Source: a bacterium
Lineage (GTDB): Bacteria; Hydrothermota; UBA3072; JAPDKE01
Reading direction: 5' to 3'
DNA: 64,000 bases
Assembly (NCBI GenBank): GCA_029258725.1
Contig: JAPDKE010000031.1
Span: 1 to 64,000, forward strand
In this document: positions 1-64,000 of the stretch, piece after piece
Layout: each line of letters begins with the position of its first letter
How positions within the stretch are numbered: the first letter of the stretch is position 1
Program-made: the position numbers and the translations under genes
Notes under the pieces: generated by a model
The model's database searches: none
The model's input: only the letters and a program-made list of their open reading frames with translations
Told to the model about the DNA's origin: nothing

Positions 1-335
1 CCCCCCCTTATCAGGGAGAAATCTTTTCCCTCCCTCTCCTTCTTACTTCCTTTCATCCCCCTGAGAGAGAGGAAGAGTGAGGGATGAAATCTCATCCCCC
101 TTGAACCCATCAATAAAAATATAATAAGTTCAAAAAATTTGTCAACCCCGCTTAGGCTGTATAAAATATCCAGGGTTATCCAGGTTATGGGGTTTTATGG
201 AAGAGGTTTACCCTCTCCCTTACCCTTAAAAAGCTCCTCAGTCCTGGGGACCATGGGTTCTGCGCATGAAAATCAAAAACCCCGTTAAAAACAGCCTTTC
301 AAAAATCAATTAGATATTCCTGACAAAGAGCTGGA
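1..335. other. Gene-free window start
   Basis: No credible gene is seen. A perfect 7-bp stem (GGGATGA / TCATCCC, 4-base loop) lies at 81-98. A sigma70-like promoter match, TTGTCA at 139-144 and TAAAAT at 162-167 with a 17-base spacer, points right but has no gene after it. Bases 161-209 closely resemble a stretch near 31.9 kb (see the repeat entries). The peptidase gene on the minus strand ends at 336, so this is also its downstream region. I see no clear U-tract terminator. Confidence 0.5.
161..209 (+). repeat. Dispersed repeat copy A
   Basis: About 49 bases here match the minus strand of 31873-31922 at roughly 85-90% identity by eye, around the shared core GGTTATCCAGGTTATGGGG. Both copies can be read as KYPGLSRLWG in one frame. 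That suggests remnants of one gene or one mobile sequence, but neither copy lies in an intact gene. Function unknown. Confidence 0.5.
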
Positions 336-3300
336 TTATCTTGTTATCACCACCCTTCCAAATTTCACATGATGACCTGCTTTGCACCTCCATATGTAAA
401 GCCCATTTGCGACATCCCTTCCCAATTTATCTTTTCCATCCCAGTGAAATTCCCCCTTTCCATTATTTACCGATACAATAGCATCCACTATTTTTCTTCC
501 AGCCACTGTATAAATGGAAAATCTTGCCATCCCATCCACATTTCCCCTTATGTAAAAGGTTATTTCTCCATGGGATGGATTTGGATAGGGAAGGACCTCA
601 AAGAATTCCTCTTCCTCCATCACATAAACCGTTCTTTTTACAGCCCCCACATTTCCAGCAGGGTCTTTTGCAGAAGCCCAGAGGGTTAACTTTTCTCCAG
701 GAGGCGCAGTGTAGGGAACAGAAACCCACCCTTTTTGAGAACTTCCCTCCTCATACCTGAAGTCAAAGGCAAGAAAATGGGTTTCTTCCCCAACACTCAG
801 AGAAATATTTTTTTCGTTTCTCAGGTCCACACCGGATTCGTCCTCAACCACAAGAGCAATTTCACCCTGAGGGGCAATGTATGCACTATCCTCCAGTTCT
901 TTACCCTTATAGATAATCTTCAGAGAGGGAGGTGTCCCATCCTCATACCAATTTTGGGTATCAACTGGAATTTCTGACTTTCCTTTATACCAGTAAACCA
1001 CAAGGGCAGAATCCTTAAATCCATAAGGAAGATGAATTGATATGGAGTCTTTCATACTCCCCTTGAACAAAGGATGACCATCAACCACCACAGGAATATA
1101 TCCAAGGGAAGTATCATAGGGAAGCGATGTCACGATTATATCTCCATCTCCGTAAAGTCTGAGTACTCCTGAATGGGTACTTCCCGCCGGAATGGATGAA
1201 ATCTCATGAAAGTGAATTGGTGTTGCAGGGTCCCCAAAAAGGGTGTAGGTATAGGACCCGGACGACGTCCTGAGTGCTTCCATACACAGTTCACCGAAGG
1301 TATGTTTTGAGGAAAAGAGTTGGGCAAGCCTTAATCCAAGAGAATAGTTCTGCGATGCATAGGTTGCCCGTGTTGGTGCGAGAGAGGCAATTGCTCCACC
1401 ATAAGGGTAAAGAACAGAATAGTCTCCGAGACTTCTCTCATCGGGTCTGTCAAAGTATCCTGCATTACAGGTTCCAAAGTAAAAGAAGGGGCATTTTGCT
1501 CCATTGGTTAGGTCTCCAATATCAGCCCTTAAAAATAATCTTTCATGAGCAAGCTGCTCTATGTTTCCGTGTCCCATATACGATACCCATGCACACCCCC
1601 TCGAAAGTGTTCTCTTTATATTTTCCCTTGCCACATTCATTTCAGGACCTTCCCAGGTATACATCTCCCCGTATATCTTTATCCTGTACATCCACTCGGG
1701 AAGCGCAAAGGAAATCTGTTCGCTCATGTAGGTGTTGGAAGAAGGAGGTTCTGATTCGTCATCTGCAAGGATAACAGCAGTAAACCTCCAGGGACCCATG
1801 GAAAGTTCGTAGTTTATGAGTTTTTCAATCCACTCCATTACCTCTGAAGGGGTTGATGCGGTCAATCTCCCTATGGGGATATCTGCTCTTGAATCTCCGG
1901 AAAGGTCCGTGAACCATCCATCCCAGCACGGATTTCCTGAAAGAAGGTCATTTTCGGAGATTAAAGTTCCTGTTTCGTGCACCGGAACAAGGTCAGAAGG
2001 GGGAGAAGAGCCAAATATGTTGCGGTAATCAAAAGAACCACTCCCCACAAGAAAATAAAAGGAAGGAGAAGGGTTCCAGTTGTATTGAGACCATATCACA
2101 AATCTCTTTATTGCAGAGGGGTCCTTTATCCCACCGGAAAAGTTGTTGTAAATTTCCTCGGTGGTTACCACCCTGACAATGGGAGATGAGAATGTATCAA
2201 GATGCTCTTCCCTCCAGGATGCAAGTTCGTAAACTGCATTGAGTAAGGAGGGATGGGTTATTGCAACCCAGTTTGCCCCCCCACTGAAAAGGGAATAAGG
2301 GTCTCCTCCCCTCACACCCACAGGTTCTTTAAACCCATCTGCCACATAATATTTTCTCCCCTCCTTCATTTTGAAACATACCCCATGTTCATATTCAACA
2401 CCCGATAATTCAAGTGCATGGAAGGGGTCTGTTACATCAAAAACAAGAGAGCCATTTCCCTCAATTTTTACATCTCCGCCTGCTGAAGCCCTGAAAAAGC
2501 CTTCTTTTTCTATTTTTCCATGTTTTGTGTAATAAACCTCAAAGTAATCAAAGTAGAGTATCTTACCTTCATTGTGCAGTTCAACCCTTAAGGTGTTTTC
2601 CTCTCTCAGGTTTGTGCAGGGCAAGAGAAACTGTAAAGGCACGGTTTCTACCGAGGAAGAAACCGTATCCTCACCGAGTTTTTCATCGTTGAGGTAGAAG
2701 GAAAGAACATACTGGCTCCCGGTCTCAAGGTGAAGGGAGATAAAGATTTCTCCCTCAGGTTCCGGGGAAACAAGTTTGAATTTTCTTTCAAACACCGCAA
2801 CAGGGGATGCTATTATGTTGTCCCATATGAACCTCAAACCTGAAAAGGATGGACAGGTGGAATCCTGTTCAAAGTGAACCGTATCAGGGAAAAGGAAATC
2901 CCGGGGATTTGAGGGTTTTGAATATATCCTGGGATACTCAATCTCATCATGTCCCCATGTGAGCCAGTAAAAATTTGTATCCGCATAGGGATTTTTGTAA
3001 AGTGAAATGGAACTGGTTATCTCATTCTTCCCCCATCCCTCAAGGTCCTCCGCATAGAAATAAAGATATTCTCCCTCCTCCCATATTTTATCGGTGTCTC
3101 CATGAAAGTAATACGGGATGGTATAGGGAAGAAAATCAAAAATTGTGTCATAAAGGACCTCACTCATGTTTATTGCCCTTGCACCACCTGAAAAAATCCT
3201 TATGCTTTTTGGATTTACCTCCTCTGGATTGTATCCCGCTTTTTCTATATCCTCATAATCAAGCCTGTAAACTCCTTTCTCAAGCACCCCTATCTTTATC

Positions 3301-3731
3301 CATTCTCCTCCTTTCCTTTTCCCCTTTATCCTTATTCTCTCCTTCCTCACCTCAAAATCTATCTTTATCTTTTTCCTCACCTTTATCTTCCCATCCTCCA
3401 AAACAAAGGGAAAAATCCTCAGGTCAAGATAGCCATGAGAATTTCCAAGCACGGAGCAGGGAGGAGGGGAGTAGTTTCCGTAAGGGACCGTGCTTCCATC
3501 AGGGGAAACACATGGAGGAGGAAGTCCCGGAAGATATTCCTCCTCAAGCACCTCCCATTTAATTCTTTCAACCTTTCCACCGGGCTTCAGGTGAAGGTCC
3601 TGGAAGGGAAGAACCGGAACCCCGGGTCTTCCGGGATAGCCACACCCTTCAAACCTGTAAAGAACATAATTCTTTACCGTATCCACCCGAAGAGGGGGGA
3701 GTTCCCAGAGGAGAGAGAAAAGCAAAATCAT
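336..3731 (-). CDS. Gingipain-like C25 family peptidase with C-terminal sorting domain
   Basis: 1131 residues, predicted secreted or surface cysteine protease. A short hydrophobic N-terminus (MILLFSLLWELPP) may be a signal peptide. The C25 catalytic pair is visible: His721 in YMGHGN and Cys755 in GTCNAGYF. The last ~85 residues (from YPNPSHGEITFYI to the terminal GRVVITR) form a FlgD-like/T9SS type A sorting domain, which in Bacteroidetes-type systems directs export and surface attachment. No T9SS machinery gene is in the window, so the export route is inferred. The start ATG overlaps the stop of the Trm112-like gene in an ATGA, so translation is probably coupled. It is the last gene of the operon that begins at queA. 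Its natural substrate is not deducible. Confidence 0.88.
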   Translation of the reverse strand: MILLFSLLWELPPLRVDTVKNYVLYRFEGCGYPGRPGVPVLPFQDLHLKPGGKVERIKWEVLEEEYLPGLPPPCVSPDGSTVPYGNYSPPPCSVLGNSHGYLDLRIFPFVLEDGKIKVRKKIKIDFEVRKERIRIKGKRKGGEWIKIGVLEKGVYRLDYEDIEKAGYNPEEVNPKSIRIFSGGARAINMSEVLYDTIFDFLPYTIPYYFHGDTDKIWEEGEYLYFYAEDLEGWGKNEITSSISLYKNPYADTNFYWLTWGHDEIEYPRIYSKPSNPRDFLFPDTVHFEQDSTCPSFSGLRFIWDNIIASPVAVFERKFKLVSPEPEGEIFISLHLETGSQYVLSFYLNDEKLGEDTVSSSVETVPLQFLLPCTNLREENTLRVELHNEGKILYFDYFEVYYTKHGKIEKEGFFRASAGGDVKIEGNGSLVFDVTDPFHALELSGVEYEHGVCFKMKEGRKYYVADGFKEPVGVRGGDPYSLFSGGANWVAITHPSLLNAVYELASWREEHLDTFSSPIVRVVTTEEIYNNFSGGIKDPSAIKRFVIWSQYNWNPSPSFYFLVGSGSFDYRNIFGSSPPSDLVPVHETGTLISENDLLSGNPCWDGWFTDLSGDSRADIPIGRLTASTPSEVMEWIEKLINYELSMGPWRFTAVILADDESEPPSSNTYMSEQISFALPEWMYRIKIYGEMYTWEGPEMNVARENIKRTLSRGCAWVSYMGHGNIEQLAHERLFLRADIGDLTNGAKCPFFYFGTCNAGYFDRPDERSLGDYSVLYPYGGAIASLAPTRATYASQNYSLGLRLAQLFSSKHTFGELCMEALRTSSGSYTYTLFGDPATPIHFHEISSIPAGSTHSGVLRLYGDGDIIVTSLPYDTSLGYIPVVVDGHPLFKGSMKDSISIHLPYGFKDSALVVYWYKGKSEIPVDTQNWYEDGTPPSLKIIYKGKELEDSAYIAPQGEIALVVEDESGVDLRNEKNISLSVGEETHFLAFDFRYEEGSSQKGWVSVPYTAPPGEKLTLWASAKDPAGNVGAVKRTVYVMEEEEFFEVLPYPNPSHGEITFYIRGNVDGMARFSIYTVAGRKIVDAIVSVNNGKGEFHWDGKDKLGRDVANGLYIWRCKAGHHVKFGRVVITR

Positions 3732-3898
3732 TCTATCTGCTCCGCCTCCTCCACCAGCATTATCGGAATTCCATCCTCTATCCTGTATGCAAGTTTGCAG
3801 TTATGGCATATCAATTTATCATTTTTCTCATCATATTCAAGGTCCCCCTTACACCGGGGACAGGCAAGAATCTCAAGCAATTCAGGGTCTATTGGCAT
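3728..3898 (-). CDS. Trm112-family zinc-ribbon-like small protein
   Basis: 56 residues starting MPIDPELLEILACPRCKG. The first Cys pair (CPRC) and second pair (CHNC) form the zinc ribbon of the Trm112/YcaR (UPF0434) family, and the C-terminal YRIEDGIPIML matches the family's end. Eukaryotic and archaeal Trm112 activates methyltransferases; the bacterial role is poorly defined. The start follows CTGGAGGTTGAA, a good ribosome site made from the end of the flavin reductase gene. Its TGA overlaps the ATG of the C25 peptidase (ATGA). The gene is short enough to be missed by length cut-offs. The family call is firm, the function is not. Confidence 0.85.
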   Translation of the reverse strand: MPIDPELLEILACPRCKGDLEYDEKNDKLICHNCKLAYRIEDGIPIMLVEEAEQIE

Positions 3899-3899
3899 T

Positions 3900-4415
3900 T
3901 CAACCTCCAGGGGTTAGGGGTTTTCCAGGAAGGGTGAAGTACTTTCCCCCAAGGTGAAGAAGAACACTTCCTTCTTTCCAGTATTCACCAAAGAGTTTTT
4001 TATCAACCTCGTAATGAACAATCTCTCCCACGAAAAGCACGCACTCTCCAACCTCCATCCTTTTTATCACCCTCCCCTCAAGATAGCCAGCGCATCCTTT
4101 TATCCTTGGAACCTTCACCTTCTTTCCATCCTCCACCTCAAATCGCCTGAGTTTATCAACCTTCCTTCCACTTCTTGTCCCGCAGAACCACACATCCTCA
4201 AGCATATCTTTTCCTGGAATATTCAGAATGAATTCATCGGTTTCCATGAGATTCCTGGTGGAGAGATGTTCCTCATCCAGTGCAAATGCAACACAGAAAG
4301 GTTCTTCACTCACAGGCATGTTCCACGCAACCGCACACACATTTCCCTTCCCATTCTTATCCACGGTGGTTAAAAGAACCGTTAACTTTGGATGGAGCAT
4401 CCTGTAAGCCTCCAT
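3900..4415 (-). CDS. Flavin reductase family protein (flavoredoxin-like)
   Basis: 171 residues from the ATG at 4415, chosen because AAAAGGAGG sits 5 bases upstream; a longer frame from 4463 has no such site. It resembles the FMN-binding split-barrel flavin reductase/flavoredoxin family: an N-terminal PKLTVLLTTVDKNGKGNVC strand pair and the AWNMPVSEEPFCVAFAL and STRNLMETDEFILNIP segments that line the FMN pocket. The likely role is cytoplasmic flavin-dependent electron transfer; substrate unknown. It lies between the TPR membrane protein and the Trm112-like gene and is co-transcribed with them. Confidence 0.8.
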   Translation of the reverse strand: MEAYRMLHPKLTVLLTTVDKNGKGNVCAVAWNMPVSEEPFCVAFALDEEHLSTRNLMETDEFILNIPGKDMLEDVWFCGTRSGRKVDKLRRFEVEDGKKVKVPRIKGCAGYLEGRVIKRMEVGECVLFVGEIVHYEVDKKLFGEYWKEGSVLLHLGGKYFTLPGKPLTPGG

Positions 4416-4465
4416 ATCCTCCTCCTTTTGAGGTAATATACACGGGATAAAGAAAGGTGTCAACC

Positions 4466-5221
4466 TCAGGGAGGGGAGAAGAGGTAGAGGAGAATGCCGG
4501 CATCTGCAAGGGTCAGGAACCAGAGGAGGAGGTTTTTTGCAGGAGGAAGATAAGCCATGAAAATAATGTAGGGAATGAAGAAAAGGAAAAAGCCCACTTT
4601 CACAGGGACTGGAATAAGGGAAAAACTCTCCTTAAGACTCCTGAGGGGTCTTCTGCACCTTTCGCAGAATATTGCATCCTTTCTGTTCCTTTTTCCACAC
4701 CTTTTGCACATCACCGGCTTTTCCTTCCTTTCAATCTCAAGCGCAGTCCTCAAATTCCTTGCCCTCAGCCCAGCATCCGTTTCCCTTCCCTTTACAAGAG
4801 AATCAGCCCGCTCATAAAACTCAATTGCCTTTTCCCATTCTTCCCTTCTTTCATGAATCATCCCGAGTCTTCTCAAAGTTCCAAAGTCCTCAGGATTCTT
4901 TTTATACCTCTCAAGCAGTTCTCTAAGTTCTCTTTCCTCCTTTTCCCTTTCTTTTAAGACCTCCCTTGTCCGGTGAACCGCATATAACACGAAAAATCCA
5001 GCAACTGCAAGAAAAACAACCAGTGCCTGAATGCTTCCCTGAAGGATAAAAAATATGGAGAGGAGCAGGAAAAAGGCACCGATAAATCCAATTCCAAAAA
5101 TCTCGGAGTGAACACTCTTTATCCATATTCTCTCAATAATGCTCCAGTAAATAAAGGTTGCAAAAAGTATGTAAAGAAGACCATAGTAAATGTAGTAAAG
5201 GAAATAAGCAAAATCACTCAA
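4466..5221 (-). CDS. Membrane protein with TPR-like and zinc-ribbon segments
   Basis: 251 residues. Four hydrophobic segments are visible: about 8-27, 42-60 and 64-82 at the N-terminus and ~205-250 (probably two) at the C-terminus. Between them lies a cytosolic helical stretch with one or two TPR-like units (DFGTLRRLGMIHERREEWE, KAIEFYERADSL) and a four-Cys ribbon (CKRCGKRNRKDAIFCERC). No enzymatic motif is seen. Its start overlaps the stop of the pseudouridine synthase gene by 8 bases. A scaffolding role at the membrane is possible; function unknown. Confidence 0.7.
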   Translation of the reverse strand: MSDFAYFLYYIYYGLLYILFATFIYWSIIERIWIKSVHSEIFGIGFIGAFFLLLSIFFILQGSIQALVVFLAVAGFFVLYAVHRTREVLKEREKEERELRELLERYKKNPEDFGTLRRLGMIHERREEWEKAIEFYERADSLVKGRETDAGLRARNLRTALEIERKEKPVMCKRCGKRNRKDAIFCERCRRPLRSLKESFSLIPVPVKVGFFLFFIPYIIFMAYLPPAKNLLLWFLTLADAGILLYLFSPP

Positions 5222-5915
5222 GCCCCACCTCTTCTTTTAACCTCTCTATTTCCTTTGGTGTTAATTCCCTGTATTCTCCTGGTTTCAGTTTTCCAAGTTT
5301 TACAGGCCCCTCCCTTATTCTTACAAGTCTTTTAACCCTGTATCCAAGGTGTCCCAGCATCCTCCTTATCTCCCTTTTCTTTCCCTCCTTCAGAATAACC
5401 TTTATTCTGTTTTTCCCTTTCTTTTCAATGTACTCCGCCTTCATTTTTCCATCTTTTGTCTCTATTCCCAAAAGGAGTGAATAAATATCATCATCCGGCT
5501 CCCTGTCAAGTTCCACGAGATACTCCTTCTCCACCCCGTACCTGGGATGGGTCAATCTCTGGGAAAGTTCCCCATCGTTTGTGAGAAGCAGCAATCCTTC
5601 TGAATCAAAGTCAAGCCTTCCAACAGGAAATACCCTCACCTTCAGGTCCTTTAAAAGTTCCTTCACAAGCGGTCTTCCATAAGGGTCACGGGGGGCTGTA
5701 AGATATCCTCTTGGCTTGTAAAGTGCAATGTAAACCGGTTTTTCCCTTTTTAACTTCTTCCCCTCAACCTCCACAACATCCCTTATCGGGTCTATGTGCG
5801 CAACTATGTTTCTCACAATTCTTCCGTTGACTCTTACCTTACCTTCCCTTATCAGTTCCTCTGCCTTTCTCCGTGAGGTCAATCCAGAGGAGGCAATGAA
5901 CTTAGAGAGTCTCAT
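5214..5915 (-). CDS. Pseudouridine synthase, RsuA/RluB/RluE/RluF family
   Basis: 233 residues. An N-terminal S4 RNA-binding domain (MRLSKFIASSGLTSRRKAEE) is followed by the catalytic domain with the family motif GRLDFDSEGLLLLTND, whose Asp is the nucleophile. It isomerises uridine to pseudouridine in rRNA, most likely RluB-type on 23S rRNA. The gene starts inside the end of scpB (14-base overlap), and the scpB-rluB pairing is widespread in bacteria, which favours rluB over rsuA. The exact target base cannot be read from sequence. Confidence 0.9.
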   Translation of the reverse strand: MRLSKFIASSGLTSRRKAEELIREGKVRVNGRIVRNIVAHIDPIRDVVEVEGKKLKREKPVYIALYKPRGYLTAPRDPYGRPLVKELLKDLKVRVFPVGRLDFDSEGLLLLTNDGELSQRLTHPRYGVEKEYLVELDREPDDDIYSLLLGIETKDGKMKAEYIEKKGKNRIKVILKEGKKREIRRMLGHLGYRVKRLVRIREGPVKLGKLKPGEYRELTPKEIERLKEEVGLE

Positions 5916-6408
5916 CTTCCAGGGGTGGGAGGTCCTGAAGTGAACGAAGATTAAAAGCCTTCAGAAACTCATCGGTTGTTCCGTAAAGGGAAGGTCTTCC
6001 AACGGTCTCCTTCTTTCCAACGACCTTTATAAGCCCCATATCAAGCAAATTCCTTATAACCCATCCTGAATCAACCCCCCTTATCTCGTCTATCTCTGCC
6101 TTTGTTATTGGCTGGCGGTATGCAATTATTGCGAGGGTTAGAAGTGCACTCCTTGAAAGTTTCCCCCTTCTTCCTCTGAGTTTTTCAATGAGTTCACCAT
6201 ACTCAGGAAGGGTGAGCATGATAAATCCTCCCGCAACCTCCTTTATCGTAAAGCTCCTTCCGGTATCCCGGTACTCCTGATTGAGGACCTCAACAAGTTT
6301 TCTCACATCCCCTGGAGAAATACCCAGTATCTCCCCCAGTTTTCTTGGGGATACCGGCTCAGGAGAGGAGAAAAGCAGTGCCTCAAGTCTCTTTTTAATT
6401 TCGTTCAT
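5902..6408 (-). CDS. scpB: Segregation and condensation protein ScpB
   Basis: 168 residues, the usual ScpB size. Two winged-helix domains are visible; ALLTLAIIAYRQPITKAEIDEIRGVDS is the conserved second wing. ScpB works with ScpA and SMC to compact and segregate the chromosome. No scpA lies in the window, although the two are often adjacent. The start overlaps the stop of murJ by 4 bases and the end overlaps the pseudouridine synthase gene. Confidence 0.93.
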   Translation of the reverse strand: MNEIKKRLEALLFSSPEPVSPRKLGEILGISPGDVRKLVEVLNQEYRDTGRSFTIKEVAGGFIMLTLPEYGELIEKLRGRRGKLSRSALLTLAIIAYRQPITKAEIDEIRGVDSGWVIRNLLDMGLIKVVGKKETVGRPSLYGTTDEFLKAFNLRSLQDLPPLEDETL

Positions 6409-7847
6409 CTCACGAGTTTCAATATAAAGGCTAAGGGAAGGAAAATCAAGGGGTAAATGAAGAGGTAGAGAAGGGGAATGGATGGAAGGGGGATAAAGAG
6501 GGGGATGGATGAGGCAAGGAGGAGTTTGAGGAAGTAATCGGATACTTCAACGAGTTTTTTCCGGTAAGGGATTGAGAGAAGGAGAAACTGGAACATTGCA
6601 GAGAGGGAGGTTGAGAGGGCAAGGGCGCGGTAATCAAGATATGGTATGAGCAAAAGGGCTATGGTTATGTTCAGCCCCATGGTTATCCAGCTTATTCTCA
6701 TGGGAGTTTTCACATCCTTCTTTGCGTAATACATGGACTGGAGAACCTTTGAAAGGGAAAGAAATGGTATTGCGATAAGATATAAAACAAGGGTCCGGGA
6801 TGTTTCAAGAGAATCAACCGCCATGAAGTTTCCCCTCTCATAGAGGAGTCTTACCAGAGGAAGGGAGACTTTGTATAAAAGAAGGGCCACGGGAAGGGTT
6901 AGAAGCAAAGAAATGCGAACTGCGCGCAGAAATGCCTCATGCTCATCCTCCCCTCGTGATACCTTCCTTGAAAGTTCGGGCAGGGCAACGGTTGAAACCG
7001 CAACACCAAACATCCCGTAGGGCAACTGCATGAGCCGGTATGCGTAGGCAAGGTATGAGACAGCACCGGGGATGAGAAAAGAAGCAATGAATGTGTTAAC
7101 CGCAACGTTTATTCTGGTTGCTGCAAAACCAATGAATACGGGCCCCATGAGTTTTAGCGTTCTTATAACCCCGGGATGAAAGGAAAGAGAAGGTCTGTAA
7201 CCGTGGAAGAATAAAAATGGATACTGGAAGGCTGCCTGTAAGAAACCTCCCGCAAGAACACCCAGAGCCACTGCCTTTATTCCCAATCTTTGTGAAAAGA
7301 GAAGTGAGATACCGATGATGGAGAGATTGAGGAACACCGGGGCAAAACCTGTTATAAAGAATCTTCCAAAGCAGGTAAGTGCACCCATGAACATTGCGGC
7401 AAGAGAAATTAAGAGAAGAAAGGGAAAGCAGAGTCTTGTTAAACTCACGGTGAGTTCAAACTTCCCCGGGATTGTGTGAAATCCTCCTGCAACGAGATTT
7501 ACAAGCACGGGAGAGAAGATAATACAGAGGGCAACGAAGAAAGAAAGAAACAGGAAAAGAAAGAGAAAGAATGAATTAAAGTATTTCCATCCCTCCTTTT
7601 TATCCTTCTCCATGTATTCCGTGAATACCGGAACAAATGCAGCATTCAATCCTCCCTCTGCAAAGAAATCCCTGAAGAGATTTGGAATGTTAAAGGCAAC
7701 CCGGAATGCATCCATCTCCATTCCAGCACCAAAAAGATATGCAAATACCATCTCCCTCCCAAGCCCGGTTATGCGGGAGAGAAATGTTCCGGTGGAAAAT
7801 CCAAAAACCTTTTTCAGTGTTTTAAAGGATGAGCATTGCATCTCCAT
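6405..7847 (-). CDS. murJ: Lipid II flippase MurJ
   Basis: 480 residues, polytopic (about 14 membrane helices), MviN/MurJ family. It moves lipid II across the inner membrane for peptidoglycan synthesis. Family signatures: FSTGTFLSRITGLGREM in helix 1, FFAEGGLNAAFVPVFTEY after helix 2, and the YRLMQLPYGMFGVAVSTVALPELS block. The start overlaps the end of queA by 26 bases. A methionine two codons downstream is an alternative start. Confidence 0.93.
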   Translation of the reverse strand: MEMQCSSFKTLKKVFGFSTGTFLSRITGLGREMVFAYLFGAGMEMDAFRVAFNIPNLFRDFFAEGGLNAAFVPVFTEYMEKDKKEGWKYFNSFFLFLFLFLSFFVALCIIFSPVLVNLVAGGFHTIPGKFELTVSLTRLCFPFLLLISLAAMFMGALTCFGRFFITGFAPVFLNLSIIGISLLFSQRLGIKAVALGVLAGGFLQAAFQYPFLFFHGYRPSLSFHPGVIRTLKLMGPVFIGFAATRINVAVNTFIASFLIPGAVSYLAYAYRLMQLPYGMFGVAVSTVALPELSRKVSRGEDEHEAFLRAVRISLLLTLPVALLLYKVSLPLVRLLYERGNFMAVDSLETSRTLVLYLIAIPFLSLSKVLQSMYYAKKDVKTPMRISWITMGLNITIALLLIPYLDYRALALSTSLSAMFQFLLLSIPYRKKLVEVSDYFLKLLLASSIPLFIPLPSIPLLYLFIYPLIFLPLAFILKLVR

Positions 7848-8844
7848 AGGAGTAGAACATGTATCCCTTTTCTATTGCCTCTTTATAAGCACGGAGTATG
7901 AGGTCCTTACCCGCAAATGCGCAGACGAGCAAAAGAAGAGTTGAACGTGGGAGATGGAAGTTTGTTAAAATTGCGTCAACCCCGCGGAAGTGATATGGAG
8001 GGTAGATGTAAAGATTTGTTTCCCCTTCTTTTGCATGAAACACTCCATTTTCATCAACGACTGTTTCAAGGGTTCTCACCACGGTCGTTCCAACGGCAAA
8101 TATCCTTCCTCCTTCCCTTCTTCTCCTGTTCAGTTCTTCCGCAGCTTCAGGGGCTACCCTGAAATACTCCGGTTCCATTCTGTGGTTTTCTATTTCCCTT
8201 GCCTTTATGGGTCTGAATGTTCCAAGACCCGAATGGAGAACAATCTTTACAATCCCGCACCCCTTTTTCTCAATTTCTTTAAGTATTTCCTCTGTGAAGT
8301 GAAGACCTGCCGTTGGTGCAGCAACCGCACCCTTAATCCTTGCGTAAATCGTCTGGTACCTTTCCCTGTCAATGGGTTCGGGCTTTCTTCTTATGTATGG
8401 AGGAAGGGGAACCTCTCCGAGTTCCTCAATCAACTCATCAACGGGTTTCTCCCCCCAGAATTCTGCAATTCTTGTCCCGAAGGTGGGGTCCTTTTCTATT
8501 ATCCTGCAGAAGAGTTTATCCTGGAACGATATAACCTCTCCCGGTGGAGCCTTTCTTCCGGGTCCTGCAAGAACCTCCCACCGGTTTCCACCAAGGGGTC
8601 TCAGGAGAAATATCTCAACCTTTCCTCCGGTTCTTCTTTTTCCATGAAGCCTTGCAGGAATCACCCTTGTCTCATTGAGAACCAGGCAGTCTTCAGGATT
8701 TAGGTATTCCACTATTTCCTTAAACTGTCTGTGCTCAAATCTCCCGTTTCTGTGAAGGACAAAAAGTTTACTCTCTCCCCTTTTCCGGGGATACTGTGCT
8801 ATCCTTTCCGGTGGAAGTTCATATGAGAATTCCTCAATTTTCAT
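7822..8844 (-). CDS. queA: S-adenosylmethionine:tRNA ribosyltransferase-isomerase QueA
   Basis: 340 residues, typical QueA length. It transfers the ribosyl part of SAM to preQ1 at tRNA position 34 to give epoxyqueuosine. Conserved stretches: YELPPERIAQYP, NETRVIPARLHG, AAPTAGLHFT and TNFHLPRSTLLLLVCAF. It is the first gene of an eight-gene minus-strand operon. A consensus-like promoter ends six bases before the ATG, so the message should be almost leaderless. A QueG-like protein is encoded separately near 58.7 kb. Confidence 0.95.
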   Translation of the reverse strand: MKIEEFSYELPPERIAQYPRKRGESKLFVLHRNGRFEHRQFKEIVEYLNPEDCLVLNETRVIPARLHGKRRTGGKVEIFLLRPLGGNRWEVLAGPGRKAPPGEVISFQDKLFCRIIEKDPTFGTRIAEFWGEKPVDELIEELGEVPLPPYIRRKPEPIDRERYQTIYARIKGAVAAPTAGLHFTEEILKEIEKKGCGIVKIVLHSGLGTFRPIKAREIENHRMEPEYFRVAPEAAEELNRRRREGGRIFAVGTTVVRTLETVVDENGVFHAKEGETNLYIYPPYHFRGVDAILTNFHLPRSTLLLLVCAFAGKDLILRAYKEAIEKGYMFYSYGDAMLIL

Positions 8845-8850
8845 GAGAAG

Positions 8851-8879
8851 ATATTAAAAGTTCTTTTCCTTCCTGTCAA
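8851..8879 (-). promoter_or_regulatory. queA promoter, near-leaderless
   Basis: Reading the minus strand: TTGACA (8879-8874), 17-base spacer, TAATAT (8856-8851), six bases, then the queA ATG at 8844. Transcription would begin at or within a few bases of the start codon, and there is no Shine-Dalgarno between. Confidence 0.7.
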
Positions 8880-9063
8880 TAAGACGATTTTTCCTTAATA
8901 CAGGAAGACATCCAGAAAATAAAAGACCAGAATGCTCAATGTGCAAAATTGCCACACCTCTCAGGCTGAAGGTCATGAGGAACCTGCCATCCTGGGGAGT
9001 GAATGAGACCCCTTACCTCAGAAAGCAGTTCTGGGAAAAAATTTGATTTTGAGAAGAGGCACG

Positions 9064-9092
9064 TTGACAGGGATTTTTCCGGCTGGTATTAT
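9064..9092 (+). promoter_or_regulatory. Promoter of the 9099 gene, near-leaderless
   Basis: TTGACA at 9064-9069, 17-base spacer, TATTAT at 9087-9092, then six bases to the ATG at 9099. This choice moves the start 32 codons downstream of the longest open frame. Confidence 0.7.
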
Positions 9093-9098
9093 TCTGGC

Positions 9099-9365
9099 AT
9101 GAAGGAAACGACCAGAATCAGGTGGACATATCCCCAAAAGGTCCAGGTACCGGAGAGATTCCGGAGGTATTTGTGGGACTATGGAGATTATGCACCGCTT
9201 GAGAGGCTTATAACAAGAGTCCTCAGGTATGGAGATTTTGAGGAAATAAGGGAAATTTATGAGAAATATCCAGAAGAAACATTCACTCTTGCCATGAGGT
9301 ATCCCGATGTAAAAAGAGGGGTTAGATTCTGGATAAGGAGATGGCATGAAAGGACAGATGGATGA
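9099..9365 (+). CDS. Small partner of a nucleotidyltransferase toxin (DUF6922-like)
   Basis: 88 residues from ATG 9099, a start decided by the promoter that ends six bases upstream; an upstream ATG at 9003 would lie before that promoter. The body (FRRYLWDYGDYAPLERLITRV, then FEEIREIYEKYPEETF) resembles small proteins encoded just before AbiEii/AbiGii-type nucleotidyltransferases, where they are thought to be antitoxin-like. It overlaps the next frame by 20 bases. The family label rests on remembered resemblance, the context supports it, and the toxin partner is truncated. Confidence 0.6.
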   Translation: MKETTRIRWTYPQKVQVPERFRRYLWDYGDYAPLERLITRVLRYGDFEEIREIYEKYPEETFTLAMRYPDVKRGVRFWIRRWHERTDG

Positions 9366-9582
9366 GTGGTGTAAAAAAATGCATGGACTTGCAGAGATGA
9401 TTCAGAGGAAGTTTTCCGGGTTTTATCTTGCGGGGGGAACCGCACTTATGCTGAAACATCGTTACAGGGTAAGTGAAGATCTGGACTTTTTCAGTACACG
9501 ATATTTTTCCCGCCGCAGGATTTCACAGAGAATGAGGAAAATGTTTTCAGTGGAGAAGGAGGAGATGGGGGAAGACAATTAA
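9346..9582 (+). pseudogene. Truncated AbiEii/AbiGii-type nucleotidyltransferase
   Basis: Only 78 residues. The N-terminal nucleotidyltransferase core is clear: FYLAGGTALMLKHRYRVSEDLDFFS carries the GGT and the acidic DLDFF motif. Family members normally run past 200 residues with further helices. Here the frame stops right where the opposite-strand membrane-protein gene ends; the two stop codons overlap at 9579-9582. That junction suggests a deletion removed the rest, so the product is probably inactive. The best start within this frame is uncertain. Confidence 0.65.
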
Positions 9583-10241
9583 TGCGATTTATGCCTCACA
9601 AGCAAAAGAAATCCCACAAGCATTCCTGCATATCCAAGGAGGAATACAGGCCAGGGGAAATTTCCGGGCATGTAAGTTAAAAATCCATCTTTCCCTTCCT
9701 GAGCAAGGATTCTTAAAGGTTCCCAGATAAAGGAAAGAAACATAATAAATGCACCGCTTACTCCCATTGCATAGGAACCGGGGGCGGGTTTTGGGTCCTT
9801 ATTTCTCAAAAGCACAAGGGATGAGAAGACTATGAACATGATGGATACCAGAACAGGTGCAAGGAATGGGGCAAACCAGGGAAGGGGGATTAAGAAGAGT
9901 ATATCCCAGTCGGTCCAGTGAACGGGCCACCCAATCATCCACCTGAGCCATATGTAGTATGTTATATCCCACACACCAAATGCGAAGAGGAAAAAGAGAA
10001 GCCTTCTCAGGAAATTGTTTCTTCTTGATGAGAGGTATGCAACAGCCCCGAGCATGACAAGTGTGGCAACTTCCCTCCCGAGTTCAATCATGTATAAATG
10101 GGGGTCAAATGAAGCAAGGGGGAAGAGGCGAGAAGGAGGATCGTAATACAGGTGGCGCAGATACGCCACCACTGCCCCTTCCATGTATCCCATTGCTATC
10201 CCGAAGAGAGTAAGCGCAACCAGACGCGACCGCGTCCTCAT
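9579..10241 (-). CDS. Polytopic membrane protein of unknown function
   Basis: 220 residues with about six membrane segments (for example 8-27, 56-70, 80-97, 118-140, 158-173, 193-213). A positively charged start (MRTRSR) precedes the first segment. No catalytic motif is recognised; the tryptophan-rich loop WLRMIGWPVHWTDWD is distinctive. The start overlaps the preceding gene's stop by 4 bases, tying it to the receiver-like protein and the sigma54-type regulator upstream. Confidence 0.6.
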   Translation of the reverse strand: MRTRSRLVALTLFGIAMGYMEGAVVAYLRHLYYDPPSRLFPLASFDPHLYMIELGREVATLVMLGAVAYLSSRRNNFLRRLLFFLFAFGVWDITYYIWLRWMIGWPVHWTDWDILFLIPLPWFAPFLAPVLVSIMFIVFSSLVLLRNKDPKPAPGSYAMGVSGAFIMFLSFIWEPLRILAQEGKDGFLTYMPGNFPWPVFLLGYAGMLVGFLLLVRHKSH

Positions 10242-10558
10242 AAGAGGAGGTTTTTCACCAGTTCTCTGAATTCCCTTTCCTTTATCGGTTTTCTCATATA
10301 CCAGGTCCCGCCCTTTTTCAAGACCTCTCCTGCAATCCCTTTCCTTTTACCTATAACCATGAGCGGGACCGCAGGACATATCTTTGCAAGTTTTTCCAGA
10401 TTATCCAGTCCCACCCGGTCAATGTCAACCACCATAAGCGTCCATTCATCGCATGCGATTTCATTGCCAATCTCGCTCTCCTCCACTACCATGCAGCCGG
10501 GCAGGCATCTTTTTATAACGTCACAGTATCCATCCACCCAAACAAGAACTCTTTTCAT
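10238..10558 (-). CDS. Degenerate receiver-like domain protein
   Basis: 106 residues with a receiver-like alternation of strands and helices. VVDIDRVG sits where a phospho-acceptor Asp is expected, and YMRKPIKEREF contains the conserved Lys-Pro of the last loop. The acidic pair normally near residues 8-10 is reduced to one Asp (VLVWVDG), so metal-dependent phosphorylation is doubtful. It may act as a phosphorylation-independent pseudo-receiver for the regulator encoded just upstream. It overlaps the downstream membrane protein gene by 4 bases. Confidence 0.55.
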   Translation of the reverse strand: MKRVLVWVDGYCDVIKRCLPGCMVVEESEIGNEIACDEWTLMVVDIDRVGLDNLEKLAKICPAVPLMVIGKRKGIAGEVLKKGGTWYMRKPIKEREFRELVKNLLL

Positions 10559-10592
10559 GGTATTATATAAAAATACAAAAATTGTGCCAGAA

Positions 10593-12056
10593 TTACCTTA
10601 TCCCGAGTTCTTTAATGAGCCTTGATAAATACGTATGCTGGATTCCAAGCAGTTTTGCTGCTTCCTTCTGGGTTTTGGTTTTTGAAAGAACCCTGAGTAT
10701 ATAGTCCCTTTTGAAATCCCTGATGGCATCCTCAAGAGGCTTTATCTTCCCTTCATCCCTGAGCTTTCGTGGTATGATAATTTCCTCTGGTTTTATAACC
10801 TCATCCTTTGCAAGAATTACCGCCCTTTCAATCACATTCCTCAATTCTCTTGCATTCCCAGGCCAGTCGTATGCAAGGAGTTTATCCTCTGCCTCTGGAG
10901 AAAGTTTGCTTACCGGTTTTTTCATCTCCCTTCCGGCTATTCCCAGGAAGTGCAGGGCAAGGGGAATTATGTCCTCTTTTCTTTCCCTCAGAGGTGGAAT
11001 GTGGATGGGAAATACATTAAGCCTGTAATAAAGGTCTTCCCTGAATTTTTCTTCCTTTACCAGGTCTTCAAGATTCCTGTTGGTTGCGCATATAAGTCTT
11101 GTGTCAACCTTTATGGTCTTTATCCCTCCCAGTCTTTCAAAGGATTTGTATTCCACAAATCTCAAAATCTTCTGCTGGAGGGCAGGGGAGAGGTCTCCCA
11201 CCTCGTCGAGCAGGAGTGAACCACCATCTGCAAGTTCAAACTTACCTTTCTTGGATTTTGTTGCACCCGTGAATGCTCCCTTTTCGTATCCAAAAAGTTC
11301 TGATTCAAGCAGGTTATCGGGAATTCCTGCACAGTTTATGGCAACAAATGGACCGTGTTTTCTCGGGCTTTTTGAGTGTATGTATCTTGCCACAACCTCC
11401 TTTCCCACCCCGCTTTCTCCGGTGATAAGAACGGTAACATCAGTTGATGCCACCTGCTCTGCAAGTTTCAGTATTTCCTCAAATTTTTTGCTTCCCCACA
11501 CCGGTCTCCACTGGATTTCTTCTATCTCCCTGAAACTCCTCCATCCCTCCTCAAGCCTTTCTTTTTCTTTCTTTTCAATTATTGCTCTGGTTGCATACAC
11601 TGAGAGTCTTTCAATGATTTCTGCATCCTTCTGTGTGTATGAACCGGTTTTCTTGTTTACGACCTCAAGAACCCCAATGGTGCGGTTGTCTATTTTTAAT
11701 GGGATTGCAAGGATTGACTGGGTTGTAAATCCTGTCTGTTTGTCTATTTCCTGATAGTACTTGCTTTTTATCTCTCCCTTATCCACAATCATCGGCTCTC
11801 CGGTCTCAACAACCTTTCCTGCAATTCCCTGTCCGTATGGAACCCTTAGAGAAAGGAGTTTTTCACTCACATCCCCTGTGGCTGCTGCAAAGTACAGTTC
11901 ATTGAATCTCTCGTCAAGAAGGAGGAGAGAGGCACCTTCAGAATCCGTAAGGGAGGTTGCGGACCTGAGAATCACATCAAAAAGACTCTCCAGGTCCACA
12001 GCAGCAATAATATCCTCAATCCACTTCAACAGAACCTCAGTGTTTTCCTTTTTCAT
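10593..12056 (-). CDS. Sigma54-dependent transcriptional activator with GAF sensor
   Basis: 487 residues. Order: GAF sensor domain (~20-165), AAA+ central domain with Walker A GESGVGKE, an intact GAFTGA loop (KGAFTGATK) for sigma54 contact and Walker B LLLDEVGDL, then a C-terminal Fis-type helix-turn-helix (TQKEAAKLLGIQHTYLSRLI). It should activate RpoN promoters in response to a small molecule; ligand unknown. The second ATG (12056) is chosen because the -10 box TATAAT overlaps the first ATG at 12065. Followed by the receiver-like and membrane protein genes. Confidence 0.88.
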   Translation of the reverse strand: MKKENTEVLLKWIEDIIAAVDLESLFDVILRSATSLTDSEGASLLLLDERFNELYFAAATGDVSEKLLSLRVPYGQGIAGKVVETGEPMIVDKGEIKSKYYQEIDKQTGFTTQSILAIPLKIDNRTIGVLEVVNKKTGSYTQKDAEIIERLSVYATRAIIEKKEKERLEEGWRSFREIEEIQWRPVWGSKKFEEILKLAEQVASTDVTVLITGESGVGKEVVARYIHSKSPRKHGPFVAINCAGIPDNLLESELFGYEKGAFTGATKSKKGKFELADGGSLLLDEVGDLSPALQQKILRFVEYKSFERLGGIKTIKVDTRLICATNRNLEDLVKEEKFREDLYYRLNVFPIHIPPLRERKEDIIPLALHFLGIAGREMKKPVSKLSPEAEDKLLAYDWPGNARELRNVIERAVILAKDEVIKPEEIIIPRKLRDEGKIKPLEDAIRDFKRDYILRVLSKTKTQKEAAKLLGIQHTYLSRLIKELGIR

Positions 12057-12063
12057 AATTCCC

Positions 12064-12091
12064 ATTATACAAATCTATAACTTTTTTTCAA
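12064..12091 (-). promoter_or_regulatory. Promoter of the GAF/sigma54 activator, near-leaderless
   Basis: On the minus strand: TTGAAA (12091-12086), 16-base spacer, TATAAT (12069-12064), seven bases, then ATG at 12056. The perfect -10 includes part of the first possible ATG, which rules that codon out as the main start if this promoter is used. Confidence 0.65.
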
Positions 12092-12166
12092 GGGGGATGT
12101 AGAAGAGGCGAAAATCGATACTTTTTGGCGGTATCTCCTGTTGAAATCTTTTGCAGGGGAACTATT

Positions 12167-12568
12167 TTACATCCGAACGTTTTCTTTTACGATTTTTTCT
12201 ATACAGAAAATGAATTTGGTTGCTTTTTCAATGTATTCTTTTACCTCATCTTTTTCAAACGACACAAAATCTTCATAATCACTTTCTCCTCTCAAAAGGA
12301 ACATCCTGTCGTAAAATTTACCCATTTCACGGGGGACTATTCCAGGTTTTACAAATTCTCGGTGAAATAATGCACGGACTCCGGAATGTTTTGATGCTAT
12401 AAGATTTTTCGTTCTTAAAAGAGAAAGTACCGCATAGAACATTGCGTAATAAATTCTGTTTACACAGGAATTATATCTTTCATTTTCAAAAAGTATTTCT
12501 GCATCTTTCAGTGTTTCACGGGCCCGGACAAGCCGATATTTTATAAGACGTACAATATCTTCCTTCAC
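12167..12568 (-). CDS. HEPN domain protein
   Basis: 133 residues with a GTG start. It has the PF05168 HEPN pattern: charged helices, then YNSCVNRIYYAMFYAVLSLL and KHSGVRALFHREFVKPG. HEPN proteins beside minimal nucleotidyltransferases are usually RNase toxins silenced by the MNT partner. I find no R-x(4-6)-H RNase motif here (the nearest is RALFH, with three residues between), so activity is doubtful. The GTG overlaps the stop of the MNT gene upstream. That partner is itself frameshifted. Confidence 0.8.
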   Translation of the reverse strand: MKEDIVRLIKYRLVRARETLKDAEILFENERYNSCVNRIYYAMFYAVLSLLRTKNLIASKHSGVRALFHREFVKPGIVPREMGKFYDRMFLLRGESDYEDFVSFEKDEVKEYIEKATKFIFCIEKIVKENVRM

Positions 12569-12860
12569 AATCTTACCCCTTCCTCTTCTATAAAATGCCT
12601 TATTTCAGAAACATTGTAGGGAAAAGAGTTCCATTCATCCCGGGTACGAATTAAGGGGCTTATAAGAATATCATGTTCAAGTTCAAACTGAAAACAGACC
12701 TCCAGAATTTCCTCTTTTTTCTCTTTTTTGTCTACGAGAATAAGAATAGGGTATCATCTCCTCTTGCCTTTGAGCCAAAGAGAATAATTTCTGTCTCAGG
12801 AACTATCTTTTTTATCTTTTCTACCAGCCTTTCCAGGATTCTTTTCTCTTTTGCTCTCAT
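12565..12860 (-). pseudogene. Frameshifted MNT-type minimal nucleotidyltransferase
   Basis: From the ATG at 12860 the frame reads MRAKEKRILERLVEKI and then EIILFGSKARGDD, the GSxxRGxx signature of MNT antitoxins, before hitting TAG. Two frames over, the rest of the domain resumes (ILILVDKKEKKEEILEV through FIEEEGVRL) and its TGA overlaps the HEPN GTG. The span is 296 bases, not a multiple of three. The expected SDxDLLV acidic motif between the parts is missing, so a small deletion appears to have removed the catalytic acids as well as the frame. Confidence 0.75.
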
Positions 12861-12866
12861 ACCTCA

Positions 12867-12894
12867 AATATATCCCCAACGGCAAAAATGTCAA
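12867..12894 (-). promoter_or_regulatory. Promoter of the MNT-HEPN pair, near-leaderless
   Basis: On the minus strand: TTGACA (12894-12889), 16-base spacer, TATATT (12872-12867), six bases, then the MNT ATG at 12860. Confidence 0.65.
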
Positions 12895-13019
12895 GGCGAG
12901 GGAATTGAAAAAGTATCTCACTGAGGGTCAATAACTTATCAAAAAATTAAATTTTTTTCTAAAGGAAATCCCGGGAAAATCAGTATATATAAATAAAAGG
13001 GTCTCACAGGGAGGTTAAA
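12895..13019. other. Intergenic region between divergent genes
   Basis: AT-rich region before the 13-19 kb operon. TATATATAAATA near 12982-12993 could contain a -10 box, but no good -35 lies at the right distance. GGGAGG just before 13020 is the ribosome site of the first gene. No other element is seen. Confidence 0.4.
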
Positions 13020-13655
13020 ATGAAAGAGAGACTCATTGAGAAAATTCTTGATGGAGGTGTAAGGCTACCCCAGGACCTGAAGGAATGTGATTTTCTTCCC
13101 CTGCTTGCAATGAGGAAGGATGAGGCAGTGGTCTTTCTCCAGACGATTTCGCAGGTGCTTTCAGGGAATTATGGGGAAGTTGAGGAAAGGGTAACTAAGG
13201 ACAGTGTGCTTAACTATAACCTCATACCTTCTTTTCTCCGGTGGCTGGAGGAAGTGGAAAGGGTGGAATGGAGGTTTTTAATGAAGTGGCATAGGGTTCC
13301 GGGAAATGGAAAGTGGAGAGGGTTACTGGAAGAATACAGGAAGGAGATAAGAAATTCTGATGAATTTCTCTTTGTTATGCTCAGGAAAAGGTGCAGGAGT
13401 GATGAGGAAAGGGCGGTTTTTATGACCTTTCTTGCAAGAAGCGTGTTCCCTCCTCTTTCTCTCTATCATCTCCTTAATCCTTTCCCCCGGATTTTTTCCT
13501 TTTATGGATTGCTCAGGTGTCTGGAGGGAGAGAAAGCGCCTCTTCTTTTCCCATCCCTCTTTTCCCTTGAAAGAAAAGGACTTTTGAGAAAAAGCAGGAT
13601 GGAGCCCATGTATTGTGTTCCTGAATGGATAAAAAGAAAAATCATGGAGGTGTAA
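13020..13655 (+). CDS. Unknown protein, winged-helix-like, first gene of the 13-19 kb operon
   Basis: 211 residues, soluble, no catalytic motif. The ribosome site GGGAGG lies 6 bases before the ATG. The second half (NSDEFLFVMLRKRCRSDEER, then VFMTFLARSVFPP) parallels the next gene's product (DEDEFLFRLIRKFRLSADEV, then AIFLASFAEFMLM). Both end with a strand pair around a Lys-Gly-Leu-Leu and YCVPEWIKRKI or YRIRYSLVEKI. That pattern recalls the winged helix found before some AAA+ ATPase domains, but I cannot assign a family. Only one base separates it from the next gene. Confidence 0.55.
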   Translation: MKERLIEKILDGGVRLPQDLKECDFLPLLAMRKDEAVVFLQTISQVLSGNYGEVEERVTKDSVLNYNLIPSFLRWLEEVERVEWRFLMKWHRVPGNGKWRGLLEEYRKEIRNSDEFLFVMLRKRCRSDEERAVFMTFLARSVFPPLSLYHLLNPFPRIFSFYGLLRCLEGEKAPLLFPSLFSLERKGLLRKSRMEPMYCVPEWIKRKIMEV

Positions 13656-13656
13656 A

Positions 13657-14124
13657 ATGAAGACTCTGGAAGTTTTTAATAAATGGATGGAGTTCATGGA
13701 AAAAAGAAAGGTAAAACCTGCGGAGGATGGTGAAATGAAAAAGTTGCTGGATGAGACAATGGAGTATATGGATGAGGATGAGTTTCTTTTCCGTCTTATA
13801 AGGAAGTTCAGGCTTTCGGCAGATGAGGTTGCGATATTCCTGGCGTCCTTTGCCGAGTTCATGCTCATGGACAGGGTGTTTATGTTCCATGTTTTGAGGA
13901 GCCTGTGGAAGGAGCCGGGGGAATACCTCAAAAGGCTCAGGTTACTTGATAAGAGGGGAAAACTTGTTGGAAAAGGATTGCTCGTCCCCGCGGAGGCAGG
14001 AACATTTCCGGGATTTTACAGGATAAGGTATTCTCTTGTTGAGAAGATTCTCGGAATAAGAACTGGAAGGAGAAGGTGGAGAAAAAAGGAAATCGTCTGG
14101 TATCCCTATCCTGATGGGAGGTAA
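13657..14124 (+). CDS. Unknown protein, paralogue of the preceding gene product
   Basis: 155 residues, soluble. It shares the DEFLF..R(K)..RxSxDE.. block and the C-terminal lysine-rich hairpin with the preceding product, so the two probably arose by duplication. It ends in a basic tail (RTGRRRWRKKEIVWYPYP) suited to nucleic-acid or membrane-surface contact. A regulatory winged-helix role is plausible. ATG follows TAA after a single base, with GGAGG upstream, so translation is coupled. Confidence 0.55.
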   Translation: MKTLEVFNKWMEFMEKRKVKPAEDGEMKKLLDETMEYMDEDEFLFRLIRKFRLSADEVAIFLASFAEFMLMDRVFMFHVLRSLWKEPGEYLKRLRLLDKRGKLVGKGLLVPAEAGTFPGFYRIRYSLVEKILGIRTGRRRWRKKEIVWYPYPDGR

Positions 14125-14169
14125 ATTTTTTATGATGATGAACGTATTAAAGATAAAAAGGAGGTTGAA

Positions 14170-14772
14170 ATGGAAGGAATAAGGGATGCCCTTGTTTTTC
14201 TTCTTTTTGCCTTTTTCTTTTTCCTTGTCATTTACATCCTTGTTGGCAAACCCATCGTTATCTGGATTTACATGATAATAGCCTGGATTTTCCTTTCGGT
14301 CTTTGTGGGAAAGGAATGGGAGTGGAAGGGGATGGAGTTTGGAACCGGATTCATGTTTTCCTTCCTCCTTTCTCCTGTTGCCGCAATGCTTTTTGGAATA
14401 TTCCATGTGCTGGAGGGAAAGGAAGTGAAGAAAAGAGAGAAAAAAGAAGAAATGGAAAAGGTTATAAAGGAAGAGAAGGAGCCGGTGGAGAAAAAGAAAG
14501 AACCCGAGAAAAAGGGATGGGAAAAGGTGCTGGAGGAATCAGGGGCGGAATACTTTGACATAGGGCTTGATAGTATGCTTGTTTTCAAGGATGAGGGAGT
14601 GAGGATTTTGAGGGACCTGGGATATTATGCAAAGGAGGCAGGGGAGCTCATAGATTCAATACCGGTGATTCTCATGGAAAATATCCCGAAGAGCGAGGTT
14701 AAAAAGATATGCAAAAAACTTGAGAAGGCATTTAAGATTGACCTCATACCGAAGAAAGGAGGGAAGAAATGA
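14170..14772 (+). CDS. Membrane protein with L7/L12 C-terminal-like domain
   Basis: 200 residues. Three hydrophobic segments (about 8-27, 32-48, 61-80) are followed by a Lys/Glu-rich linker (85-118) and a C-terminal domain. By eye, residues ~128-196 align end to end with the bL12 C-terminal domain: YFDIGL to EFDVIL, GYYAKEAGELIDSIP to GLGLKEAKDLVESAP, and SEVKKICKKLEKAFKIDL to the helix-strand end. In bL12 this domain recruits GTPase translation factors; here it would face the cytosol from a membrane anchor. Partner unknown. Overlaps the next gene by 4 bases. Confidence 0.6.
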   Translation: MEGIRDALVFLLFAFFFFLVIYILVGKPIVIWIYMIIAWIFLSVFVGKEWEWKGMEFGTGFMFSFLLSPVAAMLFGIFHVLEGKEVKKREKKEEMEKVIKEEKEPVEKKKEPEKKGWEKVLEESGAEYFDIGLDSMLVFKDEGVRILRDLGYYAKEAGELIDSIPVILMENIPKSEVKKICKKLEKAFKIDLIPKKGGKK

Positions 14773-15095
14773 AGAAACTCATCGCACTTTTTCTTCTCTT
14801 TATACTTCTCTCATGCACTTCATCCAGACCATCAGATGCACAGATAATAAGGGATGCAAGGGCTTACTTTTATGAAATATGCAGGGAGACGGGAACCCTG
14901 AACCTAACCTACAAGGGAGTTCCTCTATATCTGGCAATAGATGATATTCCCATGAAGGTTTTGAGGGTTGAAAGAGACCCCTATGAGAAGGATATGGTAA
15001 CCGCTGTTGTTGAAAATGGAGCAATTCCAGGAATTCCGATAGTTTTGATTTATCAGAAGACACCTTATGGCTGGAAATTGAAGTATGCAAGATAA
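14769..15095 (+). CDS. Small predicted lipoprotein
   Basis: 108 residues with a clear lipoprotein signal: MKKLIALFLLFILLSCTSS, lipobox LLSC. The mature part is about 90 residues of mixed strand (NLTYKGVPLYLAI, VLRVERDPYEKDMVTAVVENG, IPIVLIYQKTPYGWKLKYA) and looks like a small NTF2- or lipocalin-like fold, which is not assignable by eye. The ATG overlaps the preceding stop. Envelope role in the operon unknown. Confidence 0.6.
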   Translation: MKKLIALFLLFILLSCTSSRPSDAQIIRDARAYFYEICRETGTLNLTYKGVPLYLAIDDIPMKVLRVERDPYEKDMVTAVVENGAIPGIPIVLIYQKTPYGWKLKYAR

Positions 15096-15109
15096 ACAGG
15101 GGGGGAGGA

Positions 15110-16204
15110 ATGAAGAGAATTTTACTCCTCTTTTTTCTTTTTCTTGCCTGTGATACCCCGGAAAAACTCATGAGAAAGGCAAAAAATGCGGAACTTCAGA
15201 ATTTTTATACTGGAGCGTTGAGGTATTATGAAAAAATCCTCAGGAAGTTTCCTGATTATGAGAAAAAAGACAGTGTGTATGTGCGGATGCTGGAACTGTG
15301 CAGGGAATGGAACCTTGATTCTCTTTATGTTTCCCTTGTGAGGAGATTTGCAGAGGAAGGGAAAGACCGGGAACTTCCTGGAAAATATCTTTATGAAGGT
15401 GGCCTACTCTGTGAGGAAAAACGGATTGCGAAAAGGTTTCCCGAAAGGGCAGAGAGCCTTTACCGGTTGGTCATTGAGAAGGCACCTCAAACAGGATGGG
15501 CGGACAGTGCGAAGAGGAAAATAAAATACCTGAATGAAAAGATTTCCCTACCCTACGGGAAGGTCTATGTCTGTGAGGTATGCGGAAAAGTGTTAAGGGC
15601 AGAAAAGCATGTAAAACTTCCAAGGAAGTATCGCTATTCTTATACTTCAAAATATCCCGTGGAAAAAATAAAGAAGGGAAGATGCTACGAGCACGAGATA
15701 ATAAAGGTAAAGACGGGAAAAATATATAAATGTCCCATCACAGGAAAGATTGTAAAAAGAGATGTAAAAGTTGTGGAATGCATGAGGTGTGAAAAGGATA
15801 AATACAGGGTGGAAGTGGTCTCCGATTCCTCCTGCTGTCCTGGATATTCGTATGCAATGATAAGTCTGGGGAATACATGGGAGGAGATTTACGAGATTCT
15901 TGGAGAGCCATCAGAGAGAAATTTTATAGGGGCCGACTTCTTTTTTGTGGAATATAAAACTCTTTTCGGTGGATTTTTAATGTTGCTCTTTAAGTATTCT
16001 TACTCCGATGGAGATTACATTCTTGTAGGGGTTCAGGGGTTGAATTCGGAAAAATATCCCTATTATTTCGCCAAGATAGGTTATTTTCCTGGCGATTATT
16101 CCATGAACTGTCTCGGAATCCCCACAGGAAGACTGAAAAGAGAAAAGGGAATGTGGTATTACGAAACCTATGTAGCGGGAGAAAGAAGATGGATAAGGAT
16201 GTAA
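15110..16204 (+). CDS. Predicted lipoprotein with TPR-like and multi-cysteine domains
   Basis: 364 residues. Lipobox FLAC after a hydrophobic start (MKRILLLFFLFLACDTPEK). Residues ~20-140 look like tetratricopeptide helices (NAELQNFYTGALRYYEKILRKFPDY). Residues ~150-245 hold several Cys pairs (CEVCGK, CPITGK, CMRC, CC) typical of zinc ribbons, unusual for an exported protein. The last ~120 residues contain ISLGNTWEEIYEILGEPS, an SmpA/BamE-like 'G.t..eV...lG.P' motif shared with the last gene of the operon. GGGGGAGG precedes the ATG. Confidence 0.6.
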   Translation: MKRILLLFFLFLACDTPEKLMRKAKNAELQNFYTGALRYYEKILRKFPDYEKKDSVYVRMLELCREWNLDSLYVSLVRRFAEEGKDRELPGKYLYEGGLLCEEKRIAKRFPERAESLYRLVIEKAPQTGWADSAKRKIKYLNEKISLPYGKVYVCEVCGKVLRAEKHVKLPRKYRYSYTSKYPVEKIKKGRCYEHEIIKVKTGKIYKCPITGKIVKRDVKVVECMRCEKDKYRVEVVSDSSCCPGYSYAMISLGNTWEEIYEILGEPSERNFIGADFFFVEYKTLFGGFLMLLFKYSYSDGDYILVGVQGLNSEKYPYYFAKIGYFPGDYSMNCLGIPTGRLKREKGMWYYETYVAGERRWIRM

Positions 16205-16234
16205 GATTTTTGGGGAACTGCATCGGAGGGAGGG

Positions 16235-17527
16235 ATGAAGGATTATGAACTGTTGAAGAAAATCTATCCATGGGAGAGGGTGGAAGGAGTGAGAAAGGGG
16301 CTGGAGAGACTTTCCGGGAAAATGGAGAATTACATCCCGTTTGAAGAAATAGGGCTTGCTCTTCTTTCCATGAACAGGTGTTCTTTTGGTAATGCAGTGA
16401 GGAATCTCATTGATGTCTGCCTTTTATACCTCTATGCCCTGCGATGGATTGATGATGTTGAATTAACCTCGGGATACCTCAATCCTGAAACAGGTTTGAC
16501 ATTGCTTAAAATGAAAATGGACTTTGTGATTGAGAATGTATGGGAGATTTTTGAAGAGTGGAAGAAGAAAAGGGAAGACCACATTACACAGACTGCGGCA
16601 GTTTATGCCCTTTATGGAATATGGGGAATTCTACTCCGCTTTGTGGAGGACATGGAGAAACTCCACCAGGACCCGGAGTTTGCAGAGAACATATATGAGA
16701 AAATGGCAATCTCTTCTTTTTACATATTGCTTGCAAATGAAGAAGAGGCGGAGGAATTCAGAAAGTTTGTATGGAAGGGATATTCCTCCCTTTATCCACG
16801 GGAACTGGAGGAGAGGATAAAAAAGGCAATTCCTCTGGAGAGGGTGGAGGAGGTTAAGGAGTTTGTAAATACCGTGATGGAGCCGGGTGAGGATGAAGAA
16901 CCGATAGAAAAACTTGACCATGCCCCCATTTTACATTCACTCAAAAAAGAGGGTTATCGCCCGAATCCTCATGAAGAAATCAGGTATCTTTATTCCACCA
17001 TTGAGAATCTCTTTCATCTTCCTTATGAGATTTCTGCTGCTGTGGGGTTTGTGAAACTCTATGCCGCGTTGCTTTATCTTGCGGGAAAGATAAACAAAAA
17101 TGAGTTTGAAAAGGCAAAAGAGGATGTAAGATTTGCAAGAAGGATGATAAAGGAAAGAGGAAGGGATTTTGGTGGGCTCTATGATGTTTTTAAAAAGGTT
17201 GAATTTGCAATGGTGAGTCTTCCCTATTTCTTCTTTTACCGTCTTTTTGCGGGGTTTGCAAGGAAGGGGATGATGATACTCATGAGGAGGATTTTACACG
17301 TGCTTGAAAGGATACATAAGGAAAATCTTTCTCTCAGGTTTCATATTTCTTACGGGGATGTGGTTCTTATCTATCTTGCGCAGGTTATGGATGAGCATTT
17401 CATTGATACCAGAATTTCTGGTTATGGGAATCCATGGGAGGAATTGAAAAAGGAATGTATGGAATGGAAGGATGAGGTGAGGAAGGCAATAAAAGCAATA
17501 AAAGAAAAGGGAGGTGAGCATGCTTGA
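16235..17527 (+). CDS. Unknown helical protein, repeated architecture
   Basis: 430 residues, mostly helical, soluble or peripheral. The motif YPWERVEGVRKGL at the start recurs as IPLERVEEVKEFV near residue 200 and as IPAEKVERLKDVV in the next gene. The C-terminal part (GFVKLYAALLYLAGKINKNEF and RILHVLERIHKENLS) is clearly paralogous to the next product. No enzyme motif recognised. Followed by a paralogue whose ATG lies inside its last codons. Confidence 0.55.
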   Translation: MKDYELLKKIYPWERVEGVRKGLERLSGKMENYIPFEEIGLALLSMNRCSFGNAVRNLIDVCLLYLYALRWIDDVELTSGYLNPETGLTLLKMKMDFVIENVWEIFEEWKKKREDHITQTAAVYALYGIWGILLRFVEDMEKLHQDPEFAENIYEKMAISSFYILLANEEEAEEFRKFVWKGYSSLYPRELEERIKKAIPLERVEEVKEFVNTVMEPGEDEEPIEKLDHAPILHSLKKEGYRPNPHEEIRYLYSTIENLFHLPYEISAAVGFVKLYAALLYLAGKINKNEFEKAKEDVRFARRMIKERGRDFGGLYDVFKKVEFAMVSLPYFFFYRLFAGFARKGMMILMRRILHVLERIHKENLSLRFHISYGDVVLIYLAQVMDEHFIDTRISGYGNPWEELKKECMEWKDEVRKAIKAIKEKGGEHA

Positions 17528-18158
17528 CAAAAAGAAAATCACTGAGGAACTTGAGAGGTGGGAGAGGGAGATGCAGGAGAGAAAACCTATAGGGGATGGG
17601 GTGGAGATTTATGTGGATAAGGAGGAGGTAAAAAGGAGGATACCTGCTGAAAAGGTTGAAAGGTTAAAGGATGTTGTGAGGTATCGTTTTTCTCTTGAAG
17701 ACCCGAAGGATGTTGCGTCAAGGGTGTTCAGCGGGATACTGCTGAATGGGGCTTATCGTGAGTTTTTAAGAGGTTTCCTCTGCACTCTTTATCTTGCGGG
17801 GAAGATAGGGGATGAGGAATTGAAGAGAGGGCTTAAGGATGATGGTGAGTTGAAAAATATTCTTCACGAAAAGGGAAAAGAGGTTGAGGAGTTTTACAGA
17901 ATTTTTGACCTGCTTGATGGAATGGACTTTGAGGTGGATGGAATTCCTTTTGTTTTCAGGCAGGTTGCAGGGGGATGTGGGCTTTTCCTTGCCTGTGCTT
18001 TGAGGGAGGTTGTGGACTATCTTGACAGGGTTCATAAAGGTGAAAACCCATCGGAATCTTTCCTTGTTTCTGCCTATCTGGTTGACTTCCTCTGTTCTAT
18101 CACAGGATGGGAGTTCAGGAAGATGAGAAGGTTTAAAATTGAAGAAGGGAGGGAGTGA
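17520..18158 (+). CDS. Unknown protein, paralogue of the preceding gene product
   Basis: 212 residues from ATG 17520, chosen because GGGAGGTG lies just upstream and contains the alternative GTG at 17514. It matches the C-terminal third of the preceding product: LCTLYLAGKIGDEELKRG and EVVDYLDRVHKGENPSES. A split duplication is likely. Function unknown. Its TGA overlaps the next ATG. Confidence 0.55.
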   Translation: MLDKKKITEELERWEREMQERKPIGDGVEIYVDKEEVKRRIPAEKVERLKDVVRYRFSLEDPKDVASRVFSGILLNGAYREFLRGFLCTLYLAGKIGDEELKRGLKDDGELKNILHEKGKEVEEFYRIFDLLDGMDFEVDGIPFVFRQVAGGCGLFLACALREVVDYLDRVHKGENPSESFLVSAYLVDFLCSITGWEFRKMRRFKIEEGRE

Positions 18159-18955
18159 TGTTTTTACTTTTATCCGTAATCTCCTTAAGGGCTCTCTCCC
18201 CCGAAATCATTCCAGGGGAGGGAATAAAGCAGGTGAAGATAGGGATGGGGTATAAAGAGGTGCTGAAAAATCTGGGAAAGCCAACCTTCGCTACTTTGCT
18301 TGAGCATCTGAATTTTGAGCAGTGGAGGTATCAGGTAAATCCTGAAGGACTAATCATAGTAAATTTTTCAAGAGAGACAGGGAGGGTAAAAACGCTCTTT
18401 TTCGAAGGCGTTCCCGGAATGTATGTAACTATTGGAGGAAAAAAGATAAAAATGGGAAGTTCCTGGAAGATATGGAATAAAGAGACAAGAAGGAGAAATC
18501 TTTTTCTTGGAGAGGAGATAATCTATGAGGGAAGGAATGAGTTAGTGGTGTTAGAGTGGCTGAATGGAAGGCTATGGTGCATAGGGGTTTTTGAGCCTCC
18601 TGGAAAGATGGGAGCGAGGAAAGTGAATGAGAAAATGCTTGTTCTTTTCAGGAAGATTCTTGCCTCCCCAGATGATTATGTGGGAAAAGATGTAAAACTT
18701 CATCTCTGTTTTGGAAGTTTTCTTACCGCTCACCTTGATATGTCCCGTCCGTACTATCCTTCGGATAGATATGTTGAATTCAGTGCCTTTCTTGAGGATG
18801 CCTTTCTTGACAGGTTCTTTATACGCAAGAGCAAGGCGGAGTTACTGTATCACCTGAAAAGCGGTTCTCCAATCACCATCTACGGAGTGGTAAAATCCTC
18901 CGCCTACAACTTCCCATGGATTGAAGTAAACAGGATTGAAGAGGGATGGAAATGA
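18158..18955 (+). CDS. Exported protein with SmpA-like and OB-like regions
   Basis: 265 residues from ATG 18158 (GGAGGGAG upstream). N-terminal signal peptide FLLLSVISLRALSP. Residues ~20-45 (GIKQVKIGMGYKEVLKNLGKP) match the SmpA/BamE-type motif also present in the lipoprotein three genes upstream. The last ~90 residues (DDYVGKDVKLHLCFGSFLT, SGSPITIYGVVKS, PWIEVNRIE) look like an OB-fold. Likely periplasmic or surface located. Last gene of the operon; the next promoter starts 8 bases after its stop. Confidence 0.55.
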   Translation: MFLLLSVISLRALSPEIIPGEGIKQVKIGMGYKEVLKNLGKPTFATLLEHLNFEQWRYQVNPEGLIIVNFSRETGRVKTLFFEGVPGMYVTIGGKKIKMGSSWKIWNKETRRRNLFLGEEIIYEGRNELVVLEWLNGRLWCIGVFEPPGKMGARKVNEKMLVLFRKILASPDDYVGKDVKLHLCFGSFLTAHLDMSRPYYPSDRYVEFSAFLEDAFLDRFFIRKSKAELLYHLKSGSPITIYGVVKSSAYNFPWIEVNRIEEGWK

Positions 18956-18962
18956 GACATGC

Positions 18963-18991
18963 TTGACATGAAACGGTGGGAGGGGTATAAT
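18963..18991 (+). promoter_or_regulatory. Perfect sigma70 promoter of the AAA/CHAT cassette
   Basis: TTGACA (18963-18968), 17-base spacer, TATAAT (18986-18991), both hexamers matching the consensus. The leader to the ATPase ATG is about 50 bases and ends in a strong site, AAAGGAGGGAAAG. This makes the cassette independent of the upstream operon. Confidence 0.85.
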
Positions 18992-19050
18992 GGGGAGAGG
19001 GAAAGAGGAAAGAGTAAAAGGTAAAAACAACAAAAAGAAAGGAGGGAAAG

Positions 19051-21462
19051 ATGGAAAGAAAACATGCTGCTTTAAGAGGGCTTCCTTCTACATTAAAAAT
19101 GAGAGGATGTAGGCAAGAAGATATCGAGCTTATGAATAAAGGAAAATACGAAGGAATAGATGGAGAAGATCGTTCAACCACAGCTGAATTTATCAAACGA
19201 TATCGCTTTGCTCATGAATGGTTCTGGTTTTATGAATTTCCTGAAAAGTTTCTCAAAGAAGAAGGTTTGGAGCCAGGTTATTATTATTTTGGGATAATAA
19301 AAGAGAATGTTAAGAAGAACTTTAAGGATTGGATAAAAAAAGAGGGTAAGGAGTCTTTAATTTTTGTGTTAACTGCGGATATGCACTTTATAGGAGTATA
19401 CGGTGCTCCGGAGATATACGAAGGAGAGATAAATCTAAATCGTCTTTTGGATTGGGTGGATGAGAATGATCCTATCTATAAATGTTTGAAAAAATATAAA
19501 GAAGAAAAGATCATTAATGATGAAGGGAAAGAAATGAGAAAAGAGGAGAAAACGAAAGCTCTCAAGATGCTGGTAGACTTAAGATCTCCTATTAAGTACT
19601 CGATACTCTTTAGGAATCCTATAAAATATAAACAGGGAGATTACGGTACTTTTGATGAAAATCTCAGTAGCGCACTCGTTATATATAAAGATAAATACAT
19701 TACGGATGATCAGGCCATTAATATCTTACTCGATGCCTATAAAAATGAGCCTTGCGAAAATAAAATAAAAATTCTGAGAATTCTTCAGGAGAAGTTTGAT
19801 ATGGAAATGGTAAAAGAAAAAGCAAAGGAAAAAGGGATAGATATAGAGTTTCTTTCTCTCCCTGCTTTTCTTCCTGAATCTCATCTCAAAAACCTTCTTG
19901 TCTCCGCCCTTGCCAAGCCTTTTGTTATACTTGCGGGGATTACAGGGACGGGAAAGAGTTTTATTGCGAGGGAGTTTGCCAAAGCGATAGGTGCAGAGTA
20001 TCTTATGGTTCCTGTAAGACCTGACTGGAATGATCCATCTGCATTGATTGGATATAAAAATGTATTGGCAGGAAAAGAAGGAGAATGGATATCAACTCCT
20101 TTCCTTGAGTTTATACTTGCTGCAAATGCAGAATATAAAGAAAATAAAAAAGATCCTAAACCCTATGTAATTATTCTTGACGAAATGAATCTTGCAAGGG
20201 TTGAATATTACTTTTCTGACTTTTTAAGTGTGCTTGAAGATCCAGAAAGAAAAACGACAGGGATGAATATAGAAAGCGGGATACCGATGAGGATAAATTA
20301 TAAAGGAGAGAGCGAAGAAGGATGGAAGGAAAGGTGGTTAAGGATCCTTATAAAAGAAGAGAAATTAGAAAAACTGAAGGAAGTGAATAAGAAAGGAAAA
20401 AAGAAGGAAAACAAAGAAAAATGGGAAAAAGTTAAAAAGAAGAAAGATCTTCAAAAAGGAGAGTGCCGGATTGAAAAATTAGAATTTCCTTCGAATTTAC
20501 CTCCCAACCTTATAGTGATAGGCACTGTGAACATGGATGAAACCACCTATGCTTTCTCTCCCAAGGTGCTGGACAGGGCGAATACGATTGAGTTTGTGAT
20601 GGTGGATTTGGATAAATACTGGGAGAAAACAAAAGAGGAAGATGTCCAGCAATGTGTAAAGGTAACCAAGCCTCCTATCTGTTTCTTCAAAGAGATAACT
20701 GAATTCATGAACAAGGAAGATAACGAAAAGGGAAATAAAAAAGAGTGGAGAAAGAAGCTCTTGGAAAAAGTGAAGACCGAACTTAAAAATGTTATTCAAC
20801 CCGATGATAAAGAAAAGGGAATTATTAAAATTTTGAATGACATAGAAGATATTCTTGTGACCCGCAACTTCCACTTCGCTTACAGAACCTTTGAGGAGAT
20901 ACTTTTCTATCTTTACTGGTGGTACAGAGCATTTATAAAAACTGAGGAGGAAAGTGAAGAAGGAAAAAATAAGGAAAACAAAGAGGAAAAACCTAACGAT
21001 TGGTGGTGTGAGCCGCTTGATTTCCAGATTCTTCAGAAAATCCTGCCAAAGATAGGAGGAGATGTGCAGAGGGTGGGAGATGTGATAGATAGATTGATAG
21101 AGACACTCGTAAATCGTGAGGAAGTGGATGAGGAAATTAAAAAGGCGCTTCTTTTGGAGAAAAAAGAAGGAAAATATAGCGGGTTGAAGTCTTGGGACGA
21201 TATTAAGGTTCAGGTGAATAAATGTTTAGAAGCATTAAGAGAGAAAGAATTTAAAATCGAAGAAGAATGTGGAAAAGCCTCGGGTGAGGAAGGCGAAGGA
21301 GGCAATGAGACTCCTGAAAACTCAGGTGAGACTGGTAATGATAACCAGGGCGATAATCCAAATCCTTATCTCAACTTCCCCTTCCTCCGTTCCCTCTATA
21401 AACTCCTGAGGATGAAGGAAAGGCTGGAGAAGTTTGGAACCACATCGTTCTATGAGTATTGA
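19051..21462 (+). CDS. McrB-like AAA+ ATPase
   Basis: 803 residues. Residues 1-200 form an N-terminal region with SLIFVLTADMHFIGVYG that may be a PUA/EVE-like reader (weak). The AAA+ module has Walker A GITGTGKS (296-303), RPDWNDPSALIGY typical of McrB, Walker B VIILDEMNLARVEYYFSD (373-390) and sensor 1 IGTVNMDETTYAFSPKVLDRA (490-510). The McrB GTP signature MNTAD is VNMDE here. A Lys-rich insert (~415-475) separates Walker B from sensor 1. The C-terminus is acidic and low complexity before an aromatic tail. It probably assembles as a hexamer and drives the DUF2357 nuclease two genes on. Base composition is more AT-rich than in neighbouring housekeeping genes. Confidence 0.85.
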   Translation: MERKHAALRGLPSTLKMRGCRQEDIELMNKGKYEGIDGEDRSTTAEFIKRYRFAHEWFWFYEFPEKFLKEEGLEPGYYYFGIIKENVKKNFKDWIKKEGKESLIFVLTADMHFIGVYGAPEIYEGEINLNRLLDWVDENDPIYKCLKKYKEEKIINDEGKEMRKEEKTKALKMLVDLRSPIKYSILFRNPIKYKQGDYGTFDENLSSALVIYKDKYITDDQAINILLDAYKNEPCENKIKILRILQEKFDMEMVKEKAKEKGIDIEFLSLPAFLPESHLKNLLVSALAKPFVILAGITGTGKSFIAREFAKAIGAEYLMVPVRPDWNDPSALIGYKNVLAGKEGEWISTPFLEFILAANAEYKENKKDPKPYVIILDEMNLARVEYYFSDFLSVLEDPERKTTGMNIESGIPMRINYKGESEEGWKERWLRILIKEEKLEKLKEVNKKGKKKENKEKWEKVKKKKDLQKGECRIEKLEFPSNLPPNLIVIGTVNMDETTYAFSPKVLDRANTIEFVMVDLDKYWEKTKEEDVQQCVKVTKPPICFFKEITEFMNKEDNEKGNKKEWRKKLLEKVKTELKNVIQPDDKEKGIIKILNDIEDILVTRNFHFAYRTFEEILFYLYWWYRAFIKTEEESEEGKNKENKEEKPNDWWCEPLDFQILQKILPKIGGDVQRVGDVIDRLIETLVNREEVDEEIKKALLLEKKEGKYSGLKSWDDIKVQVNKCLEALREKEFKIEEECGKASGEEGEGGNETPENSGETGNDNQGDNPNPYLNFPFLRSLYKLLRMKERLEKFGTTSFYEY

Positions 21463-21586
21463 TATAAAAAGGTGCCTTAAATTATACTATGAGCAAAAGA
21501 AAAAGGAGAGGGAACTTGCAAAGAAACTTGCAAGGATACTGAAAAAACATGCAAAGGAGAAAAGAAAAGATAGAAGGAATACTTGA
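21452..21586 (+). CDS. 44-residue basic protein between ATPase and sigma factor
   Basis: ATG at 21452 overlaps the ATPase stop and TGA at 21586 lies inside the sigma-factor gene. The product begins MSIDIKRCLKLYYEQKKK, is helical and very basic (about 16 Lys/Arg of 44). It bridges the gap between two tightly spaced genes and may serve translational coupling or encode a small partner. There is no strong ribosome site, so it could be non-functional. Confidence 0.35.
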   Translation: MSIDIKRCLKLYYEQKKKERELAKKLARILKKHAKEKRKDRRNT

Positions 21587-22445
21587 AGCATACTTTGATA
21601 TCTATGTGAAATACGATAAAGAGGCACCGCCTGTGAAAATCCCTGAAAAGGTAGAACCCTCACCGGTGCCCCCGTTTGGAAAACTTTTAAAAGAACTCCT
21701 TTCATCAACCTATCTTCCGGATTTCTGTATGGCAGTCCACTTTGACCGATACGCCCTTGAAGACCTGTTTGAGAATGCATATGTGCTTTCACCTGAAGAA
21801 GCACAAAGAATAGCGGAATACTTCCCGGACAAGAAAGACCTTCTCCTTCAGTCCTATCGGGAAACGGTTTTCCTTCCGGTAATCATAGGACCACCGGTAA
21901 GAGGGAAGAGAAGAAAAAAGCCTGATAAGGATTATGAAGAGGATAGAAGGATAATAGAAAAGGTGCTGGAAGGAGAAATTGAGGAGATGAATGAACTTAT
22001 TGAAAAATACGGAGGATTGGTAAAGAATATAATCTGGAAGATTCTGGAAGAGGATGAGAGGATTTTCCTTGAAGACCTTTATCAGGATACATGGGTAAAA
22101 GTCGTTAAGAAACTTCCAACACATTATGACTTCACCCGAAGTTTTAAATACTGGCTTTCCACCATTGCAAGAAATGTGGCGATTGATTTTATAAGGAAGG
22201 AAAGAAAGAGAAAGGAAAAAATTAAAGAGAAAGAGGAAACACCCTTTCTTGAACCTCACATAGCAGACGAACTGGATTACTGCCTTTCCCTCCTGCCGGA
22301 AGAGGAAAGAAGCCTCATAGAAATGGTTTTTTACTGGGGATTTAACCAGAAGGAGATAGCCCGGAAACTCGGCGTTTCTCCTGCCACTGTGAGTGCAAGG
22401 TTGAAGAAGATATATAAGAAACTTGAAAAATGCATGGAGGGATGA
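21549..22445 (+). CDS. Sigma-70 family (ECF-like) factor with N-terminal extension
   Basis: 298 residues. The second half is a two-domain sigma factor: region 2 around NELIEKYGGLVKNIIWKI, YQDTWVKVVKKL and FKYWLSTIARNVAIDFIRKER, and region 4 around LLPEEERSLIEMVFYWGFNQ and KEIARKLGVSPATVSARLKK. ECF factors are usually 170-200 residues; here ~130 unassigned residues come first (with a Pro-rich PEKVEPSPVPPFG stretch). They could be an autoinhibitory or protease-sensitive region. The gene sits between the ATPase and the nuclease-protease gene and overlaps the latter, so it is an integral cassette member. Confidence 0.85.
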   Translation: MQRRKEKIEGILEAYFDIYVKYDKEAPPVKIPEKVEPSPVPPFGKLLKELLSSTYLPDFCMAVHFDRYALEDLFENAYVLSPEEAQRIAEYFPDKKDLLLQSYRETVFLPVIIGPPVRGKRRKKPDKDYEEDRRIIEKVLEGEIEEMNELIEKYGGLVKNIIWKILEEDERIFLEDLYQDTWVKVVKKLPTHYDFTRSFKYWLSTIARNVAIDFIRKERKRKEKIKEKEETPFLEPHIADELDYCLSLLPEEERSLIEMVFYWGFNQKEIARKLGVSPATVSARLKKIYKKLEKCMEG

Positions 22446-25291
22446 TGGGAGAAGGAAAGGTATTGTTAAAAATAATGTGCCCGAAGCAAAAATACGAGGA
22501 GGCGGTAAAACATACATTGCTGAGCAAAAGCCAAGAACCTGAATGGTTAAGAGAATTGAGAAAGAGGTATGAAGTGAAAATAATAGAAAAGGGAGAAAAT
22601 AAAGGATATAAATGTTTGACCATCTGCGAAAAGGAAAATAAAGAGAGTGATTTTGATAATGAGAATGAGAAGGCTTTTTATTTCTTTGAAAATTTAAAAT
22701 ATAAATTTTATGTTTGTGCAGACAAGCCCTGGGAACTTAAAATAGGAAATGAGGTACAGAAAATAGAGGAAGTGGTGGAAAAGGAAGAAAATAATGAACG
22801 TAAAAGATATCATTTATATCTCTATACCTGGAAAAACTGGATTGGGTGGTGCACGATAAAGTGTGGGGATATTGAGTTTACGCCTTTTATTCATTCAACC
22901 AAGATGGACGATGAATTGGATTATATGAGAATGATAATCTTTATTGAAAATACATTCCGCAGGATTGCTTATGAATTCTTCTCTCCTGTTCACATTTACC
23001 TGCAGAGGGCATGGGAGTATGGAGAGGATATTTTCATTGAGAGACTTGAAAAATTATGGAAGAGAGTGAAGGTGGCGATGTTCTTCATTGAAAAAGACCC
23101 CCATAAAAAGATTGTGAAAAGGGAGGTTAAAAGATTTATATGGCAGGCAAAGGGGAACAACCCGAGGCTCGGGAAACATCTTGCAAAAGAAGGGCAGTGG
23201 ATTGAGGTGAAAGAGTCAAACCTTTCGGTGCCGGTTGCGTTGAAAGAAAAAGTTCCCCTTCACATTGTTGATGTTGTCAATGAAATTTCTTACGATACCA
23301 TCCCGAATAGATTTCTTTCGTTTTTCTTCACATGGATTGAAAGGAAACTGGACAGGATAATAAAGTATTATGAAAAGAAGGGCAAAGATTCTGATAAACT
23401 CAGAATTGCAGGAGAGGTTTTGAGGGATGCAAGGAGATTGAGAAACCTGGAATTTCTCCGTGATGTCCCGCCCCTTGCCGATTTCAATATAAACACCCTC
23501 GTTCTCGTGATGGACAGGAATTATTCCATAGTGTGGAATGTCTTTCAGGAACTGAGAAGAATTCTCACCCTCTCCTTCTCCGAACTTTACGATTACTCCA
23601 TCTATCCCATTGAAAAACTTTACGAACTCTTCATCTTCTGTGCAGTGATTAAGACGTTGGAGAAAGCGGGGTATAAGATAGAAAATCAGACGGTTATAAA
23701 GAAAACAATGTTTGATTACCAGATAGAGTTAAAAAGAGGGAAAGTTGAAATGGTAAAGAAGAAGAAAAAAGAGGAGGAAGAAAATCTTAGAAATAATAGA
23801 AAAAAGGATGAAATAGAAAAAATAATTGTGTATTATCATCGGGGATTTACTTCAGAGAATATAGAGGAAAAAAGGAAAAAGAAAGAGCCCTATACTCCCC
23901 TTATAAGATTAATCCCTGATATTACCATAGAGATAAAAGAAGGAAAAAATAAAAAATCTCGCTGGATTTTCCTTGAAGGGAAGTATATGAGAAAAGAAAA
24001 GGTGGAAGAGTTAAATGAAAAGATAAAAAGCGAAGAAGATGAAGAGAGAGAAGGTATAGAGACCACCGGAAAGATTTTCAAAGAAAGATTTGTCGCAGAA
24101 GCAATAAAGGCAGTGCATGCATATCTGGATGGGATTAAGGTAGATGAAGAAGAATGCCAGAATGATAAACAGAACGGCAAGAAAAACCAGGAGAAAAAAA
24201 CTTCTCATAAAACAGGAGTTGCGGTTTATCCGGGAATAAAGGGCAAAGAGAAATTCAACCATAGGGAGAGAGAAGCACTTGTAAAAAATTACAATATAGA
24301 TGTTCTCGGTCTCCTTCCAAGAAGGTGGGAAGGGGAGATGGTAGAGGGATTTGATAGATGGGTATGTAAGGAGGAGAAAAAGGGCTGTTTTAAAGAGAAA
24401 GTGATAGAGTATATCAAAAATGAGGTTATAAAAAAATACTTTAACAAAAACGAAAATAAGATGAATAGAGTTTTAAAGTCGTATCCTAAAATACGCGATT
24501 ATCTTTATGCTGTGGAATTTTTCGAAATTGAGGACTTAAAACCACAATCCGAAATAGGAAAAGATAAGGGAGAACACACTGTTCCTCCCTGGGTAGTGGA
24601 GAAAATAAACGAAAGAAAAGAAAAAATCACCCTGGATAAACTCAGGATTGCGGTTATAGGTGAAGATGCAGATTATATGTGCATCAAAGAAGCATGGAAG
24701 GCGAATGTAAAAACAAAGAAAGAAGAACCAATAGTATTTCTCCCTTCCGTTGACGGCTGGGCTTTTGGAAAGGCTGGAAAATTTGATATTATTCATGTAG
24801 GAACTCATTTTGAGATAGGAGAGAAGGAAGAAGTATCATACTTTCTCAATCCCTTTGAGGATTTTGTGCTGGTAAATCCTTATGCTGAAAAAGAGAAGAA
24901 AGAACCTGTCCCACTTTCTCCGTACGACCTTTTCTATTCTCAGGCAGTGTCTCCAAACACTCTTGTAGTTCTTGCAGTGTGCAATGGTGCATTGGAAGGA
25001 GAGAAAATATTTAAACATAGTGATGAGGGAGAAAATTCACAGGAAACAGAGGGAAGACTCTTTTCTTCCCTCTCCCTCGCCGATGTATTTATCCTTATGG
25101 GAGCAAGAACAGTGGTGGCAACGGAAAATAAAATAGAAGATACGGAGAAGTTGGTAAATGCATTTGAAAATTTCTATGACGAGCTTCTAAAAGGAAAGGA
25201 TGTAAATAAAGCACTTTCAAAATTAAAGGACTTTAACTTCCAAATCTTCGGCGACCCCGGATGGAAAATAGAATATACACAAAATCCCTAA
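22430..25291 (+). CDS. McrC-like DUF2357/PD-(D/E)XK nuclease fused to CHAT protease
   Basis: 953 residues counted from ATG 22430; ATGs at 22442 and 22445 follow GGAGGG and may be the real start. Residues ~85-330 resemble DUF2357. A PD-(D/E)XK nuclease follows, with the helix KLYELFIFCAVIKTLEKAGY (396-415), D497 in RLIPDITIEI and E516-x-K518 in FLEGKYMRK. Residues ~735-950 form a CHAT (caspase-like) domain: FDIIHVGTH with catalytic H793, TLVVLAVCNGA with Cys851, then SLADVFILMGARTVVAT, FYDELLKGKDVNKAL and FGDPGW. Both dyad residues are present. The nuclease-CHAT fusion is not an arrangement I know. It should act with the McrB-like ATPase. Confidence 0.87.
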   Translation: MHGGMMGEGKVLLKIMCPKQKYEEAVKHTLLSKSQEPEWLRELRKRYEVKIIEKGENKGYKCLTICEKENKESDFDNENEKAFYFFENLKYKFYVCADKPWELKIGNEVQKIEEVVEKEENNERKRYHLYLYTWKNWIGWCTIKCGDIEFTPFIHSTKMDDELDYMRMIIFIENTFRRIAYEFFSPVHIYLQRAWEYGEDIFIERLEKLWKRVKVAMFFIEKDPHKKIVKREVKRFIWQAKGNNPRLGKHLAKEGQWIEVKESNLSVPVALKEKVPLHIVDVVNEISYDTIPNRFLSFFFTWIERKLDRIIKYYEKKGKDSDKLRIAGEVLRDARRLRNLEFLRDVPPLADFNINTLVLVMDRNYSIVWNVFQELRRILTLSFSELYDYSIYPIEKLYELFIFCAVIKTLEKAGYKIENQTVIKKTMFDYQIELKRGKVEMVKKKKKEEEENLRNNRKKDEIEKIIVYYHRGFTSENIEEKRKKKEPYTPLIRLIPDITIEIKEGKNKKSRWIFLEGKYMRKEKVEELNEKIKSEEDEEREGIETTGKIFKERFVAEAIKAVHAYLDGIKVDEEECQNDKQNGKKNQEKKTSHKTGVAVYPGIKGKEKFNHREREALVKNYNIDVLGLLPRRWEGEMVEGFDRWVCKEEKKGCFKEKVIEYIKNEVIKKYFNKNENKMNRVLKSYPKIRDYLYAVEFFEIEDLKPQSEIGKDKGEHTVPPWVVEKINERKEKITLDKLRIAVIGEDADYMCIKEAWKANVKTKKEEPIVFLPSVDGWAFGKAGKFDIIHVGTHFEIGEKEEVSYFLNPFEDFVLVNPYAEKEKKEPVPLSPYDLFYSQAVSPNTLVVLAVCNGALEGEKIFKHSDEGENSQETEGRLFSSLSLADVFILMGARTVVATENKIEDTEKLVNAFENFYDELLKGKDVNKALSKLKDFNFQIFGDPGWKIEYTQNP

Positions 25292-25306
25292 CCACAGGAG
25301 GTAAAA

Positions 25307-27046
25307 ATGATGCATGAATTTTATGATGCAAGTTTAATGTCGGTAGAAAGACTGTTTGAAGGGAAGGTTTTTCGTGTGCCTGACTATCAGAGAAATTACT
25401 CCTGGGAAGCCAGGCAGTGGGAAGACTTCTGGAACGATATAAAAGATGGATTAGAAACACATACCGAACATTACTGGGGAACTATCATATTGAGAAAGAT
25501 AAAAGGTGAATTTTTCTATTTCAAAGAGGAAGAGAAACGCTACGAAGTTTACGAAGTAGTGGATGGACAGCAGAGGTTGACAACTCTTTATCTTTTCTTC
25601 CTTGCACTCTCCAGAGTGGGCAGGAAAGAAATATTTTTCAAAAGATATGTAAAATCTGGTGACATTTACCGACTGGAACTTGGAGGACTAAATAAGAAAT
25701 TCATTAAATCCCTTGTTGATGGAAATCCCATAGAACCCGATATAAAAAGTAACAGACTCCTTAAAGAATGTCTGGAATACTTTGAGGACCAGATACGCGC
25801 CTACGGAAAGATAGATGAACTTTCCGGATATGTGCCCAATCTTACTTTTTCACTGGAGTTCGTCCTCCTTGATGAAATCCTTGCAGTGAAAGCCTTTGAA
25901 ACTCTTAACGATAGGGGAAAGCCCTTAAACCTTCTGGACAAAACAAAAAGTTTTCTCATGTTCTTTTCCGTGAGATACGCGCCGGATACTCGGCCTGAAA
26001 TAAACAGGATTTTTGGAAATGTCTTCACTGCATACGACCTTATAAAAGATACAGGAGAAAAGGAAGGAATAGACTATATAAAAAGCAATAGATTTACTGA
26101 AGACGAACTTTTAAGGTTTTTCTACCACTACTTTGCCCATTACGCTATCCAGAAATACAACCTTCCCGATCCCTATTATTATGACACTTCTGCAGCGGAT
26201 GTATTTGAAATCTTTATAAAAGGCGCCTGTAACCATCTCAAACAGGATCCCGGGAAACTCAAAAACTTCGTTCACGAATTTCTCACAGAACTTGACAGAT
26301 TTGTTCACGCCTTCCAGAAACTTATGGAGGAAGTAAAAAGCAATAGCACCATCCGCAGGCTATTTTGTTTTTCAGGACTTGATGCACGAGTTTATCCACT
26401 GATCATCGCGCTTAAAGCCACAGGTGATGAAGCACTCCTGGACGATGAAATGCTCCATCTCATAGATGTCCTTGATATGAGGATATACAAGATAAAGGGA
26501 ACAGACCCGAGAGCCGACCTCTACCGGAATGTGATTGCGACTATAAAAATGAATCCTGATAGAGATAAAATAAAAGAGGGAATAAGAGAATTTATAAACC
26601 GTTTCATGTCTGATGAGTCTTTTTCATACCATCTCAAGGGACATCTTTATCAGAATAAAGCCACCAAATATATCCTGTGGGAATACGAAAAATACAAAAA
26701 TCCGGAGTTCAATGACCTTGATTATGAACTTTATACGAAATGCCAGAAAGAACACATACTTCCTCAAGCCCCCGGAATGAAATTTCCTGCTTATGGATTT
26801 AAAGATGAAGAAGACTACTTTTCCACTATCCATACCCTTGGTAACCTGTGCCTCCTGGAAGAAGACCTGAATGTCAAATGCCAGAATAAAGGGCTCCAGG
26901 AAAAGGCTCGGTATTATCAGACCTCCCGAATAAAAACCACCCGCACCCTGGGGTTTGAAATAGAAAATCGTGGTTTCACCTGGGAAAATATAGAAAAAAG
27001 AACAGATGAAATAGCCCGGTTCTGTTTGATGCACTGGAAATTGTGA
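25307..27046 (+). CDS. GmrSD-type DUF262-DUF1524 modification-dependent nuclease
   Basis: 579 residues. DUF262 (GmrS) N-terminus: VPDYQRNYSW (24-33), VVDGQQRLTTL (84-94) and FETLNDRGKPL, the nucleotide-hydrolysing ParB-like core. DUF1524 (GmrD) HNH end: CQKEHILPQAPG followed by STIHTLGNLCLLEEDLNVK and the Lys/Tyr/Ser tail. GmrSD cuts DNA with glucosylated hydroxymethylcytosine; relatives such as BrxU act on other modified bases. All key motifs look intact. A strong site AGGAGGT precedes the ATG, 15 bases after the nuclease-CHAT gene, so it belongs to the cassette. Confidence 0.9.
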   Translation: MMHEFYDASLMSVERLFEGKVFRVPDYQRNYSWEARQWEDFWNDIKDGLETHTEHYWGTIILRKIKGEFFYFKEEEKRYEVYEVVDGQQRLTTLYLFFLALSRVGRKEIFFKRYVKSGDIYRLELGGLNKKFIKSLVDGNPIEPDIKSNRLLKECLEYFEDQIRAYGKIDELSGYVPNLTFSLEFVLLDEILAVKAFETLNDRGKPLNLLDKTKSFLMFFSVRYAPDTRPEINRIFGNVFTAYDLIKDTGEKEGIDYIKSNRFTEDELLRFFYHYFAHYAIQKYNLPDPYYYDTSAADVFEIFIKGACNHLKQDPGKLKNFVHEFLTELDRFVHAFQKLMEEVKSNSTIRRLFCFSGLDARVYPLIIALKATGDEALLDDEMLHLIDVLDMRIYKIKGTDPRADLYRNVIATIKMNPDRDKIKEGIREFINRFMSDESFSYHLKGHLYQNKATKYILWEYEKYKNPEFNDLDYELYTKCQKEHILPQAPGMKFPAYGFKDEEDYFSTIHTLGNLCLLEEDLNVKCQNKGLQEKARYYQTSRIKTTRTLGFEIENRGFTWENIEKRTDEIARFCLMHWKL

Positions 27047-27194
27047 TTTGTTGTTTTAAGGTGTGTTTTGAGAATCTCAAAAACCAATACCTTCATACCG
27101 GTGATTTATGGCTTTCCCATATTATCACATACTCTCCCCCTTCCAAAATCGTTAACAGGTACCGGGCCCTCGTGGTTTTCTCTGAATTTGTCTC
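27047..27194. other. Convergent intergenic region
   Basis: Contains a perfect short palindrome, TTTTGAGA-A-TCTCAAAA at 27066-27082. It is AT-rich and could weakly terminate transcripts from both sides. Nothing else is seen. Confidence 0.3.
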
Positions 27195-29231
27195 TTACAG
27201 TCTTATGACCCTGTAAACCTCCCTTTCCTCTCCATTTTCAAAAATAATGAAGTATATTCCCTTTTTCACCCTATTTCCCAGGTTTATAAAGTGTCTTCCT
27301 TCTTTTACCACACCATCTACCGGTGTCAGAATTTTTCTTCCCGAGATGTCATATACACATATCCTGTATTTTGCTTCTTTTTTCACTTCCCACTCTATTA
27401 CTGCATCCTCACCCATAATCGCGGGAATTGAGACCGTAAAATATCTATCAGAGACAACCTGCGGGTCAAAACTTCCCTTTATCACACAACCCTGAACCAG
27501 TGGATTCCCATTGAGGTCCTGAATGGTGGAGCTATCAGGTATGATGGTATCGCCCACAGATATACTCGGAGGACTTATCTGTGTGGATAACTCCACAATC
27601 ATCACATCACCTGCTTCATTCCATATAACCGTGTCTATCTCACCAAAACCGTCCCTCCATGAGTGCCCTCCTGAGAGTGAAAGAACCTTGTCTATATTTG
27701 CACTGGTTATTGCAGGTTTATTAGTGGGTTCGCTGAAGTATAAAATGACCCTGTCATCTTCATCAATACCTGTTCCCGGAACAGAGCCATCATTTGCAAT
27801 GGCAGAATCAATTACCGGAGGAACGGCCTCAAGGATGGTAACCGTGCGTCTTAGGGTATCATTCGCCCTGTTTTTATCCCCTGGATGGAGCAGATAGAAA
27901 GAGAGGGTGCATACCCTTGTGGCATTTTCAAAAGGAACATTCCATAGAGATGAGACTGTATCTGCCTCATTGGGAGCAAGATGTGGGTAAAGGGTATCAG
28001 AGGTGGTTTCATAAACACAAACTAATGGAAAATCCTCCTCCCAGTCCGTAAGGTTTCTCAGGCATAAAGAGATATTCACAGGGGTTCCCTCCTTTACAGT
28101 GTCAGGCATTAAAACATTCTCAAGCGATATATCATGATAGGCACTCCATTTCATCACAAGAAAATAGTGCTTATAATCCCCAATCCCTACAGGTTTTAGG
28201 TATGTGCCTGTTCCATATATATCGTCTCCAACCATCACCATGTCAGTAAGACTCCAGCAGTGAGACATGGAATCGCACCAGAGAAGCGAACCCATTGAGT
28301 CATATTTTATAACTATAAAGAATGTATCGGCTCCGCCTCCGATTACCACTTCATTTTTCTCGCCTGTCGCCACGGCTGTATAACTGCTGTAAACATCGCT
28401 TATTTCTTTTGTCCAGATTATTCCACCATTTTCTGCACATTTCATTGCATAGGCTCTCGGTTCAGGATAACCTCCCGATTCGACCCAGTGGTTTCCCACA
28501 ATTATCACGTTTCCGCTCCTATCCACCTTCATATTCTTGATGCGGTCGTTGTCAAGCGTTGAGAGAAGAACCCTTCCTCCCTGAGGCTGGAGAAGGGTAT
28601 CGTATATTGCAAGATACCAGTCATCCTCGTTCCCTACAACATGACCGCTCACAAATACTTTCCCGGAGTTGCTTATTTCCACCTCTCCGCCTGCTCCATT
28701 TATTGATATGGTGTCTTCTTTGATGAAATAAAGGTCGTTATTAAACTTGGTTATCACCCACAGTGTATCTATCAGTACCCCGCTCACATAAATATTTCCA
28801 TTTTTATCCACCGCTATATCCCATCCTCTGTCGCTATTTATTCCACCCCATACTCTCTATGTAAGAAGAGTTCCAGAGGAGTCATACTTTACTATCAACC
28901 AGTCATAATCACCGAAAAAGTTGGTGCTCCCGCACAGAAATATATTTTTGTTCGCATCTACCGCTATACTCACTGAATAGTCAATGTCTCCATAGTCTTC
29001 GGATTTTATCCACACCTTATCTCCTGAAGTTGTATACTTCACCGTGTATATATCGGTGTACATGGGAAGTTCGGAAATCAGCATGTATCCTGTGGTTATT
29101 ACATTCTGAGAATCATACACTATCCCCTCAAACCAGTCGTCCGCTCCCACGTACATGGTATCCACCCAGTCAAGTGTGTAGATGTCTCCCATCAAGAGAA
29201 AAGGAAATAAGATACACAGAAAAACTTTCAT
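27195..29231 (-). pseudogene. Beta-propeller (SBBP-like) sorting-domain protein split by in-frame TAG
   Basis: One continuous frame of 679 codons is interrupted by TAG at 28859-28857. Upstream: signal peptide MKVFLCILFPFLLMGDIY, then propeller repeats such as VDANKNIFLCGSTNFFGDYDW. Right after the stop the same frame continues RVWGGINSDRGWDIAVDKNG and NGNIYVSGVLI, so the repeat pattern is unbroken. The C-terminus (YRICVYDISGRKILTPVDG ... REVYRVIRL) is a FlgD-like/T9SS-type sorting domain. It is a recent nonsense mutation, a sequencing error or readthrough. The protein was likely a secreted surface protein. The start overlaps the TPR gene's stop in ATGA. Confidence 0.8.
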
Positions 29232-30814
29232 GGTTTCCTCCCGGGTGCGGAGTTTTTATAACATTCAAATGGGGGATGAAGTGAATCAAGTTTCTGGAGG
29301 AGGGGAGAGAGCCCCATTTTCTCAGCAAGAACTTTTGCTTCACAGTAATGTGTAGGGGATGGCTTTCTCTTGAGACAGGAAAGAAAGAAAAGAAGATAGT
29401 GAAGATAGGGAAGGAGTCTTTTTGTAATTTCCGCATGTTTTTTCAACCTTAATATATACCTTTCTGCATTTTTTATGTCTCCATTCTCAAGATAAAAAAG
29501 AGAAAGACGATAAAGAGATTCCTGTTCAAGTTCTTTCTCTCCCAGTTTTCTGGAAATGGAAAGCGCACCGAGTAAACTTTCCCCATCTTTTTCCACCATT
29601 CCCTTAAAAAGAAGGAATTCCCCTTTTTTTATCTCTGTTTCTTCCTTCTCAAGGAGTTTTTTCAAAACTTTTATACAGGAAATCCTGTCACTGTCAGATG
29701 CGGAAAGAAGCCTGTATTTTGCCATGTCCCATTCAGGGAATGTGGGTTCGTCTTTCATCTTCTCCAGTTCATTCAAAATATCACCTGTCTCTTTCCTTCC
29801 CTGCTCCAGATAGATTCTCAGAAGTGAGAAAAGGGATGTGAGTATATCTCCCACCATCCTTTTCTCTCTGCTTATCCTGAGAGATTCCAGAAAATATTTT
29901 TCCGCTTCCCGATAATTGCCATTGAAATATTCCACATATGCAAGGTTTATAAGGCATGTTGTAATTCCCCTGGGTTCAGCGGACTTCCTGAATATCTGGA
30001 GTGCATGAAGGAAGGCGTTTGCTGCACCCGAATAATCTCCCTTTATTCCGGAAAGAACACCGATACATATCTCACATCTTGCTATTCCATGGGGATCATT
30101 TATCTCTTCACGAATTTTTTTGCTTTTCAGGTAATAGAACATAGCCCGTGAGTAATTCCCCTGATATCGGTAAAGGTTGCCGAGATTGTAATAACACGAA
30201 GCGAGTCCCCATACATCTCCGATTTTTTTCCTTATCTCCATGCTTTTCTTTAACATCTCCTCTGCATCACGGTATCTGTATGCATCAAGATAGTTTACAC
30301 CCATATTGTGGAGAATGGTTGCTTCACCTTTTTTGTTACCTTTTCTCTGTACATTTTTGAGCGCCTTCTCGAGATAGAAAAGGGATTTTTCTACATTGCC
30401 TGTGCTGGTATAAATTGATGCGAGATTTACAAGCCCTCTGTTGAGTGTTTCTGTGAGTTTGTATTTCTCTGCAATCTTTATCGCAAGTTCACAATCCCTG
30501 ATTGCCTCTTCTGGTTTACCAAGTCTTATCTTCATAAATCCTTTCCTTGCGCGAATTTCCGCAATATTCTCTTCCCATCCATTCTCTCTGCATATTCTTT
30601 CCGCCCTTTCAAGTAACCTTACAGCCTGTTTAAAATTCCCTGTCTTCCCATAAATCTCAGCCTTTCCCACAATCCCTCTGATTTTTGCCTTTCCCTTTTC
30701 CCTTGCGAGCCTGTTGTAATCCGCAATCGCATTTTCAAAATTGCCTGTGAGAATGTAGGTCCCTGCTCTTCCCTCCAGTGCGCGAATAAAATAATTTCTC
30801 ATGTTTTCCTGCAT
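29228..30814 (-). CDS. Tetratricopeptide repeat protein
   Basis: 528 residues from ATG 30814 (AGGAGG six bases upstream; a TTG at 30829 opens the longer frame). Almost the whole chain is TPR units, for example TAYILTGNFENAIADYNRLA-type and GLASCYYNLGNLYRYQGNYS repeats, as in the adaptors of Rap or MalT-like proteins. No output domain is seen. No signal peptide, so probably cytoplasmic. A protein-interaction scaffold is the only supported role; it is coupled to the secreted propeller gene. Confidence 0.8.
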   Translation of the reverse strand: MQENMRNYFIRALEGRAGTYILTGNFENAIADYNRLAREKGKAKIRGIVGKAEIYGKTGNFKQAVRLLERAERICRENGWEENIAEIRARKGFMKIRLGKPEEAIRDCELAIKIAEKYKLTETLNRGLVNLASIYTSTGNVEKSLFYLEKALKNVQRKGNKKGEATILHNMGVNYLDAYRYRDAEEMLKKSMEIRKKIGDVWGLASCYYNLGNLYRYQGNYSRAMFYYLKSKKIREEINDPHGIARCEICIGVLSGIKGDYSGAANAFLHALQIFRKSAEPRGITTCLINLAYVEYFNGNYREAEKYFLESLRISREKRMVGDILTSLFSLLRIYLEQGRKETGDILNELEKMKDEPTFPEWDMAKYRLLSASDSDRISCIKVLKKLLEKEETEIKKGEFLLFKGMVEKDGESLLGALSISRKLGEKELEQESLYRLSLFYLENGDIKNAERYILRLKKHAEITKRLLPYLHYLLFFLSCLKRKPSPTHYCEAKVLAEKMGLSPLLQKLDSLHPPFECYKNSAPGRKP

Positions 30815-30833
30815 CAGTGCCTCCTTCAATCAA

Positions 30834-30861
30834 ATTTTAGCATTTCTTTTTCTGATGTCAA
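30834..30861 (-). promoter_or_regulatory. Promoter of the TPR-propeller operon
   Basis: On the minus strand: TTGACA (30861-30856), 16-base spacer, TAAAAT (30839-30834), then 19 bases including AGGAGG to the ATG at 30814. Confidence 0.65.
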
Positions 30862-30992
30862 CATTTGATAGTTGATTTTTTCGTAGATTTTTATATCTTT
30901 ACAAAAGGAGAAAAAGGCATGACATGAACGATAAATACCAGGACGAGGATGAACTGAGGGAGATTTCAAAAAGATAAAAATAGAGCGGTGAA

Positions 30993-31232
30993 ATGAAGAG
31001 AGGAATTTACAGGTTCAGGAGTTTTGAAGAAAAAGAAGATTTTGAAAGAAGGGAAAGGTTAAAAGAAGGACTTTCTCCCCGAGATTACGATAGATTTGAA
31101 TACATCCGCACCCATGTTAAAATCTATCCGCCTGGAATTTACCGATTCCGGAGCATTGAGGAAGAATGGAAAGATGAGTTTGAGAGGGTGATGAAAAAAT
31201 GGAGAGAAATGCATGGAAAAGAAGTTCCTTGA
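30993..31232 (+). CDS. Small protein before a nucleotidyltransferase gene
   Basis: 79 residues, charged. It contains the same short motif twice, GIYRFRSFEE at residues 4-13 and GIYRFRSIEE at 48-57, which suggests an internal duplication. It overlaps the next gene by 20 bases, the same spacing as the 9.1/9.35 kb pair, so an antitoxin-like partner role is plausible. Family not recognised. Confidence 0.5.
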   Translation: MKRGIYRFRSFEEKEDFERRERLKEGLSPRDYDRFEYIRTHVKIYPPGIYRFRSIEEEWKDEFERVMKKWREMHGKEVP

Positions 31233-31677
31233 AATATGCAAAAGATTCAATCAGTATGAGGTTGAATATATAGTATGCGGTGCATATGCCTGTAAACTGC
31301 ATGGGATTGAAAGGATATCAGGACAGACAAGAATTACACACGATATAGACTTTCTTGTAGACCCTTCTCTAGAAAATGTCAAAAGAATAAAGGAAGCCCT
31401 GAAAGACATGCTAAAAGATATAGAGGATCTTAAAGAAGAAGATATTGAAAAGTATCAGGTAATAAAGATTGTAGGAGAGATAGAGATAGACCTTATGAGT
31501 TCTCTCTGGGATATTGACTACGAAAAAGCAAGTAAAAGAAAAAAAGTAATAAAAGTGGAAGGAGTGGAAATCCCGGTGATGAGCATTGATGATCTTATTT
31601 TCACCAAAGAAAAATCCTTTCGCGAAAAGGACAGAGTGGATGTTTTCTGGTTAAAAGAGTTGAAAAAACAGTTATAA
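31213..31677 (+). CDS. Nucleotidyltransferase-fold protein (AbiEii/DUF6036-like)
   Basis: 154 residues. VEYIVCGAYACKLHGIER, then RITHDIDFLVD carries the DxD acidic pair of the nucleotidyltransferase fold, and EIEIDLMSSLWDID supplies the third acid. A C-terminal VMSIDDLIFTKEKSFREKDRVD completes the family pattern; the product looks full length. Such proteins are often toxins of two-gene systems that modify tRNA or nucleotides. The partner is the small gene overlapping upstream. Confidence 0.75.
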   Translation: MEKKFLEICKRFNQYEVEYIVCGAYACKLHGIERISGQTRITHDIDFLVDPSLENVKRIKEALKDMLKDIEDLKEEDIEKYQVIKIVGEIEIDLMSSLWDIDYEKASKRKKVIKVEGVEIPVMSIDDLIFTKEKSFREKDRVDVFWLKELKKQL

Positions 31678-31950
31678 ATTTGACTTTTTATAACTTTAAT
31701 AAACCAAGTTTTAGTTGAAACCGCAATGCTTGTAGCTTAAAGAAGATGGATTATAATCTACATAGACAGGATATCCTTCCGCGGTTTTTTACTTTCGTAA
31801 CCTTCAGCTCCTTTTCTTCTATAATGTCCCTTAAAAGGTCCATAGCCTCTCCTTCTGCTCCCCCTTCAGTCAATCTCTTCCATAACCAGCCCCATAACCT
31901 GGATAACCCCGGATATTTATCAGATATTTTTATTATATACACCCGGAGAG
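31678..31950. other. Intergenic region with decayed sequence
   Basis: Bases 31751-31942 hold a minus-strand frame (GTG start, 63 codons) containing KYPGLSRLWGWLWKRLTEGG. It includes the dispersed repeat copy B. There is no ribosome site or clear promoter, so I read it as a gene remnant and not as a gene. Confidence 0.4.
31873..31922 (-). repeat. Dispersed repeat copy B
   Basis: The minus strand matches 161-209 at roughly 85-90% identity over about 49 bases (shared core GGTTATCCAGGTTATGGGG). See copy A. Origin unknown. Confidence 0.5.
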
Positions 31951-31952
31951 AC

Positions 31953-31981
31953 TTGACATAAAACAGAAAAACGCTTAAATT
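31953..31981 (+). promoter_or_regulatory. Promoter of the coiled-coil nuclease gene
   Basis: TTGACA (31953-31958), 17-base spacer, TAAATT (31976-31981). It lies too close to the ATG at 31986 and so favours the ATG at 31998, which also has GGAGG upstream. Confidence 0.65.
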
Positions 31982-31997
31982 TTAAATGGAGGGAAAG

Positions 31998-32864
31998 ATG
32001 AAGCAACTGAATGAAAAGGAAGTGATTGAGATTATTGAGCGGGAATTACCTAGGATTATAGAGAAGCATCCTGAAGTAAGGATGCGGATAGAGGAAATTT
32101 TAGAGCGCAAGGCTGCAACCAAGGATGATATAAAGGCAGTCCTGCTTGAACTTCAGCGTCAGAGAGAAGAAACGAACAGGAGATTTGAGGCCATGGAGAG
32201 GCGGTTTGAGGCCATGGAGAGGCGGTTTGAGGCTCTTCAGAGGGAGATGAACGAGAGATTTGAGGCCATGGAGAGGAGATTTGAGGCCATGGACAGGAGA
32301 TTTGAGGCTCTTCAGAGGGAGATGAACGAGAGATTTGAGGCCATGGAGAGGAGATTTGAGGCCATGGAGAGGAGATTTGAGGCCATGGACAGGAGATTTG
32401 AGGCTCTTCAGAGGGAGATGGACAGAAGGTTTGAGGCGGTGCAGATGGAGATAGCAACATTAAATCGCACGGTCTCCGCTCTTGGTTCACGATGGGGATT
32501 GATTGCAGAAAATTCATTCAGGCGTGGATTCAGGGAGGTCCTTTCACAACTTGGCTATGAGGTTGTAAAATGGAGGCGCATGGACAGAGAGGGTAAGTTT
32601 TTTGTAAAGCCAAGAACTGCTGAGATTGACATACTTATCAGGGATGACAGGCGTATAGCGATAGAGGTAAAGTCTTCTCTTTCTTACGGTGAACTTGAGA
32701 ATTTTGAACGCACCATCAGATTCTACGAAAGCGTGGAAGGTGAAAAGGTTGATGAGGCACTGGTTGTTACGATGTATTGTTATCCTGGTGTTCGGGAATA
32801 CGCAGAAGAACTCGGAATAAAAGTTTTAATAGGATATGAGGAAGGGGAGGAATACCTGAAGTAA
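31998..32864 (+). CDS. Coiled-coil PD-(D/E)XK nuclease-like protein (DUF3782-like)
   Basis: 288 residues from ATG 31998 (GGAGGGAAAG upstream, promoter spacing fits). Order: a helical head (~1-55), a coiled coil built from near-identical heptads of type RRFEAME (~56-145), and a C-terminal restriction-endonuclease-like fold. In the latter, AEIDILIRDDRRIAIEVKSS gives D and ExK, and GSRWGLIAENSFRRGF is the family's entry helix. DUF3782-type proteins are common in thermophiles and of unknown function; DNA cleavage is inferred only. The heptad coding repeat is a minisatellite. Confidence 0.8.
   Translation: MKQLNEKEVIEIIERELPRIIEKHPEVRMRIEEILERKAATKDDIKAVLLELQRQREETNRRFEAMERRFEAMERRFEALQREMNERFEAMERRFEAMDRRFEALQREMNERFEAMERRFEAMERRFEAMDRRFEALQREMDRRFEAVQMEIATLNRTVSALGSRWGLIAENSFRRGFREVLSQLGYEVVKWRRMDREGKFFVKPRTAEIDILIRDDRRIAIEVKSSLSYGELENFERTIRFYESVEGEKVDEALVVTMYCYPGVREYAEELGIKVLIGYEEGEEYLK
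32181..32436 (+). repeat. In-frame minisatellite coding for coiled-coil heptads
   Basis: Tandem 21-base units (AGATTTGAGGCCATGGAGAGG and close variants) alternate with a 33-base unit coding RFEALQREMNE. Two or three 21-base units precede each 33-base unit, giving a higher-order repeat present three times. Near-identity at DNA level suggests recent expansion; unit number is likely variable between strains. Every unit keeps the frame. Confidence 0.85.
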
Positions 32865-32898
32865 TTCTCCTTCCAGATCAAAATATGAGGAGGAAAAG

Positions 32899-33627
32899 AT
32901 GAGATGGCAGCTTGTTTCAAGGGTTGAGGCATACTTTATGGCCATAAAGAAATATGAGGATGAGATTATAAGAGCAGTTAAGATGTTTACTGATGCAAGA
33001 AATCTCAAAGAGACCATTAAGTCACTGCTTGTGATGGATGACGAGATGCATTCACTTTTTACCGACTGGTTCGTATTTGACTTCAAAACATCTGCAGGAA
33101 AAACCCCGCTTGAGATATTCTACCACAAAAACCTGGGTATCCTTTTACCCGGAGAAAGAGAAGTGATAAAAAACATGATGGAATACAGTGAATTCGGTAT
33201 ATTTGAATATGTTACGAGAAGGGAAGAAAGGCTGAGATTTAAAAACCTGGTAAAGGGAGAAAGAATGTGGGCAATTTTTGAGGATGTGTTTGTTGATTTC
33301 AGGAAAGGGGAAGTGGTGGCGGGAAGAATCATTAAAGAGGATAACCAATATGTGCTTCTTGGAAATCCTCTGGTTTTCTTTGAAGACTCCTCCCACCCCG
33401 TTGTGAAAAAATTTCTTGAAGAGGAAGAGAAAAACGCAAAAACTCTTGCAAAATTGCGTGAGGAACATGGACCCCCACTCCTTCTCGAGGGAGAAATACT
33501 GGAGGAGGGAAAGTGTATATGCGGGAGGTGTGGGAGAATTGAAAAAATAGGAGGAATAACCATAGAGAAAGATGGGACCGTGGTAATTCTCTGCCATAAG
33601 TGCTATACTGAGGAGATGGAAAGTTAA
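32899..33627 (+). CDS. Unknown protein with C-terminal zinc ribbon
   Basis: 242 residues. The first ~190 residues are helical with FTDWFVFDF and PLEIFYHKN blocks (SEC-C/DUF1186-like impression, weak). The end has Cys pairs CICGRCGR and CHKC forming a zinc ribbon. No signal peptide. GGAGGAAAAG precedes the ATG. Function unknown. Confidence 0.6.
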   Translation: MRWQLVSRVEAYFMAIKKYEDEIIRAVKMFTDARNLKETIKSLLVMDDEMHSLFTDWFVFDFKTSAGKTPLEIFYHKNLGILLPGEREVIKNMMEYSEFGIFEYVTRREERLRFKNLVKGERMWAIFEDVFVDFRKGEVVAGRIIKEDNQYVLLGNPLVFFEDSSHPVVKKFLEEEEKNAKTLAKLREEHGPPLLLEGEILEEGKCICGRCGRIEKIGGITIEKDGTVVILCHKCYTEEMES

Positions 33628-33633
33628 AATTCA

Positions 33634-33653
33634 GGGGCAGTCATTTGATTTTT
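33634..33653 (+). repeat. Solo copy of transposase-end repeat
   Basis: GGGGCAGTCATTTGATTTTT matches the inverted ends of the REP-associated transposase remnant near 48 kb (GGGGGTCAGTCGTTTGATTTTT form), with small differences. It is a likely REP-like element or footprint. Confidence 0.5.
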
Positions 33654-33710
33654 TGCCTTGCATTAAAGTTCAAGCAGTAAAGTAAATATGAGAAATAATG
33701 GGAGGTTTAC

Positions 33711-34268
33711 ATGACAGGAGAAAGGTTGGAAAGTCACAGAAAGCTTCTGGAGAGAGGAGGGTTTCCTGTTCTCCTTTTTCTTTTCCCTCTCCTGTGTCGG
33801 GGAATAGAGGTGTGGAGTTATTTCTGTGAGATTGAAGGTATGGCAGGACTTCCTGCTGCTCGCGGAGTATTATTTCATGGAACCTTAGGAATAGGAAAAA
33901 GAGGAGGCCCTGGAATTGGCGCTGGAGTTTCTTTGCTGGAAACCGTCGGGTTTGTTGGAAAGGAGGACTGGATAGCAGTGGGTGGAGTTCCCCTGTATCT
34001 CAGGTTTATGATGCCTGTTTCAGAGGTGAGAGAAGAAAGATATTGTTACTATCCCAGGGTTCTTCATCTTTATTTCTCGGTATGTCCGAGGTGTGATGGT
34101 CCCTGGTTTATAGCCGGAGGAGGTATAGACCTGGAATGGCGTGTTTTCTGTGTAGGGATTGAAGCAGGATATCTCCAGATGAAAGGCATCTGGACTCAGA
34201 GTTTCAAGTCTTCTTTGTATCTGGGAATAAAGGTAGTATTGCTCGGGGGCTGGATTCGTCTCTGGTGA
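33711..34268 (+). CDS. Predicted outer-membrane beta-barrel-like protein
   Basis: 185 residues. GGGAGG lies 6 bases before the ATG. A hydrophobic signal-like stretch (FPVLLFLFPLLCRG) comes after a charged start. The rest alternates short strands ending in aromatics and Gly-rich turns (GGGIDLEWRVFCVGIEAGYLQ, SSLYLGIKVVLLGGWIRLW), as in small outer-membrane barrels. Family not recognised. Confidence 0.5.
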   Translation: MTGERLESHRKLLERGGFPVLLFLFPLLCRGIEVWSYFCEIEGMAGLPAARGVLFHGTLGIGKRGGPGIGAGVSLLETVGFVGKEDWIAVGGVPLYLRFMMPVSEVREERYCYYPRVLHLYFSVCPRCDGPWFIAGGGIDLEWRVFCVGIEAGYLQMKGIWTQSFKSSLYLGIKVVLLGGWIRLW

Positions 34269-34350
34269 TGATGAAAACCATATTATCCCGGTGGAAAATA
34301 CGAAGGAGACCATCCGGGCCGAAGGCATGCACTTTCTCTTTAAAAAAAGA

Positions 34351-34533
34351 TTACGCCCTCACACACCCCTTTATCGCCCTTCTTCTCTGTCGCATGAGGA
34401 CCTGGTCCTTGAAGGAGAGTTCCCCTTCAGGCTTCCGGAGGGGAAGGGTGTATCTTGCAGTATCACAATCCTTCCTGAAGGGGCAGTCCTCACATCTTAT
34501 TTCTCTCCATGCATACATGCAAATCCTTTCCAT
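34351..34533 (-). CDS. 60-residue cysteine-rich protein
   Basis: MERICMYAWREIRCEDCPFR start. A CEDCPFRKDC motif (Cys14, 17, 23) plus Cys5 could bind zinc or an Fe-S cluster. A strong ribosome site (AGAGGAGGTG, 5 bases before the ATG) and TATTATAA upstream support a real gene. The Cys spacing recalls the zinc knuckle of some transposases, but nothing else supports that. Function unknown. Confidence 0.55.
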   Translation of the reverse strand: MERICMYAWREIRCEDCPFRKDCDTARYTLPLRKPEGELSFKDQVLMRQRRRAIKGCVRA

Positions 34534-34776
34534 TCTGCACCTCCTCTTATAATAATACGAAAAAATTTCAAAAAGACAAACGATGTGTTTTCAATTTTCT
34601 TCCTTAAAATGCATGGCATCGAACCTCTTCGGCCAAACTCCATCGTAGAGTTTGCATATTTTTTTAAACCCCTGTGCTCAATCCCTTTCCTAAAGGCACG
34701 GACAACCCCTCTTCACATCAGCCATGTGCACCTCTTCAGGATTTACCCATTTGTAACAACAAGGAAAATTGCAGGA
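34534..34776. other. Gene-poor region before feoA
   Basis: No supported gene. AT-rich at its left end (promoter region of the Cys-rich gene, minus strand). I see no hairpin or repeat of note in the remainder. Confidence 0.3.
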
Positions 34777-34804
34777 TTGACTTTCTCTTATTTTTATGTA
34801 AATT
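34777..34804 (+). promoter_or_regulatory. feoA-rlmH promoter, near-leaderless
   Basis: TTGACT (34777-34782), 16-base spacer, TAAATT (34799-34804). The ATG at 34805 touches the -10 box, so the ATG at 34814, nine bases after it, is the likely start. Confidence 0.55.
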
Positions 34805-34813
34805 ATGTATGCC

Positions 34814-35032
34814 ATGAGACCTCTTTCCATGGTTCCTCCTGGAACCGAGGTTGTGATTGTTGAAATAAGGGGAGGATGGAGGAGTGCAAAAAGGCTCCAG
34901 GATATGGGGCTCCTTCCCGGAGTGAGATTGAGGGTGATAAACAATATGGGAAGGGCTCCTATTCTGATTGAATTAAACAACTCAAAACTCGCCATTGGCA
35001 GGGGGCTTGCGCAAAAGGTAATTGTCAGATGA
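34814..35032 (+). CDS. feoA: FeoA domain protein
   Basis: 72 residues from ATG 34814 (an ATG at 34805 abuts the -10 box). SH3-like FeoA fold: LSMVPPGTEVVIVEIRGG, KRLQDMGLLPGVRLRVI and AIGRGLAQKVIV. FeoA assists the FeoB ferrous iron transporter or acts as a metal-responsive accessory domain. No feoB lies next to it, so its partner must be elsewhere or its role differs. The stop overlaps the rlmH ATG (ATGA). Confidence 0.85.
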   Translation: MRPLSMVPPGTEVVIVEIRGGWRSAKRLQDMGLLPGVRLRVINNMGRAPILIELNNSKLAIGRGLAQKVIVR

Positions 35033-35430
35033 TACATCTGGTTGCGATAGGAAAGTTGAGGGAAAGATATATAAGGGAGGGTGTGGACTATTATCTCAAA
35101 CTCATAAAGAGGTGGTGTCCGGTAAAGGAATGGGAGGTTGACAGGATAGAGAATTTCCTGGTAAGGGATGGATATCATGTATTGCTGGATGAAAGGGGGA
35201 AGTTGTTTGATTCTTTATCCTTTTCACGATGGCTCCAGGAAAGACTTAAAATAGATATCTATTTTTACATAGGCGGGGCAGATGGGTTTGGCAATGAGGT
35301 AAAGAAAAAAGCAGATTTTCTTTTATCCCTCTCCCCCCTCACCTTTCCCCATGAGCTCGCACGGCTCATCCTTGCAGAGCAGATATACCGTGCCCTCTCC
35401 ATCTTAAAGGGAACTCCATATCACCGGTGA
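35029..35430 (+). CDS. rlmH: 23S rRNA (pseudouridine1915-N3)-methyltransferase RlmH
   Basis: 133 residues, slightly short of the usual ~155. SPOUT-class methyltransferase: FYIGGADGFGNEV forms the SAM knot, and the chain ends in the conserved GTPYHR. It methylates pseudouridine 1915 of helix 69. Convergent with cheR, the two coding ends overlapping by 10 bases. Confidence 0.93.
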   Translation: MIHLVAIGKLRERYIREGVDYYLKLIKRWCPVKEWEVDRIENFLVRDGYHVLLDERGKLFDSLSFSRWLQERLKIDIYFYIGGADGFGNEVKKKADFLLSLSPLTFPHELARLILAEQIYRALSILKGTPYHR

Positions 35431-36089
35431 GCAACCCGAATGTAATAGTAAACATCCCCTTCCTTTACGGGTTTGAGGTCCCCCGGAAGGTTGAGTAAAA
35501 ACTCGGTATCTCCAAGCAAAAGGATTCCTCCTGTTTTAAGAACAGAAACCACGTTCTCCACCGCCTTTTTTCTTGCATTTCCCGAAAAATACATGAGGAC
35601 ATTCCTGAGCATTATGAGGTCAAATGAGAAGTTAAAGGGAGGAGGGGAAAGCAGGTTTGAGACCATGAAAAATACCCTTTCCTTTATCTCATCCTTCACC
35701 CGGTAAAAGGCTCCCTCCTTAACAAAAAATCTCAATACCTCGTCCTTCCTCAACTCCCTCAGCGCCCTTTTTTTGTAAACCCCCCTTCTTGCAAACTCTA
35801 TCGCAGACTTACTTACGTCCGTTCCCCACACAGTTGCTCCCTCAAGTGCCATTGCAATGGAATACGCCTCCTCCCCTGTGGCACATCCACATGACCATGC
35901 GATGAGTTCCTTCTTCCCGAACCTCTCTTTCAGAAATTCAAACTGACGCCTTCCCCTCATGAACCAGGTCTCTTTTACAAGCACACTCTCCAGCATTTCT
36001 TCTTCACTTCTTCCATTAAGGGATAACCTTCTTATCTCATTAAATGTGATTCCATATTTATCCGTTATTCTTTTCTCATCCGAACTCAT
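35421..36089 (-). CDS. cheR: Chemotaxis protein methyltransferase CheR
   Basis: 222 residues. SAM-dependent methylation of receptor glutamates. ETWFMRGRRQFEFL, AWSCGCATGEEAYSIAM (SAM site), FDLIMLRNVLMYF and the C-terminal LLLGDTEFL follow the CheR pattern; the N-terminal helical domain is short. Last gene of the chemosensory/pilus operon; overlaps cheB by 14 bases. Confidence 0.92.
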   Translation of the reverse strand: MSSDEKRITDKYGITFNEIRRLSLNGRSEEEMLESVLVKETWFMRGRRQFEFLKERFGKKELIAWSCGCATGEEAYSIAMALEGATVWGTDVSKSAIEFARRGVYKKRALRELRKDEVLRFFVKEGAFYRVKDEIKERVFFMVSNLLSPPPFNFSFDLIMLRNVLMYFSGNARKKAVENVVSVLKTGGILLLGDTEFLLNLPGDLKPVKEGDVYYYIRVAHR

Positions 36090-37032
36090 TTATCGCCTCC
36101 ACTATCTCAAAAAGTGATGAAGTCCTGTTAACTGCCCCTTTTTCAAGAGCAGCCCTCGATATTCCATAAACCGCACATTCTTCTTCTCTCAACGCATACG
36201 TCCTCCCTCCCGAAAGCCTTATTTTCAGTAACCCCTCTGCTCCATCCTCTCCCATTCCGGAAAGCAAAATCCCACACGCCCCCTCTCCATACTCCTCCGC
36301 AAGGGAGGAGAAAAACCTGTCAATGGATGGAGCTCCCTCCACACCCGGTGGAAGCCTTATTTTTCTACCTTCCACAACCATATCTCTTCCCGGAACAGCA
36401 ATGGTGACTCCTTTCTCCACTTCCATCCCCTCTGATGCAAGTCTCACAGGAATACTGGAGGAACTCCTGAGCCAGGTAACAAATCCCTCCTCAAATCCCT
36501 CTGAAAGATGCTGAACAACAAGAACCGGAACAGGATAATCAGAGGGGAGGGTTTCAATTATTTTACGAACGAGAACAGGTCCTCCTGTGGATGAGCCAAT
36601 ACCAATAACCTTTACCACTTTTTTATTCTTTCTGCGTTTAACCTCCACCTTTGAAATGATTCTTAATTTAAGAGGAAGTTCCTTCGCAAGTTTATCCCAC
36701 GACCCCCTCGGCTTTTTCACTATATCAACTGCACCCCTTGAGAGTGCCTCAAATGAGGTGTAATACTCATCCTCATCAACCGCAACCGTAAGAACGAGAA
36801 TGGGGGTGGGGCTTTCCTCCATTATCCTCTTTATTGCCTCAAGCCCATCCATAACCGGCATTCTCAAATCCATAATCACCACATCGGGTTTCTTTTCCAG
36901 ACAGAGTCTCACTCCATCCAGTCCATTCTCTGCCTCTCCAACAACCTCAAATCCTCCTGCATCATGGAGGATGCGTTTAACAATTTCCCTTACAACCTTT
37001 GAATCGTCAACTATCAGTACCCTTATACTCAT
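36076..37032 (-). CDS. cheB: Receptor methylesterase/deamidase response regulator CheB
   Basis: 318 residues. Receiver domain (~1-120) with VLIVDDSKVVRE, phospho-acceptor in VVIMDLRMPVMDG and VKKPRG, then the esterase domain with Ser in IGIGSSTGGP, His in VVQHLSEGF and Asp in LLSGMGEDGAEG. It removes methyl groups from receptors and is activated by CheA phosphorylation. Overlaps cheA by 26 bases. Confidence 0.95.
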   Translation of the reverse strand: MSIRVLIVDDSKVVREIVKRILHDAGGFEVVGEAENGLDGVRLCLEKKPDVVIMDLRMPVMDGLEAIKRIMEESPTPILVLTVAVDEDEYYTSFEALSRGAVDIVKKPRGSWDKLAKELPLKLRIISKVEVKRRKNKKVVKVIGIGSSTGGPVLVRKIIETLPSDYPVPVLVVQHLSEGFEEGFVTWLRSSSSIPVRLASEGMEVEKGVTIAVPGRDMVVEGRKIRLPPGVEGAPSIDRFFSSLAEEYGEGACGILLSGMGEDGAEGLLKIRLSGGRTYALREEECAVYGISRAALEKGAVNRTSSLFEIVEAINEFG

Positions 37033-38401
37033 CCTTCAACAGGTTCACCAGGTCAATTACCGGAACTATCCTTTCACTCTCAAGAAAGGTATATCCAAGA
37101 TAAAAGGATGGGAGTCCCTCTTTCTTCCGCAGAACCACTTCCTCTTTCCCCTCTATTCTTTCCACCCCGAAGGCATAGAGAAGGGAAGAGTGTATGAGAA
37201 CATGTCTTCCCGTTTTCCTCCCGGAGAAAAGTTCCCCAAGGTCCACAACCTGAATGTTTCTTCCATTCCACCCTATCCACTCCTTTCCCTCAAACTCCAT
37301 CGTCTTTTCCTTTGGAACCACCCTGAGAATTGATGCGGCAGGAACCCCAACGGTGTAGTCTCCAGCACCAACAAGAAGAATATGCATGGTGGAGATAAGC
37401 GGAGGAAGAGAAAGAATAATCCTGCTTCCCTTTCCCTTCTCTGTTTCAACCCTGACCTCTCCACCGCATCCCTCAATAACCCTTTTTACCACATCCATCC
37501 CAACTCCCCTTCCTGAAACCTCATCAACCTCCTTCCGGGTGGAAAATCCGGTATAAAAAAGGAAGGAAAAAAGCATATTTCTTCCTATTTCCTCACCTTC
37601 TCTCAGAAGCCCCTCTTCCACTGCCCTTTTTTTCAGCTCCTCCTCATCTATCCCCCTCCCATCATCCTCAACCACAACCTCTATTTTCTCTCCCTTTCTT
37701 TTTGCCCTTATGCTCACCAGCCCCTCCTCCGGCTTTCCCATCCTTTCTCTTTCCTCGGATGGCTCTATACCGTGGTCCACTGCATTTCTCAAAAGGTGGG
37801 TTAATGGTTCTCCAAGGTTTTCAATAATCCTTCTGTCAAGTTTCACATCCCCTGCATCAACCTCAAACCTGACCTTTTTCCCTTTCCTCTCTGCAACATC
37901 GTGAACAAGAGACCTGAAGTTTTCCAGAAATGGCTGCAAGGGAACGAGTTGCAATCTGGAAAGTTCTATCTCCACCTCCCTGAGTCCACGAAGGATGGAT
38001 ATGGTCTCCTTCCTTCCCATCCGGTAAAGTGAGAGTGTTTCAAGATAGAGGGTATCAATCAGGGCGGATATACGGTCAAGAATCTCGGGGTCCACCCTCA
38101 CCGTTTCAAATCTCTCCTCCTCAACCTTCTCTCCCTTTATGAGTTTTATAAGTCTTATTGCCTTTCTTCTCTCCTCATCATTCCATGGGATTTTTCCCTT
38201 CTTTATTTTTATAAGTTCGTCCTCAAGCCTGTGAGCCTTTTCCCCGATATCATCAAGTCCAACCATCCTGGAAGAACCCTTAAGAGTATGAGCCTCCCTT
38301 ATGAGTTCATCCCATGGAGGTTCCGGGAGCAAAATGAGCCTCTCAAGACGCTCTATCCTTTCTTTTGCCTCTTCCATAAAGATTTTTACAAACTCATCCA
38401 T
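37007..38401 (-). CDS. cheA: Chemotaxis histidine kinase CheA
   Basis: 464 residues, short for CheA. N-terminal HPt with the phospho-His in REAHTLKGSSRMVG (~residue 37), no recognisable P2 docking domain, a P3 helical pair, the ATPase with LLRNAVDHGIE, VVEDDGRGID and RGVGMDVVKR, then a CheW-like P5 domain to the end. It phosphorylates CheB and the receiver fused to the PilB ATPase (inferred). Overlaps the MCP gene by 8 bases. Confidence 0.93.
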   Translation of the reverse strand: MDEFVKIFMEEAKERIERLERLILLPEPPWDELIREAHTLKGSSRMVGLDDIGEKAHRLEDELIKIKKGKIPWNDEERRKAIRLIKLIKGEKVEEERFETVRVDPEILDRISALIDTLYLETLSLYRMGRKETISILRGLREVEIELSRLQLVPLQPFLENFRSLVHDVAERKGKKVRFEVDAGDVKLDRRIIENLGEPLTHLLRNAVDHGIEPSEERERMGKPEEGLVSIRAKRKGEKIEVVVEDDGRGIDEEELKKRAVEEGLLREGEEIGRNMLFSFLFYTGFSTRKEVDEVSGRGVGMDVVKRVIEGCGGEVRVETEKGKGSRIILSLPPLISTMHILLVGAGDYTVGVPAASILRVVPKEKTMEFEGKEWIGWNGRNIQVVDLGELFSGRKTGRHVLIHSSLLYAFGVERIEGKEEVVLRKKEGLPSFYLGYTFLESERIVPVIDLVNLLKDEYKGTDS

Positions 38402-39953
38402 TTTCCAGAGAAAATTCTCTTATTTTCTCTCTGAGTTTTTCACCAACATCCACCAGGGATTCTGTTGCAGTATGGAGTTCCTTTATGGTCTGTTCAATCC
38501 GCTGAAGGCTTCCTGCAACGTCCTTGACAGCAAGTGCAACCTGTTCGGTGGCATTTCGCTGCTGTCCGGTGGAGAAAGATATTTTCACAAAGGCATCCAT
38601 TATCTCCTTCATTTCCTGAACGATGTTTTTGAGACTCTCCCGTGCATTTTCCACCTTCTTTCTTCCCTCCTCAATCATTCCTGCCCCCTCCTCTCCGGCT
38701 TTTGCAAGGGGTTCCATTGCATACATTACCTCCTGGATAACCCTCTCTATCTCCCTCAGAGAAGTCTTTGATTCCTCTGCAAGCCTCCTCACCTCATCCG
38801 CAACCACAGAAAACCTCTTTCCGTATTCCCCTGCTGCAACTGCCTCTATCGCTGCGTTTATTGATAGAATATGCGTCTCCTCAACTATCTCCTTCACCAT
38901 TTCAATCACATTTTCTATCTTGCTTATCCGCCCACCCAGATTCTCTATTCCCTTGCTCATCTCCTCCATCTTCCCTATTATCTTCCCCATATCCTCAACC
39001 ATTCCCCTCAGGCTCTTTTCCTCATTCTCAACCTTTATCGTGTGGTCCTCAACCTTTCCTGCCATGTTTTCTGCAAGGGATGCAACCTCTCTTGCAGACT
39101 GTGCAAGCTCCTCCGCAGCAGCGGATATTTCACTCACCCCTGCGGATTGCTGGGTTACGCTCTCTGCCTGAACGCGGACGGTTGAAGATAATTGTGTAAC
39201 TGCAGAGGCGAGTTTAAGTCCCGATGTTTTTACCTCTTCCATAAGGGAGGATAGAGAGGATATCATATGATTGAACTCCATGGAAAGCATACCGAGTTCA
39301 TCAAAGGATGTGGGGGCGATGGAAAAAGAAAGGTCTCCCTTTGATACACGTTCAAAACCGCTTCTGAGAGATTCAACCGTTTTCTTCACATTGCTCACAA
39401 CAAGATATGCATAGATTATAACGCATATAAAAATTATTCCGCTCAAACCTGAAAAGGAAAAAATATCACGTTCAATGGTATGCATTTCCTTTGCAAGTAT
39501 GTGGTGCTCTTTTATCATCCCTATTGTAAGAACGTGAAAGAGAATAAAGGAGGAAAGGATGAGAGTCAAAAACCATAAAAGAACCTTTGTATGGTAAGGG
39601 AATTTTGTGAGCTCTTCTTCTATTTTTATTCTTCCACACAGATAATTCTCACAGGATGCAGCAGCAATTCCTGAACCCAGAATCCCCCAGCCGATGAGCC
39701 AGAAGAAATGGGCAGGGGACCACGGGAGATAGAGAAATGCGGATATAACATATCCCATGAGCAAGGAAAAGTATCTGTACTTTATGTAAAAGAGGCTGTT
39801 TTTCGAGTAAACAAGGTACAGAACAAGGTAAAGGATGGTGAAAGATGCAAAAAGAAGGTAAACCGGAGGGTATTTTCCCTGCATGAGGAGGGAAAGACTA
39901 AAGTGCCCGAGGAGAATGAAGGGGATGGACAGGAAAAATGCACGGTTTACCAT
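38394..39953 (-). CDS. Methyl-accepting chemotaxis protein
   Basis: 519 residues. The first ~180 residues contain several hydrophobic segments (about 10-28, 32-48, 62-80, 84-103, 124-146, 168-190), so the sensor is membrane-embedded and not a large periplasmic domain. HAMP-like linker follows (~190-245), then the signalling hairpin whose tip is VETHILSINAAIEAVAAGEYG, with VVADEVRRLAEESKTSLREI. It would gate CheA through CheW. Overlaps the neighbouring genes on both sides. Confidence 0.92.
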   Translation of the reverse strand: MVNRAFFLSIPFILLGHFSLSLLMQGKYPPVYLLFASFTILYLVLYLVYSKNSLFYIKYRYFSLLMGYVISAFLYLPWSPAHFFWLIGWGILGSGIAAASCENYLCGRIKIEEELTKFPYHTKVLLWFLTLILSSFILFHVLTIGMIKEHHILAKEMHTIERDIFSFSGLSGIIFICVIIYAYLVVSNVKKTVESLRSGFERVSKGDLSFSIAPTSFDELGMLSMEFNHMISSLSSLMEEVKTSGLKLASAVTQLSSTVRVQAESVTQQSAGVSEISAAAEELAQSAREVASLAENMAGKVEDHTIKVENEEKSLRGMVEDMGKIIGKMEEMSKGIENLGGRISKIENVIEMVKEIVEETHILSINAAIEAVAAGEYGKRFSVVADEVRRLAEESKTSLREIERVIQEVMYAMEPLAKAGEEGAGMIEEGRKKVENARESLKNIVQEMKEIMDAFVKISFSTGQQRNATEQVALAVKDVAGSLQRIEQTIKELHTATESLVDVGEKLREKIREFSLENG

Positions 39954-40312
39954 TTTATCCTCCTTTTTATCTTTTCAATATCCAGAATCACGGTATCCCC
40001 GAGCGTTCCGGATGCAAGTTCCGAGCCTGAAAGGGGGGTGGGTTCTCCCTTCTTTATTCCCAGAACCTCATCCACAAGTAATCCTCTTTTCTCTTTTAAA
40101 ACCACCACAATTTTTCCCTCCCCCTTTTCCTCCCCCATGATGGAGGAAAGACTGTAAACAGGAACAGGTGAACCTCTCAGGAGCATCACCCCTTCAAACC
40201 CTGGAGGTGATAGAGGAATTGGAGTGAGGGTCTTTTTTTTCACCACCTCCTCAACATCCTCAAGCCTGAGTGCAACATCTCTATTCCCCACCCTTACATA
40301 AAGAAACATCAT
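39947..40312 (-). CDS. cheW: CheW-like coupling protein
   Basis: 121 residues with an SH3-like CheW pattern: FLYVRVGNRDVALRLEDVEEV, PGFEGVMLLRGSPVPVYSLS and VVVLKEKRGLLVDEVLGI. It is shorter than typical CheW (~150-160). It links MCPs to CheA. Overlaps the pilus ATPase gene by 4 bases and the MCP gene by 7. Confidence 0.85.
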   Translation of the reverse strand: MMFLYVRVGNRDVALRLEDVEEVVKKKTLTPIPLSPPGFEGVMLLRGSPVPVYSLSSIMGEEKGEGKIVVVLKEKRGLLVDEVLGIKKGEPTPLSGSELASGTLGDTVILDIEKIKRRIKW

Positions 40313-42396
40313 CTCCTCCCGGAGAGGAGTGCCTTAACTCTTGCAACCAGTTTTTCAGGATGAAATGGTTTCGGGAGATAGTCATCCGCCCCGAGTTCAA
40401 ATCCCTTCAATTCATCCTCAAGGGTGTTTTTGCTCGTGAGCATGAGAACAAGGGTATCCTTTGTTTCAGGGTAGTTCCTTATCTGCTGCAAAACCTCAAA
40501 ACCATCCATCTCAGGCATCATAACGTCAAGAATTACAAGATCGGGTCTTTCGGATATGACCTTTTCAAATCCTTCTTTTCCATTTTGTGCCTCAAGAACC
40601 TCAAATTCATCAGAAAGAAGGCTCTTCACTATCTTTCTCAGGGTGGGGCTGTCGTCTATCACCATGACTTTTTTCCTTGTCTCCACAAAGCCAGTCTCTT
40701 TAACGACCTCTGTCTCCTCTATTTTCACCCCTCTTATTTCCACAACCCGTGCTGCCTCATCAAAAGTTGTTATCCCCATGAGAACCTTCTTTACCGCATT
40801 TACGGACATACTCTGGAATCCCTCTTCTTTCAGAACCTCTTTTATCCTCCCTGCCCCTCCTCCCTCTGCTATTACGGGACGAAGCGCATCAGAAATCCTT
40901 ATCACCTCCTCCACAGCTGTCCTTCCCTTGTATCCAGAGCCATTGCACTTATCACATCCTCTTGCCACCCTTACTTTTACAGGCTCCGATGCAATCAATC
41001 CCCACCTTTCCTCAAGCTCCTCGGGAGTGAGAACCACTTCCTCGGCACAGTATGGACATATCTTCCTTACAAGCCTCTGTGCAATAACACCCCTGAGAAC
41101 CTCGGATACCATCTCCGGATTTGAACCCAGGGAGTAAAATCTCTGGAAAGCGGAGACCGCATCGTTTGTGTGAAGGGTGGAAAGAACAAGATGTCCTGTA
41201 AGGGCAGCATTCAGGGCAATTTCTGTTGTTTCTTTATCCCTTATTTCTCCAACCAGAATAACATCCGGGTCCTGACGAAGAATGGAACGAAGCACACTTG
41301 CAAATGTCAATCCCTGTTCATTCTTTACCTCAACCTGGGTTATCCCTTCTATTTTGTACTCAACAGGGTCTTCCACGGTTATTATGTTCGTCTCACCGGT
41401 TTTTATGCGGTTAAGTATTGCATAGAGGGTCGTCGTTTTTCCACTTCCTGTGGGACCTGTTGCGAGAATCATTCCATATCGGGATGAGAGCATTTCTTTT
41501 ATGAGCCTCAGGCTCTCAGGAAGGAATCCCAGATCTTCAAGACCAAGTCCCACCCTTGAATAATCAAGGATTCTCAAAACCACCTTTTCGCCGTAAATAG
41601 AAGGCAGAGCAGATATTCTCAGGTATATCTCCCTGTTCTCAAAAAGAATGGTTGCCTCACCATCCTGTGGTTTTCTTCTTTCTGCGAGTTTCATCTTTCC
41701 CATTATTTTTATCCTTGAAACAATACTCGGATGAATTTTTTTGGGAAACTTTGCAAATTCATAGAGAACACCATCTATCCTGAATCTCACAAGGGTAAAG
41801 TTTTTAAGGGGCTCAATATGAATATCGGTTGCTTCCTTCTTTATTCCCTCAAGTAAAATAAAATTCACAAGCCTGATTATCGGGGGTTCCCTTGCAAGTC
41901 TCTGGAGGTCAAGGACCGTCTGTTCTTCTGTGCGATATTCAACCACCTGGAGATTTTCGAGCGCTTCCTCAAACGATATCTCCACCACCTCTTCCTTTGG
42001 TCTCTTCTCCTCAAGAACCCTCTTTATTTCCCTTTCAGGGACAAGAACTATCTCAACATGGCTTTCTGTAATGAATTCAACGTCCTTGAAAGTTTCAATA
42101 TCAAAGGGATTTGCCGTTGCAAGGTAAGCTTTATTTGCCTCTCTTTTTAATGGAACAACCTTCCTCTTTTTCCAGAATGCGTAGGGAAGCAGATTGAAAA
42201 ATTCATCGTCCACCCTGTCTATTTTTTCCAGGAATTTATACCCATAAAGTTCTGCATATTTTGAAAGAAATACCTCATCCGGGACCAGTTTTCTTTTGAA
42301 AATTTCCCTGTCAGGATTTGCATCCTTCATCTCCTGAAGGATGGAAGGAGCAAGAACACCCTCTTCTATGAGTTTTAGTGTAACCCTGTCTCTCAT
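40309..42396 (-). CDS. Type IV pilus/T2SS ATPase (PilB/GspE) fused to a receiver domain
   Basis: 695 residues. MshEN/T2SSE N-terminal domain (~1-150), then the secretion ATPase with Walker A GPTGSGKTTTL, Walker B ILVGEIRDKETTEIALNAALTGH, and a four-Cys zinc site (CPYC ... CDKC). Residues ~570-695 add a CheY-like receiver with VMVIDDSPTLRK, phospho-acceptor in LVILDVMMPEMDG and YLPKPFHPEK. The receiver has all key residues. A direct fusion of the pilus motor to a CheY domain inside a che operon suggests phosphorylation control of pilus extension. No separate CheY is encoded here. Confidence 0.92.
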   Translation of the reverse strand: MRDRVTLKLIEEGVLAPSILQEMKDANPDREIFKRKLVPDEVFLSKYAELYGYKFLEKIDRVDDEFFNLLPYAFWKKRKVVPLKREANKAYLATANPFDIETFKDVEFITESHVEIVLVPEREIKRVLEEKRPKEEVVEISFEEALENLQVVEYRTEEQTVLDLQRLAREPPIIRLVNFILLEGIKKEATDIHIEPLKNFTLVRFRIDGVLYEFAKFPKKIHPSIVSRIKIMGKMKLAERRKPQDGEATILFENREIYLRISALPSIYGEKVVLRILDYSRVGLGLEDLGFLPESLRLIKEMLSSRYGMILATGPTGSGKTTTLYAILNRIKTGETNIITVEDPVEYKIEGITQVEVKNEQGLTFASVLRSILRQDPDVILVGEIRDKETTEIALNAALTGHLVLSTLHTNDAVSAFQRFYSLGSNPEMVSEVLRGVIAQRLVRKICPYCAEEVVLTPEELEERWGLIASEPVKVRVARGCDKCNGSGYKGRTAVEEVIRISDALRPVIAEGGGAGRIKEVLKEEGFQSMSVNAVKKVLMGITTFDEAARVVEIRGVKIEETEVVKETGFVETRKKVMVIDDSPTLRKIVKSLLSDEFEVLEAQNGKEGFEKVISERPDLVILDVMMPEMDGFEVLQQIRNYPETKDTLVLMLTSKNTLEDELKGFELGADDYLPKPFHPEKLVARVKALLSGRR

Positions 42397-42863
42397 TGGA
42401 GATCATCCCGGATAGCTGTGGGTTGCGGTGTGCTGCTGCTCACATACCACCAGTCAATCTCATCATCCCCGTCTATATCATTCCCGTAGCGTCTGGATGC
42501 AACCGCTCCTGCAATGAAATACTCCCTTCCCTTCTCCTTTTCCCAATAGATGTAGTAGTAATACCTGTGCTCAGGGTCCATAACCAGATCCAAGTTGTTC
42601 GGGGGATATTTTATGTAAAAGGTGTCGGTGTATGGAGGATACCTCACAGAGTTATTTGTCAGGTCTTCTGTTCCGGGTCCATAATGCCCATGTTCTGCAT
42701 AAAATGCATGTTCGAGTTGATATATTAGAGTGAGGGTCCTCTTCATTTCTGCCCGGTAAACAGAAGCCCTTGCCCTTCTAAAATTTGGCACAGCAAGTGC
42801 TGCAATTATTCCCAGAACCGCAATCACGACCATGAGTTCAACAAGTGTGAATCCGCGTTTCAC
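42393..42863 (-). CDS. Type IV pilin-like prepilin
   Basis: 156 residues. Prepilin leader MKRGFTLVELMVVIAVLGI with Gly-Phe cleavage site and Glu5, a hydrophobic helix, then a globular part with Tyr-rich YYYYIYWEKEKGREYFIAG. Substrate of the prepilin peptidase and likely pilus subunit or minor pilin. It overlaps the motor ATPase gene by 4 bases and the zinc-ribbon gene by 4. Confidence 0.9.
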   Translation of the reverse strand: MKRGFTLVELMVVIAVLGIIAALAVPNFRRARASVYRAEMKRTLTLIYQLEHAFYAEHGHYGPGTEDLTNNSVRYPPYTDTFYIKYPPNNLDLVMDPEHRYYYYIYWEKEKGREYFIAGAVASRRYGNDIDGDDEIDWWYVSSSTPQPTAIRDDLQ

Positions 42864-43336
42864 TTTTCAGCCTCCTCATCCTCAAATAGTGGACCATAAA
42901 AGGTTATTTTCATTCCTGTTTCATCCTCTATTACATAACCGTATTCGGGATGTCTGTAATAGACAACCCCCTCTGGAAGATCAAGGAGAGACGCCGCCTC
43001 AGGGAAGCTCCCCTTAGCCTGGTAATACCTCCTCACCATTATATCCGCCCTTATTGCAGGGGGAAGGAGAGAATCCCTGAGGACGGCGCTCTCTTCGGGG
43101 GGAGAAGGCTTCCGGGAGAGAATTCCATAGACTTCAAAACCTATTATGGGAAGTGTTATAAGCAAAAATACCCCCAGAAAATTTCTTCCTCCTTTTCTTT
43201 CCGGTTTTTCCAGCATCTCTTCCTCAAGGGGTATCCTGAGTGCACATATCTTGCAGTAAAACTTTCCATCCTTCTCCAGAAAAAGGTCTTCTTCCTCCAT
43301 CAACCTTCCGCATCCAGAACACTTATACATGGCCAT
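42860..43336 (-). CDS. Membrane protein with N-terminal zinc ribbon, pilus operon
   Basis: 158 residues from ATG 43336 (GGGGAGGT upstream; the longer frame from 43402 has no site). Zinc ribbon CSGCGRLMEEEDLFLEKDG with CKIC, then one membrane helix (FLGVFLLITLPIIGFEVYGIL) and a C-terminal periplasmic part related to the pilin head (RRYYQAKGSFPEAASLLDL, YRHPEYGYVIED). It may be a pilus assembly accessory. First gene of the operon. Confidence 0.65.
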   Translation of the reverse strand: MAMYKCSGCGRLMEEEDLFLEKDGKFYCKICALRIPLEEEMLEKPERKGGRNFLGVFLLITLPIIGFEVYGILSRKPSPPEESAVLRDSLLPPAIRADIMVRRYYQAKGSFPEAASLLDLPEGVVYYRHPEYGYVIEDETGMKITFYGPLFEDEEAEK

Positions 43337-43449
43337 TTTTATACCTCCCCTTTTGTAAACTTTATACAAAAACTGTTCCCCTTTTTTGACATTGACATTC
43401 ATGGGGATAAAAAAAGATGGTGTAAAATTTTATTTACGCGGGTAAAAAT

Positions 43450-45510
43450 TTATTTACGCCTTAATTTTCCTGCAAACTCCAGGGTGAGTTCTCTTGCTAT
43501 CGGGTCGCAGTCTTCAATTCTCACAAGTAATGTATCCCCAAGCCTGAAACTCCACCTTTTCCCCCTGAGCATAAAATCCTTCTCTCTGAATTTGTAGAGG
43601 TCCTGGGGAAGGTTTTCCCTGGGAAGGAATCCATCAATGAAAAAGTCCTTGAGTTCAACCCATATCCCTCCAAAAGTCACATTTGTTACAATTCCCGGAT
43701 ATTCTCTATTCCTGTGTTTGTTGAGATATTCAAGGATCTTTACCTTCACCGATTCCCTTTCCGCCTCATCCGCCTTCCACTCACATTCAGTTGCACGGTC
43801 TGCAATGTATTCAAGTTCTTTTTCACTGTATTTCTCTCCCTTGAGCAGCCTCTGAATTATAAGGTCCGGGTATCTTCTTATAGGAGAGGTGAAATGGGTG
43901 TAAAATTTTGATGCAAGTCCGTAGTGTTCCGCATGGGTTGCAACATATCTTGCACGCTTCATGGACCTCAGAAGCATGTAGTTCACTATATGTTCGTAAT
44001 CCTTCCCCCTTACCCTTTCTATTACTTCCTGCAGTCCTTTTCTTGAATAAGACCTGACCCTGTGTCCAAAAAGTGAGACAAACCTGAAAAACTCTTTGAG
44101 TTTCAGTTCATCAGGTTCCTCGTGAACCCGGTAAATTGATGGGACTTTGAGCATGTAAAGATGCTCTGCAACAACCTCATTTGCAAGGATCATTAACTCC
44201 TCTATCAGGCGATGGGAATTGTATCTCACATCCTCCCGAACCTCCAGCACTTCACCATTCTCATCCAGTATCACCTTCATCTCCGGGATATCAAAATCAA
44301 GGCTTCCCCTTGCTTTCCTTCTCTCCCTCAGAGTGGATGCAAGTTCCCATGCTATTTTTAAATCCTCCTTAAATGGTGAATTCCTTTTTCCATCAAGTAT
44401 CTCCTGTGCCTCCTTGTAATTCATTCTTTTCCTGTTCACCACAACAGACTCAACGATATCATAATCCCTCACATGCCCGTTTTTATCAACCTCCATTATC
44501 ACGCTTATCGTGAGTCTCTTTTCTCCCTCAAGCAGGCTTGTAAGGCGGGTGAGTTCAGGAGGAAGCATGTGGAGCGTCCGGTCGGGAAGATAGACACTTG
44601 TTCCCCTTTCACCTGCCTCCTTATCTATTGCGCCTCCCCTCCTTACCCAGTAACTGACATCGGAAATATGTACTCCAACCCTGTATCCTCTTCTTATTTT
44701 TTTTATGGATATAGCATCGTCAAAATCCTTTGCATCCTCAGGGTCTATCGTAATTATTCTCTCCCGGGTTAAATCAACCCTCCTTTTTATTTCCTCCTCT
44801 ATATCCTCACTCAGAGTTTCAAGCTCCTTCATGCAATCTTCTGAATACTTTTCACGGAGCCCCTTATCCTTTATTATTATCTCAATCCCCATTTTTTCAG
44901 GGGAAATTTTTTCAATGATTTCTCCGACCGGATTCACCCTGGGGGAGGTCCATTCAACGAGTCTGAAAAGGACAACATCCCCTTCCTTTACCTTTCCGGG
45001 ATGGGGACAGAAGAAGTAAACCGGAATGGTCCTGTCTATGGGTTCAATCCATGTTAATCCCTCCTCCTTTACAATCCTTCCAGCAAACTCCGTCCTTTCC
45101 CTCTTTAAAATCTTTATTATTCTCCCCTCAATCCTGTTTCTTCTTTTTCTTATCTTCACTGCAAGGACCCTGTCTCCGTTGAATGCGGTTCCTGTTGCAC
45201 CCGGGGGGATGAAGATATCCTTCGAGCCATCGTCAGGGATTACAAATCCATATCCACCGGCCTTTGCATCAAACCTTCCACGAACCGCCCCGACCCTCTC
45301 GCAGAGTCCAAGGGAGTTTTTCTTTACCCTTACAAGTATTCCCTCCTCTATGAGTTCATTCAGGATGGGTTCTATCTTCCGCGAGAATATTTTGTAAATC
45401 TCCCTTTTTCTTATAGAATGTTTTACCTCCCGCCTGAAAAACTCAATTACTCCCTCTTTTGAAAATGGATACCTCTGTTTTTTCTTTTTTTTCTTCTTTT
45501 TCTTACCCAT
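43450..45510 (-). CDS. rnr: Ribonuclease R
   Basis: 686 residues. Order: winged helix with basic head, two cold-shock/OB domains, the RNB catalytic domain with TIDPEDAKDFDDAISIKK (metal-binding Asp residues) and RYVATHAEHYGLASKFYTHF, then an S1 domain at the end. 3'-to-5' exonuclease for structured RNA. The extreme N-terminus is MG followed by nine Lys codons containing an A8 run, a slippage-prone site. Start overlaps birA by 8 bases. Confidence 0.93.
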   Translation of the reverse strand: MGKKKKKKKKKQRYPFSKEGVIEFFRREVKHSIRKREIYKIFSRKIEPILNELIEEGILVRVKKNSLGLCERVGAVRGRFDAKAGGYGFVIPDDGSKDIFIPPGATGTAFNGDRVLAVKIRKRRNRIEGRIIKILKRERTEFAGRIVKEEGLTWIEPIDRTIPVYFFCPHPGKVKEGDVVLFRLVEWTSPRVNPVGEIIEKISPEKMGIEIIIKDKGLREKYSEDCMKELETLSEDIEEEIKRRVDLTRERIITIDPEDAKDFDDAISIKKIRRGYRVGVHISDVSYWVRRGGAIDKEAGERGTSVYLPDRTLHMLPPELTRLTSLLEGEKRLTISVIMEVDKNGHVRDYDIVESVVVNRKRMNYKEAQEILDGKRNSPFKEDLKIAWELASTLRERRKARGSLDFDIPEMKVILDENGEVLEVREDVRYNSHRLIEELMILANEVVAEHLYMLKVPSIYRVHEEPDELKLKEFFRFVSLFGHRVRSYSRKGLQEVIERVRGKDYEHIVNYMLLRSMKRARYVATHAEHYGLASKFYTHFTSPIRRYPDLIIQRLLKGEKYSEKELEYIADRATECEWKADEAERESVKVKILEYLNKHRNREYPGIVTNVTFGGIWVELKDFFIDGFLPRENLPQDLYKFREKDFMLRGKRWSFRLGDTLLVRIEDCDPIARELTLEFAGKLRRK

Positions 45511-46150
45511 CCAAGTACCTCAGGGTTCCTGTTTTGAACTCAATTTCCCTTCCATTGACATCAACCACGAGTTCTCCATTTTCCTTTATTCCCCTTGCAA
45601 CACCCACGACATCTCCTATCTTCACCTTTCTTCCAATAGTACCAAGAAATCCAAGATATGCAAGTTTTACATCCTCCCTTTCTCTCCAGTAGAGAATCCT
45701 GTCCCGGAGAAAGTGTGCGACCTCTTCAGGATTTTTTTTCTTCCCTGTTAACTGTAAAAAGGAGACTGCGTTGAGTTCCTGAGGGAGATGGGAAACATTG
45801 AGGTTCAGCCCGATGCCGGCAATGTAAAATTTCTTTTTTTCAATAAGAATACCGCATATTTTTTTATCATGAACAAGTATGTCATTTGGCCACTTTACCT
45901 CTCCTGGAATGCCTTCGCCTGTGAGAAATTCACATACCGCAACAGGCACAATGAAGTTGTACGGAGCCTCCTTCTCCAGGAGCACGCTCATCCAGAGTCC
46001 GCCTGGAGGAGAATGCCATTTTTTTCCTTCCCTTCCCTTCCCCTGAGTCTGAATCCCCGCGTAGACAACATCACCATCCTGAAGGGAATCAATGTTTCTT
46101 TTCATCCACTCATTTGTTGAATCAACCTCTGGAAGGAAAATCGTGCGCAT
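45503..46150 (-). CDS. birA: Biotin-[acetyl-CoA-carboxylase] ligase (catalytic domain only)
   Basis: 215 residues, no N-terminal DNA-binding domain. STNEWMKRN, QGKGREGKKWHSPPGGLWMS (the biotin and ATP site), GEVKWPNDILV and KICGILIEKK are the biotin ligase motifs; the short C-terminal cap begins near FLGTIGRKVK. It attaches biotin to carboxylase carrier protein. The ATG directly follows the U-run of the gdhA terminator and lacks a ribosome site. Confidence 0.92.
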   Translation of the reverse strand: MRTIFLPEVDSTNEWMKRNIDSLQDGDVVYAGIQTQGKGREGKKWHSPPGGLWMSVLLEKEAPYNFIVPVAVCEFLTGEGIPGEVKWPNDILVHDKKICGILIEKKKFYIAGIGLNLNVSHLPQELNAVSFLQLTGKKKNPEEVAHFLRDRILYWREREDVKLAYLGFLGTIGRKVKIGDVVGVARGIKENGELVVDVNGREIEFKTGTLRYLDG

Positions 46151-46151
46151 A

Positions 46152-46177
46152 AATAAAAAGAGGGGGCTTGCGCCCCC
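46152..46177 (-). terminator. Rho-independent terminator after gdhA
   Basis: Minus strand: GGGGGC-GCAA-GCCCCC followed by TCTTTTTATTT. Perfect 6-bp GC stem, tetraloop and U-run. It ends one base before the birA ATG. Confidence 0.88.
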
Positions 46178-46188
46178 TTTCCTTTCAA

Positions 46189-47508
46189 TTACACCCAGCC
46201 TCTTGTCTTCATTGCCTCCACAACCCTCTGGACGGAGACCAGGTAGGCTGCAAGCCTGGTGTGGATCTTCTTCTCCTCTCTCATGGAGTGGACATCCTGG
46301 AATGCCTTGGTCATTTTCCTGTCAAGTTTCTCATAGACTTCCTCATAGTCCCAGTAGTATCCGGTGATGTTCTGGACCCACTCAAAGTAGGAGACGGTAA
46401 CTCCACCTGCGTTTGCGAGGAAGTCGGGAATGATGTAGGAACCCTTGTTGTAGAGAATCTTGTCCGCCTCGGGTGTGGTTGGTCCGTTTGCAAGCTCAAG
46501 GATTATCTTGCCCTTTACCCTGTCTGCATTCTCATCGGTTATCACATTCTCGAGTGCTGCTGGGATAAGGATGTCAACATCAAGTTCAAGAAGTTCCTTG
46601 TTGGAGATTTTCTGTGCGTCCGTGTATTCAACCACCGTCTTTGTTTCCTTTTTGGTCCTGAATACATCGCTGAATGGAAGTCCCTTTTCATTGTAGATTC
46701 CGCCCTTGGAGTCACTCACCGCAACAACCCTGACATTTTTGAACATCCTGGTGATAAGGAGATGTGCGTAGTATCCTGCGTTTCCATATCCCTGGATTGC
46801 GCATGTTACAGCATCACCCTCGGGAATCCTGTCCGGAAGTTTCTCAAGTTCGTGTGGTGGTTTGTAGAAGTTTTCTTCATCCACCTCAAGATTTATTCCC
46901 ATAACCCTTGCAGCCTCTCTCAGGGTGAACATTCCGCCCCTTGCAGTTGCATCCTCTCTACCCCTGGAACCACCAAGATGGTGGGGCTTTCCGGTAATCA
47001 CGCCGGGGTTGTTGTACTGCCTTATCTTGGAAAACTCATCCATCATCCATGCCATTATCTGGGAATTTGTGTAAACGTCCGGGGCAGGGATGTCCTTCTC
47101 AGGACCGATTATCTGGGCTATTGCCCTTATGTATCCCCTTGCAAGCCTTTCCTTCTCCCCGTCTGACATCTCCTTGGGATTGCAGATAATTCCACCCTTG
47201 GCACCACCATACGGAAGGTCAACAACCGCAGTTTTCCAGGTCATCCATGCAGCAAGTGCCCTCACCGTGTCAATGGTCTCTCCGGGATGCCATCTTATTC
47301 CTCCCTTGGTTGGTCCCCTTGCATCGTTGTACTGAACCCTGTAACCATGGAAGACCTTTATGGTTCCATCATCCATCCTGACAGGAATGGTAACATGAAG
47401 CTCCCTCATTGGCCAGCGGAGCATTTCATGGGTTGCAGGGTCAAGTTTCAAAAGCTCCGCCGCCTCATCAAGCTGCGCCTGTGCAATCTTAAAGGGATTC
47501 CTCTCCAT
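46189..47508 (-). CDS. gdhA: Glutamate dehydrogenase
   Basis: 439 residues, hexameric GDH family (Glu/Leu/Phe/Val dehydrogenase). Substrate site KGGIRWHP and [13 protein letters not shown] (catalytic Lys), [17 protein letters not shown], nucleotide-binding [14 protein letters not shown], and [15 protein letters not shown]. It interconverts glutamate and 2-oxoglutarate plus ammonia. GGAGGAGGAG precedes the ATG. A promoter, a CRP-like palindrome and a terminator frame the gene, so it is probably monocistronic. Confidence 0.95.
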
Positions 47509-47533
47509 ATCGCTCCTCCTCCTTTTTAGAGTT

Positions 47534-47549
47534 TGTGAATTTTTTCACA
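47534..47549 (-). promoter_or_regulatory. CRP/FNR-type palindrome in the gdhA leader
   Basis: TGTGA-ATTTTT-TCACA, an exact match to the CRP half-site consensus with a six-base spacer. It begins about ten bases after the -10 box, at or just past the predicted start of transcription, a position that would favour repression. The protein that binds it is not in the window. Confidence 0.5.
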
Positions 47550-47558
47550 TCCAGCCTA

Positions 47559-47587
47559 TCTATACCATCTTTTTTCTGGTTTGTCAA
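47559..47587 (-). promoter_or_regulatory. gdhA promoter
   Basis: Minus strand: TTGACA (47587-47582), 17-base spacer, TATAGA (47564-47559), then about 50 bases of leader with the CRP-like palindrome and ribosome site. Confidence 0.7.
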
Positions 47588-47596
47588 TACCTGAAA

Positions 47597-48227
47597 TTAA
47601 AGTTTTTCAACAAGGGGGTCAGTCATTTGATGCAGTATCTCTTCATGGAATTTTATCTTGTCGTATGTAATCTTTGCGCTGGACGGTCCTGTGGAGATTA
47701 TTTTTCCAATTTCTTTCCATGTTAAATGCGCACGATCTCTTAAAAGCAGAATAATTGTGGCTCTCAAAGGGTCTCTCCGGTATTTCTTTAATGAACCCAA
47801 ATCTCTGCCAAAGCGCTCTTTTATGTATTGCTCCACCACCTCCACCGGTATTCTTCCCCCTCTTCTCTTTTTCTTCTCTCCTTTTCCAGCATCTCAAGAA
47901 CCTGATGAATAAAATCATCGTCAGCATAAACGAGATAATCCTGCACCTTCTTCACCTCGGGCAATCCCTCCTCAATCCCGGAAAGGGTAAAATCAATAAA
48001 TTCATCAAGGGAAGAGAAATATGAAAGACTAGGAGCAGTTGAAACTATCTTTGCCTCACCCAGATACTCCCTGTAACTGGACCATGGATATTCCTCAGGC
48101 ATGGAAACCATCCTTTTAAAAATTCCTCCCTGTCCCTGTCCTCCCAGAATATCACCCGCCCCTCATTTCCCTTGAAAATAACATGATGCAGAGCACCAGG
48201 ATAATCTACACGCAAAGGACGTGGCAT
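47597..48227 (-). pseudogene. Decayed REP-associated tyrosine transposase (IS200-like)
   Basis: Minus strand: the N-terminus MPRPLRVDYPGALHHVIFKG with DRDREEFLKG is typical of RAYTs. About 70 residues including the expected HUH motif and catalytic Tyr are missing; the sequence resumes out of frame with PEEYPWSSYREYLG. A second frame change follows near 47845, after which the C-terminal DnaA-like helix-turn-helix (LTWKEIGKIISTG) reads to the stop. It carries at least two frameshifts and an internal deletion, so it cannot be active. Inverted repeats flank it. Confidence 0.85.
47614..47630. repeat. Inverted repeat of the transposase remnant, left
   Basis: GGGGGTCAGTCATTTGA pairs with TCAAACGACTGACCCCC at 48275-48291 (16 of 17). 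It lies inside the last codons of the transposase remnant. A related solo copy lies at 33634. Confidence 0.7.
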
Positions 48228-48274
48228 GGGAAGATTATAAAAAAAGCATGAAACATCAAGAATAAAATTAAAAA

Positions 48275-48291
48275 TCAAACGACTGACCCCC
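48275..48291. repeat. Inverted repeat of the transposase remnant, right
   Basis: TCAAACGACTGACCCCC, the partner of 47614-47630. It abuts the -35 box of the gcvPB promoter. Confidence 0.7.
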
Positions 48292-48294
48292 GGG

Positions 48295-48322
48295 TTGACA
48301 TGGAGAGTTTATTGTGTATGAT
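48295..48322 (+). promoter_or_regulatory. gcvPB promoter, near-leaderless
   Basis: TTGACA (48295-48300), 16-base spacer, TATGAT (48317-48322), seven bases, then ATG at 48330 with no ribosome site. Confidence 0.7.
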
Positions 48323-48329
48323 ATAGCAG

Positions 48330-49760
48330 ATGGAACTTTTGAAGGAGATATCAAAGCCGGGAAAAAGGGGATATTCCCTTCCGGAATGTGATGTTCCGGG
48401 GGAAATTAAGGATTTTATTCCTGAAAGATTCCTGAGGAAGGAGCCTCCGCCTCTGCCTGAGGTTTCAGAGGTGGAGGTGGTGAGGCATTTTGTTCGTCTT
48501 TCAAACATGAATTACCACATTGACCTGGGGATGTATCCCCTTGGTTCATGCACCATGAAGTACAATCCAAAGATAAATGAGGATGTTTCCCGTTTCCCTG
48601 GATTTGCGTTCATACATCCCTTCACCCCGGAGGAATATGTTCAGGGAGCATTGAGACTCATGTATGAGTTGAAGGAGTATCTCAAAGAAATTTCAGGGAT
48701 GGATGAGGTATCCCTCCAGCCCGTTGCAGGGGCACACGGGGAATTGACAGGAATGCTGCTTGTGAAGGCATATCATGAGCATAAGAAAAACAAAAAATCA
48801 AAGGTAATGGTCCCTGATTCAGCCCACGGGACGAACCCCGCCTCCTGCGCCCTTGTTGGTTATGATGTAATACAGGTGAATTCAGGAGAGGATGGGATAC
48901 TTCACCCTGAGGAGATAGAAAGGGTGATGGACGATGAGGTTGCATGTATAATGATAACCAATCCCAATACCCTTGGTCTCTTTGAAACCCACATTAAAGA
49001 AATAGCAGACATAATGCACCGCCATGATGCCCTGGTTTACATGGATGGTGCAAATCTCAATGCCCTCCTTGGAATATCACGCCCGGGAGACTTCGGGGTT
49101 GACATAGTCCACTTCAATCTCCACAAGACCTTTTCCACCCCCCACGGTGGAGGAGGACCCGGAGGTGGAGGAGTTGGGGTGAAGGAGTTTTTAAAGGACT
49201 TCCTTCCCGTCCCACTTATAGAAAAGGATGGTGATAAGTACAGATTCAGGTGGGATGTCCCCCACACCATAGGAAAGGTTGCCACCTTTTATGGAAACTT
49301 CGGGGTGATGGTCAAGGCATACACCTACATAAGAATGCTTGGAGGAAAGGGGCTCAGGGAGGTTGCAGAGCAGGCGATTATAAATGCAAATTACCTCTGC
49401 CATCACCTCAAGGATACCTACGAACTCCCCTATCCAGGACCCTGCATGCACGAGTTCGTTCTCTCTGGAGACCGCCAGAAGAAACACGGTGTGAGAACCC
49501 TTGATATTGCAAAGAGATTGCTTGACCATGGATATCATGCCCCAACCATATACTTCCCCCTCATTGTTCATGAGGCGTTGATGATAGAACCCACAGAAAC
49601 CGAACCCCTCTCAAGCCTTGATGGATTTATTGATGTCATGAAGAAAATAGCAAAAGAGGCTGAAGAGAATCCTGAAAGGTTGAAAAATGCACCTGAGAAA
49701 ACTCCGGTAAGGAGGCTTGATGAGGCAAGGGCAGCACGGGAACTGGATACAGGGTGGTGA
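48330..49760 (+). CDS. gcvPB: Glycine dehydrogenase (decarboxylating) subunit 2
   Basis: 476 residues, the P-protein beta subunit of the glycine cleavage system. [13 protein letters not shown] at the start, [33 protein letters not shown] and [17 protein letters not shown] (PLP-binding Lys) are hallmarks. GcvPB needs GcvPA; no gcvPA, gcvT or gcvH is in the window. The start follows the promoter by only seven bases. The next gene starts inside its 3' end. Confidence 0.95.
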
Positions 49761-50085
49761 CCCGTACACCTACGGGATACACTCTGCTGAAGATATCCCG
49801 AAGGAGAGGAGGAGGGAGATAATAGGGAAGATAGCACAGGAGATAGTGGACAGGGGTATGGTTGCCCCTGCCATATTCTTCCTTGAACTCGCAAAGCCCC
49901 TTTCCTTTATCGGAAGCCAGCTCATGGTGATGGCAAATCCAATGGTTCAGTTAATTTTTGGTTCTAAGGCATACTGGGAAATTACCGTTCTTATGGAAAA
50001 AAGAGAAAATGTTGAACTTCTGATACAGGAGATTGAAAGGAGGAACGATGAAAAAAGAAGAAATAAAAAGGATACTCGCAACTGA
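49720..50085 (+). CDS. Unknown protein between gcvPB and the MutL-like ATPase
   Basis: 121 residues from ATG 49720 (AAGGAGG about 4 bases upstream, within gcvPB). The core ([51 protein letters not shown]) has one strongly hydrophobic helix pair, possibly membrane associated. Basic tail. Overlaps the next gene by 38 bases. Position between two B12/amino-acid-type genes hints at a linked role, but no family is recognised. Confidence 0.6.
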
Positions 50086-51835
50086 TTGCGGGAGTACAAC
50101 CACCAAGGCGATACTCATAGAAAAGCGCGGGGAGGAGTACAGGCTGGTGGTGAGGGGAGAGGCTCCAACCACCGTTGAGGCTCCTTTTGAGGATGTTACA
50201 AAGGGAGTGCTCAATGCGATAAGGGAGGTTGAGGAGTTAACAGGGCTTGAGATACTGGAGGGTGAAAAGATAATGAAGCCTGCTCAGGGAAAAAAGGGAG
50301 TGGATATATACATCTCAACCTCCTCCGCAGGTGGAGGATTGCAGATGATGGTTGCAGGAGTTGTGAAGACAATGACTGCAGAAAGTGCAGCAAGGGCTGC
50401 TCTTGGTGCAGGTGCAATTGTTATGGATGTGATAGCATCCAACGATGGAAGGATGCTGCATGAGAGGATAGAACTCATAAGAAGACTGAGACCGGATATG
50501 ATTCTTCTCTCCGGAGGGGTGGACGGTGGAACGATAACCCATGTTGTTGAACTTGCCGAAATAATAGCAGCAGCAGACCCCAGACCCAGGTTCGGAACGG
50601 GATACAGGCTCCCCGTGATTTATGCCGGGAACAGGGATGCGAGGGATAAGATAAGGGAAACCCTTGGAGAAAGGGTTGACCTTTCCATCGTTGACAACAT
50701 AAGGCCTGTTCTTGAAAGAGAGAACCTCAAACCTGCAAGGGATAAGATACACGAACTCTTCATGGAGCACGTGATGTCCCATGCTCCGGGATACAAAAAA
50801 CTCATGGCATGGACTGATGTTCCCATAATGCCCACTCCCGGTGCAGTGGGAATGCTCATGGAGATGATAGCAAGGAAAGAGGGGATAGAGGTTCTTGGAG
50901 TGGACATAGGTGGTGCAACAACCGATATTTTCTCGGTATTCCAGGGAGTTTTTAACCGAACGGTGAGTGCAAATCTGGGGATGAGTTATTCAATCTCAAA
51001 TGTTCTTGCAGAGACCGGGGTTGAGAATGTTATGAGATGGGTTCCTTTTGATATAGACGAAAAGGACCTGAGGAACAGGATAAGGAACAAGATGATAAGA
51101 CCCACGACAATTCCCCAGACTCTGGAAGAACTGATGATAGAACAGGCAATAGCAAGGGAGGCTCTGAGACTTGCACTCGAACAGCACAAGACCATGGCGG
51201 TTGGATTGAAAGGCGTTCAGCAGGAGAGGACCATATCAGATGCGTTTGCACAGACAAGAACAGGAGAGACCCTTGTGAACCTTCTCACACTTAATCTCAT
51301 AGTAGGTTCAGGTGGTATCCTTTCACACGCTCCGAGAAGGGTCCAGGCGGCGATGATGATGATTGATGCATTCCTTCCCGAGGGAGTTACAAAACTTGCA
51401 GTTGACTCAATCTTCATGATGCCTCATCTTGGGGTTCTTTCCACGGTTCACGAGCAGGCTGCAATGGAGGTATTTGACAAGGACTGCCTCATAAGGCTTG
51501 GAACATGTATAGCCCCAATAGGGAAGGGTAAAGAGGGGCAGCCCTGCGTCACCGTGAAGTTTGATGGGGTTGAGAAAAAGGTGAACTTTGGTGAGATGGC
51601 GCTCATTCCCCTTGAGGTGGGGAAGAAGGTTGAGGCTGAGATTATTCCTGAGAAGGCGTTTGATATGGGAGAGGGAAGGGGTAAGCGCATAAAGGCAACC
51701 CTTGAGGGAGGTGTTGTTGGTATAATCATTGATGCAAGGGGAAGAAGACCATTTGAATTGCCCGAGGATAAAAAGAAGCGCGTTGAAAAACTTAAAGAGT
51801 GGATGCACGCACTTTCAGTCTATCCAAACATCTAA
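50048..51835 (+). CDS. MutL/GlmL-family actin-like ATPase
   Basis: 595 residues from ATG 50048 (AGGAGG upstream; the frame from 50033 is poorer). Sugar kinase/actin-like ATPase fold: [18 protein letters not shown] at the start and VLGVDIGGATTDIFSVFQG in the second half. GlmL/MutL relatives are encoded beside B12-dependent glutamate mutase or aminomutases and are thought to be chaperones, not DNA repair proteins. No mutase genes are nearby, so the partner is unknown. Base use is like that of its neighbours. Confidence 0.85.
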   Translation: MKKEEIKRILATDCGSTTTKAILIEKRGEEYRLVVRGEAPTTVEAPFEDVTKGVLNAIREVEELTGLEILEGEKIMKPAQGKKGVDIYISTSSAGGGLQMMVAGVVKTMTAESAARAALGAGAIVMDVIASNDGRMLHERIELIRRLRPDMILLSGGVDGGTITHVVELAEIIAAADPRPRFGTGYRLPVIYAGNRDARDKIRETLGERVDLSIVDNIRPVLERENLKPARDKIHELFMEHVMSHAPGYKKLMAWTDVPIMPTPGAVGMLMEMIARKEGIEVLGVDIGGATTDIFSVFQGVFNRTVSANLGMSYSISNVLAETGVENVMRWVPFDIDEKDLRNRIRNKMIRPTTIPQTLEELMIEQAIAREALRLALEQHKTMAVGLKGVQQERTISDAFAQTRTGETLVNLLTLNLIVGSGGILSHAPRRVQAAMMMIDAFLPEGVTKLAVDSIFMMPHLGVLSTVHEQAAMEVFDKDCLIRLGTCIAPIGKGKEGQPCVTVKFDGVEKKVNFGEMALIPLEVGKKVEAEIIPEKAFDMGEGRGKRIKATLEGGVVGIIIDARGRRPFELPEDKKKRVEKLKEWMHALSVYPNI

Positions 51836-51848
51836 GAAAGGAGGTATA

Positions 51849-52883
51849 ATGAGAAAGTTTGTGGCTGTTGTTCTTGTTCTTTTAATGGTTGCGGGATGTA
51901 CAGGGAGGAGTCCTCATCTCCGTTCCTGTATAATCTCCCTTGAACAACTTAACGACCCTGAGGGTGCGCTTGAGCAGTGCAAAAGGGCTAAGGAACTTGA
52001 GCCCAACAATCCCGAGGTTTATCTCTGGATGGGTAAGGTTTACTGTCATTCTCATTTCAGGAAGTACCTGGAAGGAACCAACGAGTTTGACAGGGCGCTT
52101 GAGATGGACAGGGAGCGCACGATGGAACTCATGAAGAAGGATGACTGGAGAAGATATCCTTACGACCTCTTCTACTACAATGCAGGAATTCAGGCGTATC
52201 AGAAGGAAGACTATGCAACGGCGGAAAAGAAGGTGAGGATGGCAATAGAGCTTGCTCCTGATTCCTCTCTCTATCACAGTTTCCTGGGAAGCATACTTGC
52301 CTACGAAGGAAAAGAAGAAGAGGCAAAGCGCGAGTTTGAAACTGCCCTTAAACTCAACCCGAGGAATCCCAATGTCCACTATAATCTGGCGGTTTACTAC
52401 AAGAAAAAGAAGGACTACAAATCCGCAGCAAAGCATCTTGCAGAGGCTGCAAAACTTGATACTGCAAATACAGACTATCTCTTTGAACTCGGTGAGGTTT
52501 ACGCAAATCTTGAGGATTACAAAAATGCGGAGATTACCTTCGCAAAAATAACAAAAATAGACCCGAAAAATAAAGATGCGTGGTTTAATCTCGGGGTTAC
52601 CAGGGTGAAACTTGAGAAGTTCAAGGAGGCAGCCCGGGCATTTGAGAAGGTTGTTGAGATTGATTCCAAGGATGCCGATGCATATCTTCTGCTTGGAAGG
52701 GTTTACTACCGGATGAAGGAATATAAGAAGGCACTGGATGCCCTCACTAAGTGCCTTGAGATTGACCCCTCCAAGTGTGAGGCGTATGGATGGAGGGGAG
52801 AGGTTTACAGGGCAATGGGACAGAAAAAGAAGGCTGCCTCAGAGTTTGCAAAGGAACAGCGTTGCATGAAGAGTAAGAAGTAA
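51849..52883 (+). CDS. TPR-repeat lipoprotein
   Basis: 344 residues. GGAGGT is 6 bases before the ATG. Lipobox VAGC after MRKFVAVVLVLLM. Eight or so TPR units, e.g. YLWMGKVYCHSHFRKYLEG, FKEAARAFEKVVEIDSKDAD. Outer- or inner-membrane-anchored scaffold on the periplasmic side. It may work with the envelope genes downstream. Confidence 0.85.
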   Translation: MRKFVAVVLVLLMVAGCTGRSPHLRSCIISLEQLNDPEGALEQCKRAKELEPNNPEVYLWMGKVYCHSHFRKYLEGTNEFDRALEMDRERTMELMKKDDWRRYPYDLFYYNAGIQAYQKEDYATAEKKVRMAIELAPDSSLYHSFLGSILAYEGKEEEAKREFETALKLNPRNPNVHYNLAVYYKKKKDYKSAAKHLAEAAKLDTANTDYLFELGEVYANLEDYKNAEITFAKITKIDPKNKDAWFNLGVTRVKLEKFKEAARAFEKVVEIDSKDADAYLLLGRVYYRMKEYKKALDALTKCLEIDPSKCEAYGWRGEVYRAMGQKKKAASEFAKEQRCMKSKK

Positions 52884-53528
52884 GTGTTTTTCTTTCCTTT
52901 TTCCTTAGGTCTTTTTCTTTTCTTTCTCTTACTCCTTCCTTTTATCTTTCTCATGATACAGATGGGGGTTGTCGGGTTTGCCTTTGCAAAACTCGGCATA
53001 CCCCCATCACTTGGTTTATTCCTTTTCTTTCTTTCGCTTGCAGGAAGCGGGATAAATATCCCGATTTATGAAAGGGAGGTTGAGGAGGAAATACCGGTCC
53101 TTTCCTTATTCGGTTTCAGGCTTGCAGGGATAAGGAAGCAGATAATTGCAGTGAATCTCGGTGGGGCAATAATCCCTGTTCTGCTTTCCCTCTATCTTCT
53201 CATGCGTGTGCCTCTTCCCATCTTCCTCATAGCCCTCGGGATAAATGCCCTTATTGCGTATGCCTTTTCAAGACCTGTTAAGGGAATGGGAGTTGTTCTT
53301 CCTGCCTTTATTCCACCCATAGTGAGCGCACTTGTATCCCTTTTTCTTTTACCAGAAAATCCAGCCCCCCTTGCCTATGCATCAGGAACCCTTGGAGTTT
53401 TGCTTGGGGCTGACATTTTGCACCTTCCTGACCTTGAAAGGATGGGGTCAGGGGTTTTGAGCATAGGTGGTGCAGGGGTATTTGATGGTATTTTTCTTGT
53501 GGGTATAATAGCCGTTCTTTTGCTTTAG
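52884..53528 (+). CDS. DUF1614 family membrane protein
   Basis: 214 residues, starting with GTG right after the TPR gene's stop. About six membrane segments; GSGINIPIYERE and GVLLGADILHLPDLERMGSGVLSIGGAGVFDGIFLVG are the DUF1614 signatures. Function unknown. Ends in TAG. Confidence 0.85.
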   Translation: MFFFPFSLGLFLFFLLLLPFIFLMIQMGVVGFAFAKLGIPPSLGLFLFFLSLAGSGINIPIYEREVEEEIPVLSLFGFRLAGIRKQIIAVNLGGAIIPVLLSLYLLMRVPLPIFLIALGINALIAYAFSRPVKGMGVVLPAFIPPIVSALVSLFLLPENPAPLAYASGTLGVLLGADILHLPDLERMGSGVLSIGGAGVFDGIFLVGIIAVLLL

Positions 53529-53541
53529 GGTTAATTTTTAC

Positions 53542-53570
53542 TTGCATTTTCCTGATTTCGTTTGTAAATT
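53542..53570 (+). promoter_or_regulatory. Possible promoter of the TonB-like gene
   Basis: TTGCAT (53542-53547), 17-base spacer, TAAATT (53565-53570), then 22 bases with GGGAGGTG before the ATG at 53593. Confidence 0.45.
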
Positions 53571-53592
53571 TTAATAGACAGGGAGGTGTGAG

Positions 53593-54195
53593 ATGATAAA
53601 CCTTAAGGAGTCATTTCCATTACATTTCAGGATAGGATTGTTGACAACCATAGTTCTGTTTATTCTTGCGTTCCAGTTCGCACCCGTGAAGAAGACAGGG
53701 GAGATAAAGAAAAGAAGGGTGACCCATGAGTTTAAGGTTGAAAGGATTGCGCAGAAGGTGAAGAAGATTGTGGAACCGCTGGAGCGTCAGAGAGTAAAAG
53801 TTCCGGTTGAATCACAAACACCGGAAAGTGAGACCATGGAGAAAAATATTCCGGAAGGCGGGAGTTTTGGTGACAAAGAGATAGAGGTCAAAAGGATTGT
53901 CTTTACAATCGTTGAAGAGATGCCCGAGGTCCTGAACATGGAAGAGGCAAGGAAATATCTTGAATATCCTGAAATATGCAGGAAGGCAGGGATTGAAGGG
54001 ACGGTTTACCTCAAACTGCTTGTGAATGAATTCGGGGAGGTTGAACAGGTTGAAATTTTAAAGAGCCTTCACGAGGCATGTGACGCGGCAGCAGTTAGAT
54101 TTGCGTATCATCTGAGATTCAGGCCCGGAAAACAGAGGGACATACCTGTTCCTGTTTACGTTTCCTTCCCGGTTGTTTTCAGACTGAGTGAGTGA
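53593..54195 (+). CDS. TonB-like energy transducer
   Basis: 200 residues. One N-terminal membrane helix (FRIGLLTTIVLFILAFQFAP), a charged, proline-poor linker (~30-105) and a C-terminal TonB domain: YPEICRKAGIEGTVYLKLLV, FGEVEQVEILKSLHEACDAA, VRFAYHLRFRPGKQRDIPV. It would transmit proton-motive energy to outer-membrane receptors. No exbB/exbD adjacent. Confidence 0.85.
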   Translation: MINLKESFPLHFRIGLLTTIVLFILAFQFAPVKKTGEIKKRRVTHEFKVERIAQKVKKIVEPLERQRVKVPVESQTPESETMEKNIPEGGSFGDKEIEVKRIVFTIVEEMPEVLNMEEARKYLEYPEICRKAGIEGTVYLKLLVNEFGEVEQVEILKSLHEACDAAAVRFAYHLRFRPGKQRDIPVPVYVSFPVVFRLSE

Positions 54196-54199
54196 TCAA

Positions 54200-54700
54200 T
54201 CAAACCTGGAAAATGGAACGGGCGTTGCGATAGGACTCGTTTTCATCAAGCCCGTATCCAACAACAAAAACATCAGGGATTTCAAATCCCACCCACTTTG
54301 GTTTTATCTCTTTTCTCCTTTCCTTTTTCTTCTTCAAAAGAACACACACCTCAACTGACGATGCTCCAAGTTTTTTAAAATGGTCAACAAGAAAGGATAG
54401 GGTCTCACCCGTATCAAGAACCGTATCAACAAGCAGGACATTCCTTCCCTCAACAGGATACTTTATATCCCTTTCTACCCTTACTTCCATTCTGGGCTCT
54501 TTCCCCCGGTAATACTTAACATCTATGAAATCCACCTCACACGGTATCTCCATCTCCCTTATGAGGTCTGCAATGAAGATAAATGCACCCTTTAAAACAC
54601 CGACAACAAGAGGATTTTTCCCGGAATAGAATTCTCCTATGGTCTTCCCCAGTTCTTTTACCCTTCTTTTTATCTCTTCTTCCTCAATCATCATCCTCAT
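54200..54700 (-). CDS. hpt: Hypoxanthine phosphoribosyltransferase
   Basis: 166 residues from ATG 54700, which overlaps the patatin stop (ATGA); a GTG at 54712 is possible. PRPP-binding NVLLVDTVLDTGETLSFL, PPi loop VGVLKGAFIF and substrate segment WVGFEIPDVFVVGYGLDENE. Purine salvage. Last gene of the 54-64 kb operon. Confidence 0.93.
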   Translation of the reverse strand: MRMMIEEEEIKRRVKELGKTIGEFYSGKNPLVVGVLKGAFIFIADLIREMEIPCEVDFIDVKYYRGKEPRMEVRVERDIKYPVEGRNVLLVDTVLDTGETLSFLVDHFKKLGASSVEVCVLLKKKKERRKEIKPKWVGFEIPDVFVVGYGLDENESYRNARSIFQV

Positions 54701-55590
54701 ATCCTGCTCCACATCCTCCTTATCTTCTTTAAACTTTTTTCTGCTGCCCTTCTTCCCCTTTCAACACACTCCTCTATCCTTCCAAAGTCGGTCCAGTGAA
54801 TATCCTCTGTTTCAATATCCACAACACAGTGTGCCTTCTCAAGCAGCATCCTGAAAAGTTTTAACTTTGCAAGTTCATCCACTCTCAAAAATATTGAAAT
54901 TGCAGAGTTAAGATTTCCAGGTTTTGAAGGTTCCTTCCCGAGAACGGATGCTATAATCCTCTGTGAACCAAGTTTGAATGCGGCTTCTATCGGAACATTT
55001 GCAGTAACACCTCCATCCACAAGGAGCATTCCGTCCCACTCAACAGGAGGGAAGACCCCTGGAATTGCAGCACTTGCCATCGCTGCCTTCCAGAGAGGTC
55101 CCTCAGTGATTATTACATCCTTTCCCGTTATCAGGTCAAGGGCAACCGCAGCAAAGGGAAGTTTTGTATCCTTAAATTCTGCCTCACCAAATATTTCTTT
55201 GAACACTCTTTCTGTGGGCTCCTGTGGAATCAATGAGCGCTTTCTGAACATCTCTGCAAGCAATGCGGTCTCCTTCACCTTCTTTTTCAGACTTGCAAAC
55301 CATCCACCTCCTTCTTCCCTTGAGAACCTGTCAAGGTGAAGGTCCCGGTATGCTTCAGAGTTTACAAGTTCCCGGGCCTTTTCATAGAGAAAAGACGCAG
55401 AGGGATTTAACGCATAGAGCCCACCAACTATCGCCCCTATGCTTGTCCCTGCAACTGTTGAAATCTTTAATCCTTCCCTTTCCAGGACCTCAAGAATCCC
55501 TATGTGTGCAAGTCCCTTTGCAGAACCACCTGCAAGGGCAATTCCAACCTTTGGCTTTCTGAAAATATTCAGCAGGTTAGATGCAAACAT
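54697..55590 (-). CDS. Patatin-like phospholipase
   Basis: 297 residues. VGIALAGGSAKGLAHIGIL (oxyanion glycines), Ser in AGTSIGAIVGG, and Asp in LLVDGGVTANVP give the Ser-Asp dyad of the RssA/patatin family. Likely cytoplasmic or membrane-peripheral lipid acyl hydrolase. GGAGG before the ATG; overlaps the Mth938-like gene by 22 bases. Confidence 0.9.
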   Translation of the reverse strand: MFASNLLNIFRKPKVGIALAGGSAKGLAHIGILEVLEREGLKISTVAGTSIGAIVGGLYALNPSASFLYEKARELVNSEAYRDLHLDRFSREEGGGWFASLKKKVKETALLAEMFRKRSLIPQEPTERVFKEIFGEAEFKDTKLPFAAVALDLITGKDVIITEGPLWKAAMASAAIPGVFPPVEWDGMLLVDGGVTANVPIEAAFKLGSQRIIASVLGKEPSKPGNLNSAISIFLRVDELAKLKLFRMLLEKAHCVVDIETEDIHWTDFGRIEECVERGRRAAEKSLKKIRRMWSRI

Positions 55591-55916
55591 GCAAACACCC
55601 TCCTTTTGTCTTTCATTTCGTTGTACAGTTTCACTGCATGTCCTGTTCTTGCAACCTCAACCTCAACTCCGCGTTTTTTTATCTCATCCACAACATCCTG
55701 GGGGACCTTCATAACCCCATACGCCCCTGTCCCAATGATTATAACCTCTGGATTTTTGTCCCAAACATCTTTAAGGTCTTCAAGGCATAGCCTGTGACCT
55801 TCCTTTCTCCACCATCCTGGCATAACCCCTTCGGGGGTTATGATAACATCGGATGTGTAAACCCTATCATCTATCTCAATCCTTCCAAAGGAGTATCTTT
55901 TTACCTCAGGAGCCAT
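55569..55916 (-). CDS. Mth938-like (DUF498/NDUFAF3 family) protein
   Basis: 115 residues. YSFGRIEIDDRVYTSDVII, then EVIIIGTGAYGVMKVP and ARTGHAVKLYNEM match the DUF498/Mth938 family. Human NDUFAF3 assists complex I assembly; the bacterial role is unknown. The start overlaps the regulator's stop by 11 bases. Confidence 0.85.
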   Translation of the reverse strand: MAPEVKRYSFGRIEIDDRVYTSDVIITPEGVMPGWWRKEGHRLCLEDLKDVWDKNPEVIIIGTGAYGVMKVPQDVVDEIKKRGVEVEVARTGHAVKLYNEMKDKRRVFACLHLTC

Positions 55917-57213
55917 CCTCCACCTCCTTTAATTTATTGTAAAGAGTCCTTAAGGTTATTCCAAGCATTTCTGCCGCCTTTTCCTTATCCCCACCGCAGA
56001 GCTCAATTGCATGCAGGATTGCCTCCCGTTCAACCTTCTTTATGAGTTCCTTTAACGGGATAATCTCTTCTTTTCTCTCACCTGCCGGAAGTATTATCTC
56101 CTCCTTTTCTATGTAATTTCCCTCAGCAAGTATAACCGCACGCTCTATAACATTTTCAAGCTCCCTCACGTTCCCTGGCCAGGGATATTCCATGAGGATT
56201 TTCATTGCCTCCCTTCTTATTCCCTTTATTTTTTTCCTCATAGCAGCACTGTATTTTTTGAGAAAATGTTCTGCAAGAACCGGGATGTCTTCCCTTCTTT
56301 CCCTCAAAGGAGGTATATGAATGGGAAAGGTGGAAATCCTGAAGTAAAGGTCTTCCCTGAAATTTCCCTTTTTTATTTCCTCCTCAAGGTCCTTGTTGGT
56401 TGCCGCAATTATCCTCACATCAACCTTTATTCTTCTCCTTCCTCCAACCCTCTCAAAAGACTTTTCCTCTATAACCCTTAAAAGCTTTGCCTGGAGTGGA
56501 AGTGGGAGGTCTCCTATCTCGTCAAGAAAAACAGTTCCACCATCCGCCACCTCAAACTTTCCAACCCTCCCCTCAACACCGGTTGCAGTTCCCTTTTCTA
56601 TTCCAAAAAGTTCGGATTCAAGCAGGGTTTCAGGGATTGCAGCACAGTTTATTATAACAAAGGGGCCATCCCTCCTTCTGCTCCTTTTATGAATAAGATG
56701 TGCAAAAAGTTCCTTTCCCGTCCCGCTTTCCCCAAGCAAAAGAACCGTTGTATCCGCAGGGGCAACCTTCAGTGCGAGTTCCTTTGCCTTTACAATGGAT
56801 GGTGACCTTCCAACTATTTCCGGTTCTTCCTCAATCTCCTTCTTTTTTCTTAAACTCACCTCCCTGAGTGCCCGCTCAACCCTGTTTATGAGAAACTCAG
56901 GCTCAAAAGGCTTTTCAATGAAATCCCAGGCACCCTTCTTCATTGCATTGACCGCATCCTCCACATTTCCGTATGCGGTTATTATAATTACCGGAATATC
57001 ATCAAAAGCCCTCACCCTTTCAATAAGTGAAATTCCTGAGATATCAGGGAGTTTTTTGTCAATCACAGCCACATCAACCCTTTCTTCCTCAAGCAATTTC
57101 AATGCTTCTTCTCCCGAGGATGTGGATACAACATCCCATCCCTTTTGCTTAAAATTTAACTCAAGACTTTCCCTCAGCCCTTCGTGGTCCTCTATGAGGA
57201 GGACTCTTGGCAT
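55906..57213 (-). CDS. NtrC-family response regulator with variant GAFTGA loop
   Basis: 435 residues. Receiver (~1-115: VLLIEDHEGLRES, VAVIDKKLPDISG, FIEKPFEPE), AAA+ domain with Walker A GESGTGKE and Walker B VFLDEIGDL, and a Fis-type C-terminal helix-turn-helix (GGDKEKAAEMLGITLRTLYN). The loop that should read GAFTGA is GTATGV, so sigma54 activation may be changed or lost. Encoded with its likely kinase, whose start it overlaps by 22 bases. Confidence 0.88.
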   Translation of the reverse strand: MPRVLLIEDHEGLRESLELNFKQKGWDVVSTSSGEEALKLLEEERVDVAVIDKKLPDISGISLIERVRAFDDIPVIIITAYGNVEDAVNAMKKGAWDFIEKPFEPEFLINRVERALREVSLRKKKEIEEEPEIVGRSPSIVKAKELALKVAPADTTVLLLGESGTGKELFAHLIHKRSRRRDGPFVIINCAAIPETLLESELFGIEKGTATGVEGRVGKFEVADGGTVFLDEIGDLPLPLQAKLLRVIEEKSFERVGGRRRIKVDVRIIAATNKDLEEEIKKGNFREDLYFRISTFPIHIPPLRERREDIPVLAEHFLKKYSAAMRKKIKGIRREAMKILMEYPWPGNVRELENVIERAVILAEGNYIEKEEIILPAGERKEEIIPLKELIKKVEREAILHAIELCGGDKEKAAEMLGITLRTLYNKLKEVEDGS

Positions 57214-58363
57214 GGAATCCTCACGGTTACCGTTGTTCCCTTACCGGGTTTTGATTCAACCTCAATCCTTCCACCGTAGTATTCAACAATCCTTCGGGTT
57301 ATGGATAAACCAAGCCCTGTTCCCCGTTTTTTGGTTGTGAAGAAGGGGTCAAAAATCCTCTTTAATGTCTCCCTATCCATTCCCTTCCCCTCATCCTTCA
57401 CCCTGAAAACGCAATCGCCATTCTCCAGAGATAATTTCACCTTTATTTTCTTCCCCTTCTCCGTTGCCTCAACTGCGTTCTTCACAATGTTTCCAAAAGC
57501 CCTTGATAGGAATTCCCTGTTTACATAAAGATAAACAGACCTGAGATTCTTTATAAGATTATATCCCTCCGGGACTTCCCTTTCAAGAACTTCCTCCACA
57601 ATTTCTTTTACATTCACCTTTTCTTTTCCTTTACCGTAATCCCGCGTGAGCAATAGGAGGTCGTCTGCAAGTCTGTTTAAGGAAAGAACCTCTCTTTTTA
57701 CCTTCTCCTGAAGTTTCTTCTCCATGAGTCCTGAAAGACTCATTATCGCACCAAGACTGTTTCTCAGTTCGTGTAAAAGGTCACTCACACTCTTTCCCAG
57801 TACAACAAACCCTTTATTCCTCTCCCATTCCTTTTTTTCCCTTTCAAGCCTTTCCAGTTTTATCCGGTATTCTGCAAGCAATTCCTGAAATTTTTCATCA
57901 AGCTTCTTCTCCTCTTCCTCCTCTTTTTCCATCCCGGTTTCCTTTAAAGAGAAAATAAGATAAAGCGAAGATATAAGGAAGGTGAGATAAATGAGTATCC
58001 TTACAATGAGAAATCCATGGAGGTATCCCTTTATTCCCTTTATGAAAAATGAAGAGGTTTCTATCACGATGACCGTATCCTTCAGAGGATAGAAAAGATA
58101 CCTTGAATCCACCAAAGATGTTGTCTCGGGAAAGGAGGAAAAAGAGGGAGGAATTGAACGGGTGGAAAATATGCATGTTCCATCTTTTGAAAAAACATAC
58201 ACTCCATCAACATCCTCAAAATCCATCTTTTTACCCACCCTTACAGTCTCTGCAACAAGTTTGAGCCTCTCCCTTTCAAGGAATTCCCATTCGTATCTCA
58301 ACCTCAGGATGATAAAGGTTGAAAAGAAATCAAAAACTACGAAGAGGAAGAAGAGTAAAAATA

Positions 58364-61391
<3,028 letters not shown>

Positions 61392-61407
61392 TTCTCTTTC
61401 CTCCTTT

Positions 61408-62379
61408 TTACAGTTTTATCTCGGAGGAGTCTCCGAGGTTTACCCTGTGAAAACTCCCCTTTATTCTCGCTCCCTCTCCTATGACAGAGTCTTCGAGCAG
61501 AAGGTCCTCTATGACGGAGGAGGAGTTTACGATGGAGTTTCTTATTATGGAGTTTTTAATCTCAACTCCATCACCAACCGATACGTATGGACCTATCACT
61601 GCATTTTCTGCCTTACAGTCTTCCCCTATGTAAACAGGGGGTATGAGAATTGCCCCCTTGAGCTTTCTTATCTTATGATACTTCTCAAGCAGGTGCCGGT
61701 TTGTTTCGAGCAGGGTTTCCACCTTTCCACAGTCGTACCATCCATCTATTGAAAACTTCAAAAGTTCGTATCCTCTCTCAATAAGCAAAGCAAGGGCGTC
61801 GGTTAACTGGTATTCATTTTTTGTTCTTATGTCCTTTCTTATTATCTCTGAAAGCGCATCCCTTAAAGGAGAAAGGGAGGAAAAATAATAAATCCCCACT
61901 ATTGCATAGTTCGATGGGGGATGCTCAGGTTTTTCAATAACCCTTGTTATTCTGTCCCCCTCAAACTCAATTATACCAAATCTTTTGGGGTCCTTAACTT
62001 CCTTAACCCCTATTACATAGTCTCCTTTTTCAATCAATCCCCTGTAATCCGCCTCAAATATGGTATCTCCAAGAATTATTAAAAGTTCCCCATTCTTTTC
62101 ATCGTGTATCCCGGTGTAAACTGCATGTCCAAGACCAAGGGGTTCTTTCTGAACCGCATATTTTACCTTGAACCTGTAGTTCTTATCCACATACTCCCTT
62201 ATCTTATCTCCCTTTTCTCCCACAACGAGTATGAGTTCGTCAACCTGTAGGGGCTTTATTGTATCAAGAATGTGTCCCAGGATGGGTTTTCCTGCGACCA
62301 TGAGCAGTGTCTTTGGGGTGGTATGGGTATGGGGGCGGAGTCTTGTTCCTGCTCCTGCAACAGGAATAAGAACCTTCAT
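61408..62379 (-). CDS. Sugar-phosphate nucleotidyltransferase with hexapeptide tail
   Basis: 323 residues. N-terminal [19 protein letters not shown] (NTP site), then [13 protein letters not shown] and [13 protein letters not shown], followed by a left-handed beta-helix ([18 protein letters not shown]). Probably glucose-1-phosphate thymidylyl- or uridylyltransferase-like; substrate not readable. Overlaps the isomerase gene by 4 bases. Confidence 0.9.
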
Positions 62380-63350
62380 TCCTTCATCCTCTCCTTCAGG
62401 GTTTCTATCCTCTGAACAGGCATCGGGTCAACCCCGTATTCAACAGCAAGGTAATAACTGAGATAATCCCCCTTCTGGATGAGTGAGAATATCTCGGAAA
62501 GAAGACATGCTCCCTCTGAGAATACCTGAACGATTTCTCCGGTATTTGCCTCTATGAGTTCCTTAGTTATCTCTATCCTCTTTCTCATCTTTTCGTCCTC
62601 TTCCCTTGAACGCAGAATAAAAACAATTGACCTTCTCAGGATTTCTCTTGGATTGTACCATCCATTGAGTTCGTTGTGGTCAAGTTCAGGGAAAACAGCA
62701 TAGTGTGCAAGTGTTTTTGAATTTTCGTTTAACTGTGTTACCCACCTCCTGGCAGCGGGGAAGAGTTTTGTCTCCGCATAAACAAAAGGAATCTTTTCCT
62801 TTATTCTCTTTGCCATCTCCTTTGCCCATCCTTTACTCACCTCTTTGCTGTTTTCAAGCAGTTCAATAACCTCCTTAAACTCTTTTTCCTTTATATCAAG
62901 CACCTTCATTTCCTTCAGAATCCTGAAAACAGGGAAGGTGAGATATGCTATTGCACCCCTGGGAGGATATCCTTTCGGGACCTTTATACACGGGAATTTA
63001 TCCTTCTTTGCAAGGTTTTCAAGTTCACCATTGCTTGTTATGACTACGATTGATGCACCCGCCTTTCTTGCCTTCAGATAAAATGAAATCGCCTCCTCGG
63101 TATTTCCAGAATAACTCACAACCACAGCAAGAACCTGCTGTCCTGTCCACTTTGGAGGCTCATACTCCCTCACAACCTCAAAGGGAATCCGCATCCTCCC
63201 CTTTGCAACAGTTTTTACAATATCCCCTCCTATTGCAGAACCTCCCATTCCTCCCAGAACAACCCCTGTTGGGGTTATATCAGGAGCCTCGATGGGCAAT
63301 TTCAGTGCATCGGTTATGTCCTTTGGAAGTTTATCTATTATCTCCAGCAT
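62376..63350 (-). CDS. Bifunctional phosphoglucose/phosphomannose isomerase
   Basis: 324 residues from ATG 63350 (GTGGAGGAGG upstream; the TTG at 63365 is less likely). SIS-domain protein: LGGMGGSAIGGDIVKT, VVVSYSGNTEEAISFYLKA, KGYPPRGAIAYLTFPVF and LDHNELNGW mark the PGI/PMI family. It interconverts fructose-6-P with glucose-6-P and mannose-6-P. Overlaps ptsI. Confidence 0.92.
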   Translation of the reverse strand: MLEIIDKLPKDITDALKLPIEAPDITPTGVVLGGMGGSAIGGDIVKTVAKGRMRIPFEVVREYEPPKWTGQQVLAVVVSYSGNTEEAISFYLKARKAGASIVVITSNGELENLAKKDKFPCIKVPKGYPPRGAIAYLTFPVFRILKEMKVLDIKEKEFKEVIELLENSKEVSKGWAKEMAKRIKEKIPFVYAETKLFPAARRWVTQLNENSKTLAHYAVFPELDHNELNGWYNPREILRRSIVFILRSREEDEKMRKRIEITKELIEANTGEIVQVFSEGACLLSEIFSLIQKGDYLSYYLAVEYGVDPMPVQRIETLKERMKE

Positions 63351-64000
63351 CTTCCTCCTCCACAAAAAGGTTGATAAGGAGAGGAAATCTCTGTGCCATT
63401 TCCTCTCTCAGGTATCTTCTTATCTCCTCTACCCTGTTCATTCTCATCACCTTTTCTGTTATACTCCTTGCTTCCTCCATCGTCAAGCCCCTTATTATGG
63501 ATTTTATCTCAGGGATTATTATAGGGCTTGTGGAGAGTTCGTCAACCCCAAGACCAAGCAACACCGGAACAGAAAGCGGGTCTCCTGCAATCTCCCCGCA
63601 CACTCCAACCCACTTTCCATTCTCGTGCCCTCCCTCCACCGTGAGTTTCATGAGTTTGAGAACCGCAGGATGGAGGTGGCTGAAAAGGTAAGAAATCCTC
63701 TCATTGGTTCTGTCCACTGCAAGGGTGTACTGGGTGAGGTCGTTGGAACCTATGGAAAAGAAGTCAACGAATTTCCCCATCTCCCTTGCAAGCAGTGCAC
63801 AGGATGGTATCTCCACCATAACACCCAGTTCAATCTTTTCATCAAATTCCTTTCCTTCTTTTCTCAATTCCTCCTTCGTCTCCTCCAGTATTTTTTTTGC
63901 ATCCATTACCTCGTCAATGGATGATATCATTGGAAGAAGTATCTTAACATTCCCGCATGCAGAGGCACGCAGGATTGCACGAAGTTGAGTTTTAAGGAGA
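63331..64000 (-). CDS. ptsI: PTS enzyme I (PEP-protein phosphotransferase), C-terminal part
   Basis: The last ~223 residues only; the 5' part lies beyond the window. LKTQLRAILRASACGNVKIL, LPMISSIDEV, MVEIPSCALLA, FFSIGSNDLTQYTLAVDR and VCGEIAGDP are enzyme I signatures (PEP-binding and the catalytic Cys segment). It moves phosphate from PEP to HPr. With the sugar isomerase downstream it suggests sugar uptake and metabolism in this operon. Confidence 0.9.
   Translation of the reverse strand, partial: LLKTQLRAILRASACGNVKILLPMISSIDEVMDAKKILEETKEELRKEGKEFDEKIELGVMVEIPSCALLAREMGKFVDFFSIGSNDLTQYTLAVDRTNERISYLFSHLHPAVLKLMKLTVEGGHENGKWVGVCGEIAGDPLSVPVLLGLGVDELSTSPIIIPEIKSIIRGLTMEEARSITEKVMRMNRVEEIRRYLREEMAQRFPLLINLFVEEEDAGDNR

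Follow-up and report, generated by a model that had tools for sequence, protein, structure and literature searches.

Organisation of the operon

The window, by which we mean the whole 64-kb stretch of DNA analyzed here, belongs to a metagenome-assembled genome (MAG) of 2.1 Mb in 53 contigs, from a bacterial phylum taken to be WOR-3. The initial annotation described five frames on one strand, overlapping or 15 bases apart behind a perfect promoter, and all of the coordinates as well as the promoter were confirmed on re-checking. The promoter is of the sigma-70 type (TTGACA-N17-TATAAT, positions 18963–18991 on the + strand), matching 12/12 consensus positions with a 17-nt spacer, and is the sole 12/12 match within the window. 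A second promoter-like site, at 21459, matches 10/12 positions and was discarded as being at chance level.

All five frames are on the + strand. The first gene (19051–21462) encodes an McrB-like AAA+ NTPase of the NxD branch. It is followed by a putatively coding, Lys-rich frame of 44 codons (21452–21586), which overlaps both of its neighbors, sharing 11 nt with the stop end of the ATPase gene and 38 nt with the start of the next gene; its 44-residue product gave no match in the family search, and no independent support for the frame was found. The third gene (21549–22445) encodes an ECF-type sigma factor with regions 2 and 4, and the fourth (22430–25291) a protein composed of an McrC-like DUF2357 domain, a PD-(D/E)XK nuclease and a C-terminal CHAT domain. 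The start of this fourth gene is ambiguous: an ATG at 22442 would yield a classical ATGA overlap with the stop codon of the sigma factor gene. The last gene (25307–27046), which begins 15 nt downstream of mcrC-CHAT, encodes a GmrSD-like DUF262/DUF1524 (HNH) type IV restriction protein.

The operon had also been described as AT-rich, with proteins rich in Lys and Glu. GC3 is indeed low, at 0.36–0.41 in the operon genes against mostly 0.42–0.52 nearby. Lys and Glu together make up 25–27% of each large protein except GmrSD, where the share is an ordinary 18%, so that low GC3 combined with a high Lys/Glu content holds for three of the four large proteins and does not extend to the last. An origin of the operon from a mobile element was considered and not adopted: neither a tRNA nor an integrase-like border nor a flanking repeat turned up there.

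Several other genes in the window deserve mention. Just upstream of the operon (16235–18158) are two overlapping genes encoding proteins of 430 and 214 residues, which have no significant family match and which, by eye, resemble each other. A small AT-rich gene on the minus strand (12167–12568, GC 0.34) lies in a local GC trough and has a HEPN-like look; it is possibly one half of a HEPN/MNT toxin–antitoxin pair. On the other side of the operon, the protein encoded at 31986–32864 contains perfect 21/75-bp tandem repeats, giving a coiled coil of the RFEAMERRFEA type, and its C-terminal stretch reads by eye as a nuclease-type domain; near it is an AT-rich nucleotidyltransferase gene (31213–31677, AbiEii/DUF6036-like).

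The McrB–McrC pair and its CHAT domain

The ATPase matches Pfam AAA_5 (2.5e-8), the PADLOC family PDC-M26A (3e-42) and structures of Escherichia coli McrB (3e-5). It carries a Walker A motif (GITGTGKS, residue 296), a Walker B motif (VIILDEMN, residue 373) and the signature TVNMDE (residue 492, within TVNMDETT), which is of the NxD type. According to PMC11090510, the NxD motif marks a large, uncharacterised branch of McrB proteins that includes the CoCoNuTs. Residues 1–275 of the ATPase have no match in the family search, and this N-terminal domain of about 275 residues is presumed to be the specificity domain. We note that a WOR-3 locus (L028:5487-11055) encodes an NxD McrB and an McrC with a 133-residue gene product between them, and that the N-terminus of its McrB has a faint motif, HEWxxFY, in common with the McrB of the window (E 0.14).

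The product of the fourth gene matches PF09823 (DUF2357, 5.7e-17) and PF04411 (PDDEXK_7, 7.7e-12), and its nuclease residues D497, E516 and K518 are intact. The combination of DUF2357 with PD-(D/E)XK is the definition of McrC given in PMC11090510. The structure model of this protein is reliable across DUF2357 and the greater part of the nuclease, while the CHAT region is not resolved; its sole significant fold match is to McrC (6hz4 chain M, E 8.6e-6). As judged from the McrB structure and NxD matches of the one protein and the DUF2357, PD-(D/E)XK and 6hz4 matches of the other, the two make up a single type IV restriction pair, the first being McrB and the second McrC. The initial annotation had listed restriction modules together with a protease and a sigma factor; Pfam bears out the domains, but the ATPase and the nuclease-CHAT protein are one McrBC pair rather than separate modules. 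The two genes are on the same strand, in a run of overlapping frames, with the sigma factor gene in between. Among related pairs, mcrB and mcrC are directly adjacent in 68 of 76, and mcrB is immediately upstream of mcrC in 58 of these 68. There is good support for reading this as a restriction operon of the defence type, and it is predicted to restrict modified or foreign nucleic acid.

Against the cut-off of 24 bits for PF12770 (CHAT), the full-length protein reaches 23.9 bits, and the CHAT region searched by itself reaches 26.5 bits. A local CHAT profile, which was built from 39 WOR-3 CHAT sequences, scores 32.8 bits against residues 779–932 of McrC and places His793 and Cys851 at the catalytic positions. 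The domain is a divergent, caspase-like CHAT with an intact His/Cys dyad. A catalytically dead tail, serving as a protein-binding scaffold, would be in keeping with the whole-protein score just short of the Pfam cut-off and with the Phe that takes the place of the usual Gly after the catalytic His (HVGTHF); we regard this as very unlikely, given that both His793 and Cys851 fall where CHATs of the active type have their catalytic residues.

This protein is the only CHAT protein and the only DUF2357 protein in its genome, and among 70 McrC proteins scanned it is the only one with a CHAT domain. The fusion is absent from about 110 related McrBC loci and from the Chloroflexota and Bacillota-type genomes searched, and no other McrC-CHAT was found in 147 WOR-3 genomes. 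In two other phyla, with 400 and 399 genomes, McrC relatives match the DUF2357-nuclease part only; a third phylum, that of genome G167, gave no match, in a search that also failed to recover the known McrC of G167 itself. Homologue scans for McrC-CHAT returned nothing from genome contigs, viral contigs, plasmids or phages, and the CHAT region gave a single, insignificant match to plasmids. An McrC or McrBC with a CHAT domain, a caspase or a sigma factor is not described in the literature searched. McrC-CHAT thus appears to be a new McrC architecture, unreported in the databases and literature searched, and it is of interest as such, with the defined residue pair His793 and Cys851, even without the wiring that we propose below.

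The sigma factor and GmrSD genes

The sigma factor matches Pfam Sigma70_r2 (1.3e-13) and r4_2 (1.2e-11) and TIGR02937 (6.6e-29), as well as structures of ECF sigma factors. It carries a helical N-terminal extension of about 130 residues, which is possibly HTH-like; the AlphaFold model (pLDDT 47) is too weak to identify this domain. The sigma factor has no match in viral contigs, and its N-terminus has none in plasmids.

No sigma gene lies between or adjoins the McrBC genes in the best 80 genome relatives, and none adjoins them in 20 further loci of Bacillota and Chloroflexota type. One locus (L089) has an ordinary sigma gene about 480 bp upstream of McrBC, and three sigma matches in WOR-3 (L037–L039) were rejected as ordinary sigma genes without McrBC. 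CHAT proteins are themselves common in WOR-3, occurring in 38 of 147 genomes, and a true sigma factor is found next to the CHAT gene in none of 40 neighborhoods. Conserved linkage of the sigma factor with the CHAT nuclease, on which the initial annotation had staked its proposal, was not found in the other genomes searched: with no second case in WOR-3 or the other phyla searched, the linkage rests on one example, a single observation in one MAG. In a WOR-3 genome of the same class (L189:1-2984), a TPR-CHAT gene overlaps a gene for a 290-residue protein whose C-terminal HTH is similar to sigma region 4. This was considered as a second CHAT–sigma pair and rejected, as the second gene matches HTH families only and not the sigma regions in Pfam; the two are possibly another protease–regulator pair.

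The GmrSD protein matches Pfam GmrSD_N (2e-34) and GmrSD_C (8e-16) and contains the DGQQR and HNH motifs. A relative with 55% identity occurs in WOR-3 genome G111 without McrBC beside it, and GmrSD is therefore probably an associated but separable module. The proposal of a new cassette survives in part: there is a new McrC architecture with an embedded ECF sigma factor, seen once, but the five-gene unit is not established, because GmrSD occurs without the rest of the operon. We note that at L211:8500-11236 a 55%-identical GmrSD gene overlaps a gene for a 337-residue protein without family assignment, and that nearby is a gene whose protein start reads as TIR domain-like (MTPNNKLRLFISYSHQDED).

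These distributions bear on a reading in which the sigma factor and GmrSD are both passengers, or loosely associated genes of a defence island, and the functional unit is simply McrBC, its CHAT domain being an accessory that aids assembly or self-processing of McrC. The lack of a second sigma–McrBC pairing in the roughly 110 related loci, together with the GmrSD relative that lacks McrBC, would be expected on such a reading. The position of the sigma gene, between the two McrBC subunits and overlapping mcrC, argues against it, since a random insert there would risk breaking the tight mcrB–mcrC order of most relatives; we consider it unlikely.

Proposed mechanism and comparison with known systems

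In our best model, to which we assign a probability of roughly 40%, this is an McrBC operon in which recognition would activate both the McrC nuclease and the CHAT domain, and CHAT would in turn free or activate the sigma factor. The N-terminal domain of McrB would recognise foreign or modified nucleic acid, and the NTP-driven assembly of McrB with McrC would switch on the nuclease, while conformational coupling would pass this activation on to the fused CHAT. The protease would then cleave either the N-terminal extension of the sigma factor or a small partner, and the freed sigma factor would induce additional genes for defence or dormancy. GmrSD would contribute an independent nuclease. The sequence shows intact motifs for hydrolysing NTP, for cutting DNA/RNA and for proteolysis by a cysteine protease, and the sigma domains and the overlap of the genes in one operon can be read from it too; the wiring between these parts we infer. 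It is proposed by analogy with type III-E CRISPR, whose loci encode the ECF-type CASP-sigma; Csx30 inhibits this sigma factor and is itself cut by Csx29, a CHAT protease (PMC10028731).

The model is favored by the location of the sigma gene inside mcrB–mcrC with overlapping stop and start, while most related loci keep the two genes adjacent. Against it, there is one copy of the arrangement of CHAT and sigma, neither a substrate nor an anti-sigma protein was found, the CHAT domain is divergent, the structure models are poor for the sigma factor and for the CHAT region, and a perfect promoter of the housekeeping type already precedes the operon. This promoter implies that basal expression of the operon needs no special sigma factor, and it fits with a different role for the protease. 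Caspase-like proteases, CHAT among them, are known to act as effectors of cell death in bacteria, and CHAT might act in abortive infection, cutting host or phage proteins to stop growth once McrBC is engaged. The sigma factor would then escape cleavage by CHAT and would only tune the expression of the operon or of genes close by. We think this somewhat unlikely, as nothing next to the operon encodes a gasdermin or another evident target through which the cell could be killed, and as the sigma gene overlaps its neighbors inside the operon instead of lying at one end of it.

The locus suggests that sensing of invasion may be wired to a response in gene expression, as in our best model. If this is true, then restriction systems, which have long been regarded as simple cutting devices, are able to signal via a protease to RNA polymerase, and the coupling of a CHAT protease to a sigma factor is a reusable module beyond CRISPR.

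The operon shares with the McrBC systems of the NxD branch, as presented in PMC11090510, an NxD AAA+ McrB, an McrC of DUF2357 and PD-(D/E)XK, and an operonic arrangement. It differs from them in the fusion of McrC to CHAT and in the ECF sigma gene inside the mcrB–mcrC pair; among the partners of McrBC, the main text of that paper mentions no CHAT domain and no ECF sigma factor. The NxD signature is also shared with the CoCoNuTs. Unlike these, in which a HEPN or other nuclease partner makes up for a missing or dead McrC nuclease, the operon has no HEPN gene and the nuclease residues of its McrC are intact. No long coiled-coil partner of McrB was seen in the operon, and the N-terminal 275 residues of McrB are without a family match. 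The last gene resembles other GmrSD (DUF262–DUF1524) proteins in its DGQQR and HNH motifs and in having both Pfam domains, and is different in lying 15 nt behind McrC-CHAT.

The remaining comparison is with Craspase/CASP, which consists of Cas7-11, the TPR-CHAT protein Csx29, Csx30, Csx31 and CASP-sigma (PMC10028731). In both systems a CHAT protease and an ECF-type sigma factor are encoded together with a nucleic acid-targeting complex. The operon described here differs in having no gRAMP/Cas7-11, TPR, Csx30 or Csx31, its large open reading frames all being otherwise assigned; its CHAT domain forms the C-terminal part of McrC, and McrB would take the role of sensor. We tentatively suggest, with less confidence than for the model above, that it may be a CRISPR-independent counterpart of Craspase, in which a DNA-translocating McrBC sensor would act through its fused protease to release a dedicated ECF sigma factor and so start a transcriptional immune programme.
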